Translations under genes and position numbers: made by a program | Shown here: one piece after another, positions 1 to 64,000 of the stretch | How the letters are laid out: each line of letters begins with the position of its first letter | Position numbering within the stretch: the stretch's first letter is position 1 | The notes under the pieces: model-generated | Told to the model about the DNA's origin: nothing | Seen by the model: the letters and a program-made list of their open reading frames with translations, nothing else | Database searches by the model: none | Origin: Polyangiaceae bacterium | GTDB lineage: Bacteria > Myxococcota_A > Polyangia > Polyangiales > Polyangiaceae | DNA length: 64,000 nt | Assembly (NCBI GenBank): GCA_019637295.1 | Contig: JAHBVX010000001.1 | Location: 595,501 to 659,500 of the forward strand | Reading direction: 5' to 3'

Positions 1-333
1 GCCGACATCGCCGCGTACGCCGCGGAGCAAGCGCTGCCCATCTTGCCCTGCAGCTTGTGCGGCTCACAACCTGGGCTCAAGCGCGAAGCGATGGGGCGGC
101 TGCTCGACACCCTCGAACGGGACAACCCGTTCGTGCGCTCAATAATGCTCAATGCGCTCGGCAACGTGACGCCGACGCACTTGCTGGACCGAGAGCTCGT
201 CGCGGCTTGGCGTGCGCGTCCTGCGGACGTGGCTCCTCGAGGGCTCACCGAGCCCCGACCCCAGCGAGCCCGTGCGCTGCCGGTGCTCGGCTCGACGCCG
301 CTCCTGACCGACCCACCCGCAGGCGAGCCGTAG
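1..333 (+). CDS. ttcA: TtcA, tRNA 2-thiocytidine(32) synthetase, C-terminal fragment
   Basis: The frame is open from the first base of the window, so the 5' end lies outside and only the last 110 residues are present. The fragment carries PCSLCGSQ at residues 16-23, the second CxxC pair of TtcA, which helps hold the iron-sulfur cluster used to thiolate cytidine 32 of tRNA in the cytoplasm. The following helical stretch, with NVTPTHLLD, matches the end of the TtcA family. The last ~35 residues, rich in Arg and Pro, extend beyond the usual family end. The PP-loop and first CxxC must lie upstream. The next gene starts 1 nt after the stop. Confidence 0.85.
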   Translation, partial: ADIAAYAAEQALPILPCSLCGSQPGLKREAMGRLLDTLERDNPFVRSIMLNALGNVTPTHLLDRELVAAWRARPADVAPRGLTEPRPQRARALPVLGSTPLLTDPPAGEP

Positions 334-334
334 C

Positions 335-1024
335 GTGCGCTGGCCCCGCCTGGCGACCGGTCTTTTGTTGGTGGCCTGCGGTCCACGGCCGGTCGACCAG
401 CCCCGGTCGCCCTTGTCCATCGCGCCCGCCCCCGCTTCCGTCGCCCCGGCGGAGCAAGCCGCGCCGCGCCCGGGACCGCGTCTGGAGATCCACCAAGCCG
501 CACGGGTGAGCACCGTCCGCGACGGGGACGTCGTGAGGGTGTCGCGTGGCCCCTTGGAGCTCCGCTTCGAGCTCGATCATTACGACAGCGTGACCGGTCG
601 CTTCTTCGCCGCGCGCCTCACGCTGTCCGAGGACGAGGAACCGCTGAAGCTCTCCCCCGGGTCCACCGACCACTCCGGGAGCGAGCCGCACCCATTCGGT
701 GAGGGTTCGGGCTTCGCCGGAGACCCGCGCGGCTATCGAGTCTTGGTGCTCGATCCCCGCGGTAGCCACTACTTGTTTCACGACCCGGCGGATCCGCTGA
801 CGACGCGTGTCGACGTCGTCGAGTCGCTCGGTCCGAGCCGCAGCCTGGTGGCGCTCCCCGTTCACACGCTGTTCGTGTCGCGCCTGGGCGAGCACCATAC
901 CCTCGAGACGCTGCCTCTCGACCGGGTATTCGCGGCGTTCTTCGTCGATCGCGATCTCGATGGGGCGATGGCGGAGGACGAGCTGGTGCGGTTCACGGTA
1001 CTGCTGTCGGAGCCACCGCGCTGA
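335..1024 (+). CDS. putative lipoprotein of unknown function
   Basis: A 229-residue protein starts at a GTG one base after the ttcA stop, so it is probably translationally coupled to it. Residues 1-15 form a short lipoprotein signal ending LLVAC, with Cys15 as the predicted lipidated residue. A Pro/Ala/Ser linker to about residue 50 is followed by a globular domain with alternating beta-type segments and no cysteines. I recognise no family. It meets the P-type ATPase gene tail to tail, with 17 nt between the stops. Confidence 0.6.
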   Translation: MRWPRLATGLLLVACGPRPVDQPRSPLSIAPAPASVAPAEQAAPRPGPRLEIHQAARVSTVRDGDVVRVSRGPLELRFELDHYDSVTGRFFAARLTLSEDEEPLKLSPGSTDHSGSEPHPFGEGSGFAGDPRGYRVLVLDPRGSHYLFHDPADPLTTRVDVVESLGPSRSLVALPVHTLFVSRLGEHHTLETLPLDRVFAAFFVDRDLDGAMAEDELVRFTVLLSEPPR

Positions 1025-1041
1025 GACTGGCGAGCCCCGCC

Positions 1042-3786
1042 TCACGCGGCCGAGGCGCCGGTCGCTGCTCGCCGTCGGCCGCTCAGCTTCTTGAGCTCGA
1101 CGACACCAAACACCAGGGCGCCGGCGGCGGTGAAGTAGAGCCACCAGTGAAGCGCGATGGGCGCCGTGTGAAACAGCCGGTTCATGAAGGGCGCATAGGT
1201 GAACAGCAGCTGGGCCAGCAGCATCGCGCCCGAGCCAATCCACACCCACGGGTTGCTGAACCAGCCGAGGCGCCAGAGGGGCACTCTCAAGCTGCGGCAG
1301 GCGAACAGGTAGGCGACCTCGATCACGACGATGGTGTTGACCGCGATGGTACGAGCCTCGTCCAGCCGGTCTGACCCTTGCCGCTCCACCCACTCGAACA
1401 ACCCGAACGCCGCGCTCGCGATCAAGACCGAGACCAACAGGGTTCGCAGCCCGAGGGAACGACTGAGGATGGGCTCGTTCACGTCGCGGGGAGGTCGGTT
1501 CATCAGGTTGGGTTCTTTGGGCTCGAACACCAGAGAGATGCCCAAGAACACCGCCGTTGCCATGTTCACCCACAGGATCTGCACGGGCAAGATGGGGAGC
1601 GCCGCACCGGTGACCACCGCAGCAAGTAGCACCAGCCCCTCGCCGCCGTTGGTGGGCAGCGTCCAGGTGATGAACTTGACCAGGTTGTCGTACACGCCGC
1701 GTCCTTCCTCCACCGCTGCCCCGATGGTGGCGAAGTCATCATCCGTGAGGATCATGGCCGACGCCCCGCGGGCCACGTCGGTGCCGCCTTTGCCCATGGC
1801 AACGCCGATGTCGGCTTGCTCGAGCGCGGGTGCGTCGTTCACGCCGTCGCCCGTCATGGCCACGACGTGACCGCGCCGCTGCAGCGCGCGCACGAGCAGC
1901 AGCTTCTGCTCGGGCGCCACACGGGCGAACACGGCGACGTCCTCGGCGGTCTGTCCCACTCGGTCGAGCGCCCGATCCGTCGCAGCTCCAAACTCGCCGC
2001 GAGGCTCGCCGTCGCCCGCGAGCACGGCGAGCTCGCTGCCGGTGACGGCCCGGAGCGCTCCAGAGGGAGTACGCTCACCCTGCAGCCCGATCTGCGCCGC
2101 GATCGCGGAGGCCGTCACGGCGTGGTCACCCGTGATCATCTTCACCCGGATGCCGGCGCCCAGGCAGGTGGCGACGGCGGAGGCGGCGGCGGGTCGCGGC
2201 GGGTCGATCATACCCACGAGGCCGAGGAACGTGAGCGCCTGGACGTCCTCTCGGGCCAATCTGTCTCTTGCCAGGGAGCGATACGCGAGGCAGAGCACGC
2301 GCAATCCCAGCGCGCCCATGGCCTCTACTCGAGCTTCGATGAGCTCCCGATCGAGCGGTACGCGCTCCCCGCGTCGCTCGGCGTCCACGCAGCGCGCGAG
2401 CAGCGCCTCCGAGGAGCCTTTCACGAACACGAACGGTGTGTCGTCACCGCGAACGTTCAGCGTCGCCATGTACATCTGTTCGGATGCGAACGGGATGGCG
2501 TCCAGGCGCCGCCAGGTGTCGAGCTCGGGCAGCGCCGCCTTCTCGGCTGCGACGAGCAGCGCCGCCTCGGTCGGGTCGCCCTCGACCTTGACCTCGCCGT
2601 GGGAGCGCACGAGCTGGGTGTCGTTGCACAGCGCGCCGCAGCGCAGCGCGCGCGCAAAGGTCGGAACGCTCTCTGGTGTGGTCACCAGCTCGCCGTCCAG
2701 CTTCACTTCCCCGGCGGGATCGTAACCCGCGCCGCTGAGCTCGAAGTCGCCGCTGAGGGTCCAGAGCCGCGTCACGGTCATCTGGTTCTCGGTCAGCGTG
2801 CCGGTCTTGTCCGAGCAGATCACCGTGGTGCTGCCGAGCGTCTCGACGGCCGGCAGCCGCCGGATGAGCGCGCGACGCTTGGCCATGTTCGACACGCCGA
2901 CCGCCAACAGCACGGTGACGGCCGCCGGGAGGCCCTCGGGGATGGCGCCGACGGCCAAGGCCACGGCCGCGTTGAACGTGCGGGTGAGCTCGGCGCCCCG
3001 CAGCGTCTCGAACACGAAGAGCGCGCCGGACACCCCCAGGATGATCCACAGCAAGAGCTTGGACAGCGCCGCGATGCGTCGCGTCAGCGGGGTGGCGATC
3101 TCGGTCGCGCTCGCGATCAAGCGGGCGATGCGCCCGGTCTCGGTGCGGTCTCCGGTCGCGACGACGACGCCCGTGGCCGAGCCGAAGGTCACCGCGGTCC
3201 CGGCGAAGGCCATGTTGCTGCGGTCCCCGACCCCTACGCTCGCCGGCAGCTCCGCGAGGGCCTTCACCGCCGGCACGGACTCTCCGGTCAGGGCTGCTTC
3301 GTCCACCTGCAGATCGCGTAGCCGCGAGAGGCGCAGGTCCGCCGGTACCGAGTCGCCAGGCTGCAGCACGACCACGTCGCCGACGACGAGCTCTTCGCTG
3401 GCCAGCCGCCGGCGCTTGCCGTCGCGGATCACGGTGGCCTCGGTGATGACCAGCGCGTCGAGCGCGGCGATGGCCTGCTCCGCACGGTGCTCCTGAAAGA
3501 AGCCGATCAACCCGTTGATCAACACGACCGCGCCGATGACGAGCGCGTCGACCGCGTCCCCTAGGGCAGCGGACACGCCGGCTGCGACTATCAGGATGAC
3601 GATCAACGGCTGCACGAACTGGTCGAGTAGACGACGCCCGACGGACTTCCCGCGCCGTCGTGTCATTCGATTCTGGCCGTCGCGCTCCAGGCGAGCGTGG
3701 GCCTCGACGTCGGTGAGCCCGGTCTCGACGTCGGCGCCTACGGCGCTGCTCACGGCGTCGAGCGTCATCGAGTGCCACGGATGCAC
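1042..3786 (-). CDS. P2-type cation-transporting ATPase (HAD-IC family)
   Basis: A 914-residue inner-membrane ion pump, full length for P2A/PacL-like ATPases. Visible motifs in order are the TGES actuator loop near residue 167, PEGLP in TM4 near 283, the phosphorylation site DKTGT at Asp326, and TGDGVNDAPAL near the end of the P domain. Six C-terminal membrane segments follow. TM5 keeps the Asn...Glu pair (NGGEG) seen in SERCA, but TM6 reads LWVNMATAVFLG, where SERCA has Asp800; here that position is Ala. Ca2+ is therefore plausible but not assured, and mycobacterial CtpF-like pumps have a similar TM6. It is a single gene between convergent and divergent neighbours. Confidence 0.9.
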   Translation of the reverse strand: MHPWHSMTLDAVSSAVGADVETGLTDVEAHARLERDGQNRMTRRRGKSVGRRLLDQFVQPLIVILIVAAGVSAALGDAVDALVIGAVVLINGLIGFFQEHRAEQAIAALDALVITEATVIRDGKRRRLASEELVVGDVVVLQPGDSVPADLRLSRLRDLQVDEAALTGESVPAVKALAELPASVGVGDRSNMAFAGTAVTFGSATGVVVATGDRTETGRIARLIASATEIATPLTRRIAALSKLLLWIILGVSGALFVFETLRGAELTRTFNAAVALAVGAIPEGLPAAVTVLLAVGVSNMAKRRALIRRLPAVETLGSTTVICSDKTGTLTENQMTVTRLWTLSGDFELSGAGYDPAGEVKLDGELVTTPESVPTFARALRCGALCNDTQLVRSHGEVKVEGDPTEAALLVAAEKAALPELDTWRRLDAIPFASEQMYMATLNVRGDDTPFVFVKGSSEALLARCVDAERRGERVPLDRELIEARVEAMGALGLRVLCLAYRSLARDRLAREDVQALTFLGLVGMIDPPRPAAASAVATCLGAGIRVKMITGDHAVTASAIAAQIGLQGERTPSGALRAVTGSELAVLAGDGEPRGEFGAATDRALDRVGQTAEDVAVFARVAPEQKLLLVRALQRRGHVVAMTGDGVNDAPALEQADIGVAMGKGGTDVARGASAMILTDDDFATIGAAVEEGRGVYDNLVKFITWTLPTNGGEGLVLLAAVVTGAALPILPVQILWVNMATAVFLGISLVFEPKEPNLMNRPPRDVNEPILSRSLGLRTLLVSVLIASAAFGLFEWVERQGSDRLDEARTIAVNTIVVIEVAYLFACRSLRVPLWRLGWFSNPWVWIGSGAMLLAQLLFTYAPFMNRLFHTAPIALHWWLYFTAAGALVFGVVELKKLSGRRRAATGASAA

Positions 3787-3961
3787 GGGTGCCGAGGTCT
3801 AGCCGAGCTCCCAGAGTACCGCGACCGCAATCGTCCCCGACTGCACCGAAGCGGAGCGGACCGCCTCGCGCTGGAGCGGTCGCGCCCCGAAGATCTGCGG
3901 GATCCGGCGCGAATCCGGCCTGGCCGCCAAATTGCAGAAGCCTCCGCCACACGGAGGTCAC

Positions 3962-5119
3962 ATGCAGGCTACTCGCGTCAGGTCCACGCTTCAGACCATC
4001 ACCGACCTGGTCGCTCGCCGGGATCACGGCGAGGCCCGGCGCCTGGCGCGCGAGCTGTGGGACGCGCTCGCGCGCTCGGAGCAGGCCGATCCCATGGAGC
4101 GCGGTTGGGCGCGCTTCTACGACTTCAAGTGCAGCTACGAGCTGTGCGACTACCGCGCGGCGTTCGCGCTGCTCGACGAGCCCCCCGCGGCAAGCTTCGT
4201 CATGCCCTCGAAGAACGTCGCGTGGATGCACTCGGTCGGGGCCGAGCTGGCCCTGCACCTGGGTCTGCCTCGCGAGGTGGTTCGCTTCGGACAGAAGTGC
4301 CTCGAACTGCGGCGCGCCTCCGGCGATCGCGTCGGCCAGGTGCAATGCGCCCGGACCGTGTGCACCCTGCTCGAGCAGCTCGGGCGCGGCGATCTCGAGA
4401 CCGAGTTTCGCGCCGTGCTTCAGCACTTCGCCGACGACTCCCGCGCCATGGCTCGCGCCGCCCAGAACGACGACCCGATCGAGGTGGAGCGTCTGCGCGG
4501 CGAGGGAGTGCCCGTCGACGTGCGTGATGACTTCGGACGCACCCCGCTGCTGCACGCCGCCTTCGCCGGCGCTGACGGGGTCGTGGCCCTCCTCCTCCGC
4601 GCGGGTGCCGACGTGCACGTCAGGAACGATCAGCAGCGTACGGCGCTGGTGCTGGCGGCGGATCAGGGGCACACCCGCGTCGTCGAGCAGCTGCTGGACG
4701 CCGGAGCGGATCCCGATCATCCGGGTCTGTACGAGCAGACCGCGCTGATTCTGGCCAGCTGGCAGGGACACCTGGACACCGTGCGGCTACTGCTCGCCCG
4801 GGGCGCCGACCCTTCGAGGCGCGATTGCAGCGGCAACACGGCGCTCACCCTGACGGCGACCGAGGATCAGCCCGAGGTCGTCCGGGCCCTCGTCGCCGGA
4901 GGCTCGCTCATCGACGCGCCGACCCCAGCGGGACACACCGCGCTCATGAAGGCCGCCATGGAGGGCAAGCGAGAGGTGGTGCGTGTGCTGCTCGAGCTGG
5001 GCGCGGACGCGACGCTGGTCGACGGCGATGGCTTCACGGCTTCGGACTGGGCAGGGCAGGAGGGCTTCGGCGACATCGAAGTCTGGCTGCGCCGCCTGAC
5101 GGCCGCGGCGGGGAGCTAG
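3962..5119 (+). CDS. ankyrin-repeat protein
   Basis: A 385-residue soluble protein. The start is set at the ATG at 3962, preceded by ACGGAGGTC; an ATG 30 nt upstream has no comparable ribosome site. Residues 1 to ~180 look alpha-helical and resemble TPR-like helices. From about 185 to 380 there are six ankyrin units with recognisable TPLLHAA, TALVLAA, TALILAS, TALTLTA and TALMKAA cores and GADxx turns. No signal peptide or membrane segment is seen, so it is probably a cytoplasmic protein-binding scaffold; the partner is unknown. It ends directly against the next gene on the opposite strand. Confidence 0.85.
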   Translation: MQATRVRSTLQTITDLVARRDHGEARRLARELWDALARSEQADPMERGWARFYDFKCSYELCDYRAAFALLDEPPAASFVMPSKNVAWMHSVGAELALHLGLPREVVRFGQKCLELRRASGDRVGQVQCARTVCTLLEQLGRGDLETEFRAVLQHFADDSRAMARAAQNDDPIEVERLRGEGVPVDVRDDFGRTPLLHAAFAGADGVVALLLRAGADVHVRNDQQRTALVLAADQGHTRVVEQLLDAGADPDHPGLYEQTALILASWQGHLDTVRLLLARGADPSRRDCSGNTALTLTATEDQPEVVRALVAGGSLIDAPTPAGHTALMKAAMEGKREVVRVLLELGADATLVDGDGFTASDWAGQEGFGDIEVWLRRLTAAAGS

Positions 5120-5129
5120 CTAGAGCTCC
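5112..5129. terminator. compact bidirectional hairpin between convergent genes
   Basis: GGAGCT at 5112-5117 and AGCTCC at 5124-5129 form a perfect 6-bp stem with the loop AGCTAG. The hairpin contains the stop codons of both convergent genes, which abut at 5119/5120. On the plus strand it is followed by TTCTCG. It may act as a weak two-way terminator; the U-tract is poor. Confidence 0.35.
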
Positions 5130-6247
5130 TTCTCGTACACGCGGTAGGTCTTGTACACCTTCCCGCCCATCATCTTGATGCCGAGGTTCACCGGCGCGTT
5201 GTCCTCGAGAGTCCAGCTCAGCTCGCCCCAGCGCACGCCGAGCTTCTCGGCCGAGCGGTGCATCTTGGCGTAGAGGTAGGCGCTGAGGCCGCCGTACTTC
5301 TTCACACCGCGGAACCTCTTGCGGATGCCCAGGATGATGAGCCGGGCGCTCTCGGGGCCGCGGACCTTCAAACGGTAGAGCAGCTTCGGCACCGTGATGG
5401 GCGTGAGCTTGCCGTGGAAGTCGGCGATCATTTGGTTGATGTTGGGCAACGCGAGCGCCACCGCCGCTGGTTCTCCATCGACCTCGGAAATCAGGGTGAG
5501 CTCCGGAATCAAGATGAGCTTCATGTCCTCCGCCATCTTGCGCAGCTCGCTCTCGGTCAGCGGAACGAAACCCCAGTTCTCGCTCCAGGCGTCGTTGAAG
5601 ACGTCCATGATGATGCGGATGTCGCGCTCGAGGTGCTTGCGATCGACGGGCCTCGAGCGTAGCTCCCGGATGCTCTCGATTTCGTCGTGCGCCCGCTGCG
5701 CCCGCGGCGCGACCTCCCCCACGGTGTAGCGCCAAGCGAAGACGTCCTTCACCTTGTGCAGGCCAGCCTGCTCGATCAGGCCTCCCTGGTAGGGCCGGTG
5801 ATGCGGCATCAGGATCATCGGTGGAGTGTCGAAGCCGTCCACCAAGCAGCCCATCTCCTCGTTGATGTTGAGCGACAGCGGTCCGCGAATGGTCTTGATG
5901 CCCCGTGGCGCGAGCCAAGCACCGGCCGCGTCGAGCAGGGCCTTGGCGACGTCGGGGTCGTCCACTGTGTCGAGGAATCCAAAGAAACCCACGTCGTCCT
6001 GATAGCGTTCGAGGTGCTCGCGATCGATCTGCGCCGTGCAACGGCCCACGCACCAGCCGTTGCGGTGCGCGGTGAAGATGGCGCCCTCGCCGTGTTCGAA
6101 GAAGGGGTTCTTCTTGCTGAGCCGCTGCTTCAGGTCGAAGTCGAGAGGACGGACGTAGTTTGGGTCTCCGCGGTAGATGAAGTCCACCACGTCGAGGAAG
6201 TCCTTGAGCTTGCCTCCGATGGGGATCTCCCGAATTTCGACGCTCAT
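5120..6247 (-). CDS. GNAT-like protein of the YghO family
   Basis: A 375-residue cytoplasmic protein starting MSVEIREI at 6247; an open extension to 6364 is unlike the family and lacks a good ribosome site. The opening (VDFIYRGDPNYVRPL), the central NEEMGCLVDGF and the C-terminal acetyltransferase-like half (residues ~215-370) resemble proteins annotated as YghO-like or N-acetyltransferases. The fold is that of GNAT enzymes, which move acyl groups from CoA to amines. I see no feature that defines the substrate. It stands alone between the ankyrin gene and a lipoprotein gene on the same strand 130 nt upstream. Confidence 0.7.
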   Translation of the reverse strand: MSVEIREIPIGGKLKDFLDVVDFIYRGDPNYVRPLDFDLKQRLSKKNPFFEHGEGAIFTAHRNGWCVGRCTAQIDREHLERYQDDVGFFGFLDTVDDPDVAKALLDAAGAWLAPRGIKTIRGPLSLNINEEMGCLVDGFDTPPMILMPHHRPYQGGLIEQAGLHKVKDVFAWRYTVGEVAPRAQRAHDEIESIRELRSRPVDRKHLERDIRIIMDVFNDAWSENWGFVPLTESELRKMAEDMKLILIPELTLISEVDGEPAAVALALPNINQMIADFHGKLTPITVPKLLYRLKVRGPESARLIILGIRKRFRGVKKYGGLSAYLYAKMHRSAEKLGVRWGELSWTLEDNAPVNLGIKMMGGKVYKTYRVYEKEL

Positions 6248-6377
6248 CGGCCGGGAGTAAGCGCCGGGGCTCGCCTTCGCGTCAACCATGGAAGCGGAGC
6301 GGAGCGGCCAGGTCGGCGACTCCGCTCCGCTGAGGGTATTCACGCCCGCTTCGGGCTCGAGCACGACCGAGGTCTGC

Positions 6378-7304
6378 TCAGGGCAGCACGTTGCAGGTCG
6401 AGGTCGCCGCCGAGTCCACGCACACCAGCGCCTTCAGTGGCTCGGGGGAGCCCCCGAGGTTGCCGATGGCGAAGGCGGTCACCACGGCGCCCGCCGGGAT
6501 GTTGACGCCGGTCAGCACCAGCGCGTCCGTCGTCGTGCCCGACGCCCGCGCGCTGATGGTTCCGCCCGTGATCGGATCCGTCTCGACGTAGTCGTTGCCG
6601 CCGACCTTGCCGACATTGGGGAACTCCACGTCCGTCCAGATCGGCACGAACGCCGCGTCGGCGCCAAGTCCGACGTCGACCTTGGGTGTGTCGGGAGAGG
6701 CGTGGATGAAGCGCACGTAGATCTTGGCGGCGTTGGCCGCGGTGATCGTGTCCGCGTAGGCCTCGACCTTGAACGGCTTGGTGCCGGCGTCGGGCGGGCT
6801 GAGCATGCCCGTAGCGGCTGCCGTGTACGCCATGCCTCCGGTCAGCGCGAGTCCGGTGATGTCCGGCAGGCTGGCCAACGCCGTGTCGCAGTTGGCCGCG
6901 TTGGGAGCGACGATGCGCACGGTGTAGCTGCCCTCCGGCAGCTCGACGTAGCTGGTGACCTCCGAATAGGCGAGCCCGTCGCTGTCGCTCGCGCCCTTGA
7001 GGACGGGTCCGATGAACCCGGCGCCGCCGTTGACGCACACGTCCACCGCGGGCGCGTCGGGCGCGAGGTGGGCGACCCGGAGCTTGGCGGTCGAGACGCC
7101 GCCGTCACTCCCGCCGGTCCCGCCTCCGCCCGTGCCGGCCGAGCCGCCACCCGTGCCCGCTGAGCCTCCGCCGGTGCCACCTGAGCCCCCTCCACCCGTG
7201 GCGCCGGTGCCCCCCGCGCCCTTGTTGTCGTCGTCGTCGTCCCCGCATCCGAGCGCGACCAGACCAGCCAATGGAACCATGAAAGCCAACTTTGTCAAAC
7301 TCAT
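6378..7304 (-). CDS. DUF4397 lipoprotein
   Basis: A 308-residue lipoprotein. The signal ends LVALGC (Cys20), followed by an Asp-rich stretch and a Gly/Thr/Ser linker to about residue 72, as is common for outer-surface lipoproteins of Polyangia. The mature part has two copies of the DUF4397 signature, LRVAHLAPDAPAVDV near residue 77 and VRFIHASPDTPKVDV near residue 195. These are beta-rich domains of unknown function found in exported proteins. The start is the ATG at 7304; an upstream in-frame ATG would place residues before the signal peptide. Confidence 0.75.
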   Translation of the reverse strand: MSLTKLAFMVPLAGLVALGCGDDDDDNKGAGGTGATGGGGSGGTGGGSAGTGGGSAGTGGGGTGGSDGGVSTAKLRVAHLAPDAPAVDVCVNGGAGFIGPVLKGASDSDGLAYSEVTSYVELPEGSYTVRIVAPNAANCDTALASLPDITGLALTGGMAYTAAATGMLSPPDAGTKPFKVEAYADTITAANAAKIYVRFIHASPDTPKVDVGLGADAAFVPIWTDVEFPNVGKVGGNDYVETDPITGGTISARASGTTTDALVLTGVNIPAGAVVTAFAIGNLGGSPEPLKALVCVDSAATSTCNVLP

Positions 7305-7388
7305 GTCTAACCTCCTGCCGCTTCTGTCTAGGACAGAGGTGCTCGAGCGCAAGGCCCAACCCACGATTCCCCCGTCCCTCCGTCGCGC

Positions 7389-8417
7389 CTACCGTCGCCG
7401 TGCCCAGAGCAGGCCTAGCAGGAGGACCCCGAGCCAGGGCCCGCCGCCTCCCCGGGTGGGCGCCGCCCGACACGTGCAGGCGCCGTCCTCCCCCGCCAGG
7501 GCTTCGCCGCTCGGCAGCCCGCCGGAAGGTGCGCCGCCCGAGCCCGGGCCGCCCCCGGAGCCCCCGACCGCAGCTGTCCCCGCCTGTCCCCCCTGCCCAG
7601 CAAGACCCGGCGAGCCCGAGTGGCCTGCGCCTCCGTCCACCGCTCCGGGGGGCAAGGCGCACTCGCAGTAGTCCGAAGCGTGCCCGTTGCTCGCGTCGCA
7701 CGGGATCGGGTTCTGCGGCTCCTTGGTGCAGCCGGGCTCACCGCCGAAGCGTGCTGCGCACACCATCTGCGCCGCGGCGCAGAAGGCCTGGCAGCCCGAA
7801 CCGTCCGTGAACACCCCGGAGCAGCTCGTTGGGGACGAGTCGCAGAGCTCATAGGCCGAGTCGTTCGCGATGCCCGAGCACGGGTTCTGCGCCCCCGCGT
7901 CGCTCTGGGCGTCGCAGGACACGAGCGTGAAGGTGGTCACGTCCGCCGCATCGCTCTTCGCGTCGTCCGTGCCGTCGAGCACGAGGCGACAGCTGCCTCC
8001 GACAGCGCAGTACGCCGTGCCGATGGTCACCTTGGTGCAACCGTTGCCGCGCTGGTCGACGACCTTCGTCTGCGTACCGCCGGCGTCGTCGTACAGGATG
8101 TAGTCCGCGTCGTCGGTGCGATTCTCGCTCGCGCGATAACCGGTCACCACCGAGTAAGTCCCAGCCACCGTCACCTTCGGCTGCCAGATGGCGCGTCCCT
8201 TGCGAGTGCCATCGCCAACCGTATGACTCAGATAGCGATAGGTTCCGTGGCAAGCATCGACGTTGTGCGCGATCCAGTTCTGCGCTTGGTCCTCGCTGTA
8301 GCCGCTGCCGGCGATGTCGTTGTCGACCTCCAGCACCGTGCCTACCGGGCAGGCTCCGGCGGCACCCGCGCTCGCGATGGACACGAGCAGCGGCGCCAGC
8401 GAGAGCGAGCGAGGCAT
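7389..8417 (-). CDS. secreted protein with golvesin-like domain and MYXO-CTERM-like anchor
   Basis: A 342-residue exported protein. Residues 1-22 form a Sec signal. Residues ~25-170 contain Trp, Tyr and Gly spacing resembling the golvesin C-terminal / xanthan-lyase carbohydrate-binding-like domain. A Cys-rich segment (~180-255) and a Gly/Ser linker follow. The C-terminus has the MYXO-CTERM pattern: CTC, a hydrophobic run (LGVLLLGLL) and a final ARRR. In Myxococcota such tails are thought to sort proteins to the cell surface. It lies 4 nt downstream of another MYXO-CTERM gene, so the two are probably co-expressed. Confidence 0.65.
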   Translation of the reverse strand: MPRSLSLAPLLVSIASAGAAGACPVGTVLEVDNDIAGSGYSEDQAQNWIAHNVDACHGTYRYLSHTVGDGTRKGRAIWQPKVTVAGTYSVVTGYRASENRTDDADYILYDDAGGTQTKVVDQRGNGCTKVTIGTAYCAVGGSCRLVLDGTDDAKSDAADVTTFTLVSCDAQSDAGAQNPCSGIANDSAYELCDSSPTSCSGVFTDGSGCQAFCAAAQMVCAARFGGEPGCTKEPQNPIPCDASNGHASDYCECALPPGAVDGGAGHSGSPGLAGQGGQAGTAAVGGSGGGPGSGGAPSGGLPSGEALAGEDGACTCRAAPTRGGGGPWLGVLLLGLLWARRR

Positions 8418-8421
8418 GAGC

Positions 8422-9927
8422 TCAGGCCCGCTCGCGACGCCCGCGCCGCATCAAGAACAGACCGAGCAGCACCAGGCCGAGGGCGCCGCTGCGCCGGTGA
8501 CCGGAGCCGGCACCCGGCAGGGTGCAGCCGCAGCTACCCTCCACCGGCACGCCGTCCGGCGTGAAGCCCTCCTGCATCCCGGTGGGTCCGAGGGGTGGCT
8601 CGCCCACGGCGCCGTCGGCGCACGCCTGACCGATACCCTCCACCACGCTCTCCTCTTGGTCGGCGTTGGCGACGCTCGGGCAGTTGTCCACCACGTTCAG
8701 CACGCCGTCGCCATCGAGGTCGTCGTCGCACTCGTCGCCGAGGCCGTCGCCGTCCGTGTCGTCCTGATTCTCCCCCGCGAGCAGCGGGCAAACGTCCACG
8801 TCGTTCGCGAAACCATCGCCGTCGAGGTCGTCGTCGCACGAGTCGCCGATGCCATCCTCATCCATGTCCGTTTGGTTGGCGTTGGCGACGGTGGGACAGT
8901 TGTCGTCCTCGTCGAGTAGCCCGTCGTTGTCGTCGTCGGTGTCGCAGGCGTCGCCCTTGCCGTCCTTGTCGGTGTCGAGTTGATCCGCGTTGGCGTGCTT
9001 CGGGCAGTTGTCCGCGGCGTCGGGCACACCATCGCCGTCGTCGTCCGCGTCGCAGGCGTCGCCTTTGCCGTCCTTGTCGGTGTCCTTCTGGTCGGCGTTC
9101 TTGACGAGCGGGCAGTTGTCGCTGGCGTTCGGGACGCCGTCGCCATCCATGTCCGTGTCGCAGGCGTCGCCCTTGCCGTCGCCGTCCGTGTCCTTCTGGC
9201 TGGCGTTCTTGACGAGCGGGCAGTTGTCCTTGGTGTCGAGGATGCCGTCGTTGTCGTCGTCGGTGTCGCAGGCGTCGCCTTTGCCGTCCTTGTCGGTGTC
9301 CTTCTGGTCGGCGTTCTTGACGGTCTTGCAGTTGTCTTTGGCGTCTGGCACGCCGTCGCCGTCCGTGTCCACGACGTCGGTGATGTTGTGCCGGCGTATG
9401 GCCTTGTACGACGAGCTGGCGCTGCGCCCTGCGCGCACACAGCCCCCGCTGCAGGACTTGCACTCGATGGCGGTCATCCAGCCCCAGGGGTCGCCGGACT
9501 CGTACAGGAAGATGTGCCCGCCGCTGCTGGTGCGATACACCATGGCGTCGGCCTTCTTCGTGCTTCCCCTGGAGATGTGAGTCCAGTGCGTCGCGTTGTG
9601 ATAGAAGTGGTAGGTCGAGTAGGGGTGAGAGTCGGTGGTCACCGCGCTCGTGCCCGGCACCTGCCACGCCTTGGCCACGAACCCAGAGCAGTCGGCACCG
9701 TACGCCCCCGAGTGGCTGCAGCTCGGGCAACTGCCGGAGCACGAGCCGCGGTAGGCCGACGAGTCGGTGGTCCAGCGGCCGTGTCCCCACCAGTACGAGA
9801 AGCCGACGACGCCCTTGCCCCGGGCGATGATCTGGTCGCGAGTCTGGGTCGGCGGGGCGGCGAGCGCGACGGACGACAGGCCGAGCGCGGCCAGCAACAG
9901 GAGGGGAAGCTGGGTACGGGTAGTCAT
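8422..9927 (-). CDS. NlpC/P60-like protein with thrombospondin type 3 repeats and MYXO-CTERM-like tail
   Basis: A 501-residue exported protein with a signal peptide (cleavage near residue 24). Residues ~28-185 look like an NlpC/P60-type cysteine peptidase domain: GADCSGF puts the likely nucleophile at Cys80, and GGHIFLY the likely His at 138. Such enzymes cut cell-wall peptides; the substrate here is unknown. From ~190 to 430 there are about eight calcium-binding type 3 repeats (DxDxDGxxD with DNC...). The tail has GSCGC, a hydrophobic run and MRRGRR. Its start overlaps the stop of the upstream gene by 4 nt (ATGA). Confidence 0.75.
   Translation of the reverse strand: MTTRTQLPLLLLAALGLSSVALAAPPTQTRDQIIARGKGVVGFSYWWGHGRWTTDSSAYRGSCSGSCPSCSHSGAYGADCSGFVAKAWQVPGTSAVTTDSHPYSTYHFYHNATHWTHISRGSTKKADAMVYRTSSGGHIFLYESGDPWGWMTAIECKSCSGGCVRAGRSASSSYKAIRRHNITDVVDTDGDGVPDAKDNCKTVKNADQKDTDKDGKGDACDTDDDNDGILDTKDNCPLVKNASQKDTDGDGKGDACDTDMDGDGVPNASDNCPLVKNADQKDTDKDGKGDACDADDDGDGVPDAADNCPKHANADQLDTDKDGKGDACDTDDDNDGLLDEDDNCPTVANANQTDMDEDGIGDSCDDDLDGDGFANDVDVCPLLAGENQDDTDGDGLGDECDDDLDGDGVLNVVDNCPSVANADQEESVVEGIGQACADGAVGEPPLGPTGMQEGFTPDGVPVEGSCGCTLPGAGSGHRRSGALGLVLLGLFLMRRGRRERA
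8655..9375 (-). repeat. thrombospondin type 3 coding repeats
   Basis: About eight tandem units of roughly 80-110 nt encode Asp-rich calcium-binding loops of the pattern DTDxDGxGDACD...DNCP. Several units are nearly identical at DNA level, especially around 8940-9330, so recombination between units could change the copy number. They are coding and not an independent element. Confidence 0.7.
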
Positions 9928-11033
9928 GGCGAGAGCCTCCGCAGCGTCGCGCCGTCGCTGTCGAACCCGAGGTGATACAGGCCGCCGTTCGCGCCTACGC
10001 GCAGCCGCCGGAAGCTCTCCTCGGCGCCACTCTCCGGTGGCAGCACCACCCGTGAGAGTTCACGCCCAGCCCGGTCGAGCGTCACGACCAGGTCTTGCTG
10101 GGCCAGCAGCTCGAAGGGCGGCTCGGGCGACTCGTCGAACAGGTGGAGGGACACATGCACGTTGCCCTCTCGGTCCGACTCGAGGCCGGTCAGGTGGCCG
10201 ACGCGCATCGAGAAGCGGAGCTTGGCGAAGACCTCGGGCCGCTCGCCTTGCTTCTGCAGCGTGATCGCGGCTCCGAAGCTGCTCTTGGCTGCGCGCAGGT
10301 GACCGCCCAGGGCGTCGGCGAAGCGCCCCGGCGCGACCGGGCGGTCGGCGAGAGCGATGCCATCGGCGCTCGCGATCTGCACCAGCGTCGCGTGACGAAC
10401 CTCGACCCAGACGCCGTCCGCGCGCACTTCGAGCGCGGAGACGTCGCCGGCGTCCTCGACGCCGTCGCCCACGAGCGCGATCTCGTGCGACACGACGCCG
10501 TCCTCCGTGACGTGCGCGACGGAGCCGGCGCCCAGGCGATCGAGCGCCCAGACGCCACCCTTGGCGTCCAGCGCGATGTCCTGGATCGTGTCGGCGGGCA
10601 ACGGCACGATGCGCGCCAGGCGATCGCCCTCGAAGACTTGGATGCGCGAGTTGATCTGGTCCAGCACGAAGGCTCGCCCACGCTCGTCCACCACGAAGCT
10701 CATCGGACCCTCGGGTGAGCTCTCGTTCGCTGCCGTCCGTCCGAGCTGTCCAGGCGCGCCGCCCCAAGCTGCCCGGAACACCGGTGTACCAACCTCGGGC
10801 GGGCGCGAGGTCACCGAGGCTGCGACTGGCGCGGGCTCGTGGACCGCAGCCGCGGGCTCGGACGCCAGCCGCCGTAGGTCGGGCTGGACAGCCGGTGCTG
10901 GCGCGAGGGGCTCGGCCGGGCCGGCGATCCGGGCCGGGGAGGTGGGCTCCGGGGAGCTCCGCAGCAGCCATAGGCAACCCGCGCCGAGCAGCAGCACGCC
11001 GCTACCGAGGAGCCAACGTCTATCGAGAGGCAT
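9924..11033 (-). CDS. exported beta-propeller-like (NHL-type) protein
   Basis: A 369-residue protein. The start is the ATG at 11033 (MPLDRRWLLG); an ATG 18 nt upstream is possible. The N-terminus has a double Arg, then a hydrophobic run ending LGAGC (Cys20), so it is probably a lipoprotein or membrane-anchored. After a Pro/Ala linker to ~95, blades such as FVVDERGRAFVLDQINSRI and DIALDAKGGVWALDRLG repeat through the protein, typical of NHL or SMP-30-type propellers. Such folds bind ligands or polysaccharide; no catalytic residues can be assigned. It is the first gene of a likely three-gene run with the NlpC-like and golvesin-like genes. Confidence 0.6.
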   Translation of the reverse strand: MPLDRRWLLGSGVLLLGAGCLWLLRSSPEPTSPARIAGPAEPLAPAPAVQPDLRRLASEPAAAVHEPAPVAASVTSRPPEVGTPVFRAAWGGAPGQLGRTAANESSPEGPMSFVVDERGRAFVLDQINSRIQVFEGDRLARIVPLPADTIQDIALDAKGGVWALDRLGAGSVAHVTEDGVVSHEIALVGDGVEDAGDVSALEVRADGVWVEVRHATLVQIASADGIALADRPVAPGRFADALGGHLRAAKSSFGAAITLQKQGERPEVFAKLRFSMRVGHLTGLESDREGNVHVSLHLFDESPEPPFELLAQQDLVVTLDRAGRELSRVVLPPESGAEESFRRLRVGANGGLYHLGFDSDGATLRRLSP

Positions 11034-11148
11034 CGGGTCCGACCCAAGCAAGTCCCAGGCCCAGGGAAGGCCCCAGGGATCTCCGCGGGAAATCAGCCCT
11101 ATTCGCTAGCCGGGGCCGCGCCTGCCAAGCGCTGGTTGGCGCGCGGGA

Positions 11149-11559
11149 TTAGCGCCCGGGGCCGCGCCTGGGCCGACGCCGCGGCCCGCGCTGCTCCATC
11201 AGCTGCTCGAAGCGCGCCGCCTGTGGCTCGCTGAGGACCGTGCGGATCTCGGCGTCCATCTGCCGTTCGTGCTCCTCGAGGGAAGAGCCGCAGCGCTCCA
11301 TCACCTCCGCGGTCAGCTTGCGCCGCTCCTCGCCGCGGCGCCGGAAGATCTCCCGGAGCCGCGTGTGCTGCTCGTCGGTCAGCTCCAGCTCCTGCGCCAG
11401 CGCGCCGAGTCGGCGCCGCTCGAACCCCTCCCGACCCAGCAGCGCCTTCACGTCCCGTTGGGAGAAGGCGTGCATCGCCGCGCCGCCGGCCACCGCGCCG
11501 AACAGAAACACCCCCGCGACCAGCGCGTAGGCCTTCAGGGTAGCGCGCTTGGTGCTCAC
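11149..11559 (-). CDS. CpxP/Spy-like periplasmic stress protein (heavy-metal sensor-like)
   Basis: A 136-residue protein from a GTG start at 11559, overlapping the stop of the anti-sigma-like gene (GTGA). One N-terminal membrane segment (residues ~8-28) is followed by a long amphipathic helical domain with LTDEQHTRLREIFRRR and LSEPQAARFEQLM, the paired helix pattern of the LTxxQ/CpxP-Spy family. Members act in the periplasm as chaperones or sensors for envelope or metal stress. The C-terminus is an Arg/Pro/Gly tail. Its place as third gene of an ECF sigma operon suggests it senses or modulates the same envelope signal. Confidence 0.7.
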   Translation of the reverse strand: MSTKRATLKAYALVAGVFLFGAVAGGAAMHAFSQRDVKALLGREGFERRRLGALAQELELTDEQHTRLREIFRRRGEERRKLTAEVMERCGSSLEEHERQMDAEIRTVLSEPQAARFEQLMEQRGPRRRPRRGPGR

Positions 11560-11825
11560 CACTCGAACTCCGTCGTGTCTGCGGCGGCGAGCATCGCGCT
11601 GGTCGCGTCCGAAGTGGTCACCGCCCACACCACCGCGGCCACCGCCGCCAGCGCGGCCAGCGGCGCCAGGCGAAGAGCCGAGCGCCATAGTGCCACGCCG
11701 AAGGCCGGCGCGTGCTCGGCCTCGACCGCGAGCATCACCCGGTCCGCAAAGCCGGGCCTCGCCCTGAGGGGGGCCGTTCGAGCGGACAGCGCCGCCAAGC
11801 GTTCGTCGATGTTTGGGTCGCTCAC
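11556..11825 (-). CDS. putative anti-sigma factor, small membrane protein
   Basis: An 89-residue protein. The GTG start at 11825 overlaps the TGA of the sigma gene (GTGA), the usual coupling for a sigma/anti-sigma pair. An N-terminal cytoplasmic part (residues 1-48, DERLAALSART...) is followed by one membrane helix (LAPLAALAAVAAVVWAV) and a ~20-residue exported tail. It is shorter than most anti-sigmas and has no HxxxCxxC zinc motif, so the assignment rests mainly on position and topology. Confidence 0.55.
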   Translation of the reverse strand: MSDPNIDERLAALSARTAPLRARPGFADRVMLAVEAEHAPAFGVALWRSALRLAPLAALAAVAAVVWAVTTSDATSAMLAAADTTEFEW

Positions 11826-12352
11826 GATCCGCTCCTCTTCTGCCGCAGTGTGGCTCGAGCTCGCACCAGGCGCTGTTCCACGGCACCCTCGCTGCACTCC
11901 AGGATCTCCGCAATCTCTGGCGTGGACAAGCCCTCCACGCTCTTGAGCACGATGGCCACGCGCTGCTCCTCGGGCAGCGCCGCTAGCCAGTCCGTCAACT
12001 CTTGGAGCGCGAGCCTCGCCTCGGCGAGCGCGAGGCCATCCCACCCGGCCTCGATGCCCTCGTCCGAGGTGGTCCGCTCGCGCCGCCGCTTCCTGAGGGC
12101 GTCGATGGAGCCATGCGTGACAATCCGGTAGAGCCACGTCTTGACCGACGAGCGCCCGTCGAACTGTTCAGCAACGAGTGCGCGATACGCTTTCACCATC
12201 GACTCCTGCACCACATCTTCCGCGTCCGACACGTTTCCGAGGATCCGTGCGCTGAGGCGAACGAGCGAGTCGCTGGTGCTCGTCACGATGCTCTGAAAGG
12301 CCGCCGTGTCGCCGCGCCGAACGCGCGCTGCAGCCTCTTCGAGTGTGTCCAA
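11822..12352 (-). CDS. ECF RNA polymerase sigma factor
   Basis: A 176-residue sigma-70 family protein of extracytoplasmic-function type. Region 2 (residues ~18-85) has DAEDVVQE and VKTWLYRIVTH; region 4 (~115-170) has LPEEQRVAIVLKSVEGLSTPEIAEIL and a helix-turn-helix ending VRARATLR. The start is a TTG at 12352 preceded by GGCGGAG. It heads an operon with the membrane anti-sigma-like and CpxP/Spy-like genes, and it is divergent from a lipoprotein with six EF-hands. I infer an envelope or metal/calcium-stress response; no signal is proven. Confidence 0.9.
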   Translation of the reverse strand: MDTLEEAAARVRRGDTAAFQSIVTSTSDSLVRLSARILGNVSDAEDVVQESMVKAYRALVAEQFDGRSSVKTWLYRIVTHGSIDALRKRRRERTTSDEGIEAGWDGLALAEARLALQELTDWLAALPEEQRVAIVLKSVEGLSTPEIAEILECSEGAVEQRLVRARATLRQKRSGS

Positions 12353-12481
12353 CGCTGCTCTCCGCCTTGTTCCTTCATCTACAGTGCTTCGACGCTGGCC
12401 ACGCGCGATCTCCTACGGGGCCAGCGGCCGCTGCTGCCGGACTGCCGCAAAGTCGCCATGATTTCCATGGTTTCGCTGCCG

Positions 12482-12508
12482 GGGACACTTTTCTGTCGCC
12501 TCGGCGTA
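12482..12508 (+). promoter_or_regulatory. candidate ECF-type promoter for the EF-hand gene
   Basis: GGGGAC (12481-12486) resembles an ECF -35 element of the GGGAAC type. It is followed after 18 nt by CGTA (12505-12508), a possible -10, about 50 nt before the start of the EF-hand gene. If real, it would place that gene under the divergent ECF sigma. It was identified by eye and is a weak match. Confidence 0.25.
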
Positions 12509-12558
12509 GGGGCGCCCCGCCGGCGGGCGTCGGACAGGTATCACAAGGAGACCCTACG

Positions 12559-13326
12559 ATGATCAGAACCTCGACCCTGAAACTGTTGCTCGGACTCGCC
12601 CTTCCTCTGGCTCTGGCAGGCTGCAATCAAGCGCCCGTGGAGAGCTCGGAGCTCGAGCAGCAGGCCCTCGCTGACGAGGCGGCGCCCGCCGTCTTGGCGC
12701 CCAAGAGCCCGATGCGGCGAGGACACTTTGGTTCGCCGGAAGCTCTGTTCGAGCGCTTCGACAAGGACAAGGACGGAGTGCTGAAGCTCGAGGAGCTGCC
12801 GACCAAGCTGCAGCGCATGCTGGCCGGAGCCGACAAGGACTCCGACGGGGCGCTGTCCCTGCAGGAGCTCGGCGCCCACCGCGACGCGATGAAGGCGAAG
12901 ATGTTCTCGCACATCGACAGCAACGGAGACGGCTTCGTCACCGAGGCCGAGGCTGGCAAGCGCTGGTCCAAGCTCTCCGTCGCCGACGCGAACAAGGACG
13001 GTAAGGTCAGCGCGGAGGAGCTCGAGCAGGCGCATCGCGATGGCACGCTAGTGCCCTTCCACGGCAAGCGTGGGTTCGCTGGCAAGCGCGGCATGATGGA
13101 CCCGGCCCGGATGCTCGAGAAGTTCGACGCGAACAAGGACGGCAAGCTCGAGCTCGTGGAGCTGCCCGAGCGCATGCGCGAGAGGCTCGGTGGCGCCGAC
13201 ACCAACGGTGACAAGGTCCTGAGCCTGGACGAGCTACGCGCCCATCACGAGGCCCGCATGAAGAGCGCGGACGGCTTCGAGCGCCCCCGAGTGCGCTCGA
13301 AGGACCGCGCGACGCACACGCTCTGA
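12559..13326 (+). CDS. lipoprotein with six EF-hand calcium-binding loops
   Basis: A 255-residue lipoprotein. The start ATG at 12559 has AAGGAG 8 nt upstream; the frame is open further upstream but without signal-peptide character. Signal LALPLALAGC, then six EF-hand loops beginning DKDKDG, DKDSDG, DSNGDG, DANKDG, DANKDG and DTNGDK, each followed by an xxEL/EA exit, so the mature protein is almost entirely EF-hands arranged as pairs. It probably binds Ca2+ at the cell envelope. It is divergent from the ECF sigma operon and may be one of its targets. Confidence 0.8.
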   Translation: MIRTSTLKLLLGLALPLALAGCNQAPVESSELEQQALADEAAPAVLAPKSPMRRGHFGSPEALFERFDKDKDGVLKLEELPTKLQRMLAGADKDSDGALSLQELGAHRDAMKAKMFSHIDSNGDGFVTEAEAGKRWSKLSVADANKDGKVSAEELEQAHRDGTLVPFHGKRGFAGKRGMMDPARMLEKFDANKDGKLELVELPERMRERLGGADTNGDKVLSLDELRAHHEARMKSADGFERPRVRSKDRATHTL

Positions 13327-13339
13327 GGCGCAGCCGAGG

Positions 13340-13372
13340 CACGTCGCGATCGCACTTGGCGGTCGCGGCGTG
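13340..13372. terminator. strong hairpin between convergent genes
   Basis: CACGTCGCGATCGC (13340-13353) pairs with GCGGTCGCGGCGTG (13359-13372) as a 14-bp stem with two G-T pairs and a 5-nt loop ACTTG, followed by TCTGTTGC. It lies exactly between the stop of the EF-hand gene and the stop of the oxoamine synthase gene, so it probably terminates transcription from both sides. Confidence 0.5.
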
Positions 13373-13381
13373 TCTGTTGCG

Positions 13382-14911
13382 TCAGATGACGCCGTACTTC
13401 TTGCCCACCTTCTCGAAGGCCTCGAGGCCCCGGTCGAGGTGCTCGCGCTCGTGGGTGGCCATGTAGCTGGTGCGCAGCATGGCGCTCTTGGGCGGCACCC
13501 CCGGCGAGATGAACGGGTTCGTGTAGATGCCCCAGTCCTCCAGCAGATCCCGCCACATCATGATGGTGCGCAGATCTTGGCGGATGTAGACGGGGATCAC
13601 GGCTGTCTCGGTGTGGCCGAGCTCGAACCCGAGCTTGCGCAGCTCGTCCCGCATGTAGGTGTAGTTCTCGCGCAGCTTCTCGATCCGCCACAGCTCTTCT
13701 TGCATCACGTCGAAGGCCGCCATGGCCGCGGCCACGCTGGGGGGCGCTGCGCTGGCCGCAAACATGAAGCTCGGCGCGAAGTGCTGGATGTAGTCGAGCA
13801 CCTTGCGTTCGCCCACGAGCCAACCACCGATGCTGGCGAAGGACTTGCTGAACGTCCCGCCCATCAGGTCCACCTGATCCGAGAGCCCGAAGTGGTGCGC
13901 CGTGCCCTTGCCCTGAGGCCCAATCACGCCGAGCGCGTGGGCGTCGTCGACGAACAGGCGAGCGCCGTGCTTCTTGACGATGGGCACCAGCTCGTCGAGC
14001 CGCGCGATCTCGCCTTCCGCGCTGAAGACGCCGTCCGTGACGACCAACGCACCCTCGCCGTCCTCCACCTTCTCGAGGGCACGGTCCAGCGCGGCGGCGT
14101 CGTTGTGCTTGTAGCGCACCAGGCGCGCGCCCGCAGACTGGCCGAGGCGCACGCCGTCGTACAGCGAGGCGTGCACGTTGCGGTCGATGACCGCGACGCT
14201 CTTCTTGTTGCTGAGCAGCGCCGAGAGCGTGGCGATGTTGACCTGGTAGCCGGTGGTGAACACCAGCGCCGCCTCCTTGTCGTACCAGCGCGCCAGCTTC
14301 TCCTCGAACTCCACGTGCAGCTTCATGCTGCCGTTCACCAGCCGGGAGCCGGTCATGCTGGTGCCGAAGCGATCGATGGCGTTCTTCGCCGCCTCCCGTA
14401 CCTTCGGGTGGGTGGTCAGGCCGAGGTAGTTGTTCGACCCGAACATGATCACGCGCTTGCCGTCGATCTGCGCCTCGGGTCCATCGTTGAAGTCCAGGGG
14501 GCGAAAGAACGGGTAGATGCCCATCTTTCGCGCGTTGTCCGCGGCCTTGAACTGGTAACACTTCTCGAACACATCTCCGCCGATGCCGGACAGACTGCTG
14601 CGCTCGGCCAGAGATTGGGACATGTCGTCCGAGCCCTGCATGCGCGGCGCGGCGCCGTTCTTCTTGGCGGCTGGGGAGGGGGACGCACGCGTGCCAGCGT
14701 CGATCTCCCCCATCGACTCGTCTAGCGCAGGATCGATGTTGGGCAGATCGTGCCCGCTGACGAGCACGCGCCAAGCCGCCTTCATGCGACTCGGCGCGTC
14801 CATCAGCCCCTCGGCTGCCTTCATGACGCGGTCATCGCTCACCCAGCGGAGCACCGCGGGATTGGCGAGGATCTTCTTGCCGCGCTCGGAGATGCGTTCC
14901 TTGAGGCTCAT
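13382..14911 (-). CDS. alpha-oxoamine synthase, probably serine palmitoyltransferase
   Basis: A 509-residue PLP enzyme of the class that condenses an amino acid with an acyl-CoA (serine palmitoyltransferase, KBL, BioF). Visible features are FGSNNYLGL near residue 150, TDGVFSAEG, VDDAHALG (the cofactor Asp), and GTFSKSF with the Schiff-base Lys. Myxobacteria make sphingolipids, and the N-terminal extension of ~110 residues before the catalytic fold differs from the short N-terminus of BioF and KBL, so serine palmitoyltransferase is preferred; substrate cannot be read from sequence. It is a single gene, with no biotin or threonine genes beside it. Confidence 0.7.
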   Translation of the reverse strand: MSLKERISERGKKILANPAVLRWVSDDRVMKAAEGLMDAPSRMKAAWRVLVSGHDLPNIDPALDESMGEIDAGTRASPSPAAKKNGAAPRMQGSDDMSQSLAERSSLSGIGGDVFEKCYQFKAADNARKMGIYPFFRPLDFNDGPEAQIDGKRVIMFGSNNYLGLTTHPKVREAAKNAIDRFGTSMTGSRLVNGSMKLHVEFEEKLARWYDKEAALVFTTGYQVNIATLSALLSNKKSVAVIDRNVHASLYDGVRLGQSAGARLVRYKHNDAAALDRALEKVEDGEGALVVTDGVFSAEGEIARLDELVPIVKKHGARLFVDDAHALGVIGPQGKGTAHHFGLSDQVDLMGGTFSKSFASIGGWLVGERKVLDYIQHFAPSFMFAASAAPPSVAAAMAAFDVMQEELWRIEKLRENYTYMRDELRKLGFELGHTETAVIPVYIRQDLRTIMMWRDLLEDWGIYTNPFISPGVPPKSAMLRTSYMATHEREHLDRGLEAFEKVGKKYGVI

Positions 14912-15025
14912 CGTCTTGTTCCTACCCGGGGGCTCGACTGCATCGAACCTTCACGCGACGGTGCTCCGCACACGGAAACACGCCAGCCGGCCGCGGAACG
15001 TACGCGACGGTCCGGGCTTCGTCAA

Positions 15026-15877
15026 TCAAGCGGGCGGCCGTGAGTCCACGAGTGGATGAACCTCTGCGGGCCATGGGTCCCGGCCTTCGTCGCGGAGCTC
15101 GACCCGGGTCAGGCATAGCCCGGCCGCGGGTGCGGTCATGCCGAGGTCGCGTCGACTGCCCGAACCGAGCGCGCGCTTCAGCGCGTCCACCGGCAGCCGC
15201 CCGCGGCCGATGTCCACCAGAGAACCGCAAATGATGCGCACCATGTGGTGCATGAACCGATCGCCCTCCACCTCCACGCACAGTAGCCGCGGATCTCGGG
15301 GATCCGCCGAGAGCTCGGCGCGCAGGATGTTTCGCACCGTGTTCGCGCGGGAGTCGGCCGCGCTCCGGAACGCGCGGAAGTCGTGCTCGCCCGGCAACGT
15401 GCCGAGCGCGGCGTGCATCCGCGATTGGTTCAACCTCTGATGGACGCGCCACGCGCGCCGATGGAGAAACGGATCGTGGACCGGGCTCTCGAGCACCGAG
15501 TAGCGATACGTCTTGCGGGTGGCCAAGCGGCGCGGGTCATGGTCCGCGCCAACCGCCGCGGCGCGCACCACCGCGATCTCGCGCGGCAGCTCTCGAGTGA
15601 GCGCGAGCACCCATCCGCGCGGCGCGATGGACTTGCTGGTGGCGAACGTGACGCGCTGGGCGAGCGCGTGCACCCCCGCGTCCGTGCGACTCGCGCCGCG
15701 CATCTCCGAGCAGAGCGGATCAATCGTGCGCACCGCCCGCAGTAGCTCCCCGGCGATCGTGCGCGCGTTGGTCTGCAGCGCCCAACCCGAGAAGCTGCTG
15801 CCTTCGTAGGCGAGCGTGAGCAGCACGCCGAAGCTCGGGTCGCTCGAGGTGGCTGCCGGCGTGGTGCTCGACGTCAA
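15026..15877 (-). CDS. truA: TruA, tRNA pseudouridine(38-40) synthase
   Basis: A 283-residue enzyme that isomerises uridines 38-40 in the tRNA anticodon arm. The catalytic Asp lies in GASRTDAGVHA, and FRAFRSAAD, EVEGDRFMHHMVR and the GRG...LG terminus fit TruA. I place the start at the TTG at 15877, overlapping the upstream TGA (TTGA); the frame stays open to 15946 but that part overlaps another gene and is atypical. It is the last gene of a tight minus-strand run from 16712. Confidence 0.88.
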   Translation of the reverse strand: MTSSTTPAATSSDPSFGVLLTLAYEGSSFSGWALQTNARTIAGELLRAVRTIDPLCSEMRGASRTDAGVHALAQRVTFATSKSIAPRGWVLALTRELPREIAVVRAAAVGADHDPRRLATRKTYRYSVLESPVHDPFLHRRAWRVHQRLNQSRMHAALGTLPGEHDFRAFRSAADSRANTVRNILRAELSADPRDPRLLCVEVEGDRFMHHMVRIICGSLVDIGRGRLPVDALKRALGSGSRRDLGMTAPAAGLCLTRVELRDEGRDPWPAEVHPLVDSRPPA

Positions 15878-16128
15878 TCCGAACCGGCGTCGGACGGCGG
15901 TGGCGGCGGGCCGCCCGCCGACGCGGTGCCCGGGGTCGTCGCGCACCCTTCGGCCTCCGCCTTCTTGCGCGCTTCGAGGTCCTGAGGCGTGGGATTGCGC
16001 ACGTCGTACAGCGGGATGTCGCTACACTTGGGTGTCGCGCCCTCGTCGTCCCCGCAGGCCGCCGACAACAGCAGCGGCAGGCCGACGACGGAGGCCAGCG
16101 AGACTGAGCGCAAGGAGAGCGGGTGCAT
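15874..16128 (-). CDS. small lipoprotein of unknown function
   Basis: An 84-residue protein with a lipoprotein signal ending LLLSAAC (Cys25). The mature part is short and polar, with two more Cys and a Pro-rich C-terminus (PPPPPSD). Its ATG overlaps the stop of the upstream AgmX/PglI gene by one base (TGATG), and its TGA overlaps the truA start, so all three appear translationally coupled. No family recognised. Confidence 0.55.
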   Translation of the reverse strand: MHPLSLRSVSLASVVGLPLLLSAACGDDEGATPKCSDIPLYDVRNPTPQDLEARKKAEAEGCATTPGTASAGGPPPPPSDAGSD

Positions 16129-16712
16129 CACGACTTCGGTACGAAGTTCATCGGAACTTGGGTGTCGACGCAACCCCCTTGCGGCGGAGGAAAGGTGCCG
16201 GACCTGAACATCCCGAGTACGCAGGACGCAACGCCCGGGTCACCCACCGAGTTGCTCGTGATCCCGGAGCTGCACACCTGGCCTTGCGGGCCGACCCGCA
16301 CGGAGACCACTATCTTGCCGGAAAGCATGGCGTTTTGACGTAGCGCTCGCTCGTAGCAGCCCCGGGCTTGCCCGGCCTTCGAGCGCAGCGCCGAGTGTAG
16401 CGCGGGCGAGGCGGTGCCGGTGCACTCCCCCCCGCAGCCGCCGCCGCCGCCGCCCACGATCTTCTTCACGGCGGTCTTCTGGGGGGTGCCCGCGTCCTCG
16501 ACCTTCTCGGGGGGAGGGGGAGGTGGGGGCGCCTCGAGCACGGGCTCGGAGGTGGTCGGCGGCGGTGGCGGAGCCGGAAGCGCCGCGACCTTGTCCTTCG
16601 AGCCCATCTTCCAGAGAACCAACCCACCCCCAAGGAGCAGCATCAGCACAATCGCAGCGATGAACCCGCCGCTGCCGGACTTCGGGGGCGGGGGGGTGGT
16701 CGACTCAGCCAT
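16128..16712 (-). CDS. AgmX/PglI C-terminal domain membrane protein
   Basis: A 194-residue inner-membrane protein of TonB-like build. A short cytoplasmic N-terminus is followed by a membrane helix (residues ~17-36), a Pro-rich periplasmic linker, a Gly/Cys patch (GGGGGGCGGEC near 90) and a C-terminal domain with ARGCYERAL, GKIVVSVRVGPQG and FPPP, matching the AgmX/PglI domain found in Myxococcota adventurous-gliding and envelope proteins. No exbB/exbD or glt genes are adjacent, so a motility role is not shown. Confidence 0.7.
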   Translation of the reverse strand: MAESTTPPPPKSGSGGFIAAIVLMLLLGGGLVLWKMGSKDKVAALPAPPPPPTTSEPVLEAPPPPPPPEKVEDAGTPQKTAVKKIVGGGGGGCGGECTGTASPALHSALRSKAGQARGCYERALRQNAMLSGKIVVSVRVGPQGQVCSSGITSNSVGDPGVASCVLGMFRSGTFPPPQGGCVDTQVPMNFVPKS

Positions 16713-16796
16713 CAGTTGCTCCGTGCATCGCGGGAACGTCCCTTTCCGCCGGGACTATAGAGGAAGGTTGCGCTCTCGGGCGAGCCGGTCGTGCGT

Positions 16797-17381
16797 TCAG
16801 CACCGGCTCGGACCACGGCTGGCGCGGGAGTCCTCTGAAATCACGGAGTAAAATGACGCGCCCGTGTCGCCCCAGGCCCGTCGCTCGGCGAGCGCGAGGC
16901 TCGGCACGGCCAGGGAGGGCTCGTCGCCCGCTGGGTGCTCGAGCACGACGCGAGCGGCGGGAGCGAGCAGCGGGGGCAGCAGGCGCCCGAGCAGGGGTGC
17001 TACTCGCGGCAGCTCGGCCCAGGGTGGATCGCACAGCACGAGATCGAACGGCCCCGCGTCAGTCAGCGCCTTGGCGCTGCGCTCGACGGAGGTGGCGAGC
17101 ACCCGCGTTCGCGGCTTCAGTCCCAGGGCGTCGAGGTTACGGTCGATGCAGGCCCGCGCCGCGCGCGACGACTCCACGAAGGTCGCGGCGGCCGCGCCAC
17201 GCGACAACGCTTCGATGCCCAGCGCGCCGCTGCCCGCGAAGAGATCGAGGACCCGCGCTCCCGCCACGTCCCCGAGCATGGAGAACAGCGCCTCCCGGAC
17301 GCGATCCGAGGTAGGGCGCGTGGCCTTGCCGCGCGGCGCTACCAGCGTGCGACCGCCGAACCGTCCAGCGATGACTCGCAA
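16797..17381 (-). CDS. rsmD: RsmD, 16S rRNA (guanine(966)-N2)-methyltransferase
   Basis: A 194-residue SAM-dependent methyltransferase of normal RsmD length. Visible are MRVIAGRFGGRTL at the N-terminus, RPTSDRVREALFSML, the SAM loop LDLFAGSGALGIEAL and the catalytic DPPW. It modifies G966 of 16S rRNA in the small subunit. It starts 2 nt after the stop of the PEGA-domain gene on the same strand. The usual partner coaD is not adjacent. Confidence 0.92.
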   Translation of the reverse strand: MRVIAGRFGGRTLVAPRGKATRPTSDRVREALFSMLGDVAGARVLDLFAGSGALGIEALSRGAAAATFVESSRAARACIDRNLDALGLKPRTRVLATSVERSAKALTDAGPFDLVLCDPPWAELPRVAPLLGRLLPPLLAPAARVVLEHPAGDEPSLAVPSLALAERRAWGDTGASFYSVISEDSRASRGPSRC

Positions 17382-17383
17382 GG

Positions 17384-18544
17384 TCAGAAGGTCACGTGCA
17401 GCCGCAACTCACCGCTCCCGGGTCCCAGGCCCACGAGCGGCTGAACGGGCGGCGGGCGGCGCTTCGCGGACTTCTTGCCGCTGTCGTCCGTGACCAGGAA
17501 GTAGGTGCCGACGCCCGCGATCACCAGGCCGACGGGAGTGAGCACCATCGCCAGCGTCTTGCTCGTCTTGTTCGAGTCGCACAGGTCCTTCATCGCCGCG
17601 TTGCGCTCGATGACGGCGCCGCTCGGCGTGGTGCCGCCGCCCGCGTAGTCGCAAGGCTCCCCGTCCTTGTCCTTGTCGAATCGCTTCTGGAAAGCGGCGT
17701 ACTCGTCATCCTGCTGCTGAGAGTAGGACTTGACCCAGAAGTACCCGCCGGCCAGCGCCATGACACCGCCCACCGCGAGGCCGCCGTAGCCGATCATCTG
17801 GTTGGTGCTCATGCCCCCGCCGGTGTCGCGGGTGGGGTCGCCTGTGGCGCCGCCGATGCGCGTGGGATTGAGGCGGATCTCTGCGCTGGCACCCGGACGC
17901 ACGGTGACCGTCCCGGCGGCGTCGTTGTAGCCCTCGGCGCGGACCAGGATCTTGTGTTCGCCCGGCGACACCGTGAGCTCGGCGCGACCCTCGCGGATCA
18001 AGCCCACCTTCTCGCCGTCCACGAACACCTCGCCGCTCACGGTGCCGGCCATGACCACGAGCACGCCCTGCGTGGCGCCCATCAGCTCGGCGAAGCCCCC
18101 GGCGGCGACCTGCATCAAGGTGTCGTCCGACGGGTCCGTCAGGTTGGACGCGTAGCGCAGCTGGGTGGAGCGCACCTCCTTGCCGTCCTCCCAGAGCCGC
18201 AGGTCGGCCACCGCCTCCTTCTTCTGCACCGCCAGGGTACCCCAGATGTAGCGCTTGGAGCCGATGCGCGCGCCAATCTTGGACTGGCACGCGTCGTTCG
18301 GGGGCAGCTCGCAGTTGAGCGCCAGGGAGATCACCTCCAGCGAGTAGTCGCCCTTCGAGAGGGCCCAGCCCTCGGCGCGAGTCACCGCCCGCTTGAGCGC
18401 GATGGTCAGCGCCTGGGCGTGCTCGAAGTTCTTGTCGCTAGCGATCGCCAGTACCTGAACCTGAGAGGACGCCGTGTCCGCCAGGGCACCCGAGGAGAGG
18501 CAAGTGCCCAGCGCGAGGATCAGTGCAGCAGCTGTCTTCCGCAT
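17384..18544 (-). CDS. PEGA-domain exported membrane protein
   Basis: A 386-residue protein with a Sec signal (cleavage near residue 22). Residues ~25-155 form a domain similar to those that precede PEGA domains in myxobacterial proteins, with two Cys. A PEGA segment (~165-215) carries GEVFVDGEKVG and PGEHKILVRAEGY, a surface-layer-type beta domain. Two membrane helices follow (~240-258 and ~330-350) separated by a polar loop. Function unknown; the family is widespread in Polyangia. It lies 2 nt upstream of rsmD. Confidence 0.65.
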   Translation of the reverse strand: MRKTAAALILALGTCLSSGALADTASSQVQVLAIASDKNFEHAQALTIALKRAVTRAEGWALSKGDYSLEVISLALNCELPPNDACQSKIGARIGSKRYIWGTLAVQKKEAVADLRLWEDGKEVRSTQLRYASNLTDPSDDTLMQVAAGGFAELMGATQGVLVVMAGTVSGEVFVDGEKVGLIREGRAELTVSPGEHKILVRAEGYNDAAGTVTVRPGASAEIRLNPTRIGGATGDPTRDTGGGMSTNQMIGYGGLAVGGVMALAGGYFWVKSYSQQQDDEYAAFQKRFDKDKDGEPCDYAGGGTTPSGAVIERNAAMKDLCDSNKTSKTLAMVLTPVGLVIAGVGTYFLVTDDSGKKSAKRRPPPVQPLVGLGPGSGELRLHVTF

Positions 18545-18605
18545 CAGCCCAAGGATACACCAGTCTCGGACGGTGCTGGATTTTGTTCCATCCGCGCCGG
18601 TGGCC

Positions 18606-20156
18606 TCAGGTCTCGATCTTGGTCCACATCTGCCGCCGCATCTTCTGCCGCCGGCCGTCCTTCTCGGTGATCAACCGAGCGGCGGCCCAAGCGGCGATGA
18701 GCTCGCCTTCTTGTCCCAGCCCTGGCAGGACCGTCGTGCCGACCAGGTACGTCCCAGGAATCGGACCTCGGACTGGCTCGCCTGCGATCTCCAGGTAGCC
18801 TGCCGGCTCGACCGACCACTGCCAGCGCATGGGCTCCGGGCCGGGGCCGCTGTCCGGCAGGTGCACGCGGTCGATGCTGCGCTCCGCCCCGGAGCTGCGG
18901 TCGATGAGCGGCAGCCCGTCGTGCGGAGAGTCGAGCGCGACGACGTGGCGGTCCAGGAACGGCAAGTGCTCCTCGAGTGTGAGCCGCACGGCCTCCCGTG
19001 CCTCGAGCAAGGTCAGCGGCCCCCGCAGGGGCAGCAGCATCTCGGCCGCGAGTACGGTCTCGTCGGGTGCGGGGGACAGCGCGTCCATGCGCTGCAAGTG
19101 GACCACTGGTCGGCGCGGATCCGGACGAGGTCCCGCGCGGGGAAGCAGGAACGACTCGACGCCGAGGGGCTCTGGTAGCCCGGCCCTCTTCACGACCAAG
19201 CTGACGACGAAGCGACCTGTGCTCGCCGTGACCCGCGGCCACTGCTCGCGCGCCTGGCGGGTGATGCCTTCGCCGCTGGTCAAGTCGGCGACGCCTTCGC
19301 CGGAGAAGGCACACACCACCGCATCGGCGCCCGTGGGTTCGTCCTCGCCGTCCTCCATCACGCCGCTGGCGCGCCCGCGGTCCAACAGGATGCGGGAGGC
19401 GCGACCGCCGAGCCGACACTCGCCGCCGTGGGCCTCGATGCGCTCCGCGAGAAACTCCGTCAGCTCGTCCTCGCCGCGATCGAGGCAAGAGACGCCGCGG
19501 GTCCAGGCGCCGTGCAGCCGCGCTACCACCAGCGGTGGCATTTGATCGAGGGGCAGCGCCAGATCCGTGGCGAAGCCGACGGGCACCGTCACCGCATCCC
19601 GGAAGGGATGTCCGGACGGGAACTTGCCCAGCAAGTCGCGCGGCGCGGCGCTGCCGGAGAAGGGCAGCATCGCGGCCGCCCGACCCGTCTCGAGGCGCTC
19701 CCAGAAGCCCGCCGGCGGCCAGATCGCGTCGCGCTCGAAGGCGCTGTCCGCGGCGGCGTTGGCCCGCGCGAAGGTGGCGTACAGCTCGTCCACGAGCTGT
19801 CGAACCTCCGGAAACTCGCGATCGACTTCGCGGCTGAAGAGGTCCACGTCGGGCGCGACCTCCACCCGGCGCCCGGGCATCGACAGCACGAACATCGGGT
19901 CCAGGGTCTGGGTTCGCCGCCGAAAGCGCGGACTCTGAGCCAGCTCGTGCAGCAGCCTCTTCATGGCGGGCGACGAGTTGCCCAGCAGGGTGAAGGTGCG
20001 GCGGAGCAGCGAGAAGCGATCGTGTCGGTAGCTCGCGCCGCGTTGACCTTGACCCAAGAGCAACACGCGGAAGTCGCGACGAGCGAGCACCGCGGCGGTG
20101 GCCAGGGCTCCGAGGGAGGAGCCGAGCACCACCACGTCGTAGTGCCGAGACGTCAC
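18606..20156 (-). CDS. FAD-dependent oxidoreductase, phytoene desaturase-like
   Basis: A 516-residue flavoprotein. The N-terminal Rossmann segment is VVVLGSSLGALATAAVLARR, a GxGxxG variant in which Ser replaces the second conserved Gly, followed by an acidic-poor second strand. The C-terminal PGTYLVGTTVLPGLGQEGELIAAWAAA matches the FAD-binding end of phytoene dehydrogenase / retinol saturase-like enzymes. The substrate is unknown; no carotenoid genes are adjacent. Its ATG overlaps the purN stop by 4 nt, so it is expressed with purM-purN. Confidence 0.75.
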   Translation of the reverse strand: MTSRHYDVVVLGSSLGALATAAVLARRDFRVLLLGQGQRGASYRHDRFSLLRRTFTLLGNSSPAMKRLLHELAQSPRFRRRTQTLDPMFVLSMPGRRVEVAPDVDLFSREVDREFPEVRQLVDELYATFARANAAADSAFERDAIWPPAGFWERLETGRAAAMLPFSGSAAPRDLLGKFPSGHPFRDAVTVPVGFATDLALPLDQMPPLVVARLHGAWTRGVSCLDRGEDELTEFLAERIEAHGGECRLGGRASRILLDRGRASGVMEDGEDEPTGADAVVCAFSGEGVADLTSGEGITRQAREQWPRVTASTGRFVVSLVVKRAGLPEPLGVESFLLPRAGPRPDPRRPVVHLQRMDALSPAPDETVLAAEMLLPLRGPLTLLEAREAVRLTLEEHLPFLDRHVVALDSPHDGLPLIDRSSGAERSIDRVHLPDSGPGPEPMRWQWSVEPAGYLEIAGEPVRGPIPGTYLVGTTVLPGLGQEGELIAAWAAARLITEKDGRRQKMRRQMWTKIET

Positions 20157-20779
20157 GCTGGCCTCACCCGGACCTTCGGTCGTTGCCCCGGCCGCGACTC
20201 GACGTGGACGCGTCCCGCGGCGAGCCAGCCGAGCACCTCGACGAGCAAAGCGTGCTCGAGCTCGAGCAAACGACGGGTGAGTGAGTCGAGATCGTCGGCG
20301 TCTTGGATGGTGAGCGCGCGTTGGGCAATGACCGGTCCCGTGTCCACGCCTTCGTCCACGAAGTGGACCGTGCAGCCCGTGATCTTGACGCCATAGTCAA
20401 GGGCTTGCTGCTGCGCGCGCGTGCCGGGGAAGGCCGGGAGCAGCGCGGGGTGGATGTTCACGATGCGCTCGGCGAACGCGCGCAAGAACCGCGGCGTGAG
20501 CACGCGCATGAAGCCCGCGAGCACGATCCACTCGCAGTCGTGGCGGCGCAGCGTCGCGATCAGCTCGTCGTCGAACGCCTCTCGTGTCTCGAACGCGCCG
20601 TGTGGTACGACCGCCGTCTGTACTCCGGCGCGCGCGGCGCGCTCGAGCGCCTTGGCGTCGGGCCGATTCGAAATCACGACGCGGACGTCGACGTCGAGGG
20701 CGCCTGCCTGGCTGGCGTCCAGGATCGCTTGCAGATTGGTGCCCGAGCCCGAGACGAGTACGCCGAGGGCGAGGCTCAC
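20153..20779 (-). CDS. purN: PurN, phosphoribosylglycinamide formyltransferase
   Basis: A 208-residue enzyme that transfers a formyl group from 10-formyl-THF to GAR in purine synthesis. The substrate loop VSGSGTNLQAI, the catalytic block NIHPALLPAFPG (Asn and His) and HFVDEGVDTGPVI with the catalytic Asp are intact. Length is normal for the family. The ATG overlaps the purM stop by 4 nt, so the two purine genes are coupled. Confidence 0.95.
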   Translation of the reverse strand: MSLALGVLVSGSGTNLQAILDASQAGALDVDVRVVISNRPDAKALERAARAGVQTAVVPHGAFETREAFDDELIATLRRHDCEWIVLAGFMRVLTPRFLRAFAERIVNIHPALLPAFPGTRAQQQALDYGVKITGCTVHFVDEGVDTGPVIAQRALTIQDADDLDSLTRRLLELEHALLVEVLGWLAAGRVHVESRPGQRPKVRVRPA

Positions 20780-21825
20780 TCCGGATCTCCGAGCACGTGG
20801 ACCTCCGCCGGGGTGCTGGCGTCAGGCATCGGCTCGAGCGAGCCCAAGGACCAGGCTCGCTCGCCCGCTGCTTCGAGGGCCGCGATGGCGTCCGCCAGGC
20901 GACCGGGCGCGACCACGGCCACCAGCCCGATGCCCAGGTTGAACGTCCGACGCAGCTCCTGCTCGTCCACGGGGCCGAGCCGCGCGATCAGCTCGAACAA
21001 CGCCGGGCGCTCGTGATCGAGACGCACCCGCGCGCGGCAGCCCGCGGCGAGCACTCGGGGCAGGTTGCCGACAAGCCCGCCACCAGTCACGTGACACAGC
21101 GCGTGCACGTCGCCGCCGAGCGCCCCGAGCAGTTCGCGTACGGCGCGTGCGTAGATGCGCGTCGGGGTCAGCAACGCGGCACCGAGGGTCGCGCCCAGCT
21201 CCGGGAGCTCGGCGTTCAAGTCGTGGTGTGCTTGCAGCACCCGACGAGCCAGCGAGTAGCCGTTGGAGTGCAGTCCGCTCGAGGCGACGGCGATCAGCGC
21301 GTCTCCGGGCCGGGTGCGCGCGGGTCCGAGTACGGCGCTGCGGCTCACCACTCCCACGGAGAAGCCGGCCAGATCGTACTCCCCGTCGGGGTACATGCCT
21401 GGCAGCTCGGCCGTCTCGCCGCCGAGCAGCGCGCAGCCAGACTGGCGGCAGCCCTCGGCGATGCCTGCAATCACGGACTCCGCGACGTCCACGTCGAGCT
21501 TGCCGCACGCGAAGTAATCCAAGAAGAACAGCGGTCGTGCGCCGGTCGTGATCACGTCGTTCACGCACATGGCGACCAGATCGATACCCACCGTGTCGTG
21601 CTTGGACAGGGCGAAGGCCAGCTTGAGCTTCGTGCCCACGCCGTCGGTGCCGCTGACCAGCAGCGGCTCGTCCACGTCGCTGGGTAGGGCGCACAGTCCG
21701 GCGAAGCCGCCGACGCCGCCCACGACCTCCGCGATGCGGGTGCTCGCCGCCAGGGGCTTGATGCGCTCGATCAGGGCATCGGCTGCGTCGATGTCGACCC
21801 CCGCTTGGCGATAGGTGACGGCCAT
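20776..21825 (-). CDS. purM: PurM, phosphoribosylformylglycinamidine cyclo-ligase
   Basis: A 349-residue AIR synthetase that closes the imidazole ring with ATP, the step after FGAM synthetase. It begins TYRQAGVDIDAAD, and has SGTDGVGTKLKLA, GIDLVAMCVND and GGETAELPGMY, all PurM signatures, plus a C-terminal VTGGGLVGNLPR. It heads the operon purM-purN-oxidoreductase. The start at 21825 matches the family N-terminus. Confidence 0.95.
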   Translation of the reverse strand: MAVTYRQAGVDIDAADALIERIKPLAASTRIAEVVGGVGGFAGLCALPSDVDEPLLVSGTDGVGTKLKLAFALSKHDTVGIDLVAMCVNDVITTGARPLFFLDYFACGKLDVDVAESVIAGIAEGCRQSGCALLGGETAELPGMYPDGEYDLAGFSVGVVSRSAVLGPARTRPGDALIAVASSGLHSNGYSLARRVLQAHHDLNAELPELGATLGAALLTPTRIYARAVRELLGALGGDVHALCHVTGGGLVGNLPRVLAAGCRARVRLDHERPALFELIARLGPVDEQELRRTFNLGIGLVAVVAPGRLADAIAALEAAGERAWSLGSLEPMPDASTPAEVHVLGDPE

Positions 21826-21874
21826 GAGCGCCTCATACCATGGCGCCTGTCCGACTTGCTCCGCTCACGCCGAG

Positions 21875-22531
21875 TCAGGCGTGCTTGCCCAGCAGACGCG
21901 CGAGGCCGAACGCGCCGAAGCCGGCGAAGCCAAGGAACAGGGCGACGAGCCCCAGCGACCAGCGCGTGGTCGCGGGCGCTTCGCCGTCCACCAACAGCCA
22001 AGCCCCCGGGGGGACGCTGCCGATGCCGGCGTCCGTCACCGCGTCCGCGAGCGCGCCGTAGCGCAGACCGCCGCTGTCGAGCGGGATGAGCCGGCCGACG
22101 AAGGACGTGGGCGGCACGAAGCGCGGACCCTCGAGCCCGCTGGGCACGCGGACCTGAACCCAGAGCTTCTCGTTGCCCGCGACCGGGGCGAGTCGATAGG
22201 TGTCCGCCTCCAGCGGCCGCTCGTAGCGCACCGCACGCGTCGAGCTGAGCAAGGCTTCGCCCTGCACCCAGGTGTTGCCCAGCTCGACCCGCGGCGTCAG
22301 CTCCGCTAGGTTGCCCAGCTGGGCGGGGGAGCCCGAGGCCAGCGCGTACTTGGCCTCGCCGCGCAGCCCGTAGGCCATGCCGAGCGAGACGACGATGGTC
22401 AGCCCCAGGGTCGCGAGCGTGAGCCGGCGCCCGGGGCGCCGTGGCTCCGGCAGCGCCATGAGCTCCGGATCGGGCTCCGCAGCCTGGGGCACCTCGAGGG
22501 GCAGCTCTGCGGTGTCGGGTGGACTGGGCAT
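21875..22531 (-). CDS. membrane protein with two helices, unknown function
   Basis: A 218-residue protein. A Pro/Glu-rich cytoplasmic N-terminus (1-37) is followed by a membrane helix at ~40-58, an exported domain of ~130 residues with WVQVRVP and WLLVDGEAP segments, and a second helix at ~190-212 ending at a short basic tail. No Cys-based or catalytic motif is visible and I recognise no family. It lies 49 nt upstream of purM on the same strand and could share its transcript. Confidence 0.55.
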   Translation of the reverse strand: MPSPPDTAELPLEVPQAAEPDPELMALPEPRRPGRRLTLATLGLTIVVSLGMAYGLRGEAKYALASGSPAQLGNLAELTPRVELGNTWVQGEALLSSTRAVRYERPLEADTYRLAPVAGNEKLWVQVRVPSGLEGPRFVPPTSFVGRLIPLDSGGLRYGALADAVTDAGIGSVPPGAWLLVDGEAPATTRWSLGLVALFLGFAGFGAFGLARLLGKHA

Positions 22532-22730
22532 GGCGGGGACGAGGATAGGACAGCCGGCCGGCGCCGAGGTTCCGCGCCGACTTTCTGCAGGATATACCGC
22601 GAATTGTCCGCCGGCGACCCCCCCCTGCGGGGTAGGCGGCTTCGACGGGGGATCAGCGATTTCCAGCGGCTCGGAATTTGTGCGAAAGTCCCCGGAGCGC
22701 GCCCGTTCGCGGCGCCAACGGCGTAATCGG

Positions 22731-23267
22731 ATGGCTCAGGTCAAAAACATCATCTGTCCCTCCTGCGGCTTCAAGAACGTCGCTCCCCTCCCGAACAACC
22801 GCTGCGTCTCGTGCGGCGCGAAGATCGACGATCTCAAGCGCGCCTTGTCGCGCCAGGAGGAGCTCGAGCGGCGCTACCAGCAGGAGGGCTTCAGCCCGCT
22901 GTGGTTCGGGGTGTCCCTCGGGATCATGGGGGTGCTCACCGCCGCCATCGTCGTCTTCTTGCCCATCGTGCTGCCGGCCTTCGACTTCGAGGGCTCAGCC
23001 GGCATGTTGGTCGCCATCCCCGTGTGGTTCGTCGGCGGGTTGTTCGTGGGCCTCGTGAGCCCCGGCAAGACGTTCATCGAGCCCGTGGTGGCCGCGTTCC
23101 TGATCGCCATCCCGACGGCGTTCTTCCTGTTTCGAACCCAGACCGTCAAGACCATGCCTGGGTTCATGTACGTGCTCATGAGCACCCTGGGCGTCCTGTT
23201 TACGTTGATCGGCGCCTACGTCGGCGAGCGAATCCAGATGGGGCCGCCGCCCAAAGCAGCGGATTGA
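22731..23267 (+). CDS. zinc-ribbon membrane protein
   Basis: A 178-residue protein. Residues 1-28 are a zinc ribbon with CPSCG and CVSCG. A charged helix (DDLKRALSRQEELERRYQQ) is followed by four membrane segments (~60-80, 88-105, 108-128, 136-158). The start is the ATG at 22731; the frame upstream is open but lacks sense as protein. The build suggests a cytoplasmic zinc-bound N-terminus on a small integral membrane protein. Function unknown. The 200 nt upstream contain an AT-richer patch around 22590 but no promoter I would assert. Confidence 0.65.
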   Translation: MAQVKNIICPSCGFKNVAPLPNNRCVSCGAKIDDLKRALSRQEELERRYQQEGFSPLWFGVSLGIMGVLTAAIVVFLPIVLPAFDFEGSAGMLVAIPVWFVGGLFVGLVSPGKTFIEPVVAAFLIAIPTAFFLFRTQTVKTMPGFMYVLMSTLGVLFTLIGAYVGERIQMGPPPKAAD

Positions 23268-23330
23268 AATCCCGCGCGCCCCTAGCCTCGTGCCCTGTAG
23301 AGCTCGGGCTGCACTTCCCAGGGTCGTGAC

Positions 23331-23768
23331 TTGATCGTGCCAAGACTGCCCCAGTCGAGCCTACTAGCCGGACTGATTTGCCTGCTCATCGCGGGAGCGG
23401 CGAGCTGCGAGCGCGACGAGCAGCGCGAGCGCGAGCGCACCGAGGCCGAGCAGCTGCTCTTCGCCGTCACCGCGCTGCGCGAAGCCGAGGGTGACGCCAA
23501 GGCGCCTCGATTATCCGCGCTGCGCGCGCTGCCCTGCACCGCGCCCGAGGCCTGTGAGCTGCGGGATAGCTGCGCGCAGGCCTACGCGCTGCACCTTCGA
23601 GGCGTGGACGGGGTGCGCGCGGTGCGCCACGCGCTCGATACGGACGCGAGCGCACCCGAGCTCGCAGCCAAGGCGCTCGACCAGGCCGAGAAGGACGTCG
23701 TGGCGGCGCGACGCGAGACGGCTCGCTGCGCCGACCTGCACGGCGCGCTCGTGCGACGCTACCGCTGA
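23331..23768 (+). CDS. small lipoprotein, helical
   Basis: A 145-residue protein from a TTG at 23331 (a GTG two codons later is also possible). Signal ends LIAGAASC (Cys26). The mature part is Arg/Glu/Ala-rich and probably all helical, with four or five Cys that could pair in the periplasm. Function unknown. It converges with the lipoprotein gene at 23773, only 4 nt between stops. Confidence 0.55.
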   Translation: MIVPRLPQSSLLAGLICLLIAGAASCERDEQRERERTEAEQLLFAVTALREAEGDAKAPRLSALRALPCTAPEACELRDSCAQAYALHLRGVDGVRAVRHALDTDASAPELAAKALDQAEKDVVAARRETARCADLHGALVRRYR

Positions 23769-23772
23769 ACCG

Positions 23773-25182
23773 TCAGGGCTTGGCAGGTGGTGGCAGCTCG
23801 GTGGCCGGGATCATGGGGATCGTGGACTTCTCCGCCGCGCCCGGCAGCATGAAGCGCGGACGCGACCCGGTGACGCTCGCGCGCTCCGGGGCCGGCGGCG
23901 TCCAGCCCTTCTCCGCCCAGGTGACCTTGCCGAAGCGGGACGCCTTGTGGAAGTTGCCCTGACCGAGGATGGGCGACCAGGCCACGCCGCCGTTCTGCTG
24001 TACGGCGTAGAAGTTCATGCGCCAGGTGTCGCCTACGTTCGGCGGAACCTGCCGCGCCTTGTCGAAGGACTTCCACGGGATGGCGACCTCCACCACGTAG
24101 CCTTCGTCCTTGTCGTCGGACTTGTCGAGGGTGCCCTTGACGGTGACCGCGCTCTTGAGCTTGGCGGACCAGTCCTGGTGACCGAACGGGCCGCTCGGGT
24201 CCGTCTTGGGCGTGTTGTAGTCGTCGAAGCGGGTGTCGAACACCAGGTTCTGCGGGTTGATCTGGATCTCGTAGTAGTCCTTGTTGTCCCCGTCGCCGTC
24301 GGGGTCGATCATGATCTCCACCGCGTCCTTGGTCCACAGGTGGGGATCTTTGGTCTTCTTGTCGAAGCCGCCTACGACGTCCGGATCCGAGACCTCGAAG
24401 CCGAGGTACATGTTCGCGTCGTCCCACAGCACCTTGACGCTGCCGTTGACCGGGAAGGCGGTGTTCGGCGCGCCGGTGGCCACGTCCACGAACGGACCCG
24501 CGACGGGGGCTGTCTGCCACGCTTCTTCGTCGAGCTTGCCGTCGATGGTGAGCTTGGTTCCCTTCTCCAGCTTGTCGACGCGCAGCTCGGGCAGCCGAGT
24601 GTTCAGCGCGGTCGGCGGCGCGGCCGCCACGCCGGTCTCGATCTCGACGACCTTCGCCTTGTTCTCGCGATCCCCTGGGCCGCTCTTGATCTTCAGCCGG
24701 TCGTTGCCCTTCCACACGCCAGTGGTGAACTGGATCTTCGCGGTCTTGACGTTGTTCGGGATGGTGAACTCTTGCTCGTCCACGTAGACCTTGCCCACCT
24801 CCCAGTGGCTGGGCGGCAAGGCTTGGCGTGAGCCGCGCCACTCCCGCAGGGGTCCGACGTTGTCGATGTTCAGGATGCGCTCGCCCGAGCCGTCGAGCAC
24901 GTGTGTGAACAAGAACCAGCCATCCCCAGTGCTCTTGTCGCTGCGCCAGTACATGGTGACCTTCACCTTTTGGCCCGGCGCCACCTTGCCCGTGGGCTCC
25001 ACCTTCGCGCCTAGCAGCGTGACCTTGTCGTCGAAGTTCACGTCGAGCTTGATCGGATACTCGGGCGCCTTCTCGAGGGTGAACACCTTCAGGCGCTCTT
25101 TGTCTTCCTTGGTGGTGTCGCTCGAGCCGCCGACGCAGGCGGTGAGCAGCAGGGTGGCGACCAGAGTGAGTGTGCTTCGCAT
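23773..25182 (-). CDS. lipoprotein with CBM9-like (DOMON-type) domain
   Basis: A 469-residue lipoprotein (LLLTAC, Cys16). Residues ~35-180 form a beta-rich domain shared with the neighbouring gene 25199-25837 (common blocks: MYWRS/LYWRS, LFTH, DNVGPLR, ALPPSxW, VYVDEQE). Residues ~205-420 resemble family 9 carbohydrate-binding-like domains of xylanase type: KLTIDGKLDEEAWQ, NMYLGFEVSDPDV, DAVEIMIDPDGD and VEVAIPWKSF. This fold binds carbohydrate or similar ligands at the cell surface. No catalytic domain is attached. Confidence 0.7.
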   Translation of the reverse strand: MRSTLTLVATLLLTACVGGSSDTTKEDKERLKVFTLEKAPEYPIKLDVNFDDKVTLLGAKVEPTGKVAPGQKVKVTMYWRSDKSTGDGWFLFTHVLDGSGERILNIDNVGPLREWRGSRQALPPSHWEVGKVYVDEQEFTIPNNVKTAKIQFTTGVWKGNDRLKIKSGPGDRENKAKVVEIETGVAAAPPTALNTRLPELRVDKLEKGTKLTIDGKLDEEAWQTAPVAGPFVDVATGAPNTAFPVNGSVKVLWDDANMYLGFEVSDPDVVGGFDKKTKDPHLWTKDAVEIMIDPDGDGDNKDYYEIQINPQNLVFDTRFDDYNTPKTDPSGPFGHQDWSAKLKSAVTVKGTLDKSDDKDEGYVVEVAIPWKSFDKARQVPPNVGDTWRMNFYAVQQNGGVAWSPILGQGNFHKASRFGKVTWAEKGWTPPAPERASVTGSRPRFMLPGAAEKSTIPMIPATELPPPAKP

Positions 25183-25198
25183 GGGTGCCTCCTTACTC

Positions 25199-25837
25199 TC
25201 AGGGGTGCGCTGGGGCCGCGGGTTGCGACGGACCGCTTGGGTTGACGGGGGGCCGCACGGGCTCCACCCCGGTGGGAATGTGAGCGATGATCGCGCGGCG
25301 CTCGCCGTCTGCTGGTCCGCTGAGAATGTTCAGCCGGTAGCCAGGCTTCCAAATACCGACGACGACGGTCACGACGGGCGACTGCACGCCCTGAGGCATC
25401 ATCAGCTCTTGCTCGTCCACGTAGACTCGACCGGGCTGCCAGCGCGAGGGCGGCAGGGCTTGCTCGCCGCTGGCGCGATCCCGCAGCGGCCCGACGTTGT
25501 CGAAGTCGCCGGCCACGCGCTGCCCGCCCAGCGTGAGCAAATGGGTGAAGAGCGACCAGTCTTTGCCCAGCGGCGCCATCGAGCGCCAGTACAGCTTCAG
25601 CTTGAAGCGCTCTCCCGGACGCACCGTGCCGCTCGGCTCGAGCTCGTAGCCCACGAGCACGACCTTGCCGTCGAAGTCGATGAAGGTCTTGTTGGGCACG
25701 TCGCTCGGCACATCGTCGAGGATCTGGCCGAGCAGCGCGGGGGCGATGGGCTCGGGCGCCTCCTCCGCAGGCTGTGCGCAGCCCACGACGGCGCTGCTGA
25801 TCACGACGCTGGCGAGGATCGATCGGAGGCGCATCAC
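25199..25837 (-). CDS. lipoprotein, paralogue of the N-terminal domain of the adjacent gene
   Basis: A 212-residue lipoprotein (signal ends SAVVGC, Cys20). Its residues ~50-185 align by eye across the whole first domain of the next gene (LYWRS, LFTHLL, DNVGPLRD, ALPPSRW, VYVDEQE, GIWKPGYRL), so the two arose by duplication, and the larger one carries the added CBM9-like domain. Its ATG overlaps the ffh stop by 4 nt (25834-25837), an unusual coupling of an envelope lipoprotein to the signal recognition particle gene. Confidence 0.65.
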   Translation of the reverse strand: MMRLRSILASVVISSAVVGCAQPAEEAPEPIAPALLGQILDDVPSDVPNKTFIDFDGKVVLVGYELEPSGTVRPGERFKLKLYWRSMAPLGKDWSLFTHLLTLGGQRVAGDFDNVGPLRDRASGEQALPPSRWQPGRVYVDEQELMMPQGVQSPVVTVVVGIWKPGYRLNILSGPADGERRAIIAHIPTGVEPVRPPVNPSGPSQPAAPAHP

Positions 25838-27462
25838 TTCTTTCCCTTGCTCTTCTTGCGGGCGGCGCGCTCGCGCTGGCGCTGTTGCTTCTTGGCGTTC
25901 TTTTCGGCGCGGCTGAGCTGGCGCATCTTGGGGGCCTCGGGCGCGGCGCCGGGCATGCCCATGCCGGGAAAACCCATGCCCGGCATGCCCATACCGGGGA
26001 ACCCCATGCCGGGCATACCCATTCCCGGCATGCCCGGAAAGCCGCCGGGCATGCCCGGGAGCTGGCCGCTCTTCATGGCCTTCTTCATGTTGCGCGCTTG
26101 GGCTAGCCCCTTGAGCCCGGGGATCTTGCCGAGCAGCCCGAGGTCGCCGCCCATGCCGCCCATCATCTGCTTCATGAACAGGAACTTCTGCACCAGCTCC
26201 TGCACCCCGACCTCCGGCTGACCGGAGCCCTTGGCGATGCGCTTGACGCGGCCCGGCTCGCGGATGAGCGCGTGGGGGTCTTGGCGTTCGGAGCGGGTCA
26301 TGGACTGGATCATCGCCTCGATGCGGACCAGCTCCTTGTCGTCCAAGTTCACGCCGGCCGGCAGCATCCCGCCCATGCCCGGGATCTTGTCGACCAGGTC
26401 CTTGAGCGACCCCATCTGCTGGATCATGCGGACCTGATTGAGGAAGTCGTCGAGCGTGAACTGCCCGCTCATCATGCGCAGGGCGTCTTCTTCCGCCTTC
26501 TTGGTGTCGACGACCTCCTGGAAGTCCTGCATCAGGCCGACGACGTCGCCCATGCCCAGCACCCGGCTGGCCATGCCCTCCGCGCGGAAGATGTCGAGCT
26601 TGTCGATGGTCTCGCCCAGGCCCACGAACGCGATGGGGGCACCGGTGACCTCGCGCACGGAGAGCGCCGCGCCGCCGCGAGCGTCGCCGTCGAGCTTGGT
26701 GAGCACCACGCCGGTGATGCCCAGGCGCTCGTTGAAGCTCTTGGCGGTCTGCACCGCGTCCTGGCCGATCATCGCGTCGACGACCAGGTAGATGTTCTCC
26801 GGCTCGACGCGGGTCTTGATCTCGGACAGCTCTTGCATGAGCTGCTCGTCGATCGCGAGACGACCCGCGGTGTCGTACACGATCACGTCGCGGCCGAGCT
26901 TCTTGGCCTCGGCCTCCGCGGCCGCGCAGATGTCGACCGGCGACGCTCCCGCGATGTTGAAGACCGGCACGCCGATCTGCTCGCCCAGGATCTTCAGCTG
27001 CTCGACGGCGGCGGGCCGCTGCATGTCCGCGGCCACGAGCATCGGCTTCTTGCCCTGCTTCTCGAGCAAGCGAGCCAGCTTGGCCGAGGTGGTGGTCTTG
27101 CCCGAGCCCTGTAGGCCCACCATCATGATGCCCGTGGCCCCGCGGTCCGCGAAGGTGAGCGGCTCGGTGTCCGCGTGCATCATCGCGACAAGCTCGTCGT
27201 GACAGATCTTCACGAACTGATCGGCGGCGGTGACCTTCATGGTCTCGCCGGCCTGCTTGACGCGCACCTGGACCGTCTGACCGAGCGCCTTCTCCTCGAC
27301 CTTGGCCAGGAAGCGCTTGACGACCCCGAGCTCCACGTCCGCTTCGAGCAGACTGAGGCGGACCTCCCGCAGCGCGGGCTTGATGTTGTTCTCGTTCAGC
27401 TCGGTCAGCCCCGCGAGGCGATTCTGAGCTTCCCGAAACCCTTTGGTGAGTGCGTCGAACAC
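25834..27462 (-). CDS. ffh: Ffh, signal recognition particle GTPase
   Basis: A 542-residue protein that binds 4.5S RNA and signal peptides at the ribosome and delivers them to FtsY. The N domain begins MFDALTKGF; the G domain has GLQGSGKTTT (~116), DTAGR (~200) and TKLDGDARGG; the M domain (~300-440) holds the Met-rich signal-peptide groove. It is longer than E. coli Ffh (453) because of a C-terminal tail: Gly-Met-Pro repeats (GMPGMGFPGMG) then a Lys/Arg-rich end. It is co-transcribed with the two lipoprotein genes downstream. Confidence 0.95.
   Translation of the reverse strand: MFDALTKGFREAQNRLAGLTELNENNIKPALREVRLSLLEADVELGVVKRFLAKVEEKALGQTVQVRVKQAGETMKVTAADQFVKICHDELVAMMHADTEPLTFADRGATGIMMVGLQGSGKTTTSAKLARLLEKQGKKPMLVAADMQRPAAVEQLKILGEQIGVPVFNIAGASPVDICAAAEAEAKKLGRDVIVYDTAGRLAIDEQLMQELSEIKTRVEPENIYLVVDAMIGQDAVQTAKSFNERLGITGVVLTKLDGDARGGAALSVREVTGAPIAFVGLGETIDKLDIFRAEGMASRVLGMGDVVGLMQDFQEVVDTKKAEEDALRMMSGQFTLDDFLNQVRMIQQMGSLKDLVDKIPGMGGMLPAGVNLDDKELVRIEAMIQSMTRSERQDPHALIREPGRVKRIAKGSGQPEVGVQELVQKFLFMKQMMGGMGGDLGLLGKIPGLKGLAQARNMKKAMKSGQLPGMPGGFPGMPGMGMPGMGFPGMGMPGMGFPGMGMPGAAPEAPKMRQLSRAEKNAKKQQRQRERAARKKSKGKK
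25951..26060 (-). repeat. GMPGMGFPGMG coding repeat in ffh tail
   Basis: Imperfect ~15-nt units around ATGCCCGGCATG encode alternating Gly-Met-Pro and Gly-Phe-Pro steps at the end of the Ffh M domain. Many units are themselves palindromic (GCATGC, CCGGG). They are coding and could vary in number by slippage. Confidence 0.6.
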
Positions 27463-27478
27463 GGCGAGGGGGCAGGTC

Positions 27479-27619
27479 TTACCACAGATCGTCCGGGAAA
27501 ACAGGGCGTTGGACCCCCGCTTCCGGCGCCGAAAAGGCGCCGGAGCCTCGGTCTCCCGGCGGCAGGGCCATGATCAGGAGGAGGGTCGCGGCCAGGGACG
27601 CAGCGCCGGCAATCACCAT
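27479..27619 (-). CDS. possible 46-residue single-helix membrane peptide upstream of ffh
   Basis: A short open frame between an ATG at 27619 and TAA at 27479. Residues ~2-20 form a clean hydrophobic helix (AGAASLAATLLLIMALPPG), then an acidic/Pro tail ending PDDLW. It lies on the same strand as ffh, ending 17 nt before the ffh start. TAA is otherwise rare here. No strong ribosome site is visible (GGCGAG at moderate distance), so it may be spurious. The remaining non-coding bases from 27620 to 27851 show nothing else I can support. Confidence 0.35.
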   Translation of the reverse strand: MVIAGAASLAATLLLIMALPPGDRGSGAFSAPEAGVQRPVFPDDLW

Positions 27620-27851
27620 AGCCGCGACTCGCCCGAAGGTGAGCGGCTGAAGCCCTCGCGCAGTGCATGAGCGACGCGAAGGTCCACGCCTCCGCTCGCT
27701 GGGAGTTGGGCACGGCTTCAGTGGTCGAGCTCACCTTGGCTCTACGACGCTACGGGACACGCCCAGCCGAAAGCGAAGCCGGACACCTTGACCGACGCGC
27801 TGTCGTGACTGATTGCGCGGCCCAGGTCCCCGTGGTTCCTTCGCGCCTCCA

Positions 27852-29702
27852 GTGACGCAGGAAGCGCTCATCGTCTTCGTGACGCTCGGACTGACCATCG
27901 CGTTGTTCGTGAGCGACAAGCTGCGGCTCGACGTGGTCGCGCTCCTGAGCCTGCTCGTGTTGCTCTTGACCCGAGTGATCACGCCGGAGGAAGGGCTCGC
28001 CGGCTTCTCGAACCCGATCGTGATCATGATCGCGGCGCTGTTCGTGATCGGCGGTGGTCTGACGCAAACGGGCGTCGCCGAGTGGCTGGGCAATCGGCTC
28101 GGCGCGCTGGCGGGCTCCCACGAGGCGCGGGTCATCGTGGTGATCATGGTCGCGACCGCGCTGCTCAGCGCCTTCATGAGCTCCACCGGCACCGTGGCGG
28201 TGTTGCTCCCGGTGGTCGTCACCATGGGCAAGCGCGCGGGCATCGCGCCGTCGCGGCTCCTGATGCCGCTGGCCTTCGCGTCGCTCCTCGGGGGGATGCT
28301 CACGCTCATCGGCACGCCGCCGAACATCGTCGTGTCGGATCAGCTGCGGCAGGCCGGGCTCGAGGGCTTTGGCTTCTTTAGCTTCACGCCCCCGGGGTTG
28401 CTCCTGCTCGTCGTGGGCGTCGCGTTCATGGCGCTCGTCGGGCGGCACCTGCTACCTGGGGCTGCCGCGCCGGCGGCGAGCAGTGAAGCGCCGCGACCCA
28501 GCCTGGTCATCCGCGACATCGCCCGCGACTACGATCTGCCCGCGCACGTCCACTGGCTGCGGGTGAGTGAGGGCTCGGCCCTCGCGGGGCAGACTCTGGC
28601 CGACGCAAACCTGCGGGCGCGCTACGCGCTGACGGTGGTGGGCATCCGGCGTGAGCTGGCCATGCCGGGTGAAGAAGTGAGTCCGCCCATGTTGCCCACG
28701 GTGGTGTTCCGCGAAGGGGACGTGGTGATGGTGCAGGGCGCGGACGATGCGTTGGCCGCTCTGTGTCGAGATCACGGCGTCGAGCAGCGCCCGGACGCGG
28801 CGGAGTTTGCGCTCGCCGAGGACGAGTCCTTGGCGGAGGTCGTCATCCCGCGACGCTCCCGGCTGGTGGGCAAGAGCCTGCGCGAGACTCGCTTTCGGGA
28901 TCGCTATCGCGCCACGATCCTCGCCGTCCGCCGCGCCGGACAGACAACCAGCGAGTCTGGCGACCTGCCCGCCACTCGGGATCTGCCCCTCGAGCACGGC
29001 GACACGCTCTTGCTCAAGGGACGCACTCGCTATCTCCGTCTGCTACGCGACGAGCGGCGCGACTTCGTGATGGTCACCGACCCGGGCTCCGACGTCGCGG
29101 TGAAGCTCGGCGAGCCGAAGCCCCTGCTGGCGCTCGTCATCACGTTGAGCATGCTGGTGCTGATGGCGTTCGGCATCGTGCCCAACGTCGTCGCTGTCTT
29201 GCTCGCCGCGGTCGCGATGGTGGTCGTCCGCTGCCTGAGCGCGACGGACGCCTACCGCGGCGTCAACTGGGAGAGCGTCGTCTTGATCGCGGCCATCCTG
29301 CCGATGGCGACGGCGCTGGAGAAGACCGGCGGCATGCGTCTGGCCGTCGACGCGCTGGTGGGCAGCCTGGGCGGTCACGGCCCCTACGTCATGCTCGCGG
29401 CCCTGTTCGTGCTCACCTCGCTGTTCAGCCAGGTGATCTCCAACACCGCCACGACCGTGCTGGTGGCGCCCGTGGCGTATACGGTCGCCGTCGATCTCGG
29501 CCTCTCGCCCCACGCCTTCTTGATGACGGTCGCCATCGCTGCCTCGACGGCCTTCGCGACGCCCATCGCGTCGCCGGTGAACACGCTCGTGCTCAACCCG
29601 GGTGGCTATCGGTTCGCGGACTTCTTCAAGGTCGGCGTGGCGCTGCAGCTCGTGTTGCTGGTGGTGACGCTGCTGGCGGTTCCGGTGTTGTTCCCGATGT
29701 GA
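27852..29702 (+). CDS. SLC13-family permease with two RCK_C (TrkA-C) domains
   Basis: A 616-residue membrane protein; I take the GTG at 27852 (VTQEALIVFVTLG) as the start because the frame upstream is not membrane-like. The DASS/SLC13 transporter core is split into two halves (TMs ~1-195 and ~415-615) by two cytoplasmic TrkA-C/RCK_C domains (~215-300 and ~305-390). SLC13 motifs include MSSTGTVAVLLPVV and LIGTPPNIVVSDQLR in the first half and SNTATTVLVAPVAY in the second. Members import anions such as sulfate or dicarboxylates; the RCK_C domains probably regulate. Substrate not determined. Confidence 0.85.
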   Translation: MTQEALIVFVTLGLTIALFVSDKLRLDVVALLSLLVLLLTRVITPEEGLAGFSNPIVIMIAALFVIGGGLTQTGVAEWLGNRLGALAGSHEARVIVVIMVATALLSAFMSSTGTVAVLLPVVVTMGKRAGIAPSRLLMPLAFASLLGGMLTLIGTPPNIVVSDQLRQAGLEGFGFFSFTPPGLLLLVVGVAFMALVGRHLLPGAAAPAASSEAPRPSLVIRDIARDYDLPAHVHWLRVSEGSALAGQTLADANLRARYALTVVGIRRELAMPGEEVSPPMLPTVVFREGDVVMVQGADDALAALCRDHGVEQRPDAAEFALAEDESLAEVVIPRRSRLVGKSLRETRFRDRYRATILAVRRAGQTTSESGDLPATRDLPLEHGDTLLLKGRTRYLRLLRDERRDFVMVTDPGSDVAVKLGEPKPLLALVITLSMLVLMAFGIVPNVVAVLLAAVAMVVVRCLSATDAYRGVNWESVVLIAAILPMATALEKTGGMRLAVDALVGSLGGHGPYVMLAALFVLTSLFSQVISNTATTVLVAPVAYTVAVDLGLSPHAFLMTVAIAASTAFATPIASPVNTLVLNPGGYRFADFFKVGVALQLVLLVVTLLAVPVLFPM

Positions 29703-29784
29703 GCGATCGTGGCGCGGTGGCGCCTGTCGTTTCGTCAGCCGGCAGAGCCTCCCGCGCCAGGTGGCGCTGTGGCAAGATCGGGGG

Positions 29785-32277
29785 ATGCGCCGCTGGCTGG
29801 TCGGGTTGGGCTCACTCTGGCTTCTGGCCTGTGGCGGTGACGACGCGACAGAAGCCAAGCGTCTACCCAAGTCCGCCATCGAGGTGCGCATCGACGAGCG
29901 CGGCGTGCCCCACGTGTACGCGGAGGACGACACCGACCTGTTCTTTGGCGCGGGCTACCAGATGGCGTCGGACAGGCTGTACCAAATGGAGATGCTGCGC
30001 CGCTTCGCGCTCGGGCGACTGTCGGAGGTGCTGGGGGACGAGGGCCTCGAGCGCGACCAACTGGCCCGCGCGTTCCACTTCGCGCGCTGGGGATTGGCCG
30101 ACCGGGAAGCAACACGCAAGGCGGATCCGGAGCGCGCGCGGTTGATCGATGCCTGGGTGCAAGGCATCAACCGGCGGGTCGACGAAGTACGCGCCGGATC
30201 GCAGCCGCTCCCGTTCGGCTTCGGCCCGAGCGAACGCGACTTCTTGCCCGAGCGCTGGCGCCCAGAAGATCCCTACGTCGTGCTGAAGGGAGCGGGCTTC
30301 GCCCTCGATCGCACGATCGAGTTCGAGATCGCGCTCACGGTGGTGACCAACCTGTATGGTGCCGCCATGGACGCGGTGCAGCCGCTCCGCCCCGCCAAAG
30401 ACGTGTTCGCGGTGCCAGCGGAGGATCGGCCCAGCGCCCAGGCGAGCTGGCTCGAGCCCGACGTCCAGCCCAGGAGCGGCGACGAGTTGCCCAGCGCGCG
30501 GGCCTCGCTTGGGGCGCTCGCGCGCTTCGCGCGAGCGCTGCCGCGCGCGTCCGGCAGCAACAACTGGGCGATCGACGGCCGCTTCACCGACACTGGACGA
30601 CCGCTGATCGCCGGCGATCCGCACCTGGGGTTCGACTTCTTCGGCGCGCCGTATCCGCTGCACTTGTCGAGCGCCCACGCCCGCGGCAGCTATGACGTGG
30701 CGGGCTTCGCCTACCCAGGGACGCCGGGGATAGCGCTCGGACACAACCGCCGAGTACTGTGGACGGCCACCAGCGCCTTTGGCGACGTCACGGACGTGTG
30801 GAGGGTCGAGCGCGACGGACTCGACGTCGTGGTCGGGGCCCAGCGCGTCGCGATCGCCGAGCGCGAAGAGTCCGTGACCGTGCGGGACGGCGGCGGGCCG
30901 GCTGGGCAGGGGCGCAGCGAGACCTTCTACTACGAGGACGTACCCGGCTACGGCGTCTTGCTGCCGAGCGAGCTGCTGCCGCTGCCTGGGCTCGGCCCGC
31001 TGCTGGTGAGTTGGCCAGGATTCGCCGGCCGACCGGCGCGCTGGTTCCTGGAGCTCAACCGCGCGGAGGACCTCGACGACGTCGAGGCGGCGGTCGACCG
31101 CATGCGCGAGATGAACTACTCGTTCGTGGCCGCGGATGCCTCGGGAATCACCTATCGCGTCGGCGTGGACGTGCCGAGTCGACCCGGCGTGGCGTCCGGT
31201 CAGAAGCCGTGGATGATTTTGGATGGTAGCGACGCGAGCACGTTGTGGAGCGGCGACATGCTCGCTCGCTCCGAGCTCCCGCGGAGTCGGGCGCCGGTCG
31301 CGGGCTACGTGGTGACGGCCAACAACGACCCGTTCGGCTTCACGCAGAACGGTCGGATGGACGACGACCCCTGGTACTACGGCGCGCTCTTCGCGCCGGG
31401 CTATCGCGCGGCCCGCATCGAGAGCCGCGTCGTCGAGCTCACCGGCGCCGGCAACGTTGCTCGGGCTGCGATGGAGGCGCTTCAGCGCGACGTGCACAGC
31501 ACCCTCGCGGACGACCTGCTGCCGCTGCTCGCCGCGGCTCACCAGGCTATCGCCACGGACGCGGCCCTGGCGGAGTTTCAGGATCTCCCCGACCTCGACG
31601 CGGTCGTGACGCTGCTGGCACAAGACTGGGATCGCGCCATGAGTCGGCCCTCGCCGGGCGCGCTGGCGTTCCTCGTGTTCCAGCGGTTTCTCACGGAGGA
31701 GGTCCTGAAGGACGACATCCCCCTGGCGTACGAGCTCGCGATCGACCTGCAGGCGGTGTTCGTGATCAAGATAGCGGCCATGGCCGTACGCGGCCAGTAT
31801 CCGAACGGTGACGTGGTCGTGCAAGGCGGTCCCCACGTCGTGGCGTTGACCGCCGCGAAGCGCACCGCCGAGTGGCTCGTGGCTCGCTTCGGGTCGACCG
31901 ATCCCTCCGGCTACTCTTACCAGGACCTGAAGGTGACGGACTTCGATCACGCGCTGGGCTTTGGAGTGCCGCTCTTCTCACGCGCGACGGACGGAGGCGA
32001 GGACACGGTGAACGTGTCGCAGAACATCTCGTTCTCGCCGGAGGCCTCTCGGTTCGCGAGCAGCTACGTGTCGGTAGAGCGCACTGTGGGTAGCTTCGAC
32101 GCGAGCGGTACGCCCGAGGCCTGGGTCAACTTTCCGCTGGGCCCGGGCGCCGACCCTGCGGGGCCCGACACGACGACGGCGCTCGAGGAGTACGTCGACG
32201 TGACGTACTGGAAGCTCCCGTTCGAGCGCGCCGACGTCGAAGCGCGCACGCGAGAGGTGCGGACGCTGGGGCCGTGA
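29785..32277 (+). CDS. penicillin acylase family lipoprotein (Ntn hydrolase)
   Basis: An 830-residue Ntn-hydrolase precursor of normal length for the family (alpha-spacer-beta). The start is the ATG at 29785 after GGGG. Signal WLLAC (Cys16) makes it a lipoprotein, unusual for a family that is often soluble and periplasmic. The alpha part has GVPHVYAEDDTDLFFGAGY. Self-cleavage should occur before Ser258 in SGSNNW, which becomes the beta-chain nucleophile. Related enzymes cleave acyl-homoserine lactones, cyclic lipopeptides or beta-lactams; the substrate cannot be told. Confidence 0.85.
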   Translation: MRRWLVGLGSLWLLACGGDDATEAKRLPKSAIEVRIDERGVPHVYAEDDTDLFFGAGYQMASDRLYQMEMLRRFALGRLSEVLGDEGLERDQLARAFHFARWGLADREATRKADPERARLIDAWVQGINRRVDEVRAGSQPLPFGFGPSERDFLPERWRPEDPYVVLKGAGFALDRTIEFEIALTVVTNLYGAAMDAVQPLRPAKDVFAVPAEDRPSAQASWLEPDVQPRSGDELPSARASLGALARFARALPRASGSNNWAIDGRFTDTGRPLIAGDPHLGFDFFGAPYPLHLSSAHARGSYDVAGFAYPGTPGIALGHNRRVLWTATSAFGDVTDVWRVERDGLDVVVGAQRVAIAEREESVTVRDGGGPAGQGRSETFYYEDVPGYGVLLPSELLPLPGLGPLLVSWPGFAGRPARWFLELNRAEDLDDVEAAVDRMREMNYSFVAADASGITYRVGVDVPSRPGVASGQKPWMILDGSDASTLWSGDMLARSELPRSRAPVAGYVVTANNDPFGFTQNGRMDDDPWYYGALFAPGYRAARIESRVVELTGAGNVARAAMEALQRDVHSTLADDLLPLLAAAHQAIATDAALAEFQDLPDLDAVVTLLAQDWDRAMSRPSPGALAFLVFQRFLTEEVLKDDIPLAYELAIDLQAVFVIKIAAMAVRGQYPNGDVVVQGGPHVVALTAAKRTAEWLVARFGSTDPSGYSYQDLKVTDFDHALGFGVPLFSRATDGGEDTVNVSQNISFSPEASRFASSYVSVERTVGSFDASGTPEAWVNFPLGPGADPAGPDTTTALEEYVDVTYWKLPFERADVEARTREVRTLGP

Positions 32278-32321
32278 CGCGGGCCTCGGAGCCCTCCGCG
32301 GGCGACGCCTGGCCTCAGCCC

Positions 32322-32987
32322 TCAGCGGCACACGGGTTCGGGACGCTCCGGCAGGATCGAGCGCTGCGCGAGCTCGTCGCCGATGCGCTGCAGGGTCCGG
32401 CAGGCCTCGGCGTTGGCCGGAGAGTGGGCACACAGCGTGCACCGCATCGGCGGCAGGTCGTCCGCAATCGCTTGCAGGCATGCTTCCCGAGGCGGCCGCG
32501 CATGCGTCGCGATCACGTTCAGACTCTCGAGGTACAGCTGAGCCGCGAACACGGCGCTCTCGTCCGTAGCGTGCTCGACCCACGCTCGACGGAACCAGTG
32601 CGCAGCTTGTGACCAGCGCATCGCCTCGAAGTACGTCCGGCCGACGGTGAACTTGCACTCGAACGCCGGCGCGTGGAGGCGCTGGCCCTGCCTGGGCGAC
32701 CCCGCAACCACCGGCAAGAGACACCCCTGGTCGTCGACCGCGCTCGCGAGCTCGACCCGCACTCGTGCTTCGGCGTCGAGCTCACGCGGCGAGAGCTTCG
32801 GCTCGAGCGCGAGCGGCTCGGCCAGGCAACGGTCCCGACTCGCAGGCTCGGGCTGGCGCTCGGGCGGTGGTCCGATGGGGCCGGCGCCGCGTTCGGGCGG
32901 CGATGCCGTGGCCGTAGTGGGTGCGGCCACCGCTGCAGGCCCGCAGCCGAGGCTCAGCAACGACAGCCAGACCGGGCCCGCTCGCAT
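32322..32987 (-). CDS. cysteine-containing lipoprotein, unknown function
   Basis: A 221-residue protein with signal ending LSLGC (Cys15) and a Pro/Ala-rich linker to ~50. The rest is mostly helical with about eight Cys, including CTLC near residue 183, and could contain TPR-like helices (ARWSQAAHWFRRA-type segment near 130). No family recognised. It converges with the acylase gene, 44 nt between stops. Confidence 0.55.
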   Translation of the reverse strand: MRAGPVWLSLLSLGCGPAAVAAPTTATASPPERGAGPIGPPPERQPEPASRDRCLAEPLALEPKLSPRELDAEARVRVELASAVDDQGCLLPVVAGSPRQGQRLHAPAFECKFTVGRTYFEAMRWSQAAHWFRRAWVEHATDESAVFAAQLYLESLNVIATHARPPREACLQAIADDLPPMRCTLCAHSPANAEACRTLQRIGDELAQRSILPERPEPVCR

Positions 32988-33090
32988 ACCCAGCAGGCTA
33001 CCGCATCACGACCGACTCTGTCGCGACGTGCGCCGGGTCTCATGGGCGTGGGCGATTGTTGCGTCGAACCACCCGATCTACGCTGCCGCG

Positions 33091-34308
33091 ATGAAGGCGC
33101 GCTCGGTCCTACCCACCCTCGCTTCGATCCTTGCGCTCGTCGCGTGCAACGAGAAGAAGGCGCAACCCGAGACCCCCGCGCCCGAGCCCACGAGCAGAGC
33201 CGAGGCCTCGGCCACCCCAGCGAGCGCCGCCGCGCCGAGCGCCGCGGCGCCGAGCGCCGCCGCGCCCTCCGCATCCGCAGAGCCCGCCGCCGCCGCCGGG
33301 CAGCCGGCGAAGGGCCTCCGCGCACCGAACAACGACCCCGAGGTCGTGAAGCAAATCACAGCGGTGCGCGACGGCTGCAAGTGGGGCCGCAACGAGTTCG
33401 TGGACGCGTGCAAGCCCATGCAGGACTGGGTCGAGTGGGCGAGCTTCCCCGGCCGGCAAGACATCCTGTCGACGTTGGTCGCCAGCCTCGAGGACGACAG
33501 CCCCGCGGTGCGCAACATCGCGGCGGTCGGCCTGGAGGTCATCGGTACTCGGCCGCTGTCCGACGCGGCCCTGGCGACCGCGCTCTTCGACGCCCTCGAC
33601 GAGGAGCGCAATCCCAAGAACTGCCGCGGCATCGCGCTGCAGGCAGCGGCGGTCAGGCTAGCGGAGACCGAGCTCGACGAGCGCGCGCTGAAGGTCGCGC
33701 GCACGCATGCCCTCTCTCCATGCCGCGTCACGCTGGTCGGCGCCTTTCTCGCCTACAACCCGCAGCACTACGACTTCACCATCGAGCTCGCCAAGTCGGA
33801 CAAGGACCCCAAGGTCCGCGCCGAGGCCGTGGCGGCCATGCGCGGTGGCGCGCAGAAGGACGCCACCCGCCAGCAGAACAACTGCAAGGTGTGGCGCACG
33901 CTCCTCGACGATGCCGAGCCGGAGGTCGCCGCTCGCGCCATCGAGCTGCTCGGCCGCACCGGCGGCACCGCCTTCGATGCCCCTTGTGTCGACGAGTGGA
34001 ACGACCTGCTGACGCACGTCGAAGCTGCGGCCAGCGCCGGGAAAGCCGAGTCCACCAAGCTGCCCTGGGGCGTGTGCGGGCTGTTCGAGCAGAAGAAGCT
34101 GACCGCCGAGCAGAGGGCCAGAGCGCTCTCGCTGCTGCAGACGCTGGTGGAGACCAGCGCGAACGCAGAAGCCAGCCGCATGTCCGCCCTCGATTGCATT
34201 GGTCGTCACGATCCGGACGCAAAGACCTTCGCGCAGAAGTTCGAGCAAGATGCCGCCGCCAAGGTCGCCAAGGCGGCGAAGGCGATCCTCGCCGCAAAAC
34301 CGCGGTGA
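33091..34308 (+). CDS. HEAT-like repeat lipoprotein
   Basis: A 405-residue lipoprotein starting at the ATG at 33091 (signal LALVAC, Cys19). A low-complexity Ala/Pro/Ser linker (repeated AAPSAAAPSA) runs to about residue 70. From ~85 the protein is a string of helical pairs such as DDSPAVRNIAAVGLEVIG, DPKVRAEAVAAMRGG and EPEVAARAIELLGRTGG, the HEAT/PBS pattern used for protein contacts. A Lys/Ala helix ends the protein. Role unknown, probably an envelope scaffold. Confidence 0.65.
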   Translation: MKARSVLPTLASILALVACNEKKAQPETPAPEPTSRAEASATPASAAAPSAAAPSAAAPSASAEPAAAAGQPAKGLRAPNNDPEVVKQITAVRDGCKWGRNEFVDACKPMQDWVEWASFPGRQDILSTLVASLEDDSPAVRNIAAVGLEVIGTRPLSDAALATALFDALDEERNPKNCRGIALQAAAVRLAETELDERALKVARTHALSPCRVTLVGAFLAYNPQHYDFTIELAKSDKDPKVRAEAVAAMRGGAQKDATRQQNNCKVWRTLLDDAEPEVAARAIELLGRTGGTAFDAPCVDEWNDLLTHVEAAASAGKAESTKLPWGVCGLFEQKKLTAEQRARALSLLQTLVETSANAEASRMSALDCIGRHDPDAKTFAQKFEQDAAAKVAKAAKAILAAKPR

Positions 34309-34354
34309 GGCGCGAGTTCACAGCCGTCGCGTCGTGCTAGCCCGGGCGACTCAC

Positions 34355-34990
34355 TCACCCCACCTTGCGCCACACGGTCGCGAGCCAGGGTTGCTCGTGA
34401 AGCGGTCGCCCCGGCGGTCGATAGTAGTGCTCCAGTTCGTCGTAGCCCGCGGCGCTGAGGTAGGTACGCCAGGCTACGATGTCGTGGTAAGCGCCATAGC
34501 GGTCCCCCTGCCAGCCCTCTTCGCCCTGGCCCCTCGGGTTCGAGGTGAAGAGCACTCCGCGGGGGCGCAGCGCCGCGTGCAGCTGCCCAAGGACGCGCGG
34601 TAGCTCTTGCGTGGGCACGTGGAAGAGGGACGCGTTGGCGAAGATCCCGTGAAAGCGGCCACACGGAAGGCCCAGCGTGAGAAAGTCCTGGTGCAGAACC
34701 TCGCAGCCCGAGGCTGCGCGCGCCATCTCGACGAAGGCAGCGGAGCCTTCGAGCCCCACCGCATCGTGTCCGAGCTCGCTGAACGTGCGCAGATCACGCC
34801 CGGGACCGCACCCGAGATCGAGGAGCGTGAACGGCGCCGGCCCCTCGATGTGCCGCAGCAACGCCGAGACGTTCTGGGACACGTCGTGGTTTCGGGTGCC
34901 CGCCTCGAACGCCGCCGCGTTGTCGTCGTAGTGGCGCAACGTCCCCCGCGAGATCGCTCGCAAGGTGTCGCGGTCGAGCCGTTCTCTCAT
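34355..34990 (-). CDS. class I SAM-dependent methyltransferase
   Basis: A 211-residue cytoplasmic enzyme starting MRERLDR at 34990. The SAM-binding loop LLDLGCGPGRDL and the following acidic residue in VGLEGS are intact; FANASLFHVP and GVLFTSNPRG are typical of the UbiE/Tam-type class. It probably methylates a small molecule; the substrate is unknown. The frame is open far upstream but that part overlaps the next gene on the other strand and is not coherent. It converges with the HEAT-like gene. Confidence 0.8.
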   Translation of the reverse strand: MRERLDRDTLRAISRGTLRHYDDNAAAFEAGTRNHDVSQNVSALLRHIEGPAPFTLLDLGCGPGRDLRTFSELGHDAVGLEGSAAFVEMARAASGCEVLHQDFLTLGLPCGRFHGIFANASLFHVPTQELPRVLGQLHAALRPRGVLFTSNPRGQGEEGWQGDRYGAYHDIVAWRTYLSAAGYDELEHYYRPPGRPLHEQPWLATVWRKVG

Positions 34991-35107
34991 GAGTCCGGTG
35001 AGGGTACGCCGAATCGCCTGCGGTCGAGCCGGGCAGACGCTGCCGCCGGTAGAATCCACCGGCACGCGGGCGGGTAATGACGTACCCTTGGGGCTGGAGG
35101 CTCGAGC

Positions 35108-36715
35108 ATGGTGCGTTGGCGCGTTCTGGTGGCGCTCGCGTTTGGCAGCGTCGCGGTACAGTGCGCCGAGGGCGCGACGGTCGATGCGGTGCCACAGGGT
35201 GGCGGGAGTGGAGCGAGCGGCGCGAGCGGCGCTGCGGGTCTGGATGGCGGACCGACCGGGGGCGCGGCGGGCGGCGCTGGGGTCTCGAGCGGGGGCCAGA
35301 GCGGGAGCGACGGGGGCAACTCGTGCGCGGGTGTCGCGTGCACCACGCCTCCTGCGAACGAGTGCGCTGGAGCGGATCTGAAGGTCTACGCCGAGGTCGG
35401 TACCTGCGACGCCGGGTCGTGCTCCTACGGCTCGCAGACGGAGACCTGCCCCGGCGGGTGCTCGGCTGGCGCTTGCACCGGGGATCCGTGCATCGGCGTG
35501 AGCTGCAACACTCCGCCGCCGCCGACGTGTTCGAGCTCGAGCACGCTGGCGGTGTCGCAAGCGCCCGGGACGTGTACCGGCGGCACGTGCCACTACGCGG
35601 TGAGCCAGGTGAACTGCGCGTCCGGCTGTAGCGCCGGTCAGTGTGCCGGCGACCCGTGCGCTGGAGTGACGTGCAACACGCCAGCGGCCAACTATTGCAC
35701 CAACTCGACGCACCTGACGGTGCGGGATCTGCCCGGCCAGTGTGACGCGTCCACCGGCCAGTGTAGCTACACGACGCACCAGGAGTTCTGCGCGTTCGGC
35801 TGCGTCAATGGCGCGTGCTCGGGCGATCCGTGCGTCGGCGTTGTGTGTCCACCCAAGGCGAACTTCTGCGTGGACGCCAACACCCTCGTGCAGCACGACT
35901 CGGGCCAGTGCGTCAGCGGATTACCCTGCAACTACGGCTCCACGAACATCCCTTGCGCGGGCGGGTGCATCAACGGGCAGTGCGTCGCGTGCACGACTAG
36001 CGCTCAGTGCGGCGCCGGCACCTGGTGCAACAATTACCAGTGCGTGCCCTGCAACACGGATCAACAGTGCGGCGCGAGCTGCGTGGCCTGTGGCGGGGCG
36101 ACGCCCAAGTGCAGCGGGAACAGTTGCGTGGAGTGCACCAGCAACGCCCAGTGCGCGTCTGGTCAGGTCTGCACTGCGAACACCTGCATCACTCCCGTCG
36201 GTTGCACGCCACCGTCGACCGCGTGCACGACCGCCGGGAGCCAGGATGGGGGATGTACCAACTCGTACCGCATCCCCCGCACCACCGCGGGCTCGGTCTC
36301 CGGCTTCACCGTCAACAATACCTACGGCCTGTGTAACCGCGCCAACAACTTCACGGGAGGCTGCGCGGGCACCGGCTCCGACGCCGAGTACAGGCTCTTC
36401 ATGCGCCAAGCCGAGACCGTGGACGTGACGCTCACCCGGGGTAGCTCGACCTGCACCATCGGCTGGTCGGGCACGGTCAGCTTGAAGATCTACCAGGCCG
36501 CTCCCTGCAGCAGCGACTGTACGTCGTGTCCGCTGACGTGCAACACCATCGCCTACTGCCTCCAGAGCAACAACCAGAACACGGCGTTCGTCGCGCCCAG
36601 CGATGGTTGGTACACCATCGTCGTCGACAGCCAGGGCCCAGTCGAGGACAAGGGCGGCGTGTTTTACCTGAACGTCAAGCTCTCTTGTGCCGGGGGCAAC
36701 TGCGCTTGCCAGTAG
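35108..36715 (+). CDS. cysteine-rich repeat surface protein
   Basis: A 535-residue exported protein; the ATG at 35108 follows GGAGG. The signal is followed by a Gly/Ser/Ala linker (~25-70). Four or five repeats of ~65 residues have the core GDPCxGVxCNTPPxxxC, then a CxxGxC... knot region (~280-370) with many CxxCxxD/QC steps typical of myxobacterial adhesin-like proteins. The C-terminal ~160 residues resemble a pre-peptidase-like beta domain (SDGWYTIVVDSQG). Disulfide-rich and surface exposed by inference; function unknown. Confidence 0.65.
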   Translation: MVRWRVLVALAFGSVAVQCAEGATVDAVPQGGGSGASGASGAAGLDGGPTGGAAGGAGVSSGGQSGSDGGNSCAGVACTTPPANECAGADLKVYAEVGTCDAGSCSYGSQTETCPGGCSAGACTGDPCIGVSCNTPPPPTCSSSSTLAVSQAPGTCTGGTCHYAVSQVNCASGCSAGQCAGDPCAGVTCNTPAANYCTNSTHLTVRDLPGQCDASTGQCSYTTHQEFCAFGCVNGACSGDPCVGVVCPPKANFCVDANTLVQHDSGQCVSGLPCNYGSTNIPCAGGCINGQCVACTTSAQCGAGTWCNNYQCVPCNTDQQCGASCVACGGATPKCSGNSCVECTSNAQCASGQVCTANTCITPVGCTPPSTACTTAGSQDGGCTNSYRIPRTTAGSVSGFTVNNTYGLCNRANNFTGGCAGTGSDAEYRLFMRQAETVDVTLTRGSSTCTIGWSGTVSLKIYQAAPCSSDCTSCPLTCNTIAYCLQSNNQNTAFVAPSDGWYTIVVDSQGPVEDKGGVFYLNVKLSCAGGNCACQ

Positions 36716-36772
36716 CTCGGCTCAGCGCGGGTGGGGGAAGCTCTCGCCCCCAGCCGTGGTATTGACGGCACC

Positions 36773-37963
36773 ATGGTTCGATCTGCCCTAGCGTGCATTG
36801 GGCTGCTCGTGATCGCCTCGGCGCTCGGTGGCTGCGCCGCGCTCCGCTCCCTCGCGGGCCGCAACACCCAGAGCCTGGAGCACGCCGAGGTGCTGGGCAT
36901 GAGCGTCGATCTGCGCAAGACCGAGAAGACCATCTGCCCGCGCGAAGCGATACAGATGGCGGTCTTCGCCGAGGCGGTGCTCTCGGGCGAGCGCGCGCCC
37001 AAGCAACTCGAGACGTGGCACGGGGGCCCCGACGCCAACCGCAATGGCAAACTCGAGTTCGACGAGTTCGCGTTCCACAGCGAGCAGGGGAAGTTCGACG
37101 AGCTGGGCTACTTTCATCCCAACCCGGACGTGCTCGCGTCGGTGAGCGAACCCTTCGCGCTCACCACCGCGTTTCGTCGCCGTCCGGACAAGTTCACGTT
37201 CCAGACCACGTACAAGCCCGACTACCGCTGCATCAACAGGGTTGGCGGCGACGGGGACGGCGGCGTGGCGGGCATCGCGGGCGTCCTGGGCGCGTCCGGC
37301 GAGAGCGGCAGCGGCGGCAGCTCCACCAGCGCGGGCAGCAGCGGACGCGATGGACAGCCTGGCGGCAACGGCTCGAGCGGAGGAGACGGCGCGGGCGGGC
37401 CGCGTCTGACGGTGTACGCGACGCTGGTGAAGACCGCCTTCTACGATCGCTTGATCGCCGTGTCCGTGGAGGGGTCGGCGCGGGACTTCGTGCTCCTGCA
37501 CCCGGACGCGACGCTCACGGTCGTGGCGCGGGGGGGAGACGGTGGACCGGGCGGATCGGGTGGGCGTGGTGGCGATGGTGGACAAGGAGGTAGCGGCAAT
37601 CCGCCGGGCAGCGGCGGTCGTGGCGCCCAGGGCGGCGTCGGGGGCAGCGGCGGTCGCGGCGGACCCGGCGGCACGGTCGAGCTGATCGTCGACGAGCGCT
37701 TCGCCGAGTTGCTCGAGCGGGTGCGGGTGGACGTGGACGGCGGTCGCGCTGGGCTGCCCGGCGAGGCCGGCCAAGGCGGGCGCGCGGGACGCGGGGGCTC
37801 GGGCCTCGGCGGCGCAGCGAGCGCGGCCGACGGCAGCGAGGGTGCTGCGGGGCAAGCCGGCTCCCCGGGCAGCGAGGGGCCTCGCGGCAGCACGACGCGG
37901 CGCGCCGGGGACGTCGGGGCGCGCTTCGCCGGCGTGGCCGGTATCACCGTGCTCGATCCATGA
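36773..37963 (+). CDS. lipoprotein with collagen-like Gly repeats and one EF-hand-like loop
   Basis: A 396-residue lipoprotein (ASALGGC, Cys21). Residues 87-98 read DANRNGKLEFDE, a single EF-hand loop. Two Gly-rich regions (~155-210 and ~250-300) and a third near the end (~330-385) follow the pattern GGx/GxG over long runs, with a beta-type segment between. The pattern is GGX rather than strict GXY, so a collagen helix is uncertain. The stop overlaps the next ATG by 4 nt (37960-37963), placing it in an operon of three exported proteins. Confidence 0.65.
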   Translation: MVRSALACIGLLVIASALGGCAALRSLAGRNTQSLEHAEVLGMSVDLRKTEKTICPREAIQMAVFAEAVLSGERAPKQLETWHGGPDANRNGKLEFDEFAFHSEQGKFDELGYFHPNPDVLASVSEPFALTTAFRRRPDKFTFQTTYKPDYRCINRVGGDGDGGVAGIAGVLGASGESGSGGSSTSAGSSGRDGQPGGNGSSGGDGAGGPRLTVYATLVKTAFYDRLIAVSVEGSARDFVLLHPDATLTVVARGGDGGPGGSGGRGGDGGQGGSGNPPGSGGRGAQGGVGGSGGRGGPGGTVELIVDERFAELLERVRVDVDGGRAGLPGEAGQGGRAGRGGSGLGGAASAADGSEGAAGQAGSPGSEGPRGSTTRRAGDVGARFAGVAGITVLDP

Positions 37964-39243
37964 CCACCCTCTCGCGGCGTGGGTTCGTTTCGGCGTCGCT
38001 GTCGATCGCAGCCTGCGGCGCGCGCGAGCCGCAGACCCCGCTGGCACATCTGTACGGTCAGGGCTGGGTGCGCGGCGCGTACGCGCACTACGCCGACGCC
38101 TACGCGCGCGTGGAGACGAAGTCGCGGGAGCAAAGCCATGCCTCGTATCGCACGCTGGGTCAGCGCGGCGTCGGCGCGCTTCAGGCGCTGCAGTCGCGCG
38201 AGGTGCCGTTCTTCATTCGCGTTTCCGACGCGCGGGATAGCTTCCGCGTGGAGCGTCACGTGCCCGAGCGGCTCACCTTCACCAGCGCCATGTCGCAGGC
38301 CGATCGGGAGCGGGCGACGGCCGAGTGGCAGCGCGCCCGCGAGAGCATCCAACACGACTACGAGGACGTGCGGCGTCTGGACGGCGCGCTGACGGAGCTA
38401 CTGTCCGCGGTGAATCACGTTCGTCTCGCGCTCGACGAAGGCAAGCTCGAGCAGTTTCGGCTGTGTCGATCCCTGGGTCGACACGACGATGGCGGGGAGC
38501 TGCCGTTCGAGCTGCCCTATCAGGTCACCGTCGCGGACTATCGACGGATCTTGCTGCTGCTGTTGGAGCGCCTCGACGCGGATGGCGCGCGCCTTCGGCG
38601 CCTCGAAGCATCCATGGTGGCTACGGGGCTGGTCGCGCGCGCCGCGGACGACGGCTCGAGCAGCTTGGCGACGAACCTGAACAAGGTGCTACTCAGCGTG
38701 GAGCAAGCTGGTGCCGACGTGGACGCGGCCCCCCGCGCGTACCCGGATGAAGCCGGGGAGCGGCGCGCGGTCGAGTCCGCCGCGCGGCTGCGGGCGTCCA
38801 TCGAGCAGAGCCCCGAGTATCGAGCCTGGCTCGCCGCGGAGCGCGCGCGCGAGGACGTGATAGGGCAGTTCTTGAGCGTGATGGAGTCGCTCTCGGGCGT
38901 CCCCGTCTCCAGCGTGTACCGGCAGATCCTGCGGCTGTGGAGCGGCACCGGCGACTACCTCGACTTCTTGCGCATCGCGGCCAGCCTCGTGCCCGGCGGA
39001 AGCACGCTCTCCACCACGCTGGCGGAGGCCGTGGAGCGCACCGAGCAGGTGCGCCGCGGCCTCGATGCCGGGCGCTCCGTGGCGCAGGCGGCTTCGCTGG
39101 GCGAGCTGCCCGCGGGGCTGGTCAACGTCGGGACCGCGTCCGCGCGGAGCCGCGTGGGGCGGCAGCTCGTGTTCTACGAGAACCAAGCAGAAGTGCAGGC
39201 GGTGCGCGAGGCGCTTGCCGCATCGAGCTTGGGCGTGCAGTAG
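37960..39243 (+). CDS. Tat-exported helical lipoprotein, unknown function
   Basis: A 427-residue protein beginning TTLSRRGFVSAS, a twin-arginine motif, followed by a lipobox IAAC (Cys19), so it is probably folded before export and then lipidated. The mature part is strongly helical with long charged stretches (~95-175, 190-310) that could form coiled coils, and a final helical region. No domain recognised. It sits between the Gly-repeat lipoprotein (4-nt overlap) and the next lipoprotein (9 nt gap). Confidence 0.6.
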   Translation: MTTLSRRGFVSASLSIAACGAREPQTPLAHLYGQGWVRGAYAHYADAYARVETKSREQSHASYRTLGQRGVGALQALQSREVPFFIRVSDARDSFRVERHVPERLTFTSAMSQADRERATAEWQRARESIQHDYEDVRRLDGALTELLSAVNHVRLALDEGKLEQFRLCRSLGRHDDGGELPFELPYQVTVADYRRILLLLLERLDADGARLRRLEASMVATGLVARAADDGSSSLATNLNKVLLSVEQAGADVDAAPRAYPDEAGERRAVESAARLRASIEQSPEYRAWLAAERAREDVIGQFLSVMESLSGVPVSSVYRQILRLWSGTGDYLDFLRIAASLVPGGSTLSTTLAEAVERTEQVRRGLDAGRSVAQAASLGELPAGLVNVGTASARSRVGRQLVFYENQAEVQAVREALAASSLGVQ

Positions 39244-39252
39244 AGGCCGAGG

Positions 39253-39861
39253 ATGCGCGCGCTCGCTGTCGTCCTCGTGTGCTCCCTACCGGCGTGTGAT
39301 CGCACGCCGGCGGCGTCGCCATCGCCGGACGCTCCGACGGCCACCGTGTCTGTCGGGGCCGCGTCCGCCGCGCCGCGTCCCACGCCGCGCCCGAGCGCGA
39401 GCACCGAGAAGGCCTGGCCAGGCTCGAGCGCTGCCTCCCGCGATGGGACCCTCCGCTTGCGAGCCCAGCCCGTCAGCGCCTTCCACACCCACGGTGGACA
39501 GGAGGCGCAGGTCGGACGCTTCCTGCTGAGCGTGACGAATACCGGCAGCCGCGAGCGTCGACTCACCCTCACGACGCTCGTGTACCTGACGGGTAAGAGC
39601 TGCGACGAACCGCCGACCACGATCCGCGCGCGCCCCAAGCCAGAGCTGCTGGTGCGCGACGACGATCACGACCTGCGCCCTCCGAGCACCACCGCAGCGG
39701 TCCCGCCGAGGAGCGAAGTGGTGTTCAGCGCGCAGTTCGAGAGCGTTGGCGCCTACTACACCCGCTGCGACACGTTCGGCCTGGTCGCTTCGTTCCTGAT
39801 CGACGACGGGGACGCCGTCCGGGTGGGAGTCGAGATCCGCGTGCAGCGCGAAGACCCCTGA
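39253..39861 (+). CDS. lipoprotein with beta-sandwich-like domain
   Basis: A 202-residue lipoprotein (CSLPAC, Cys15) preceded by a ribosome site GAGGCCGAGG. A Pro/Ser/Thr linker to ~55 precedes a domain of alternating strands (RFLLSVTNTGSRERRLTL, VVFSAQFESVG) that resembles an immunoglobulin-like or DUF4352-type fold. Two Cys in the domain may pair. Third gene of the operon that starts at 36773. Function unknown. Confidence 0.55.
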   Translation: MRALAVVLVCSLPACDRTPAASPSPDAPTATVSVGAASAAPRPTPRPSASTEKAWPGSSAASRDGTLRLRAQPVSAFHTHGGQEAQVGRFLLSVTNTGSRERRLTLTTLVYLTGKSCDEPPTTIRARPKPELLVRDDDHDLRPPSTTAAVPPRSEVVFSAQFESVGAYYTRCDTFGLVASFLIDDGDAVRVGVEIRVQREDP

Positions 39862-39947
39862 GGACGCCGGCCGTATCCGCGTCGCACCGACAAAACGAAG
39901 GCGTGGCTTCCGGTCGACTCCGTGTATGCTGGGGTGGAGGACGCACC

Positions 39948-40346
39948 TTGAGCTACGGATATCAACCTCCGCCGGCTGGCGGGTATGGACCGCCACCCGG
40001 TGGTTTTGGACCGCCCGGAGGCGGGCACGCACCAGGTTACGGGCCACCGCCCGCGTACGGACCGCCGGGCGGCGCGCCGCCGGGTCCGGATGTCGTCGCC
40101 ATCGTCGCGCTGGTGCTGGGGATCCTCAGCATCCCGATGCACTTCTGCTGCTACCTGGGCTGGCCCCTCGGCTTCATCGCGATCATCTGCGCGATCATCT
40201 CCCTCGTGCGCATCTCCGGGTCCAACGGCAAGCTCACCGGCAAGGGGCTGGCGATCGGCGGTATCGTCGCGGCAATCCTCGGCTTCCTGATGATGCTCGG
40301 GATCTTCCTCTTGTACGGCGCGGCGGTGATCTTCTCCACCCTGTAG
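39948..40346 (+). CDS. DUF4190-like small membrane protein
   Basis: A 132-residue protein from a TTG at 39948 with GGTGGAGG 7 nt upstream, which decides this start over an open upstream extension. The first ~50 residues are Gly/Pro/Tyr repeats (GYGPPPGGFGPPGG). Two membrane helices follow (~55-85 and ~100-128), with the intervening ISGSNGKLTGKGLAIGGI typical of DUF4190 proteins. Role unknown; such proteins are often small membrane accessories. Confidence 0.7.
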   Translation: MSYGYQPPPAGGYGPPPGGFGPPGGGHAPGYGPPPAYGPPGGAPPGPDVVAIVALVLGILSIPMHFCCYLGWPLGFIAIICAIISLVRISGSNGKLTGKGLAIGGIVAAILGFLMMLGIFLLYGAAVIFSTL

Positions 40347-40381
40347 TCGGGTGTCGTCGCGCGTGCGCGTCGCGCGAAGCG

Positions 40382-40410
40382 TTGACAAACGCCGGGCGCC
40401 GTGGCACACA
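40382..40410 (+). promoter_or_regulatory. possible sigma-70-type promoter
   Basis: A perfect TTGACA lies at 40382-40387. The best -10 at 17-nt spacing is only CACACA (40405-40410). It is about 40 nt upstream of a 21-codon ORF with a good ribosome site and 220 nt upstream of rbfA, in the largest gap of this region. The -35 match is strong and the -10 is poor. Confidence 0.3.
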
Positions 40411-40449
40411 GTGCTGCGCGCTCGCCCGTGGCGGCGCAGGAAGGAGAGG

Positions 40450-40515
40450 ATGCCGATGCAGAACAAATCCAGTGATCGTCGAGAGATCCTCTCCACGCTC
40501 GCCCTCGTGCGCTGA
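40450..40515 (+). CDS. possible 21-residue leader peptide or small ORF
   Basis: ATG at 40450 is preceded directly by AAGGAGAGG, and a second in-frame ATG follows two codons later at a better distance from it. The product is polar then hydrophobic (NKSSDRREILSTLALV) and stops at TGA 40515. The RR-hydrophobic start looks like a truncated signal sequence. It contains a small GAGAG-ATC-CTCTC hairpin. It could be a leader peptide for rbfA-rtcB or a vestige of a lost gene. Between its stop and rbfA (112 nt) I see nothing else. Confidence 0.35.
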   Translation: MPMQNKSSDRREILSTLALVR

Positions 40516-40627
40516 AGCCGAGCGAGCCTGGTGAGGCCCCCGGCGGACAGACGTCCGCCCATGTTCCCATTTCGAGCCGTCGCCGCACCGCGGTCGCGGC
40601 GAGCCCCACCACTACCGTGATTTTCCC

Positions 40628-41011
40628 ATGTCCAAGCAACAGCGACGACCTCGGGAGGACGAATCCAACGACGCGAGCTTCCGTGGCCAGCGCTTGGAGG
40701 CGCTCTTTCTCGAGGAATTGAACTCCATTCTCGACTGTGAGGTCACCGACCCACGACTCGAAGACGTGCGCATCACGCGCGTCGAGTTGTCGCGGGACGG
40801 CTCGCGCGCACGCGTCTGGTTCGCCCTGCAGGGTGGCCTGTCGCTGGGCGACGACCTCGCGCGTGAGACCGGGGCCGCCTTCGCGCGCGCCGCGGGATTC
40901 CTGCGCAATCGCCTGTGCGATGCGCTTCCGCTCAAGCGCATGCCCCAGCTGCGCTTCTGTCACGATCCGTCCGCAGATCTCGAGCTCGAGGTCGACCAGT
41001 CCGCCTCGTAG
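40628..41011 (+). CDS. rbfA: RbfA, 30S ribosome-binding factor A
   Basis: A 127-residue cytoplasmic protein that binds the 30S subunit during maturation of 16S rRNA. The N-terminal helix RGQRLEALFLEELNSIL, EVTDPRLEDVRITRVELSRD and the C-terminal MPQLRFCHDPS are RbfA hallmarks. The usual nusA-infB-rbfA-truB order is absent; here rbfA is followed at once by rtcB, suggesting a ribosome/RNA maintenance pair. Confidence 0.9.
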   Translation: MSKQQRRPREDESNDASFRGQRLEALFLEELNSILDCEVTDPRLEDVRITRVELSRDGSRARVWFALQGGLSLGDDLARETGAAFARAAGFLRNRLCDALPLKRMPQLRFCHDPSADLELEVDQSAS

Positions 41012-41020
41012 GTGACCGCC

Positions 41021-42208
41021 ATGCCGTCCACGCTCATCAAGGGAGACCGCGTCCCGATCCGCTCCTGGGCTCCAGTCCACGAGATCGAGAGCGCGGCGAT
41101 CCGTCAGCTCAAGGCCGTAGCCGGCCTGCCCTGGGTGGCCCACCACGTCGCGGTCATGCCCGACGTACACGTGGGCAAGGGCGCCACGGTTGGCTCGGTC
41201 ATCGCCCTGCGCGGCGCGGTGGCGCCAGCGGCGGTGGGCGTCGACATCGGCTGCGGCATGTCGGCGGTGGCCACCAGCCTGACCGCTCGCGAGCTACCCG
41301 ACGACCTGCGCAAGGTGCGCTCACGCATCGAGGCCGCCATCCCGGTGGGACGGGGCGCGCACCGGGCACCGGTGTGGGAAGACGCCGGCGACGGGCTGAA
41401 GGCGCGGGGCCGGGAGCTCCTCTCGAGCTTCGACGAGCTGGCCAAGGTCCGCGAGCGGGCCGCGCCGCGCGTGGGCGTTCAGCTCGGCACCCTCGGTGGA
41501 GGCAACCACTTCATCGAGGTGTGCCTGGACACGAGCGGGACGGTCTGGCTCATGCTCCACTCGGGTAGCCGCTACATCGGCGCGGCGCTCGCGGAGTATC
41601 ACATGGAGCGGGCGGCCCGCCTGTTGCACAACGAGCGCCTGCCGGATCGCGACTTGGCCGTGTTCCTCGCGGGAACGCCGGCGTTCGATGCCTACCGCCG
41701 AGACCTGTTCTGGGCTCAGCGTTACGCCGCCCTCAACCGTGAGGTCATGATGAAGCGTCTCAAGGACGTGATCCGCAGCTTCTGGCCGCGGGTGACCTTT
41801 GGCATCGAGGTGTCGTGCCACCACAACTACGTGGCCGAGGAGCGCCACTTCGACGAGGAGCTGCTGGTCACGCGCAAGGGGGCGATCCGCGCCGGCGCGG
41901 GGGAGCTGGGTATCATCCCCGGCTCGATGGGCAGCAAGTCGTTCATCGTCCGGGGCAAGGGCAACCCGCTCTCCTTCGAGTCCGCGTCCCACGGCGCGGG
42001 CCGACGCATGAGCCGCACCCAAGCGAAGAAGGCCTACACCGTGGCCGATCTCGAGCGGCAGACCGCTGGCGTGGAGTGCCGCAAGGACAGCGGCGTGATC
42101 GACGAAGCACCCAAGGCCTACAAGGACATCGCCCGCGTGATGGAGCAACAAGAAGACTTGGTCGAGATCCTGGCGGAGCTCAAGCAGGTGGTGTGCGTGA
42201 AGGGGTAG
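41021..42208 (+). CDS. rtcB: RtcB, RNA-splicing ligase
   Basis: A 395-residue Mn2+/GTP-dependent ligase that joins RNA 3'-phosphate (or 2',3'-cyclic phosphate) to 5'-OH ends. Metal ligands lie in DIGCGM, GGGNHFIE and the SCHHNY block, and the guanylated His is in ASHGAGRRMSR. The ATG at 41021 is preferred; a GTG at 41012, one base after the rbfA stop, is also open. Its 3' end overlaps the convergent antiporter gene by 29 nt. No rtcA or rtcR is adjacent. Confidence 0.9.
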   Translation: MPSTLIKGDRVPIRSWAPVHEIESAAIRQLKAVAGLPWVAHHVAVMPDVHVGKGATVGSVIALRGAVAPAAVGVDIGCGMSAVATSLTARELPDDLRKVRSRIEAAIPVGRGAHRAPVWEDAGDGLKARGRELLSSFDELAKVRERAAPRVGVQLGTLGGGNHFIEVCLDTSGTVWLMLHSGSRYIGAALAEYHMERAARLLHNERLPDRDLAVFLAGTPAFDAYRRDLFWAQRYAALNREVMMKRLKDVIRSFWPRVTFGIEVSCHHNYVAEERHFDEELLVTRKGAIRAGAGELGIIPGSMGSKSFIVRGKGNPLSFESASHGAGRRMSRTQAKKAYTVADLERQTAGVECRKDSGVIDEAPKAYKDIARVMEQQEDLVEILAELKQVVCVKG

Positions 42209-43757
42209 CGTGGTCGGCATACCAGCGCGCAAACCGTTCGGCGGTGGCCTCGCTCTCGAGCACCGGGATGCCGCCCTCGTTTCTGATGCGCTCGGCGTCC
42301 TCGTCGTCGAAGACCCGAACGTAGGCGGGGACGTCACCGAGGAGTGACAGTACGTGCACCGCGTCCGCCGGGCGCCGCAGGGTGGAGACCACGAGCCGGG
42401 CGCGGCGCGCGCCGGCCGCCTCGAGCACGTGAATGTCCGCCCCGTCGCCGCGCAGCGCGGAGACGCCGCGGGACTCGAGCTCGTCTACCACAGCGGGATC
42501 GTCGTCCACGACGACGACGTCAGCGTTCTTCGCCAGCAGCACGTCGAGCAAGGCGTGACCACGCTCGCCGCAGCCGAGCAGCAGGATGTGAGCCTCGTGA
42601 GCGCGCGGTACCGGCGCGCGGGCGCGGCGGCGGGACGGGTGCCAGCGCAGCAGGCGCCACACCACGCGGTCCGTCGCTAGGAACGGCGTCGCCATCATGG
42701 TGAGCACGGTAACCAGCGCGATCACGCTCAGCGTACGCTCTTCGATCAAGCCTCGCTCTGCGGCGAGCAAGCCCACGATCAGGCTCAGCTCGCTGGTCTG
42801 CGAGAGCATGACGCCTGCGTCGAGCCCGGAGCGCGCGGTCAGGCCCGCCCGCTCGAGCAGCGCCGCCACCAGGATGGGCGTGAGCACCAGGACCGAGAGC
42901 GACAGCACGACGGTGAGCAAGAGCTCACGCGGACCGGGGAGGGCCAACGTCGCGCCCAGCGCGACGAAGAAGATGGCCAGGAAGAAGTCACCCAGCGAGC
43001 TGAGCAGCCCCCGGAGCAGGCCGTTGATCGGGAAGATGGACAGCGACACCCCGGCCAAGAACGCACCGACCACGAGCGGCAGCTCCAGCGCGCGGGCGGC
43101 GCCGATGAAGGCGAACAGCATGGCGAGCACGACCAAGAGGAGGCTCTCTTCGTCCAGATTCAGCTTGAGCACGACGTAGGGCGTGACCCAGCGCACCAAC
43201 ACGCCCGTGAGCGCGATCAGCGCGAGCATCTTGCCGAGGGCCACGAGCATGCCGACCGGACCCTGCGCTGAGGCGGTGAGCGCCGCGGCCATCAAGATGA
43301 CCAAGATGTCCTGCACCAAGAGCACGCCGAGCACGAGTCGACCGACGGGCTCGTAGAAGCGCTGCTGGCGTTGCAGCACCCGCACCACCACCAGCGTAGA
43401 GCTAGCGGCCAGCGCGACGGCCATCTGAAGCGCTGCCATGGTGTCGAACGCGAGCAGCCGCGACAGGACGAAGCCGAGCGCCCCGAACGAGAAGAACTGC
43501 AGCACCCCCACGCGCAACGCGAGGTTCCTCTGCGTGCCCACTCGCTTGGGGTCGAGCTCGGTTCCCGTGAAGAACACCAGGAACATCGCGCCGAGCAGCA
43601 GCGCGTCCCTCACGATGCTGCTCTTGTCCCCGAGCAGCCCCGTGGCGCCCAGCGCGATGCCGGCGCCCACCAGCAAGGGAGTGGCGGGTGCGCGAGTCGC
43701 CCGCGCCAAGGTGTGCGCGATGGCCGCCGCCAACAAGAGGAGCACGAAGTGGGTCAC
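42180..43757 (-). CDS. Kef-type (CPA2) cation:proton antiporter with TrkA-N domain
   Basis: A 525-residue inner-membrane antiporter. About twelve membrane helices fill residues 1-375, with typical CPA2 segments (LVFFTGTELDP, AASSTLVVVRVL, LVQDILVILM). A cytoplasmic TrkA-N Rossmann domain (~395-510) begins ILLLGCGERGHALLDVL and would bind NAD(H) to gate transport. It exchanges K+ or Na+ for H+ by family; ion not determined. Third gene of an operon with a universal stress protein and another antiporter; ATG overlaps the previous stop by 4 nt. Confidence 0.85.
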   Translation of the reverse strand: MTHFVLLLLAAAIAHTLARATRAPATPLLVGAGIALGATGLLGDKSSIVRDALLLGAMFLVFFTGTELDPKRVGTQRNLALRVGVLQFFSFGALGFVLSRLLAFDTMAALQMAVALAASSTLVVVRVLQRQQRFYEPVGRLVLGVLLVQDILVILMAAALTASAQGPVGMLVALGKMLALIALTGVLVRWVTPYVVLKLNLDEESLLLVVLAMLFAFIGAARALELPLVVGAFLAGVSLSIFPINGLLRGLLSSLGDFFLAIFFVALGATLALPGPRELLLTVVLSLSVLVLTPILVAALLERAGLTARSGLDAGVMLSQTSELSLIVGLLAAERGLIEERTLSVIALVTVLTMMATPFLATDRVVWRLLRWHPSRRRARAPVPRAHEAHILLLGCGERGHALLDVLLAKNADVVVVDDDPAVVDELESRGVSALRGDGADIHVLEAAGARRARLVVSTLRRPADAVHVLSLLGDVPAYVRVFDDEDAERIRNEGGIPVLESEATAERFARWYADHATPSRTPPA

Positions 43758-45475
43758 GGCGCGCCCTCCCCGCGGTTGCTCGCGGGTGGCGAAACCGACT
43801 CGGTGCTGCCGAGGACCCTCCGCAGTCGCTCGAGCCCTGCCATGCGCGAGTCCATCACCCAGGCCGCGCCGAGCTCGACGAGCAGCTCCCCGACGCCACG
43901 CTCGAAGGCGTGGATGGCGGTGGGCACCCCGAGCTGCGCGGCGCGGTAAGCGAGCAAGTTGTTCGAGTCCTCGATGCGCAAGGCCGAGACGGCGAGCTTG
44001 GCGCGCGCGAGCCCCGACTCTTCCACGACGGACTGGTGATCGATGCTGCCCTGCAGGGTCTCGCCGGGCAGACCCTCGAGCTTGGCTGGATCCGTGTCCA
44101 CGGCCAGCGTGCGTTCACCGGCGGCGTGCAGCTGCTGGAGCACGCGGCGCCCGAGGGAGTTCATGCCCACGACGATGACGTGGTCTCGACGCGCCGGCGG
44201 GGGTTCTTCGTCCTGATGAGTGCCGGCGCGAAAGAGCGTCAGCAGCTTCAGTCGACGCACGTGCTCGTACAGGCCGTGGTTGTAGATGATCATGTACGAC
44301 GAGACGCCGATGGTGACGACGCCCACGACCGCGATCAGCGAGAGGATGCCGGGGTCGATCAGCTCGGCGCTCATGCCCAGCGCTGCGAACACGAAGGAGA
44401 ACTCGCTGATCTGCGCCACCGTGACGCTGGTCAAGAAGCTGGTGCGTTCGCTGTAGCCCATGCGGACCAGGATCAGCATGAAGATGAACGGGTTGCCGAT
44501 CAGCACGAACAGCGAGAGCACGATCGCGGCCTTGTAGTGGGTGAGGGCTCCGGATAGCTCCATCTGCGCGCCCAGCGCGACGAAGAACACGGCCACGAAG
44601 AAGCTCATCAGCGGGTGTACTCGACGCGCGAGATCGTGGCTCACCTTCAGCTGCGCCAGGCTCATGCCCGCCACGAAGGCGCCAATCTCCGGAGAGAGAC
44701 CGAGCTGGTGAGCGGCCACCACAGCGAGGAAGCACCAGCAGAGACTCCAGACCAGCACGGCCTCGGAGGAGCGGGCGATCCAGGTGAACGGGCGCGGCAA
44801 GACATAGCGCGACGCCAGCAGCATCACGCCGAGCAGCCCCAGCATGCCCAAGAACGCCTTGCCCAGACTCGCGCTCAACGACGCGGCGGTGAGCTGGTCT
44901 GGATCACCGAGCCCCGTCAGCACCGTGAGCACCACGATCACGACCATGTCCTGCACCAAGAAGATGCCCACCGCGATGCGACCGTACAGCGCGAACAGCT
45001 CCTTCTTCTGGTCGAGCAGCTTGACGACCACCACGGTGCTGCTGAAGGTGAGCGCCGTGGCGATGAAGAGGCTCGTCATCGCGTCGAAGCCGAGCAACAG
45101 CCCGATGCCGAACCCGCCGAGCGCCGTGAACACGACCTGCCCGAGTCCGGCCACGACCGCGACGCGGCCCACGTCCTTGATCTTCGCGATGCTGAGCTCG
45201 AGCCCCACCAGGAACAGCAAGAGCGCGATACCCACCTCGGCGATCACGTGGATGGTGTCGTGGCCGGCGCGGCCTCCGTCGCCGGCGGACAGGACGCCCG
45301 TGGCAGGCCCGAGCAGCAAGCCCGTGAAGAGATACGCCACGATGCCCGGGATGCGCACCCGCCGCGCGAGCAGCACGACGACTGCTGCCGCGATCACGAC
45401 GATGCCGAGCTCGCGGACCAGCGCCTGCTCGGTCGCCGGGGCCAAGAGCTGCTGCCAGCCGCCTACCTCGCTCAC
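43754..45475 (-). CDS. Kef-type (CPA2) cation:proton antiporter with TrkA-N domain
   Basis: A 573-residue paralogue of the next gene in build. About twelve to thirteen helices (1-400) include LLLFLVGLELSIAKIKDVG, TFSSTVVVVKLLDQKKEL and LVQDMVVIVVLTV, which match KefB/KefC-like exchangers more closely than its partner does. The TrkA-N domain (~430-550) begins HVIVVGMNSLGRRVL. These systems release K+ in exchange for H+, often under electrophile stress. Both ends overlap neighbours by 4 nt (ATGA), so it is the middle gene of the operon. Confidence 0.88.
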   Translation of the reverse strand: MSEVGGWQQLLAPATEQALVRELGIVVIAAAVVVLLARRVRIPGIVAYLFTGLLLGPATGVLSAGDGGRAGHDTIHVIAEVGIALLLFLVGLELSIAKIKDVGRVAVVAGLGQVVFTALGGFGIGLLLGFDAMTSLFIATALTFSSTVVVVKLLDQKKELFALYGRIAVGIFLVQDMVVIVVLTVLTGLGDPDQLTAASLSASLGKAFLGMLGLLGVMLLASRYVLPRPFTWIARSSEAVLVWSLCWCFLAVVAAHQLGLSPEIGAFVAGMSLAQLKVSHDLARRVHPLMSFFVAVFFVALGAQMELSGALTHYKAAIVLSLFVLIGNPFIFMLILVRMGYSERTSFLTSVTVAQISEFSFVFAALGMSAELIDPGILSLIAVVGVVTIGVSSYMIIYNHGLYEHVRRLKLLTLFRAGTHQDEEPPPARRDHVIVVGMNSLGRRVLQQLHAAGERTLAVDTDPAKLEGLPGETLQGSIDHQSVVEESGLARAKLAVSALRIEDSNNLLAYRAAQLGVPTAIHAFERGVGELLVELGAAWVMDSRMAGLERLRRVLGSTESVSPPASNRGEGAP

Positions 45476-46377
45476 GGCACGACCAGGATGTCTTGCGGGG
45501 CCTCACGCATGACGTGCGTCGCCACGCTACCGAGCAGCAGCTGCTCGATCCCCCCCGCTCCCGCGCCGCCCACGACCACCAGCTGCGCGCGGGTGATGGC
45601 GGCGAGCTCGAGCAACACCTTGGTGGGAGCGCCCTGGCGCACCGAAGCGCGCACGACGGCGCTGCCGAGCTCGAGCTCGCCGATCACGCCGTCCAAATCC
45701 TGCCCCAGCAGGTCGAGCACCTGCGCGCGGTAGCGCTCGAGCAGTGGGTCGGACGCGCCGCTCCAGCGCAGGCGCGTCTCGAACACGGCGTCGGACGCAT
45801 GTGCCGCCAGGATGTCCGAGCCGGGAGCCAAGGCCGCCGCGAACTGCAGCGCATGCCGCGACGAGTCGGAGAAGTCCACGCCGACGACCACGCGCACGTA
45901 CGGCTCCGCTTCCGCGTCGCGAACGACCAAGGCAGGCCGCCCGACGCGCCGAACCACGCGCTCCGCGGTGGTGCCCACTCCGCGCGCCGTCTCTCCGCCG
46001 GTGGCGCCTACGATCACGAGATCGGCGTCGATGTCCGCGGCGTAGCGGGTGATCTGCTCGGCGCTGGTGCCCGAGCGCACTCTGACCTCGACCGGGCCCG
46101 CGGGCGTGTGCTCGTGACCGAACGACTCCGCGAGCCTCGCGCGCGCGTCGCGCGTCACCGCGTCGTCCACGTGCTCGGGGCTCTGCGGGCCTTGTCCGAG
46201 CAGCGCGCGCAGCCGCTCGCGCACCGTCGCGAAGGACTCCGCGGGCTCGAGCACGTGCAGCACGTGCAGCGCCGCGCCGTGCCGCCGGGCGAGCTCCAGC
46301 GCTCGCCGGTTGGCGGGCGTGGAGCCGGTACCGAGGGCCGACGCGAGCAACAAGCGCCGTAGGGTCGGGGCGGGCAT
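45472..46377 (-). CDS. tandem universal stress protein
   Basis: A 301-residue cytoplasmic protein of two Usp domains (~7-150 and ~155-301). The second carries the ATP motif GGAGAGGIEQLLLGSVA in full (G2xG9xGS); the first has the related GATGGETARGVGTTAE with altered spacing. Usp proteins bind ATP and modulate transport or stress survival, and pairs of Usp with Kef-type antiporters occur elsewhere. As first gene of the operon it may regulate the two antiporters. Confidence 0.88.
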   Translation of the reverse strand: MPAPTLRRLLLASALGTGSTPANRRALELARRHGAALHVLHVLEPAESFATVRERLRALLGQGPQSPEHVDDAVTRDARARLAESFGHEHTPAGPVEVRVRSGTSAEQITRYAADIDADLVIVGATGGETARGVGTTAERVVRRVGRPALVVRDAEAEPYVRVVVGVDFSDSSRHALQFAAALAPGSDILAAHASDAVFETRLRWSGASDPLLERYRAQVLDLLGQDLDGVIGELELGSAVVRASVRQGAPTKVLLELAAITRAQLVVVGGAGAGGIEQLLLGSVATHVMREAPQDILVVP

Positions 46378-46494
46378 GGTTCCTTAGTCGCACGCGCAAG
46401 CCAGCGAGTCGAGCCCCGCAGTACTCGCGCGCCGTGAGCTGCTGCGCAGCAGCGGCGTGGCACCCTGCGCGGGGGCAGTGTAGACTGCGTCCTC

Positions 46495-47229
46495 ATGGCA
46501 GCCCGTGCGTTGTGGTGTTGGGTCGGCGCGGTGACGGCGATGGTCGTCGTGGCGGCGTGTGGCAGCGACGAGCCCCTGGCCGCCGGGGACGCGAGCACGG
46601 CGGGGCTCGGCGGCTCGGCGGGGACCGGTGGCGGGGTGGACGCGGCGTCCGGCTCCGGCGGCACGCATACCGGCGGCAGCCCCGCGGACGCGGCTGCGGA
46701 CGCGCCCACCGACGCGCTGGCCGACGCGGGCAGCGACGCAGCCGCCGACGCGACGAGCGACGCGCTCGCGCAGATCGCGCCGGACTTCAGCTTGATGGAC
46801 GAGAACCCCGCTTCGGCGAGCCACGCTCAGCTCGTCTCACCCCGGGACTACCTCGGTACGGTGTCCGCCTGGTACTTCGGGCACGCTACTTGAGGCTACT
46901 GCAGTAGCCAGTTTGGCTACATGGACGCGATGCAGACGGAGCTCGACGCGACGAACACGAAGGTACCGATCCAGCTCCTGGGCGTGAACGAGACCGGGCT
47001 CGAGTCGGGCAACCCGACCATCACCAGCGGGCGCGCGCTGCCCTGGTTGCAGGACACCGCCGCGCAGAACGTGTGGCAGAGCTGGGCCGTCACCTATCGC
47101 GACGTGGTCGTGCTCGACGCGCAGAACTTCCCGGTCGCGGTGTACAACGTGACCACGCACGACCTCGGCGACCCGGCGAAGTACGCGGCGCTCAAGACGC
47201 TCTTGATCGACACGGCCAACGCGCAGTGA
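46495..47229 (+). CDS. predicted selenocysteine-containing thioredoxin-fold lipoprotein (in-frame TGA)
   Basis: The frame from ATG 46495 runs to 47229 with one internal TGA at codon 133 (46891-46893). Read through, it gives 244 residues: signal VVVAAC (Cys22), an Ala/Asp/Gly linker to ~95, then a thioredoxin-like domain (APDFSLMD...LGTVSAWYFGHAT-U-GYC). The TGA falls at the first position of a UGYC motif, where this fold normally has CxxC, and the frame beyond it continues with VIQLLGV-type and VVVLDAQNFPVA strands. A hairpin fitting a bacterial SECIS starts 10 nt after the TGA. An independent start at ATG 46921 would lack a ribosome site and half the fold. A pseudogene or sequencing error remains possible. 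It would act as an exported thiol/selenol oxidoreductase. Confidence 0.75.
46891..46920 (+). promoter_or_regulatory. candidate bacterial SECIS element following in-frame TGA
   Basis: GTAGCCA (46904-46910) and TGGCTAC (46914-46920) form a perfect 7-bp stem with the loop GTT. The loop starts 17 nt after the TGA and begins with G, within the spacing and loop rules I recall for bacterial SECIS models. An alternative, mutually exclusive pairing is the 16-nt palindrome GGCTACTGCAGTAGCC (46894-46909) directly after the TGA. The element is coding as well (GYCSSQFGY). Confidence 0.6.
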
Positions 47230-47236
47230 GCGGGCG

Positions 47237-48472
47237 TCAACCCGCCCTCGGCCGCCAGCCCTCGAGCGCGCGACGCACCAGCTCTAGGCGATCTTGACCC
47301 CAGAACACGTGCTCGCCGACGAGGAAGCTCGGCGCGCCGCACAGGCCGAGCTGCTGTGCTCGATCCGTGCTCTCTCGGAGCTGGTCCTTGATCGCCGGAT
47401 CTTCCGTGCGCGTGACGAGCTCTGGATCGTGTCCGGCGTGAGCGAGGATGTCGCGCAGAGAGTCGGGGCTCGAGATGTCGCGGTCCTGGGCCCACGCGGC
47501 GTGAAACAGCGTGCGGGTCAGCGGGCCGATTTGCTCACCCGCGGCCAGCGCGACGCGCAGCGGGGTAACGCTGCGGATGGGGAAAGTGGACGGAAACTGG
47601 AAAGGCACGCCGTAGCGCTTGGCGTGGCGGTCGATGTCCCGCGCGATGAACGCCTGCTTGGCCGCAGAGAAACCCAGCATGGGGACGTTGCTGGTGCCGA
47701 TGTTCTTGAACAGCGCGCCCAGCAGGAAGGGACGAAACACGACCCGGGCGCCGGCGGAGGTCGCCACGCGCTCGATCTGCGTGGACGCGAGGTACGCGAA
47801 GGGACTCGAGAAGTCGTAGAAGAACTCGACCTCGCCCACGCGACTGAGACCCTGGGGTAGCGGTGCGAGACCGAGCGCGCTCGCGTCGAGGCCGAGCGCC
47901 TCTGCGACGAAGTCCAGTCGGTCCTGACCCCAGTACAGCTCGCCGTCTACGAAGCACGCCGGCGCGCCGAACACGCCGCGGGCCACGGCCTCGTCGGTGC
48001 GCGCGCGCAGGTCGTCCTTGAAGCGCGGCTCGCTCGCGCGGCTCACCGCACCGGCGCCGTCGAGGCCCACGCCCTCGAGCGCGCGAGCGATCACGCCTTG
48101 ATCGCTCAGGTCGAGCCCCTCGCGCCAATACGCTGCGAAGAGCGCGTCCGAGGCGCGCGCGATGTCCCCGCTCGCGAGGGTGGCGCGCAGCGCCGTCACG
48201 GTGCGATTGGGGTGGGTCTTGGGCATCACCAGCGGCACGTCGAACAGCTCCGCGAAGCGCTGCATGTCGAGGCCGTTCAGGCGGGCGCGCGCCGCGCTCA
48301 TGGGCAGCACGTCGGGGGTCTCGCTGCCGAGCGCACGAAACACGCCCCCGAGCAGGAAGGGCCGGTGCTCCAGCGTCGCGCCCGCCGCGTCAGCGATGCG
48401 TCGCACCTTGGTGGAGGCGAGGTACGCGTAGGGGCAGGAGAAGTCGTAGTGAAACTCGAGCGTCTTCGTCAT
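47237..48472 (-). CDS. tandem DsbA-fold protein (HCCA isomerase / kappa-GST-like, two domains)
   Basis: A 411-residue protein of two homologous thioredoxin-fold domains with helical insertions (1-205 and 212-411), like 2-hydroxychromene-2-carboxylate isomerases fused head to tail. Active-site loops are FHYDFSCPYAYLAS in domain 1 and FFYDFSSPFAYLAS in domain 2: the residue before Pro is Cys in the first and Ser (as in HCCA isomerase) in the second. Each domain ends with GAPxxxVxxxxxWGQDRL. No signal peptide, so cytoplasmic; glutathione- or thiol-dependent chemistry is likely. The start MTKTLEF is at 48472; further upstream the frame is not coherent. Confidence 0.8.
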   Translation of the reverse strand: MTKTLEFHYDFSCPYAYLASTKVRRIADAAGATLEHRPFLLGGVFRALGSETPDVLPMSAARARLNGLDMQRFAELFDVPLVMPKTHPNRTVTALRATLASGDIARASDALFAAYWREGLDLSDQGVIARALEGVGLDGAGAVSRASEPRFKDDLRARTDEAVARGVFGAPACFVDGELYWGQDRLDFVAEALGLDASALGLAPLPQGLSRVGEVEFFYDFSSPFAYLASTQIERVATSAGARVVFRPFLLGALFKNIGTSNVPMLGFSAAKQAFIARDIDRHAKRYGVPFQFPSTFPIRSVTPLRVALAAGEQIGPLTRTLFHAAWAQDRDISSPDSLRDILAHAGHDPELVTRTEDPAIKDQLRESTDRAQQLGLCGAPSFLVGEHVFWGQDRLELVRRALEGWRPRAG

Positions 48473-48553
48473 CGCGGGGCCCAGACAGTCTACGCCCACA
48501 CCGGCCCGGGAGCGCCAGCTTGCGCGTCGGCGCGGCTGAAGTACGCTCCCGCC

Positions 48554-49336
48554 ATGCAGGGATCGGCGATGCGGGCGGCGTGGATCGCAGGCTGCGTGCT
48601 CGGCACGGTGGGCTGCGGCGGGTCCACGGACTCGGACGGCAGCGGCGGCAGCTCGGCTGGGGGCACGTCGGCGACCGGTGGCGCGACCTCCGGCGGGACC
48701 TCGGGGACGGGCGCGGCGAGCGGCGTCGGTGGTGTCGGCGCGGGCGGCGGTATCGGCGGCACGGGCGGCGGCGGCGGCAGCGCCGGCTCGCCGCCGTGTA
48801 GCGAGCTCGACTACTGCGAGTGCGCGGTCTCCAACTGCAAGGTGTACGCGGAGGATTGCTTCTGCCCCTGCGACGCAGCCTGCCAGCCCGTGCCCTGCGA
48901 TTGCGCGTGCGGCGGCGGCGCGTTCTTGGGCTGCGGCGTGGACATGGGGCCGTTCAGCGACCAGGCGGTGGGCACCTGGCTCATCGGTTGGAGCGGCGGG
49001 CTCAATCATTTCTCCTGGCTGCGGCTCGAGCCGAGCGGTGTCGCGCGCGTCCTCGATGGCGCCGAGCTGAGCGTCAACATCCCGTTCTGGGAGTGCAATG
49101 GCGCCGGCACGTGGATGCTCACCGCCAAGCCGAACACCGTGGGTGTGTACTTCCCCCCGAGCTGCAACGTGGGCTTCGAGTCGCTCACCTTCAAGCTGGT
49201 GCCGAGCACTGGCTACCCTCCGGGCGTGATCCTCGCCGCGAGCATCGAGACTGCGTCGTCGCAGCCCATCGAGGGCTACAAGTTCCCGCACTCCATGTGC
49301 GACGCGCAGCTGACGACCTGTAAGGACCCGCTCTGA
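48554..49336 (+). CDS. cysteine-rich lipoprotein with Gly/Ser linker
   Basis: A 260-residue lipoprotein; ATG at 48554, with a second in-frame ATG five codons on. Signal ends GTVGC (Cys21). A Gly/Ser/Ala/Thr linker (~25-80) leads to a compact Cys-rich segment (CSELDYCECAVSNCKVY... near 82-130) and then a beta-rich domain (~140-260) with TWLIGWSGGLNHF and three further Cys. Function unknown; build typical of Polyangia surface lipoproteins. Confidence 0.6.
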   Translation: MQGSAMRAAWIAGCVLGTVGCGGSTDSDGSGGSSAGGTSATGGATSGGTSGTGAASGVGGVGAGGGIGGTGGGGGSAGSPPCSELDYCECAVSNCKVYAEDCFCPCDAACQPVPCDCACGGGAFLGCGVDMGPFSDQAVGTWLIGWSGGLNHFSWLRLEPSGVARVLDGAELSVNIPFWECNGAGTWMLTAKPNTVGVYFPPSCNVGFESLTFKLVPSTGYPPGVILAASIETASSQPIEGYKFPHSMCDAQLTTCKDPL

Positions 49337-49352
49337 TCCAGCGCGCGCGGCG

Positions 49353-50036
49353 TCAGTCGCGCAAGAAGTGACAAGTATAGCCGCCGGGGTTCTTCTGCAG
49401 GTAGCTCTGGTGGTACTCCTCGGCGGGGGTGAACGAGGTCGCGGGAGTGATCTCGGTGACGATCTCCCGCGGCCACTTGCCGCTCGCGGCGACGCGCTCC
49501 TTCACATCGCGAGCGACTCGGGCCTGCGCATCGGAGGTGGTGAAGATCGCGGAGCGATACTGGCTGCCCACGTCGTTGCCTTGGCGGTTGACGGTGGTCG
49601 GGTCGTGCATGCGAAAGAACCACTTCTCCAAGAGCTCCTCGTAAGCGATGCGCTTCGGGTCGAACACGACGCGTATCGCCTCGGCGTGACCGGTCTGCCC
49701 GGTCTTCACCGTGTCGTAGCTGGGGTGCGGCGTGGTGCCGCCGGAGTAGCCCACCGACGTCTCTACGACGCCGGGCACCTTTCGCAAGATGTCCTCCATG
49801 CCCCAGAAGCAGCCGCCGGCCAGCAGCGCGACCTCGAGGCCCTCGCCGCAGCCGGGCTCGCTCGAGCGGATGCAGGTCCCGGCGAAGAGCGCGCTCGGCG
49901 CGGGCGCCGCGACCCCGGACGGCGCGCCCGCGCTCTCCGACTTCGGCGCGGACTGTCGGCTGCACGCGCCGGCCGTCGCGCCGATCGAGACCAAGAGCGA
50001 CCAGAGCAGCAGCCACAGACCTTGCCCGCGCATCAT
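49353..50036 (-). CDS. msrA: MsrA, peptide methionine-S-oxide reductase, lipoprotein form
   Basis: A 227-residue enzyme that reduces methionine-S-sulfoxide in proteins. The active-site Cys is Cys76 in GGCFWG; YSGGTTPHPSYDTV, TGHAEAIRVVFDP and YHQSYL are MsrA hallmarks. The start is the ATG at 50036 (MMRGQG), giving a signal and lipobox ATAGAC (Cys25), so repair would occur outside the inner membrane. It must be recycled by an exported thiol donor; a thioredoxin-fold lipoprotein candidate lies 2.1 kb away. Confidence 0.93.
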   Translation of the reverse strand: MMRGQGLWLLLWSLLVSIGATAGACSRQSAPKSESAGAPSGVAAPAPSALFAGTCIRSSEPGCGEGLEVALLAGGCFWGMEDILRKVPGVVETSVGYSGGTTPHPSYDTVKTGQTGHAEAIRVVFDPKRIAYEELLEKWFFRMHDPTTVNRQGNDVGSQYRSAIFTTSDAQARVARDVKERVAASGKWPREIVTEITPATSFTPAEEYHQSYLQKNPGGYTCHFLRD

Positions 50037-50145
50037 GCGCCAGTGTACGCGGCCGCCCGGGCCCGGGTTACACGGCTCAGCAGGCTCGTCGGCGTTTTGC
50101 GTCGAACCCCCTTTCGTGGAAGCCTGAGCCGAAAGGGAGCACGCC

Positions 50146-50703
50146 ATGTCGAGTCGAGCGCGCCCGGCGATCGGGCTGGCGATGGTGTTGAGCGGCTGCG
50201 GTCCCGACCGGGAGCCGCGGCTGCCCGAGCCAAACTTCGCGCTCGACACGCTGTCCAGCGAGAGCGTCGAGTGCGACGGCGCGTCGCGCTACGAGCCCGG
50301 TCACGGCTGTCGAAGCGTGTTCGAGCGCCAGAGCGCGCGCGTGGTGCTCGTCAACCGCATCGGAGGGGCGTTCCGCCTGGTCGCCGCCGGCGTTGGCATC
50401 GACGGTCGCGCGGTGTTTCGGGCGAGCGGAGAGGCGATGCTGGCGGGAGCCGAGCTCCCCGTGTTCGAGGGCGCGCTCAGCCCGGGAGCCCGCGAGGTTC
50501 ACGTGTCGCTCGTCCTTCGCGGCGAAGGGCAGGGCGTGTTCTCGTACCTGCGAGACTATCGCTTCAAGGTGGCGACCTGGCAGTCCGTCCGCGTCACCCG
50601 AGAGCCCGTGCTCCTGGAGCTGATCCTGTACGAGCGCGAAGGGGCGACGCGGCCCCTCGAAGACCGGCCCGCGCTGCGCATCGAGACCCAGGCGCTGCGC
50701 TGA
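50146..50703 (+). CDS. lipoprotein of unknown function
   Basis: A 185-residue lipoprotein with ribosome site GAAAGGGAG 6 nt before the ATG and signal ending MVLSGC (Cys18). Two Cys near residues 42 and 54 may pair. The rest is beta-rich (VVLVNRIGGAFRLVAAGVGIDG). No family recognised. Divergent from msrA, with 109 nt between starts. Confidence 0.6.
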   Translation: MSSRARPAIGLAMVLSGCGPDREPRLPEPNFALDTLSSESVECDGASRYEPGHGCRSVFERQSARVVLVNRIGGAFRLVAAGVGIDGRAVFRASGEAMLAGAELPVFEGALSPGAREVHVSLVLRGEGQGVFSYLRDYRFKVATWQSVRVTREPVLLELILYEREGATRPLEDRPALRIETQALR

Positions 50704-50834
50704 GGCTCACACCAGGTACGCGAGCACTCCGTACGCGTTGACCTGGGAGAGCTCACTCGGGGGAGTCCACGCCTTGTCTGGGCCCGGCGCCGCGCCTAGG
50801 TTACAGCGGCTCTTCAATGCATGGAGCAGCAGCG

Positions 50835-50910
50835 GCGCGGGGTTGGGGACCCCGCGCGGGGTGTGGGGTGGCAGCCCCACCGGGAACTTCCGGCGGGGCC
50901 GGCGCCGGCT
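50835..50910. repeat. cluster of GC-rich inverted repeats in an intergenic leader
   Basis: GCGCGGGGT (50835-50843) pairs perfectly with ACCCCGCGC (50849-50857) around the loop TGGGG. GTGGGG (50863-50868) pairs with CCCCAC (50875-50880), and further CCGGC/GCCGG palindromes follow to ~50910. The cluster fills the gap before the lipoprotein gene at 50944 and could be a structured leader or a dispersed palindromic repeat. The rest of the 240-nt gap (50704-50834) holds only a doubtful minus-strand short frame. Confidence 0.5.
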
Positions 50911-50943
50911 GCTCCCCGGTCGCGTCAGTCGCAGGGCACACAC

Positions 50944-51597
50944 ATGTTACGACCCAATGAGAGCCGCTGTAGAGCCACGGTGAGTCGCTCACTACTGTTG
51001 GTAGGCGCGTTGTCTTGCTGCGCGCCCGTCGCGACGCCGGTCGCAGCGGACCCGCCCGCGGTCGCCACCGTCTCGCCTGTGCCGCGAGCGAAAGGGGCCG
51101 CGAGAGTCGCGGTCGCTCGAGTCGCATCGACGCCCTGTCGCGGCGTGCCACGGCCCGAGCCGCCTGCGCGCCTGGAGTCCATCCGCGAGGTGGACTTCTG
51201 CAACCACGACTATGGAGTGGTCACCTTGGTGAATGGTGTCGGGGAGCTGCACGAGCAGGATGGCGAGCACGACACGAGCGTCTACCGACTGGTGAAGGTG
51301 GTCTACGGCGACCTGGAGGCGAACGGCGCCGAAGAAGCGGTGGTGATGCTGCACAGCGACTCCAACGATCCGAGCGCTGGACCCTCCAACGGGGCGGACC
51401 TGTTCGCGTTCGCGCTGCGCGATGGTGAGGTCGTGAGCATGGGCAGCGCTCCGGCCTCGCGGGTCGCGGGGTTCACGCTCGTCATCGACTCCGGGGAGGT
51501 CAAGATGCACTACCAACGGCAGGACGAGCTGTGCCAGGAGCGCTGGCGGCTCCGACTCGGTACGCTCGTGTACCTCGACTATGGCTGCGGACTCTAG
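50944..51597 (+). CDS. lipoprotein of unknown function
   Basis: A 217-residue protein from the ATG at 50944; a GTG at 50980 would give a shorter, more typical signal (SRSLLLVGALSC). After the lipidated Cys comes a Pro/Val/Ala linker to ~65, then a mixed domain with VDFCNHDYGVVTLVNGVGE, DLEANGAEEAVVMLHSD and a Cys near the end (DELCQERW). The segment with acidic loops resembles domains of integrin-like or FG-GAP-less hypothetical proteins, but I assign no family. GC-rich hairpins lie just upstream. Confidence 0.55.
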   Translation: MLRPNESRCRATVSRSLLLVGALSCCAPVATPVAADPPAVATVSPVPRAKGAARVAVARVASTPCRGVPRPEPPARLESIREVDFCNHDYGVVTLVNGVGELHEQDGEHDTSVYRLVKVVYGDLEANGAEEAVVMLHSDSNDPSAGPSNGADLFAFALRDGEVVSMGSAPASRVAGFTLVIDSGEVKMHYQRQDELCQERWRLRLGTLVYLDYGCGL

Positions 51598-51611
51598 CCG
51601 GGTTGGCGGGC

Positions 51612-51926
51612 TCAGCTCCCGGCGGCGCGGCAGCCCTCGCGCTCGGCGGCGTCTTCCAAGCTGCAGCCCGAGACCGCGTCGGATTCGCACACGTAAGTCC
51701 GGCGCTGGCCGCAGCCCGTGACCGAGAACTCGGTGTCCGTGAGCGCCTCCACGCTCACTCCGTCACGGCAGTCGAGCTCGACGCGGGCGCGCTGCTCGAC
51801 CACGGCGCGTGACGGAAAGAAGTCGGCGGACTGTCCGTCGCAGCCGCGCCCGGTCGCAGGGACCGGAAACACCGTCATGCAGCCCGCGAGCAAGTGCAGG
51901 CAGCCGAGCGCACCGAGCCGCTTCAA
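51612..51926 (-). CDS. small cysteine-rich lipoprotein
   Basis: A 104-residue protein. I place the start at the TTG at 51926, which overlaps the upstream TGA (TTGA); a GTG at 51938 is also possible. Signal LHLLAGC (Cys15), then a short beta-rich domain with six Cys (RGCDGQS, LDCRDG, TGCGQRRTYVC, GCSLED). Probably disulfide-bonded in the periplasm. Coupled to the Kazal-like lipoprotein upstream. Confidence 0.55.
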   Translation of the reverse strand: MKRLGALGCLHLLAGCMTVFPVPATGRGCDGQSADFFPSRAVVEQRARVELDCRDGVSVEALTDTEFSVTGCGQRRTYVCESDAVSGCSLEDAAEREGCRAAGS

Positions 51927-52651
51927 ACGTAGATCCACGCTGTCACGTTGCCTTCGGCGTCGACCGTGCAATCGTCGTAGCCCAGGCCCTTGATGCACTC
52001 GCAGGTCGGGGTCCCGCCGCAGGCTGCGGGCGGCTGTTTGCACGAGTACGAGCCCTGGATGCCCGAGACGTCGGGCGGGAGGCCGGAGCAGTATTGGCTC
52101 GTCGAGCAGAACTTCTCGCCGCAGGCGAACATGCCCGCCGGCGCTTCACACCCGCCCGGCTCGTTCAGATCGAGCCCCTCGGAGTACGCTGCGCAGTCGC
52201 TGCCCGCGACGCTTCCGTCGCACGCACACACCGGCGCGTAGATCAGATCGCAGCCGAGGGGGCGCTTCTTGCACTTGCCTGCTACGCCTTTGCCGCAGCG
52301 GTTGTCCGGGTAGTCGCAGAACTGCTCCTGAGCACAGGGCTGTGTAGGGGTGCAGTCGAGTCCGCCGGGCGTGCAGAATCCCGTCGGTGGCCAGGTCGCA
52401 CCGGGGGGACACTTCGGGTCGCCGGGTGTGGGGCAGACCGGGTCTACGGCGTTGCCCTGGCTGTCGCAGCATGGAACGAAGCTCTCGCAATATCCGCCCG
52501 CGCCGCCGCTGGACGCAGCACCCTGTCCGCCCGTGCCGCCGCTCGCCGCGCCGCCGCCTGCGTCGCCACCGGCGTTCAGCGCGTCCTCGGAGGTCGAGCC
52601 ACCGCACGCGAGCGCCCCGAGTAGAGCCGCAGCGCTGAGCCATCGCATCAT
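51923..52651 (-). CDS. Cys-rich lipoprotein with Kazal-like segment
   Basis: A 242-residue lipoprotein (ALLGALAC, Cys16) with a Gly/Ser linker (~20-45) and about 24 Cys. Near residues 125-165 the pattern C...GCDLIYAPVCACDGSVAGSDC fits a Kazal-like protease-inhibitor fold common in myxobacterial lipoproteins, though inhibition is unproven. Other Cys pairs (CAQEQFCDY, GEKFCSTSQYC) resemble dickkopf/EB-type knots. Two adjacent ATGs (52651, 52648) can start it. Divergent from the lipoprotein at 52776. Confidence 0.65.
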   Translation of the reverse strand: MMRWLSAAALLGALACGGSTSEDALNAGGDAGGGAASGGTGGQGAASSGGAGGYCESFVPCCDSQGNAVDPVCPTPGDPKCPPGATWPPTGFCTPGGLDCTPTQPCAQEQFCDYPDNRCGKGVAGKCKKRPLGCDLIYAPVCACDGSVAGSDCAAYSEGLDLNEPGGCEAPAGMFACGEKFCSTSQYCSGLPPDVSGIQGSYSCKQPPAACGGTPTCECIKGLGYDDCTVDAEGNVTAWIYV

Positions 52652-52775
52652 GGACGCAAGCCTACTGCAACTTGCGTTCCAGCGCTGCTCGCTGGGCAGT
52701 CTGGCATACGCCAGCGTGAAGTGTGCCGTCGTGTGCCGACCCGCCGCTGGCGCGTCGCAGTGTACACTCGCCCCG

Positions 52776-53450
52776 ATGCGGGCGACGGTGTTCTGGTTGG
52801 TCGTGTTCGGCGCGGCCACAGCGAGCTGTCGGGGACAAGAAACAGCGACGCCGAGTGACGAGTCGCGCGCGCCGTTCGCCACCGCGACGGCTGCTCCGCC
52901 AGCAAGCACGAGTCCGGTCGGGCCGGTCACGGCGAGCGAGCCGGTCCCGGTCCCCAGCCCCGCAGTGGAGCCTGTGCCAGCGCCCGGAGTGCGGGTCGAG
53001 CCGACGTCCGCGGAGGATTTGGACTGGATCGTCGAGACCATCGCACACCTTCGCACCCGTCCGCCGAGCGCCGCGGCGATCGCGCGCTTCGGACAGCTCG
53101 ACGGTAAGAACGGCTCGTACGACCGTGTGCGCCCCTGGTCCGCGGCCTTCGCGCGAGTGTCGTTCATCGAACATCCGAGCCCTCCCCTACGCACGTTGAT
53201 GTTCGAGGTAGAGTTCGCACCGAGCGCGCGCCCTCAGCTCAGCCGCATCGAGGCCAAGGTCGGCCGCTCGAAGGCGACACCCCGTATCCACTTCGACTCG
53301 CCGCAGAAGCGCATGATCTCGCTCGAGGATCGCAAAGGTCACAACCTGTCGCGGGTCGTGCTCGAGCTCGCGCCCAAGCCGAGCGAGCACCTGGTGCATG
53401 CGCTGGTGATCGACAACGCCGAAGGCGATGCCAGTTTGTGGGCGCCGTGA
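52776..53450 (+). CDS. lipoprotein of unknown function
   Basis: A 224-residue lipoprotein starting at the ATG at 52776 (AATASC, Cys18). A Pro/Val/Ala/Thr linker runs to ~80; the domain after it begins with a helix (DLDWIVETIAHLR) and continues as beta strands (TLMFEVEFAPSARPQLSRIEAKVG). No Cys after the lipid one. Function unknown. First of a likely four-gene run ending with the GH92 gene. Confidence 0.6.
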   Translation: MRATVFWLVVFGAATASCRGQETATPSDESRAPFATATAAPPASTSPVGPVTASEPVPVPSPAVEPVPAPGVRVEPTSAEDLDWIVETIAHLRTRPPSAAAIARFGQLDGKNGSYDRVRPWSAAFARVSFIEHPSPPLRTLMFEVEFAPSARPQLSRIEAKVGRSKATPRIHFDSPQKRMISLEDRKGHNLSRVVLELAPKPSEHLVHALVIDNAEGDASLWAP

Positions 53451-53497
53451 CGAACCCGCACCGTTCATGGTACTCTGCGAGGGTGTACGAGCGAGGG

Positions 53498-53866
53498 ATG
53501 CACGTCGCGATTCGGAGCGTCGGGTTGACACTCTTGGCAACGCTCTGGCTGGCTTGTAGCGACCGCTCGGCGCAGGGGCTGGCGCGCTGTGAACAGCTGG
53601 CGACGGAGGGCAAGCTGGAAGCGGCCATCGCCGAGTGTGAGCGTGCCGCTCTGAAGTCCCCCAAGTCCACGTCGGGCAAGCGGGCGCAAGCGAGGGGAGG
53701 AGAGCTACGGGGGCGTCTGGCCGCGCAGCGTGAGCGCGAGGCGCTGGCCGAGAAGTCGGCGGAGCACCAGAAGGCGAAGTCGAAGCTCGACGCGATCGAT
53801 GAGTCCGTCGAGGGTTCCGAGCCCTGCAAGTGCGCTCCGAGCGCTCCGCTCTGCTCCTGTCTGTGA
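53498..53866 (+). CDS. small helical lipoprotein
   Basis: A 122-residue lipoprotein (LLATLWLAC, Cys20) from the ATG at 53498; a GTG five codons upstream is also open. The mature part is charged and helical (GKLEAAIAECERAA, RGRLAAQREREALAEKS), likely coiled-coil, and ends with a CKC...CSCL cluster. Lies 6 nt upstream of the GH92 gene, so probably co-translated. Function unknown. Confidence 0.55.
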   Translation: MHVAIRSVGLTLLATLWLACSDRSAQGLARCEQLATEGKLEAAIAECERAALKSPKSTSGKRAQARGGELRGRLAAQREREALAEKSAEHQKAKSKLDAIDESVEGSEPCKCAPSAPLCSCL

Positions 53867-53872
53867 GGGCTC

Positions 53873-56119
53873 ATGGATCGCCGCTCCGTCGCCATCGCCT
53901 TTGCCGTGCTCCAGGTCGGGTGCGGTGACGGCGAGGAGGGGACGGGCGGTGCGCTCGCGCCGGAGCCCGAGCCCGAGCGAGTCGATCTGTACTCGGCCAT
54001 CGATCCGCGGATCGGGACTGGCGGCGACGGCTTCGCGGTCGGGTCCACCTATCCGGGCCCGGCCGTGCCCTTCGCCATGATCCATCCGAGCCCGGACACG
54101 CGCACCAAGACGGGCGCGGTCGGCTTCTATCACTGCTCGGGGTACTACGCGACAGACGGCTTCCTGCGCGCGTTCTCGCTGGTGCACTTCGAGGGCACCG
54201 GCGTGCCGGATTACGGCACCATCGGCGTCATCCCCACGACCGGGATGAGCGACGAGAAGCGGAGTGAGGGTGGCTACATGCAGGCCCTCGACAAGGCGAG
54301 TGAGGTCACGCTGCCGGGCTACTACGCCGTCACCCACGGCGACGACATCCGCACCGAGCTCACCTCCAGCAAGCGCGCGGCGATCTTTCGCATCAGCTTT
54401 CCGCCGGGCGCCGAGCCCGTGTTGCTCTTGAACCTCGACCACCGGCTCGAGGGCGAGATCACCGAGGCACAGCTCGCGCTGGATCCAGACGGTCACGCGT
54501 TCGATGCTCGAGTTCGGCATCTGGGAAACATGTCCGGCCGGACTGGGGGCTACAATCTGCACGTGCGCGGCGTGACGGACGTGGCGCCCAGCGCCGTCGG
54601 CACCTTCGACGGCGACGCGCTGTACCCGGCGGAGCTCTCGCGCAGCGGTACCCCGCTCGGTGGCTACCTCGAGTTTCCTGCAGGAACCAAGCAGGTGCGA
54701 CTGCGCGTCGCGGTGAGCTTCGTGGACGCGGACGGCGCCCAGAAGAACCTCGACGCGGAGGCGCCGGACTTCGACTTCGACGCCATGCGCGCAGCCGCCG
54801 AGGACGTGTGGCGCGCGGAGACGGACCGCGTCGAGCTCTGGGGCGCCAGCGAGTACGACACGACGGTGATGGCGACGGCGCTCTATCACGCCCTGTTGAT
54901 GCCTACGCTGATGAGCGACGTCGACGGTCGCTTCATCGACGCCCAGGGCGCCATCGCGACGGGCTCGCGCCCACGCTACAACGATTTCTCGCTGTGGGAC
55001 ACGTATCGCACGCTGCACCCCTGGTTGATCCTGACCGAAGATCCGCACAATCCACACTTCGCCGCGTCCCTCGTGGACATGGCCGCCGAGGGCGGCGCGG
55101 TGCCGGTGTGGGGCATCGCCCACGGCGATTCCAAGACGATGATCGGCTCGCCGGGCGAGATCGTCCTGTCCGAGATGGCGCAGAAGGGCGTCGCGTTCGA
55201 CGACGAGGACCAGGCCTACCAGCTCGCACGGGTCGCGGCGTACGGTCCCTCACCCGGTCCCATCGGCGGGCGCGACGGCGATCTGCCCGACTACCTGACG
55301 AAGGGCTATGTGCCGTCAGACGTGTCCAAGGGCTCGGTGTCCAAGACGCAGGAGTACGCCGTCGCCGACGCCGCCCTCGCGCGCTGGGCCGAGCGCCTCG
55401 GCCTCGACGCCGACGCGACCGAGCTCGGCGCCCGCGGGCAGAGTTACCGGGCTCACTACGATGCCGACGTCGGCTTCTTCCGCGCGAGGAAGGCGGACGG
55501 CTCCTGGGCACCCTTCGGCGATCCGACGAGCATGGACGCCGACTACGTCGAGGGTAACGCCTGGCACTACCTGTGGATGGTGCCGCACGACCCCGACGGC
55601 CTAGCCGAGCTGCTCGGTGGCCAGCAGGCGGCGCTCGGCCGCCTGCGCGGCTTCTTCGAAGAGAGCGAGCAGGAGCTCCCGCTATTTGGCGTGCGCAAGT
55701 TCTACTGGCCCGCGAACGAGCCGGACATCAACGCTCCGTGGTTGTTCGCCGCCTGGGGTTCGCCCGCCGAGAGCTACCGCTGGGTCGACTGGGCCGTCAC
55801 CTCGCTGTACGGCACCGGAGTCGATGGGCTTCCGGGCAACGACGACGGCGGCACGATGAGCGCGTGGCTACTCTTCGCCGCCGCAGGGCTCTATCCCATC
55901 AGCGGCACGGATCGCTACATCATCGCCATGCCGCGCTACCGCAGGATGGTCCTCCGGCGCGCGGGCGGCGATCTCGTGATCGAGGCCAGTCACTCGCCCC
56001 GTCGAGGCGTGGTGCCCAAGCGCGTCACCCTCGACGGCGTGCGAGTCGAGGGCACCACGATTCGTCACGCCGACCTCGCGGGCGCCCGCACCCTGCGCTT
56101 CGACCTCGCCAAGCCGTGA
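53873..56119 (+). CDS. GH92 family glycosidase (alpha-mannosidase type), lipoprotein
   Basis: A 748-residue exo-mannosidase-type enzyme, normal length for GH92. ATG at 53873 follows GAGGG. Signal VLQVGC (Cys17). GH92 signatures include VDPRIGTGG-like DPRIGTGGDGF near the N-terminus, SLWDTYRTLHPW, YVEGNAWHYLW (Glu560, the probable catalytic acid) and PGNDDGGTMSAW (residues ~654-665). Family members are Ca2+-dependent alpha-mannosidases that act on alpha-1,2/1,3-linked mannose. A surface position suits scavenging of yeast or fungal mannan; the sugar specificity is not proven. Confidence 0.9.
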   Translation: MDRRSVAIAFAVLQVGCGDGEEGTGGALAPEPEPERVDLYSAIDPRIGTGGDGFAVGSTYPGPAVPFAMIHPSPDTRTKTGAVGFYHCSGYYATDGFLRAFSLVHFEGTGVPDYGTIGVIPTTGMSDEKRSEGGYMQALDKASEVTLPGYYAVTHGDDIRTELTSSKRAAIFRISFPPGAEPVLLLNLDHRLEGEITEAQLALDPDGHAFDARVRHLGNMSGRTGGYNLHVRGVTDVAPSAVGTFDGDALYPAELSRSGTPLGGYLEFPAGTKQVRLRVAVSFVDADGAQKNLDAEAPDFDFDAMRAAAEDVWRAETDRVELWGASEYDTTVMATALYHALLMPTLMSDVDGRFIDAQGAIATGSRPRYNDFSLWDTYRTLHPWLILTEDPHNPHFAASLVDMAAEGGAVPVWGIAHGDSKTMIGSPGEIVLSEMAQKGVAFDDEDQAYQLARVAAYGPSPGPIGGRDGDLPDYLTKGYVPSDVSKGSVSKTQEYAVADAALARWAERLGLDADATELGARGQSYRAHYDADVGFFRARKADGSWAPFGDPTSMDADYVEGNAWHYLWMVPHDPDGLAELLGGQQAALGRLRGFFEESEQELPLFGVRKFYWPANEPDINAPWLFAAWGSPAESYRWVDWAVTSLYGTGVDGLPGNDDGGTMSAWLLFAAAGLYPISGTDRYIIAMPRYRRMVLRRAGGDLVIEASHSPRRGVVPKRVTLDGVRVEGTTIRHADLAGARTLRFDLAKP

Positions 56120-56195
56120 CTCGCCGCTCGGAAACCCGCGGTCATGCCAGCGTCCCTTGACGACCAAGAGATGTAGGCTGGCGACGTCGAGCGGA

Positions 56196-56798
56196 GTGAC
56201 GATCTGGGGTAGGCTCGTCTCGTTGGTTCGGAGCCTCATCTCCTGTTTGCCGCTGCTCGCGGTCACGGCGTGCCCGAGAGGTGACGGCGCGTCGCGGTCG
56301 CCGGCCGACTCGGTGAGCGTACTCGTGCCTCGCGCCTTCGACGACGCGGGCGCGACCGAGTCGCCGGATGAGCTACCGGTTACCCCACCCCTGTCCGAGC
56401 TTCCCGCTGCGTTCGCGGCGCTCGGCGGCCGCTGTCCAGACTCGAGTCGGGTGCTCGCCGGATCCTACGTGTGTGACCCGAGTGGCCGGGTCATCGGACT
56501 GTGGTTACCCGTGGACGCTGCGCCGCACGAGCTCCCCGCGAGCGCCGTGGTGCTCTGTGACCAGCAGCGGCCAGAGTCCATTCCCCAGCGCTCGCTCGCG
56601 ATCAGGCTCGAGGGAGATCGCCTCTGGATCCGCTACGTCAGCTGCGGCGCGTGCGCGCGGGTGATGGGACACGCCTTCGTCGGCCTGCTCTCCCAGCTGG
56701 ACGCGGAGCAGCTCCGGTTCGCGCAGACGCGGGTCGGCCTACCCGCGGAGCCGCTCCTCACCAGCGCGGAGGCGTGGCGCGCGGCTTGCCCCCAGTAG
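56196..56798 (+). CDS. lipoprotein-like protein of unknown function
   Basis: About 200 residues. The start is unsure: GTG at 56196 or TTG at 56223, the latter with GGGGTAGG upstream. Signal region LISCLPLLAVTAC gives a lipidated Cys. Linker rich in Ser/Pro/Asp, then a domain with six Cys, including RCPDSS, YVCDPSG, VSCGACARVMG. It ends convergent with rsmI, 23 nt apart. No family recognised. Confidence 0.55.
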   Translation: MTIWGRLVSLVRSLISCLPLLAVTACPRGDGASRSPADSVSVLVPRAFDDAGATESPDELPVTPPLSELPAAFAALGGRCPDSSRVLAGSYVCDPSGRVIGLWLPVDAAPHELPASAVVLCDQQRPESIPQRSLAIRLEGDRLWIRYVSCGACARVMGHAFVGLLSQLDAEQLRFAQTRVGLPAEPLLTSAEAWRAACPQ

Positions 56799-56821
56799 CG
56801 TCGCGTCGTGACCGCGGCGAG

Positions 56822-57673
56822 TCAGCCCTTCGGACGGGCAACGATGCGCGCGTATAGCTCGCGCGCTGACAGTCCATACTCGGCCGCCAGGCGTCGGGCT
56901 ACCTCTTTCGAGCTGAGTCCTTCGGCGAGCAGGTCGTCGATGCGCGCCGCGAGCTGGTCAGCGTCTGGCGCTTCGTCTCGCCGGGGGGCGGGGCCCAGCA
57001 CGAGGGTGACCTCGCCTCGGAGCTCCTCCACCGCCAGAGCGACCTCCGCCAGGGTGCCGGTGATCGCTTCCTGGTGCAGCTTGGTCAACTCGCGACACAC
57101 CGCGACCGAACGGGACGGCTCACGCGCGGCGAGGTCACGCACCGTACCCGCGGCGCGCCCCGGCGCTTCGAAGAGCACCACACACTCCGGGGTGTCGGCG
57201 ATCTGCTGCAGCGCCGACGTGCGCTTCTTGCCCTTGCGTGGGAGAAATCCCAGGAAGCGAAAGCCAGAGTCGCCGAACCCGGACAGCGCGATCGCGCAAG
57301 TGACCGCGCTCGGTCCGGGGATCACGTCTACCGCGAAGCCACGCTCGCGGGCGCGGCGCACCAGCTCCGCGCCAGGGTCGCTCACCGTCGGCATGCCGGC
57401 GTCCGTGACCAGCGCGACGGACGTGCCCTGCTCGAGCACCGCGAGGACGCGCGCCAAGGTCTTCTCGCTGGCGTTGGCGTCCACGTGCACCAGGCGCTTG
57501 TGCTCGATGCCGAAGTGGGTGAGCAGCGCCCGGGTGCGACGAGTGTCCTCGGCGGCCACCACGGACACCCGCCGGAGAGTGTCGAGCGCGCGCGCCGTGA
57601 TGTCCCCCAGGTTCCCGATGGGCGTGCCCACGAGGAACAAGGTGCCCGGGCTCGGGTGCTGGCCGCCGCTCAC
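56822..57673 (-). CDS. rsmI: RsmI, 16S rRNA (cytidine(1402)-2'-O)-methyltransferase
   Basis: A 283-residue SAM enzyme of the tetrapyrrole-methylase fold that 2'-O-methylates C1402 of 16S r[45 protein letters not shown] and IPGPSAV are RsmI signatures. The C-terminal ~45 residues form the helical tail with a degenerate RxxARRLA repeat. Its ATG overlaps the stop of the sigma factor gene by 4 nt. Confidence 0.95.
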
Positions 57674-58773
57674 TGTTCGATGACGCCCACGGCGTCCCCG
57701 AGCTCCGCTCGCAAGAACTCCCGCAGCTTTCCGGTCAAGCGCGCTTCGAGCTGTCGCACGCGCTCGCGGGAGACGCCGAACTCGTCCCCGAGCTCCTGCA
57801 GCGTGAGCGGGTCTTCCACCGCGGCGACGCGCTTGTCGAAGATGACGAGGTCTTTCCCGCTGAGGGTCAAGCGGAACTGATCCAGCTTCTGTCGGACGAT
57901 GTCTTGGATTTCGACGCGCTCGGCGAGCAACTCCGGGCTCTGCGCGGTCGAGGGCATGAGGTCCACCCGCGAGGTCTGCCGGCCGTCCCCTTCGCCAACG
58001 GGTGCGTCGAGGGAGGCGTCCGCGCGCGCAAGCCGGCGGTCCATCTCGCTCACTTCCTTCTCATCCACGTTCAGGCTGCGCGCGATCTCCGCGTGGGAAG
58101 GCTCGATGCCCATCGCGGTGAGCCGGGCCTTCTCCTTGTTCAGATTGAAGAAGAGCTTTCGCTGGGCCTGGGTGGTGCCGATCTTCACCATCCGCCAGTT
58201 GTTGAGGATGAAGCGCAGGATGTACGCACGGATCCACCAGGCGGCGTAGCTCGAGAGCTTGACGCCGCGATACGGGTCATAGCGCTTGACGGCCTGCATG
58301 AGCCCGATGTTCCCCTCCTGAATGAGGTCCATCATGTTGCGGTACGCGCGCCGATACTCGTACGCTAGCTTCACGACCAAGCGTAGGTTCGCTGTCACCA
58401 GCCGCGCGGCGGCGTCGACGTCCTGGGTCTCAGCGTAGCGCACGGCGAGCTCGTGCTCCTCGTCCGGCTTCAGCAAGCGGTGGCGCTGGACCTCGCGCAT
58501 GTAGATCTGCATCGGGTCCGCGCGGACCAGACCCCCGCCCGTCTCGCTCTCCGTGGGTGCGATGGCGAGCAAGTCTCGGTCGTCGATCACCTCGGCGGTG
58601 GTGTCGATCACCTCGTCGTCGTCGAGCTCGTCCTCGGCCGGCTCCGAGTCACCCTCCGGGGACTCCTCCTCATCCGTGCCGCTCTCGCGAGCCGGCGGGG
58701 AGGACGAGTCCCGCTTGCGGGGCGACTTCTTGCGAGTTCTTGCGGCTGCCAATATTCCTCGCTCGCGGGTCAC
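57670..58773 (-). CDS. RpoH-like (sigma-32 type) RNA polymerase sigma factor
   Basis: A 367-residue sigma-70 family protein. Region 1.2/2 (~85-215) has [13 protein letters not shown] and [37 protein letters not shown]. The RpoH box [15 protein letters not shown] follows, which places it with heat-shock sigmas. Region 4 ends [20 protein letters not shown]. It exceeds E. coli RpoH (284) through an N-terminal ~85-residue Asp/Glu/Ser-rich extension. Co-transcribed with rsmI downstream. Which stress it serves cannot be told; Myxococcota have several such factors. Confidence 0.88.
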
Positions 58774-58826
58774 CGAGCCTGCTGCTCGATGCCACTTGCG
58801 TCAAGGGGACCCGTGCAGCCCGCGGC

Positions 58827-59852
58827 TCAGAAAGTCCCGTGAACCGTGACGGCTTGATAGCCCACGCCCACCTGCACCCGGCCCTTGCGCGGCTGCTTGC
58901 TGGCCTTTTTCTCCGTGCTGTCGCCGCTCATCAAGTACAGCGCGGTGCCCGTGCCGAGCCCTACGATGCCGACGACGAGGCCGACGTTGGCGACGGTTTG
59001 ATAGGTCTTGCCGCTGTCGCGATCGCTCTCCAGGGACTTGGGGCACACCCCGCCGGAACACCCGTCCTCGAGCTTGCTGTGCTTCGAGTTGTTCAGCGCT
59101 CCGAAGACGCCGAAGGTGACGATGCCCGCGACGCCGATGCCGCCGGCGACGTAGGCCCAGGTGCGTTTGTCCCAGGTGCTCGAGTCGGTCGAGATTGAGC
59201 CGCCGTCGCCTCCCGGGCCGGTGTCTGCCGCGGGGCCGCCAGCTGCGGGTGGGTTGGGATCCAGCTCGACGGACGTGCGCTGACCCGCGCCCAGCGCCAC
59301 CTCCTCCGACACTTCCTTCCCTGTCGACGTCACGAGCTCGACGCGGACCGAGCCGGGCATGAGCGGTAGCGGCTTGCCCCACTTGGTCTCCGGCAGCTCC
59401 TTGCCGCCCACGCGCACGATGTCACCGGGGTTGCCCTTCACGTTCACGGTCAGAAAGCCGAGCTTTGCTTCGAGATCCGTCATCTCTTTCTTCGCGGCCT
59501 CTCCGGACTGCGCGTACTTCGCGTCGAGCTTGGCTGCGGCTTCGGCTTCCACGATGATCTTCTCGTACGACTCGTAGGCGTCCACGAATCGCTCGAGCGC
59601 GACCAACTCGCGCGCGTACATGAGGTGCGAGTTGGGGCTGGCGACCGCGTCGTAGGACTCCTTGAACGCGTTCAGCGCATCCTCGTGCTTACCAGCGGCG
59701 GAGGCCTTGGAGCCCTTCACGAACGCCTTGGTCGCGGCGTCCTTCTGAGCGGCGGTTGCGGTATCGAGGCTGGCGCCCTGGGCGAAGGCGGCGGGAGCAG
59801 CCGCGGTCAGCAGCGCGACGAGGCAGAGCTGTCGGAAACGCGAGCGGTACAT
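58827..59852 (-). CDS. exported TPR-like membrane protein
   Basis: A 341-residue protein with a Sec signal (cleavage near 24). Residues ~30-125 are helical and TPR-like (GKHEDALNAFKESYDAV); ~130-210 is a PEGA-like beta domain (GDIVRVGGKELP, PGSVRVELVTS). A Gly-rich linker is followed by two membrane helices (~235-255 and ~290-310) separated by a loop with two Cys. It resembles the PEGA protein at 17384-18544 in overall plan, including the paired helices near the end. Lies 15 nt downstream of the kinase-like gene. Confidence 0.65.
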   Translation of the reverse strand: MYRSRFRQLCLVALLTAAAPAAFAQGASLDTATAAQKDAATKAFVKGSKASAAGKHEDALNAFKESYDAVASPNSHLMYARELVALERFVDAYESYEKIIVEAEAAAKLDAKYAQSGEAAKKEMTDLEAKLGFLTVNVKGNPGDIVRVGGKELPETKWGKPLPLMPGSVRVELVTSTGKEVSEEVALGAGQRTSVELDPNPPAAGGPAADTGPGGDGGSISTDSSTWDKRTWAYVAGGIGVAGIVTFGVFGALNNSKHSKLEDGCSGGVCPKSLESDRDSGKTYQTVANVGLVVGIVGLGTGTALYLMSGDSTEKKASKQPRKGRVQVGVGYQAVTVHGTF

Positions 59853-59867
59853 GTGAGAATCTCTCCG

Positions 59868-62036
59868 TCAGATCCCCTTGGGGACGAACGTGGGTTGAGG
59901 CTTGGGTTTGGGCTTGGGCTTGGCGGTGACGACCGGCTGGGTCTTGACGACCGGCTGGGCTTTGATGACGGGCTGGGTCTTGACGACCGGCGCTTCGACC
60001 TTGGGCTCCTCTTTGGGCTCCTCTTTGGGCTCCTCTTTGGGCTCCTCTTTGGGCTCCTCTTTGGGCTCCTCTTTGGGCTCCTCTTTGGGCTCCTCTTTGA
60101 CGGCCGGCTCCGTCTTCACCTCCGCGGTCTTGGCGGGGGTCTCGGCAGGCGTGTCCACGGTCTCGTCTCCTCCGCGCGTGGCGGCGATGCCGATGCCGAC
60201 CACGATCAACGCGCCGAGCGCCATCATGGCGTACTTGACGGTCTTGCGCCCTTGCTCCGCGCGCATGGACGGGATCGGGGGGGGGACGTCGTCCTCCTCG
60301 TCGAGCGCTTCGCCGGGGGGAGGCCCGATCCACGCGACCGCCGAGTCGTCCGCGGGCTTGGCCTTGGGCGGAGGCGGCTTGGGTGAAGCGTCGGTCTTCC
60401 CCGCCGCGAGCTTCGCGTCGGCCCCCGCGGGTTTGGCGTCGGCCTCCGCGGGCTTGGCCTCGGGCTCGGACGACGAGTCGTCGGCCGACACGGACTCTGG
60501 CACGATGGACTCGGGGATGAGCGAGTCGACCTCGATGCTGTCGGGAGGGATGGACTCGAGCTGCAACGAGTCCACCATCTCCGACGAGTCTGCGGGCCCC
60601 GCTTCGTCGGCATCCGCCAGGGAGGCCCTGAGGGCGGCGCTCGCCATCTCGTTGGGAGGCAAAGTGGGTGTGTCGAAGGGGGACGCGCCGGCCCGGGGTA
60701 CGGTCTCTGGCGACTCCGAGTGCGGCGGTACGGGCGACATGCCCTCGGTGGCAGCGGGCGGCTTGGGCGAAGCGTCGTCCGTCAGCGCGCTCTGCTGCTT
60801 GGCCTCCTCCGTGAGGGACTTGACCTCGGGCGGCTCCGAGTCCGACACCTCGAGCAGCGACGAGTCGAGGGACTCGAGCTTGGGGCGTCCGTCCGGCGTC
60901 AGGATCGGCGCGATGCCCAACAGGGTTTGCTTGCGACCCGCGGCCGCTGCGGGTGTGCGGTCCGGCGGCGGTGGCGCTGCCGCCGGCTTTGGCTTGGTGG
61001 CGCCCGGGCGCAGCACCGGCGCGCCCGGCGTCTTGACGGACACCGGCGCCGCGGGGCCGGCTGCGCCGGCGGTCGCTCGCTCGAGCGCCTTGCGCCGGGT
61101 GGACAGCGTGTTTCCGGCCAGGTCCTCGACGAAGGCGGCGACCTCTTCGTGGCTGGCCACGGAGGCGGCGGCCTCGAGGGCGCTCGCGAGCTCTGCGGCG
61201 GTCTGGTAGCGATCCGCCGCGTCCGGCGAGATGGCCTTCTGCACCACGTCCGCTACCGCCGCGCTGATCGCGTCGCCGCCGATGGGCTTGGTGGCGTCGA
61301 GTCGGGCGCTGGCGCCGGCCTTCACCTTCTCCGCGATCGCCGACTGGGTCGAGCCGACGAACAAGCGCTTGCCGGCGAGCATCTCCCAGAGCATGACGCC
61401 GACCGAGTACAGGTTCGCGCGTTGGTCGAGGGTCTGCCCGTCGAGCTGCTCCGGCGCGCAGTACGCGGTCATCTCGGGGTGTCGGCTCAGGGGGCCTACC
61501 TGCGCGGATGCTCCCGCGATCCCAGCGTCGAGCACGCGCGCCCGGCCGTCGGTTCCGACCAGGATGCTGTCGGGGACCAGGCCCCCGAACACCGAGCCGC
61601 CCTTCTCGTCCGGGGGTGGGGCCTCGTCGTTCGAGTGAGAGACCGCATCGATGACGTCGAGCACGACGCGCAGCGCGATGGGTACCGAGACCACCTTCCG
61701 CTTGAAGCTCGCTAGCCGCAGGAGCGAGCGCAGGACCTCGCCCTCGACGTACTCCGACACGATGCCGAGCTCGCCGTCGGTCATCACGACGTCCGTGGTC
61801 TTCGCGATGGTGGGATGTGATAGCTCCATCGCCCACCAAGCACCCTCGGAGAGATGGTCGATCTCCGACTGGGTCACGGGCGCGGAGGTGGGGACCCGCC
61901 GCATCATGACGACCTGGGCGTTTCCTTCACCGGTCGTGGACTTGCACGCCCAGAGCGCGCCAAGCTGACCTTTGGCGAGCTCGGAGACGAGCTCATAGCG
62001 TCCGAGCGTACGACCCGGGCCGATTCCAGGGGGCAT
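59868..62036 (-). CDS. kinase-fold membrane protein, predicted pseudokinase
   Basis: A 722-residue protein starting MPPGIGPGRTLGRYEL at 62036. The Ser/Thr-kinase-like domain (~10-270) keeps KGQLGALW, LSHPTI, YCAPEQL and the DVW-like NLYSVGVMLWEML. The VAIK Lys is replaced (VVMMRR), the HRD catalytic loop reads FGGLVPDSILV, with Gly for Asp and Ser for Asn, and DFG is DAG. It is therefore probably inactive as a kinase. A long acidic/Pro/Ala region (~290-590), a membrane helix (~600-622), eight EEPK units and a KPKPKP tail follow. Possible role as a signalling scaffold. Proteins with active kinase domains of this plan are common in Myxococcota. Confidence 0.8.
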   Translation of the reverse strand: MPPGIGPGRTLGRYELVSELAKGQLGALWACKSTTGEGNAQVVMMRRVPTSAPVTQSEIDHLSEGAWWAMELSHPTIAKTTDVVMTDGELGIVSEYVEGEVLRSLLRLASFKRKVVSVPIALRVVLDVIDAVSHSNDEAPPPDEKGGSVFGGLVPDSILVGTDGRARVLDAGIAGASAQVGPLSRHPEMTAYCAPEQLDGQTLDQRANLYSVGVMLWEMLAGKRLFVGSTQSAIAEKVKAGASARLDATKPIGGDAISAAVADVVQKAISPDAADRYQTAAELASALEAAASVASHEEVAAFVEDLAGNTLSTRRKALERATAGAAGPAAPVSVKTPGAPVLRPGATKPKPAAAPPPPDRTPAAAAGRKQTLLGIAPILTPDGRPKLESLDSSLLEVSDSEPPEVKSLTEEAKQQSALTDDASPKPPAATEGMSPVPPHSESPETVPRAGASPFDTPTLPPNEMASAALRASLADADEAGPADSSEMVDSLQLESIPPDSIEVDSLIPESIVPESVSADDSSSEPEAKPAEADAKPAGADAKLAAGKTDASPKPPPPKAKPADDSAVAWIGPPPGEALDEEDDVPPPIPSMRAEQGRKTVKYAMMALGALIVVGIGIAATRGGDETVDTPAETPAKTAEVKTEPAVKEEPKEEPKEEPKEEPKEEPKEEPKEEPKEEPKVEAPVVKTQPVIKAQPVVKTQPVVTAKPKPKPKPQPTFVPKGI
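60001..60099 (-). repeat. 12-nt tandem repeat encoding EEPK units
   Basis: About eight near-perfect copies of a 12-nt unit (plus strand TTGGGCTCCTCT) encode (KEEP)8 in the exported tail of the kinase-like protein. Copies are identical, so recent expansion or frequent slippage is likely. It is not a CRISPR array. Confidence 0.85.
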
Positions 62037-62131
62037 GGGCAAACGATACTCCGAAAAGCCGTTGCTTGCGCAATTTGAACGGACTCCCAGGGCGTCCTGG
62101 GCCCCGCTCGCCCGCCACGGATTGCGGGATT

Positions 62132-62737
62132 TCAGCCCTCCGGGGGGTCTTCGCGGCAGAGCAGGAACCAGGCGTTCATCGCCGAGCCGCCCTTGTAGGC
62201 GCGCCCGATTGAGACGTGCTCGCTCACTTTCCGCATGTAGTCCTTCATCCCGGCGTACACGAAACGCCCCAGCCGCGCTTCGTTGGGGATGATGTCCGGC
62301 CAGGAGTCGGGCTTCTTCGGCGGCAGGCGCGTGTAGTCGATGACGTAGGCGCCCGGGGGAGCTTCTTCGTCGTCCGTCCCGTGGGCGACGTAATAGCCGG
62401 GGCCAACGGCGAACCCCACGTCCGAGTGGTTGTAGCCCCAGAGCTCGCCGGAGTCGTCGTCCGATAGACAGAACCGCTTCTGGAAGAAGTTGAACGCCGG
62501 CAGCGTGTTCTTGCCGTGGCAGATCACCTCGCGCAGCGGCTCCAGGCCCGAGGGAACGAACAGGGACGCGTCCGCGGGCTGGTCGGCGAACAGGTCCCAC
62601 AGCTCGCGCTGCTCCTTGGCTTCTATGCTCATGGCGGTGGCCAGTCGGCTCTTGGGATCCATCGCGTCGAGCGCCTGCGAGAGGCGCGCCTTCTGGTGAT
62701 CGTCGCGGTGACCCAAGAGCAGCGTTCGAAACTTCAC
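62132..62737 (-). CDS. conserved-type cytoplasmic protein, unknown function
   Basis: A 201-residue soluble protein with no signal peptide. The N-terminal half is helical (ARLSQALDAMDPKSRLATAMSIEAKEQRELWDLF); the C-terminal half has aromatic-rich blocks (GELWGYNHSDVGFAVGPGYYVAHG, GAYVIDYTRLPPKKPDSW). It looks like a folded, conserved domain, but I do not recognise it. It lies 19 nt downstream of the ExbD-like lipoprotein gene on the same strand, so the two may be an operon. Confidence 0.55.
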   Translation of the reverse strand: MKFRTLLLGHRDDHQKARLSQALDAMDPKSRLATAMSIEAKEQRELWDLFADQPADASLFVPSGLEPLREVICHGKNTLPAFNFFQKRFCLSDDDSGELWGYNHSDVGFAVGPGYYVAHGTDDEEAPPGAYVIDYTRLPPKKPDSWPDIIPNEARLGRFVYAGMKDYMRKVSEHVSIGRAYKGGSAMNAWFLLCREDPPEG

Positions 62738-62756
62738 GTCCGGTTCCCTTCCTTGC

Positions 62757-63521
62757 TCAGAGCTTCACCTTGCGCCCCGCGATGGGCGTCTCTAGCAGCA
62801 GCACGAAGGCGTCGAAGCTCACGCCCTCGATCTTCTTCGTGGATGCGGCCAGGTCGTAAGCGAGCCCCCACTCGATTTCGTCCGCGGCGGAGATGAACAG
62901 CGTCGAGGAGTCTTTGCAGCCTTTGGCCAGACGCTCGATGGTCTCCCCCGTCATGGTCAGGTCTGGCCCCGCGAAGCCCTTGGGCCGTCGCATGGCCAAG
63001 CCTCCGGCCAGCCTCCAGGACGCCGTGCTGCGGTCGCTCAGCACCATGGTCACTACCGAACACGGCGCGGCGCTCTTGGCGCTACCCAGCGGGGTGAACG
63101 CGAGCTCCTTGGGATACTCCTCGCGCGTGTCCGTCTTGATGAGCACCTTGGCGACGGACACCTTCTCGAGCGCGCCCAGCATCGTCACGACGTGCTCGAG
63201 CTTCGCCTTGCGGATCACGCTGAGCGCGACCTCCTTGCCGCTCAGCTCGCTCTTCACTTGACTCAGCTCCTCGTCGAGCTTCTGCCGGCCCTCGGGCTTG
63301 TCGAGCAACACGCGGCTGAAGCCGACCTTCGGCCCCAGATCGTCGATGGCGAGCGCCGGCGGCCCGGGAGGCTTGGGCACCTCGGTCACCGCGGGGGGAG
63401 CGACGGTCTCCTTGGGCGGAGGCTCGAAGGGGTTCTTCGGCTTCTCGCTGTCGTCGCAGCCAACGACCAGCGCCAAGACCAGGCACGACGACGCTAGCGC
63501 TCTCGGTTGCATCGCGGCCAT
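62757..63521 (-). CDS. lipoprotein with ExbD/TolR-like region
   Basis: A 254-residue lipoprotein (LVVGC, Cys22; a second ATG three codons in is possible). Pro/Lys/Glu-rich linker to ~55. Around residues 115-140 ALEKVSVAKVLIKTDTREEYPKELAF resembles the periplasmic domain of ExbD/TolR proteins, but the N-terminal transmembrane helix with its essential Asp is replaced by a lipoprotein signal, so it cannot be a normal proton-motive partner. No exbB is nearby. Function unknown. Confidence 0.55.
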   Translation of the reverse strand: MAAMQPRALASSCLVLALVVGCDDSEKPKNPFEPPPKETVAPPAVTEVPKPPGPPALAIDDLGPKVGFSRVLLDKPEGRQKLDEELSQVKSELSGKEVALSVIRKAKLEHVVTMLGALEKVSVAKVLIKTDTREEYPKELAFTPLGSAKSAAPCSVVTMVLSDRSTASWRLAGGLAMRRPKGFAGPDLTMTGETIERLAKGCKDSSTLFISAADEIEWGLAYDLAASTKKIEGVSFDAFVLLLETPIAGRKVKL

Positions 63522-63571
63522 TGAAACGTCCGTTGGGCGCCCGGGTCAAGCGCGACCCCGGGGCGCGCACC

Positions 63572-64000
63572 TCAAGAGAGGTCTTCGCACTGACTGACGG
63601 TCACGCCGAGATCGAGCTCGGCCACGCACTTGCCCACGCTGGCGCCGATGCCGAAGGCGCAAACGCCGCTCGAGCACTCGTCGTTGGACGCGCAGTTCGT
63701 CGCACCCGCCGACTTCGCCACGCAAATCGAGGAGCCATTCACCTCGCTGCAGCGCAAGGATTCGGCGCAGGGCTGCGTCTCCGAGCAGGCGCTGCCCTCC
63801 TTGATGCGCGTCAAGCAGTTGTTGCCGTCGCAGTAGTGGGTACTCGGGCAGATGAGCTGTGGCTCGCCGCAGGGGTCCCCACCCCCGACGGTCACCGGCA
63901 GCTGGCACGTGCCTGAGGGCTCGCCCGGGCGCACGATGCAGTCGAAGCCGTCGACCGTGTCGCAGTCCGAGCGCTTTACGCACGCCGAGCCCGCGCCGAT
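63572..64000 (-). CDS. cysteine-rich exported-type protein, C-terminal part
   Basis: The frame is open through the right edge, so the N-terminus is outside the window. The 142 visible residues contain 16 Cys in repeated short motifs (DCDTV, CPSTHYCDGNNC, CSETQPCAESLRC, CASNDECSSGVC), the Dickkopf-like/EB-type knot pattern of myxobacterial surface proteins. It ends CEDLS. Function unknown. Confidence 0.55.
   Translation of the reverse strand: MGAGSACVKRSDCDTVDGFDCIVRPGEPSGTCQLPVTVGGGDPCGEPQLICPSTHYCDGNNCLTRIKEGSACSETQPCAESLRCSEVNGSSICVAKSAGATNCASNDECSSGVCAFGIGASVGKCVAELDLGVTVSQCEDLS

Follow-up and report, generated by a model that had tools for sequence, protein, structure and literature searches.

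A predicted lipid-anchored thioredoxin-fold selenoprotein with a covarying SECIS hairpin in a Polyangiaceae genome

The locus and its reading frame

The window, i.e. the whole 64,000-nucleotide stretch of a Polyangiaceae contig analysed here, holds at 46495-47229 (+) a single frame of 244 residues whose translation is interrupted only once, by a TGA at 46891-46893 (codon 133), before it terminates at another TGA (47227-47229). The two open stretches in one frame, parted by a single TGA, that the preliminary description had listed are exact on translation. The peptide across the interruption reads WYFGHAT-U-GYC and continues with SSQFGYM, and the frame closes with LIDTANAQ-TGA. At the N-terminus, MAARALWCWVGAVTAMVVVAAC, followed by GSDEP, matches the pattern of a lipoprotein signal peptide (46495-46560, +) with the lipobox VAAC at residues 19-22, a G directly behind it and a predicted lipidated Cys22 at 46558-46560. 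An Ala/Gly/Ser-rich low-complexity linker (46561-46767, +) comes next, and the remainder (46768-47226, +) is a thioredoxin-fold (redoxin_TUGYCR) domain, recognised by the NCBIfam model NF053656, by AlphaFold2 and by fold search. The lipoprotein reading proposed earlier is supported by the in-frame lipobox ahead of the linker. Among 53 family members of the class, a strict lipobox is found in frame in 29 and in the other two frames in none; the pattern, which also sets the start codon and the lipidation, predicts an exported, lipid-anchored protein.

Eight nucleotides before the start codon lies TAGACT (46481-46486, +), a weak candidate for a -10 element. A TANNNT ending 4-12 nt before the lipobox-supported start occurs in 25 of 67 members, while a control window yields 5 of 67; the first count is inflated by the many close relatives among the 67. 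The pattern suggests that the mRNAs of the window gene (46481-46494 upstream) and of other members may be leaderless.

The gene is on its own, flanked on one side by a universal stress protein gene and on the other by one with a double DSBA domain, each on the opposite strand. The latter (47237-48475, -) encodes a protein with two tandem DSBA-like domains, which we take to be of the 2-hydroxychromene-2-carboxylate isomerase kind. At 49353-50249 (-) lies an MsrA gene (PF01625) whose product has a signal-like N-terminus ending in GAC-S and may be a methionine sulfoxide reductase that is exported or anchored to lipid. No gene neighbourhood was conserved among family members beyond close Nannocystis relatives, so that the surroundings point to neither a partner nor a substrate; neither MsrA nor Usp was found near other members, which leaves a functional link to the nearby MsrA unsupported.

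The TGA codon, the selenium machinery and the SECIS hairpin

Family matches were found in 53 of the 318 genomes of the class. The codon aligned with 46891-46893, the first position of UxxC (U133), is TGA in 53 family members of the class; all close members have TGA, and more distant homologues have TGA, TGC or TGT. In genome_contigs, where the search patterns were built from both flanks with the codon itself left out, TGA occupies the position in 80 of 82 aligned copies; a scan of genome_contigs with the window protein as sole query gave no match, and the alignment-based scan succeeded. The only entries in the column that are neither TGA nor a Cys codon belong to two degenerate planctomycete paralogues with Ser (S..A), and since every other aligned member has one or the other, a chance TGA is excluded. 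The earlier proposal that the TGA takes the place of the first Cys of a CxxC therefore holds, and within the class no unrelated residue appears at codon 133, Ser being confined to the two planctomycete paralogues elsewhere. Loci L106 and L110 carry a second family copy near the Sec copy, with SLYA or SIYA in place of UxxC; these extra copies, having lost both redox residues, are possibly non-catalytic partners. The hosts include Myxococcota, Planctomycetota, Eisenbacteria, Krumholzibacteriota, Latescibacterota and Gemmatimonadetes; a plasmid search gave no match. In an unrooted tree, which gives no direction of change between Sec and Cys, one Cys clade falls, with starred support, within the Sec family, and in each of four related genomes of one family (G139, G140, G141 and G143) paralogues of both types, Sec and Cys, are present (loci L067-L070 and L066, L071-L073).

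The genome of the window (7.65 Mb, 98.5% complete) encodes SelA (479 bits), SelB (272 bits) and SelD (309 bits), each above its family cut-off, and a tRNA-Sec that scores 70 bits, above the gathering score, and is called tRNA-SeC with anticodon TCA (UCA) by ARAGORN; the check for sel genes proposed with the preliminary description thus came out in its favour. Across the class, selA is present in 43 of the 43 genomes with a TGA form, compared with 138 of 318 overall (Fisher P 3e-18, a value that ignores relatedness; the two genome lists were matched by hand), and in 3 of the 10 genomes holding Cys forms only. The SelD gene has a TGA of its own (VQGGGUARKL), making SelD a candidate selenoprotein itself. 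Elsewhere in the genome, two redoxins with in-frame TGA, L213 (G000:C12:456417-458017, HLGULPC) and L214 (G000:C12:897060-898660, HFGULFC), resemble the SelL-related redox family NF040769, one above the cut-off and the other just below, and L215 (G000:C7:108880-110480) combines the signal LALLGC with a TlpA-like domain in which an in-frame TGA gives VWUGPC, a candidate for a second exported lipoprotein selenoprotein of this genome.

Downstream of the TGA, the mRNA can form the hairpin GUAGCCA-GUU-UGGCUAC (46904-46920, +), a 7 bp stem with the apical loop GUU at 46911-46913, 17 nt after the UGA, and an energy of -8.5 kcal/mol alone and -10.0 kcal/mol with flanks. The published constraints on bacterial SECIS elements call for a stem of 4-16 bp, a loop of 3-9 nt with a G in its first two positions, a spacing of 16-37 nt and an energy of at most -7.5 kcal/mol (PMC13188914), and the window hairpin lies within every one of them. 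Under a somewhat tighter rule (5 bp or more in the stem, G then G or U), such a hairpin is found in 42 of 53 Sec members of the class, the other 11 failing the rule, and in 63 of 80 genome_contigs copies, compared with 2.9% of synonymous-codon shuffles of the Sec members and 0 of 12 Cys members. In 40 distinct sequences, a set that excluded members with shifted hairpins, pairing across the six stem pairs reaches 94.6% (66% when shuffled, 30-50% when slid), two-sided changes affect five of the six pairs (66 cells against 19 expected), and covariation scores 0.727 as opposed to 0.184 shuffled and at most 0.122 slid; with all 96 distinct sequences included, 93% of cells are paired and 27-50% when slid. 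Among the shifted hairpins is the CCCAGGU-CGUGC-ACCUGGG of the Sec copies L067-L070, with the loop CGUGC and a displacement of a few nucleotides. An Rfam search of the window had no match, and a plain fold of the 76 nt around the UGA was unexceptional (z -0.44); the informative signal is thus the local hairpin only, with its synonymous-codon and covariation controls.

Upstream and downstream of the TGA alike, dN/dS is below 1 in six of six comparisons; both halves of the frame are under purifying selection, in line with the coding character ascribed to them earlier. A nonsense mutation or sequencing error that turned TGC or TGT into TGA in a Cys-type gene would agree with the Cys codons of distant homologues, but the downstream half is constrained, the covarying SECIS is confined to the TGA forms and the same TGA stands in about 100 distinct homologous sequences, which makes sequencing error untenable; we reject this explanation for the family and see virtually no chance for it. 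Two separate genes, or readthrough free of selenium with another residue at the TGA or re-initiation at ATG 46921, could appeal to the presence of that ATG in the window copy. As the preliminary description had it, no ribosome-binding site is visible ahead of the ATG; it adjoins the 3' end of the hairpin and is not a conserved start, as a Leu codon takes its place in almost every homologue, on which ground re-initiation is rejected. The co-occurrence with selA is complete, and the gene's own terminator is TGA, so TGA still serves as a stop in this organism and a recoded genetic code is rejected as well; altogether, two genes or selenium-free readthrough seem very improbable. We infer Sec insertion at codon 133 and, leaving the substrate aside, have high confidence in reading 46495-47229 as a selenoprotein gene; its split by standard gene-calling software would hide a single gene for a predicted exported, lipid-anchored redox protein, almost certainly with Sec at the TGA.

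Family, fold and active site

The domain matches NF053656, 'TUGYCR motif thioredoxin fold (seleno)protein', with 228.9 bits over profile positions 2-145 of 146 (E 2e-68; curated cut-off 100 bits), as do all 49 aligned members, and the family is therefore already catalogued. The match covers the full domain (229-231 bits) and shares the TU(G/S)YC motif with Sec first; apart from the R of TUGYCR, which is Ser here and in many members, there is no substantial difference, and the model's name refers to the domain and says nothing of export, SECIS or mechanism. The family and its motif are absent from the main text of a 2026 review of prokaryotic selenoproteins (PMC13188914), and a search of the open-access literature, most subscription papers lying outside it, found no study of NF053656. 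As far as we found, the gene belongs to a family that is listed by NCBI and was never studied at the bench; new here are the SECIS covariation, the spread across phyla, the Sec/Cys paralogue pairs and an invariant Arg of the peroxiredoxin type. The uncommon arrangement claimed in the preliminary description consequently stands as regards the exported lipoprotein selenoprotein predicted here, but its rarity is reduced by the NCBIfam entry and by the second lipobox candidate of the genome, with UGPC.

AlphaFold2, given the 49-member alignment and with Sec modelled as Cys, predicts the domain with a pLDDT of 97.5 and a pTM of 0.92. U is domain residue 43, directly ahead of helix 1 (residues 44-61), in a domain of about 154 residues; the TGA does fall inside the thioredoxin fold, as proposed, but after its first quarter and not its first half. 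In searches with Foldseek and VIA-align, ResA/DsbE-like proteins come top (Z ~17) and peroxiredoxins next (Z ~16), with Etrx lipoproteins among the matches; a sequence search of the PDB returned no useful relative. Arg202 (47098-47100, +) is invariant in the 49 aligned members and takes the position of the TlpA-type Pro or peroxiredoxin Arg: within this genome's redoxins, Pro directly precedes strand 4 in most TlpA-type CxxC proteins, and Arg does so in the TxxC peroxiredoxins (L173-L177). In the alignment to the latter, the Sec lies opposite Thr and C136 opposite the peroxidatic Cys. The most distant subfamily, of GWUGYC type, does not retain the Arg.

Two accounts of the selenoprotein's chemistry have to be weighed against these observations. 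An ordinary thiol-disulfide oxidoreductase of the TlpA/ResA/DsbE type, acting on the disulfides of exported proteins, would have its best structural neighbours in ResA and DsbE-like proteins, its UxxC standing in for CxxC at the start of helix 1 and its predicted export and lipid anchor recalling those of the Etrx lipoproteins. The fold and the two-residue motif of that group are present, but the identity is 15-20%, Sec replaces the first Cys, the cis-Pro before strand 4 gives way to the invariant Arg and no conserved neighbours whatever accompany the gene; we rate this account as possible, at somewhat less than an even chance. Coming close to an even chance, a peroxidase-like UxxC relative of the peroxiredoxins, in which U133 would attack, C136 resolve and Arg202 stabilise the transition state, draws on the redoxin fold shared with AhpC/TSA and PrxQ/BCP, on the nearness of peroxiredoxins in structure, on the alignment of Arg202 with the Arg before strand 4 of the same-genome TxxC proteins and on a weak Pfam AhpC-TSA match; against it, the protein has UxxC and not TxxC, the Pfam score, 17.8, falls short of the cut-off, 26, and the Arg correspondence comes from a sequence alignment of low identity. 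A Prx-like UxxC thiol:disulfide oxidoreductase and UGC TlpA-type selenoproteins are listed as separate families in Table 1 of PMC13188914, and both, like the window protein, have a redoxin fold and Sec first in a CxxC-like motif.

The UxxC pair together with the invariant Arg makes for an active site that mixes thioredoxin and peroxiredoxin types. With the low-identity alignment behind it, the mixture hints at, but does not prove, a reductive enzyme whose chemistry resembles that of a peroxidase. More tentatively, and with the balance leaning against it, the family could be a distinct class of extracytoplasmic selenoenzymes that joins UxxC to a peroxiredoxin-type Arg, as a lipid-anchored selenol peroxidase or a reductase of another small oxidant.

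Proposed mechanism and wider meaning

With the frame, the conservation of the TGA, the sel machinery, the SECIS covariation, the predicted fold and the lipobox computed, a course of events can be proposed. When the ribosome arrives at UGA codon 133, Sec-tRNA(UCA) would be brought by SelB docked on the 46904-46920 hairpin, letting translation run on until the TGA at 47227. Export of the N-terminus, with cleavage before Cys22 and lipidation, would place the thioredoxin-fold domain, past its flexible linker, outside the cytoplasm. There, the domain may cycle between a selenol/thiol and a U133-C136 selenenylsulfide, with electrons presumably supplied by another extracytoplasmic thiol system. The chances that its reductive task would be to reduce an oxidant such as peroxide appear evenly balanced, and the reduction of protein disulfides is a contender of somewhat lower probability.

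For the biology of the group, the analysis assigns the gene to a large family that has received little study and in which Sec is the norm. The covarying SECIS with its AGUUU/AGUUC loop provides a ready search pattern for more members, and the Sec/Cys paralogue pairs of the four genomes offer a natural comparison of the benefit of selenium outside the cytoplasm. If the distinct class is real, enzymes with a hybrid active site would be at work in Myxococcota, Planctomycetota and related phyla.
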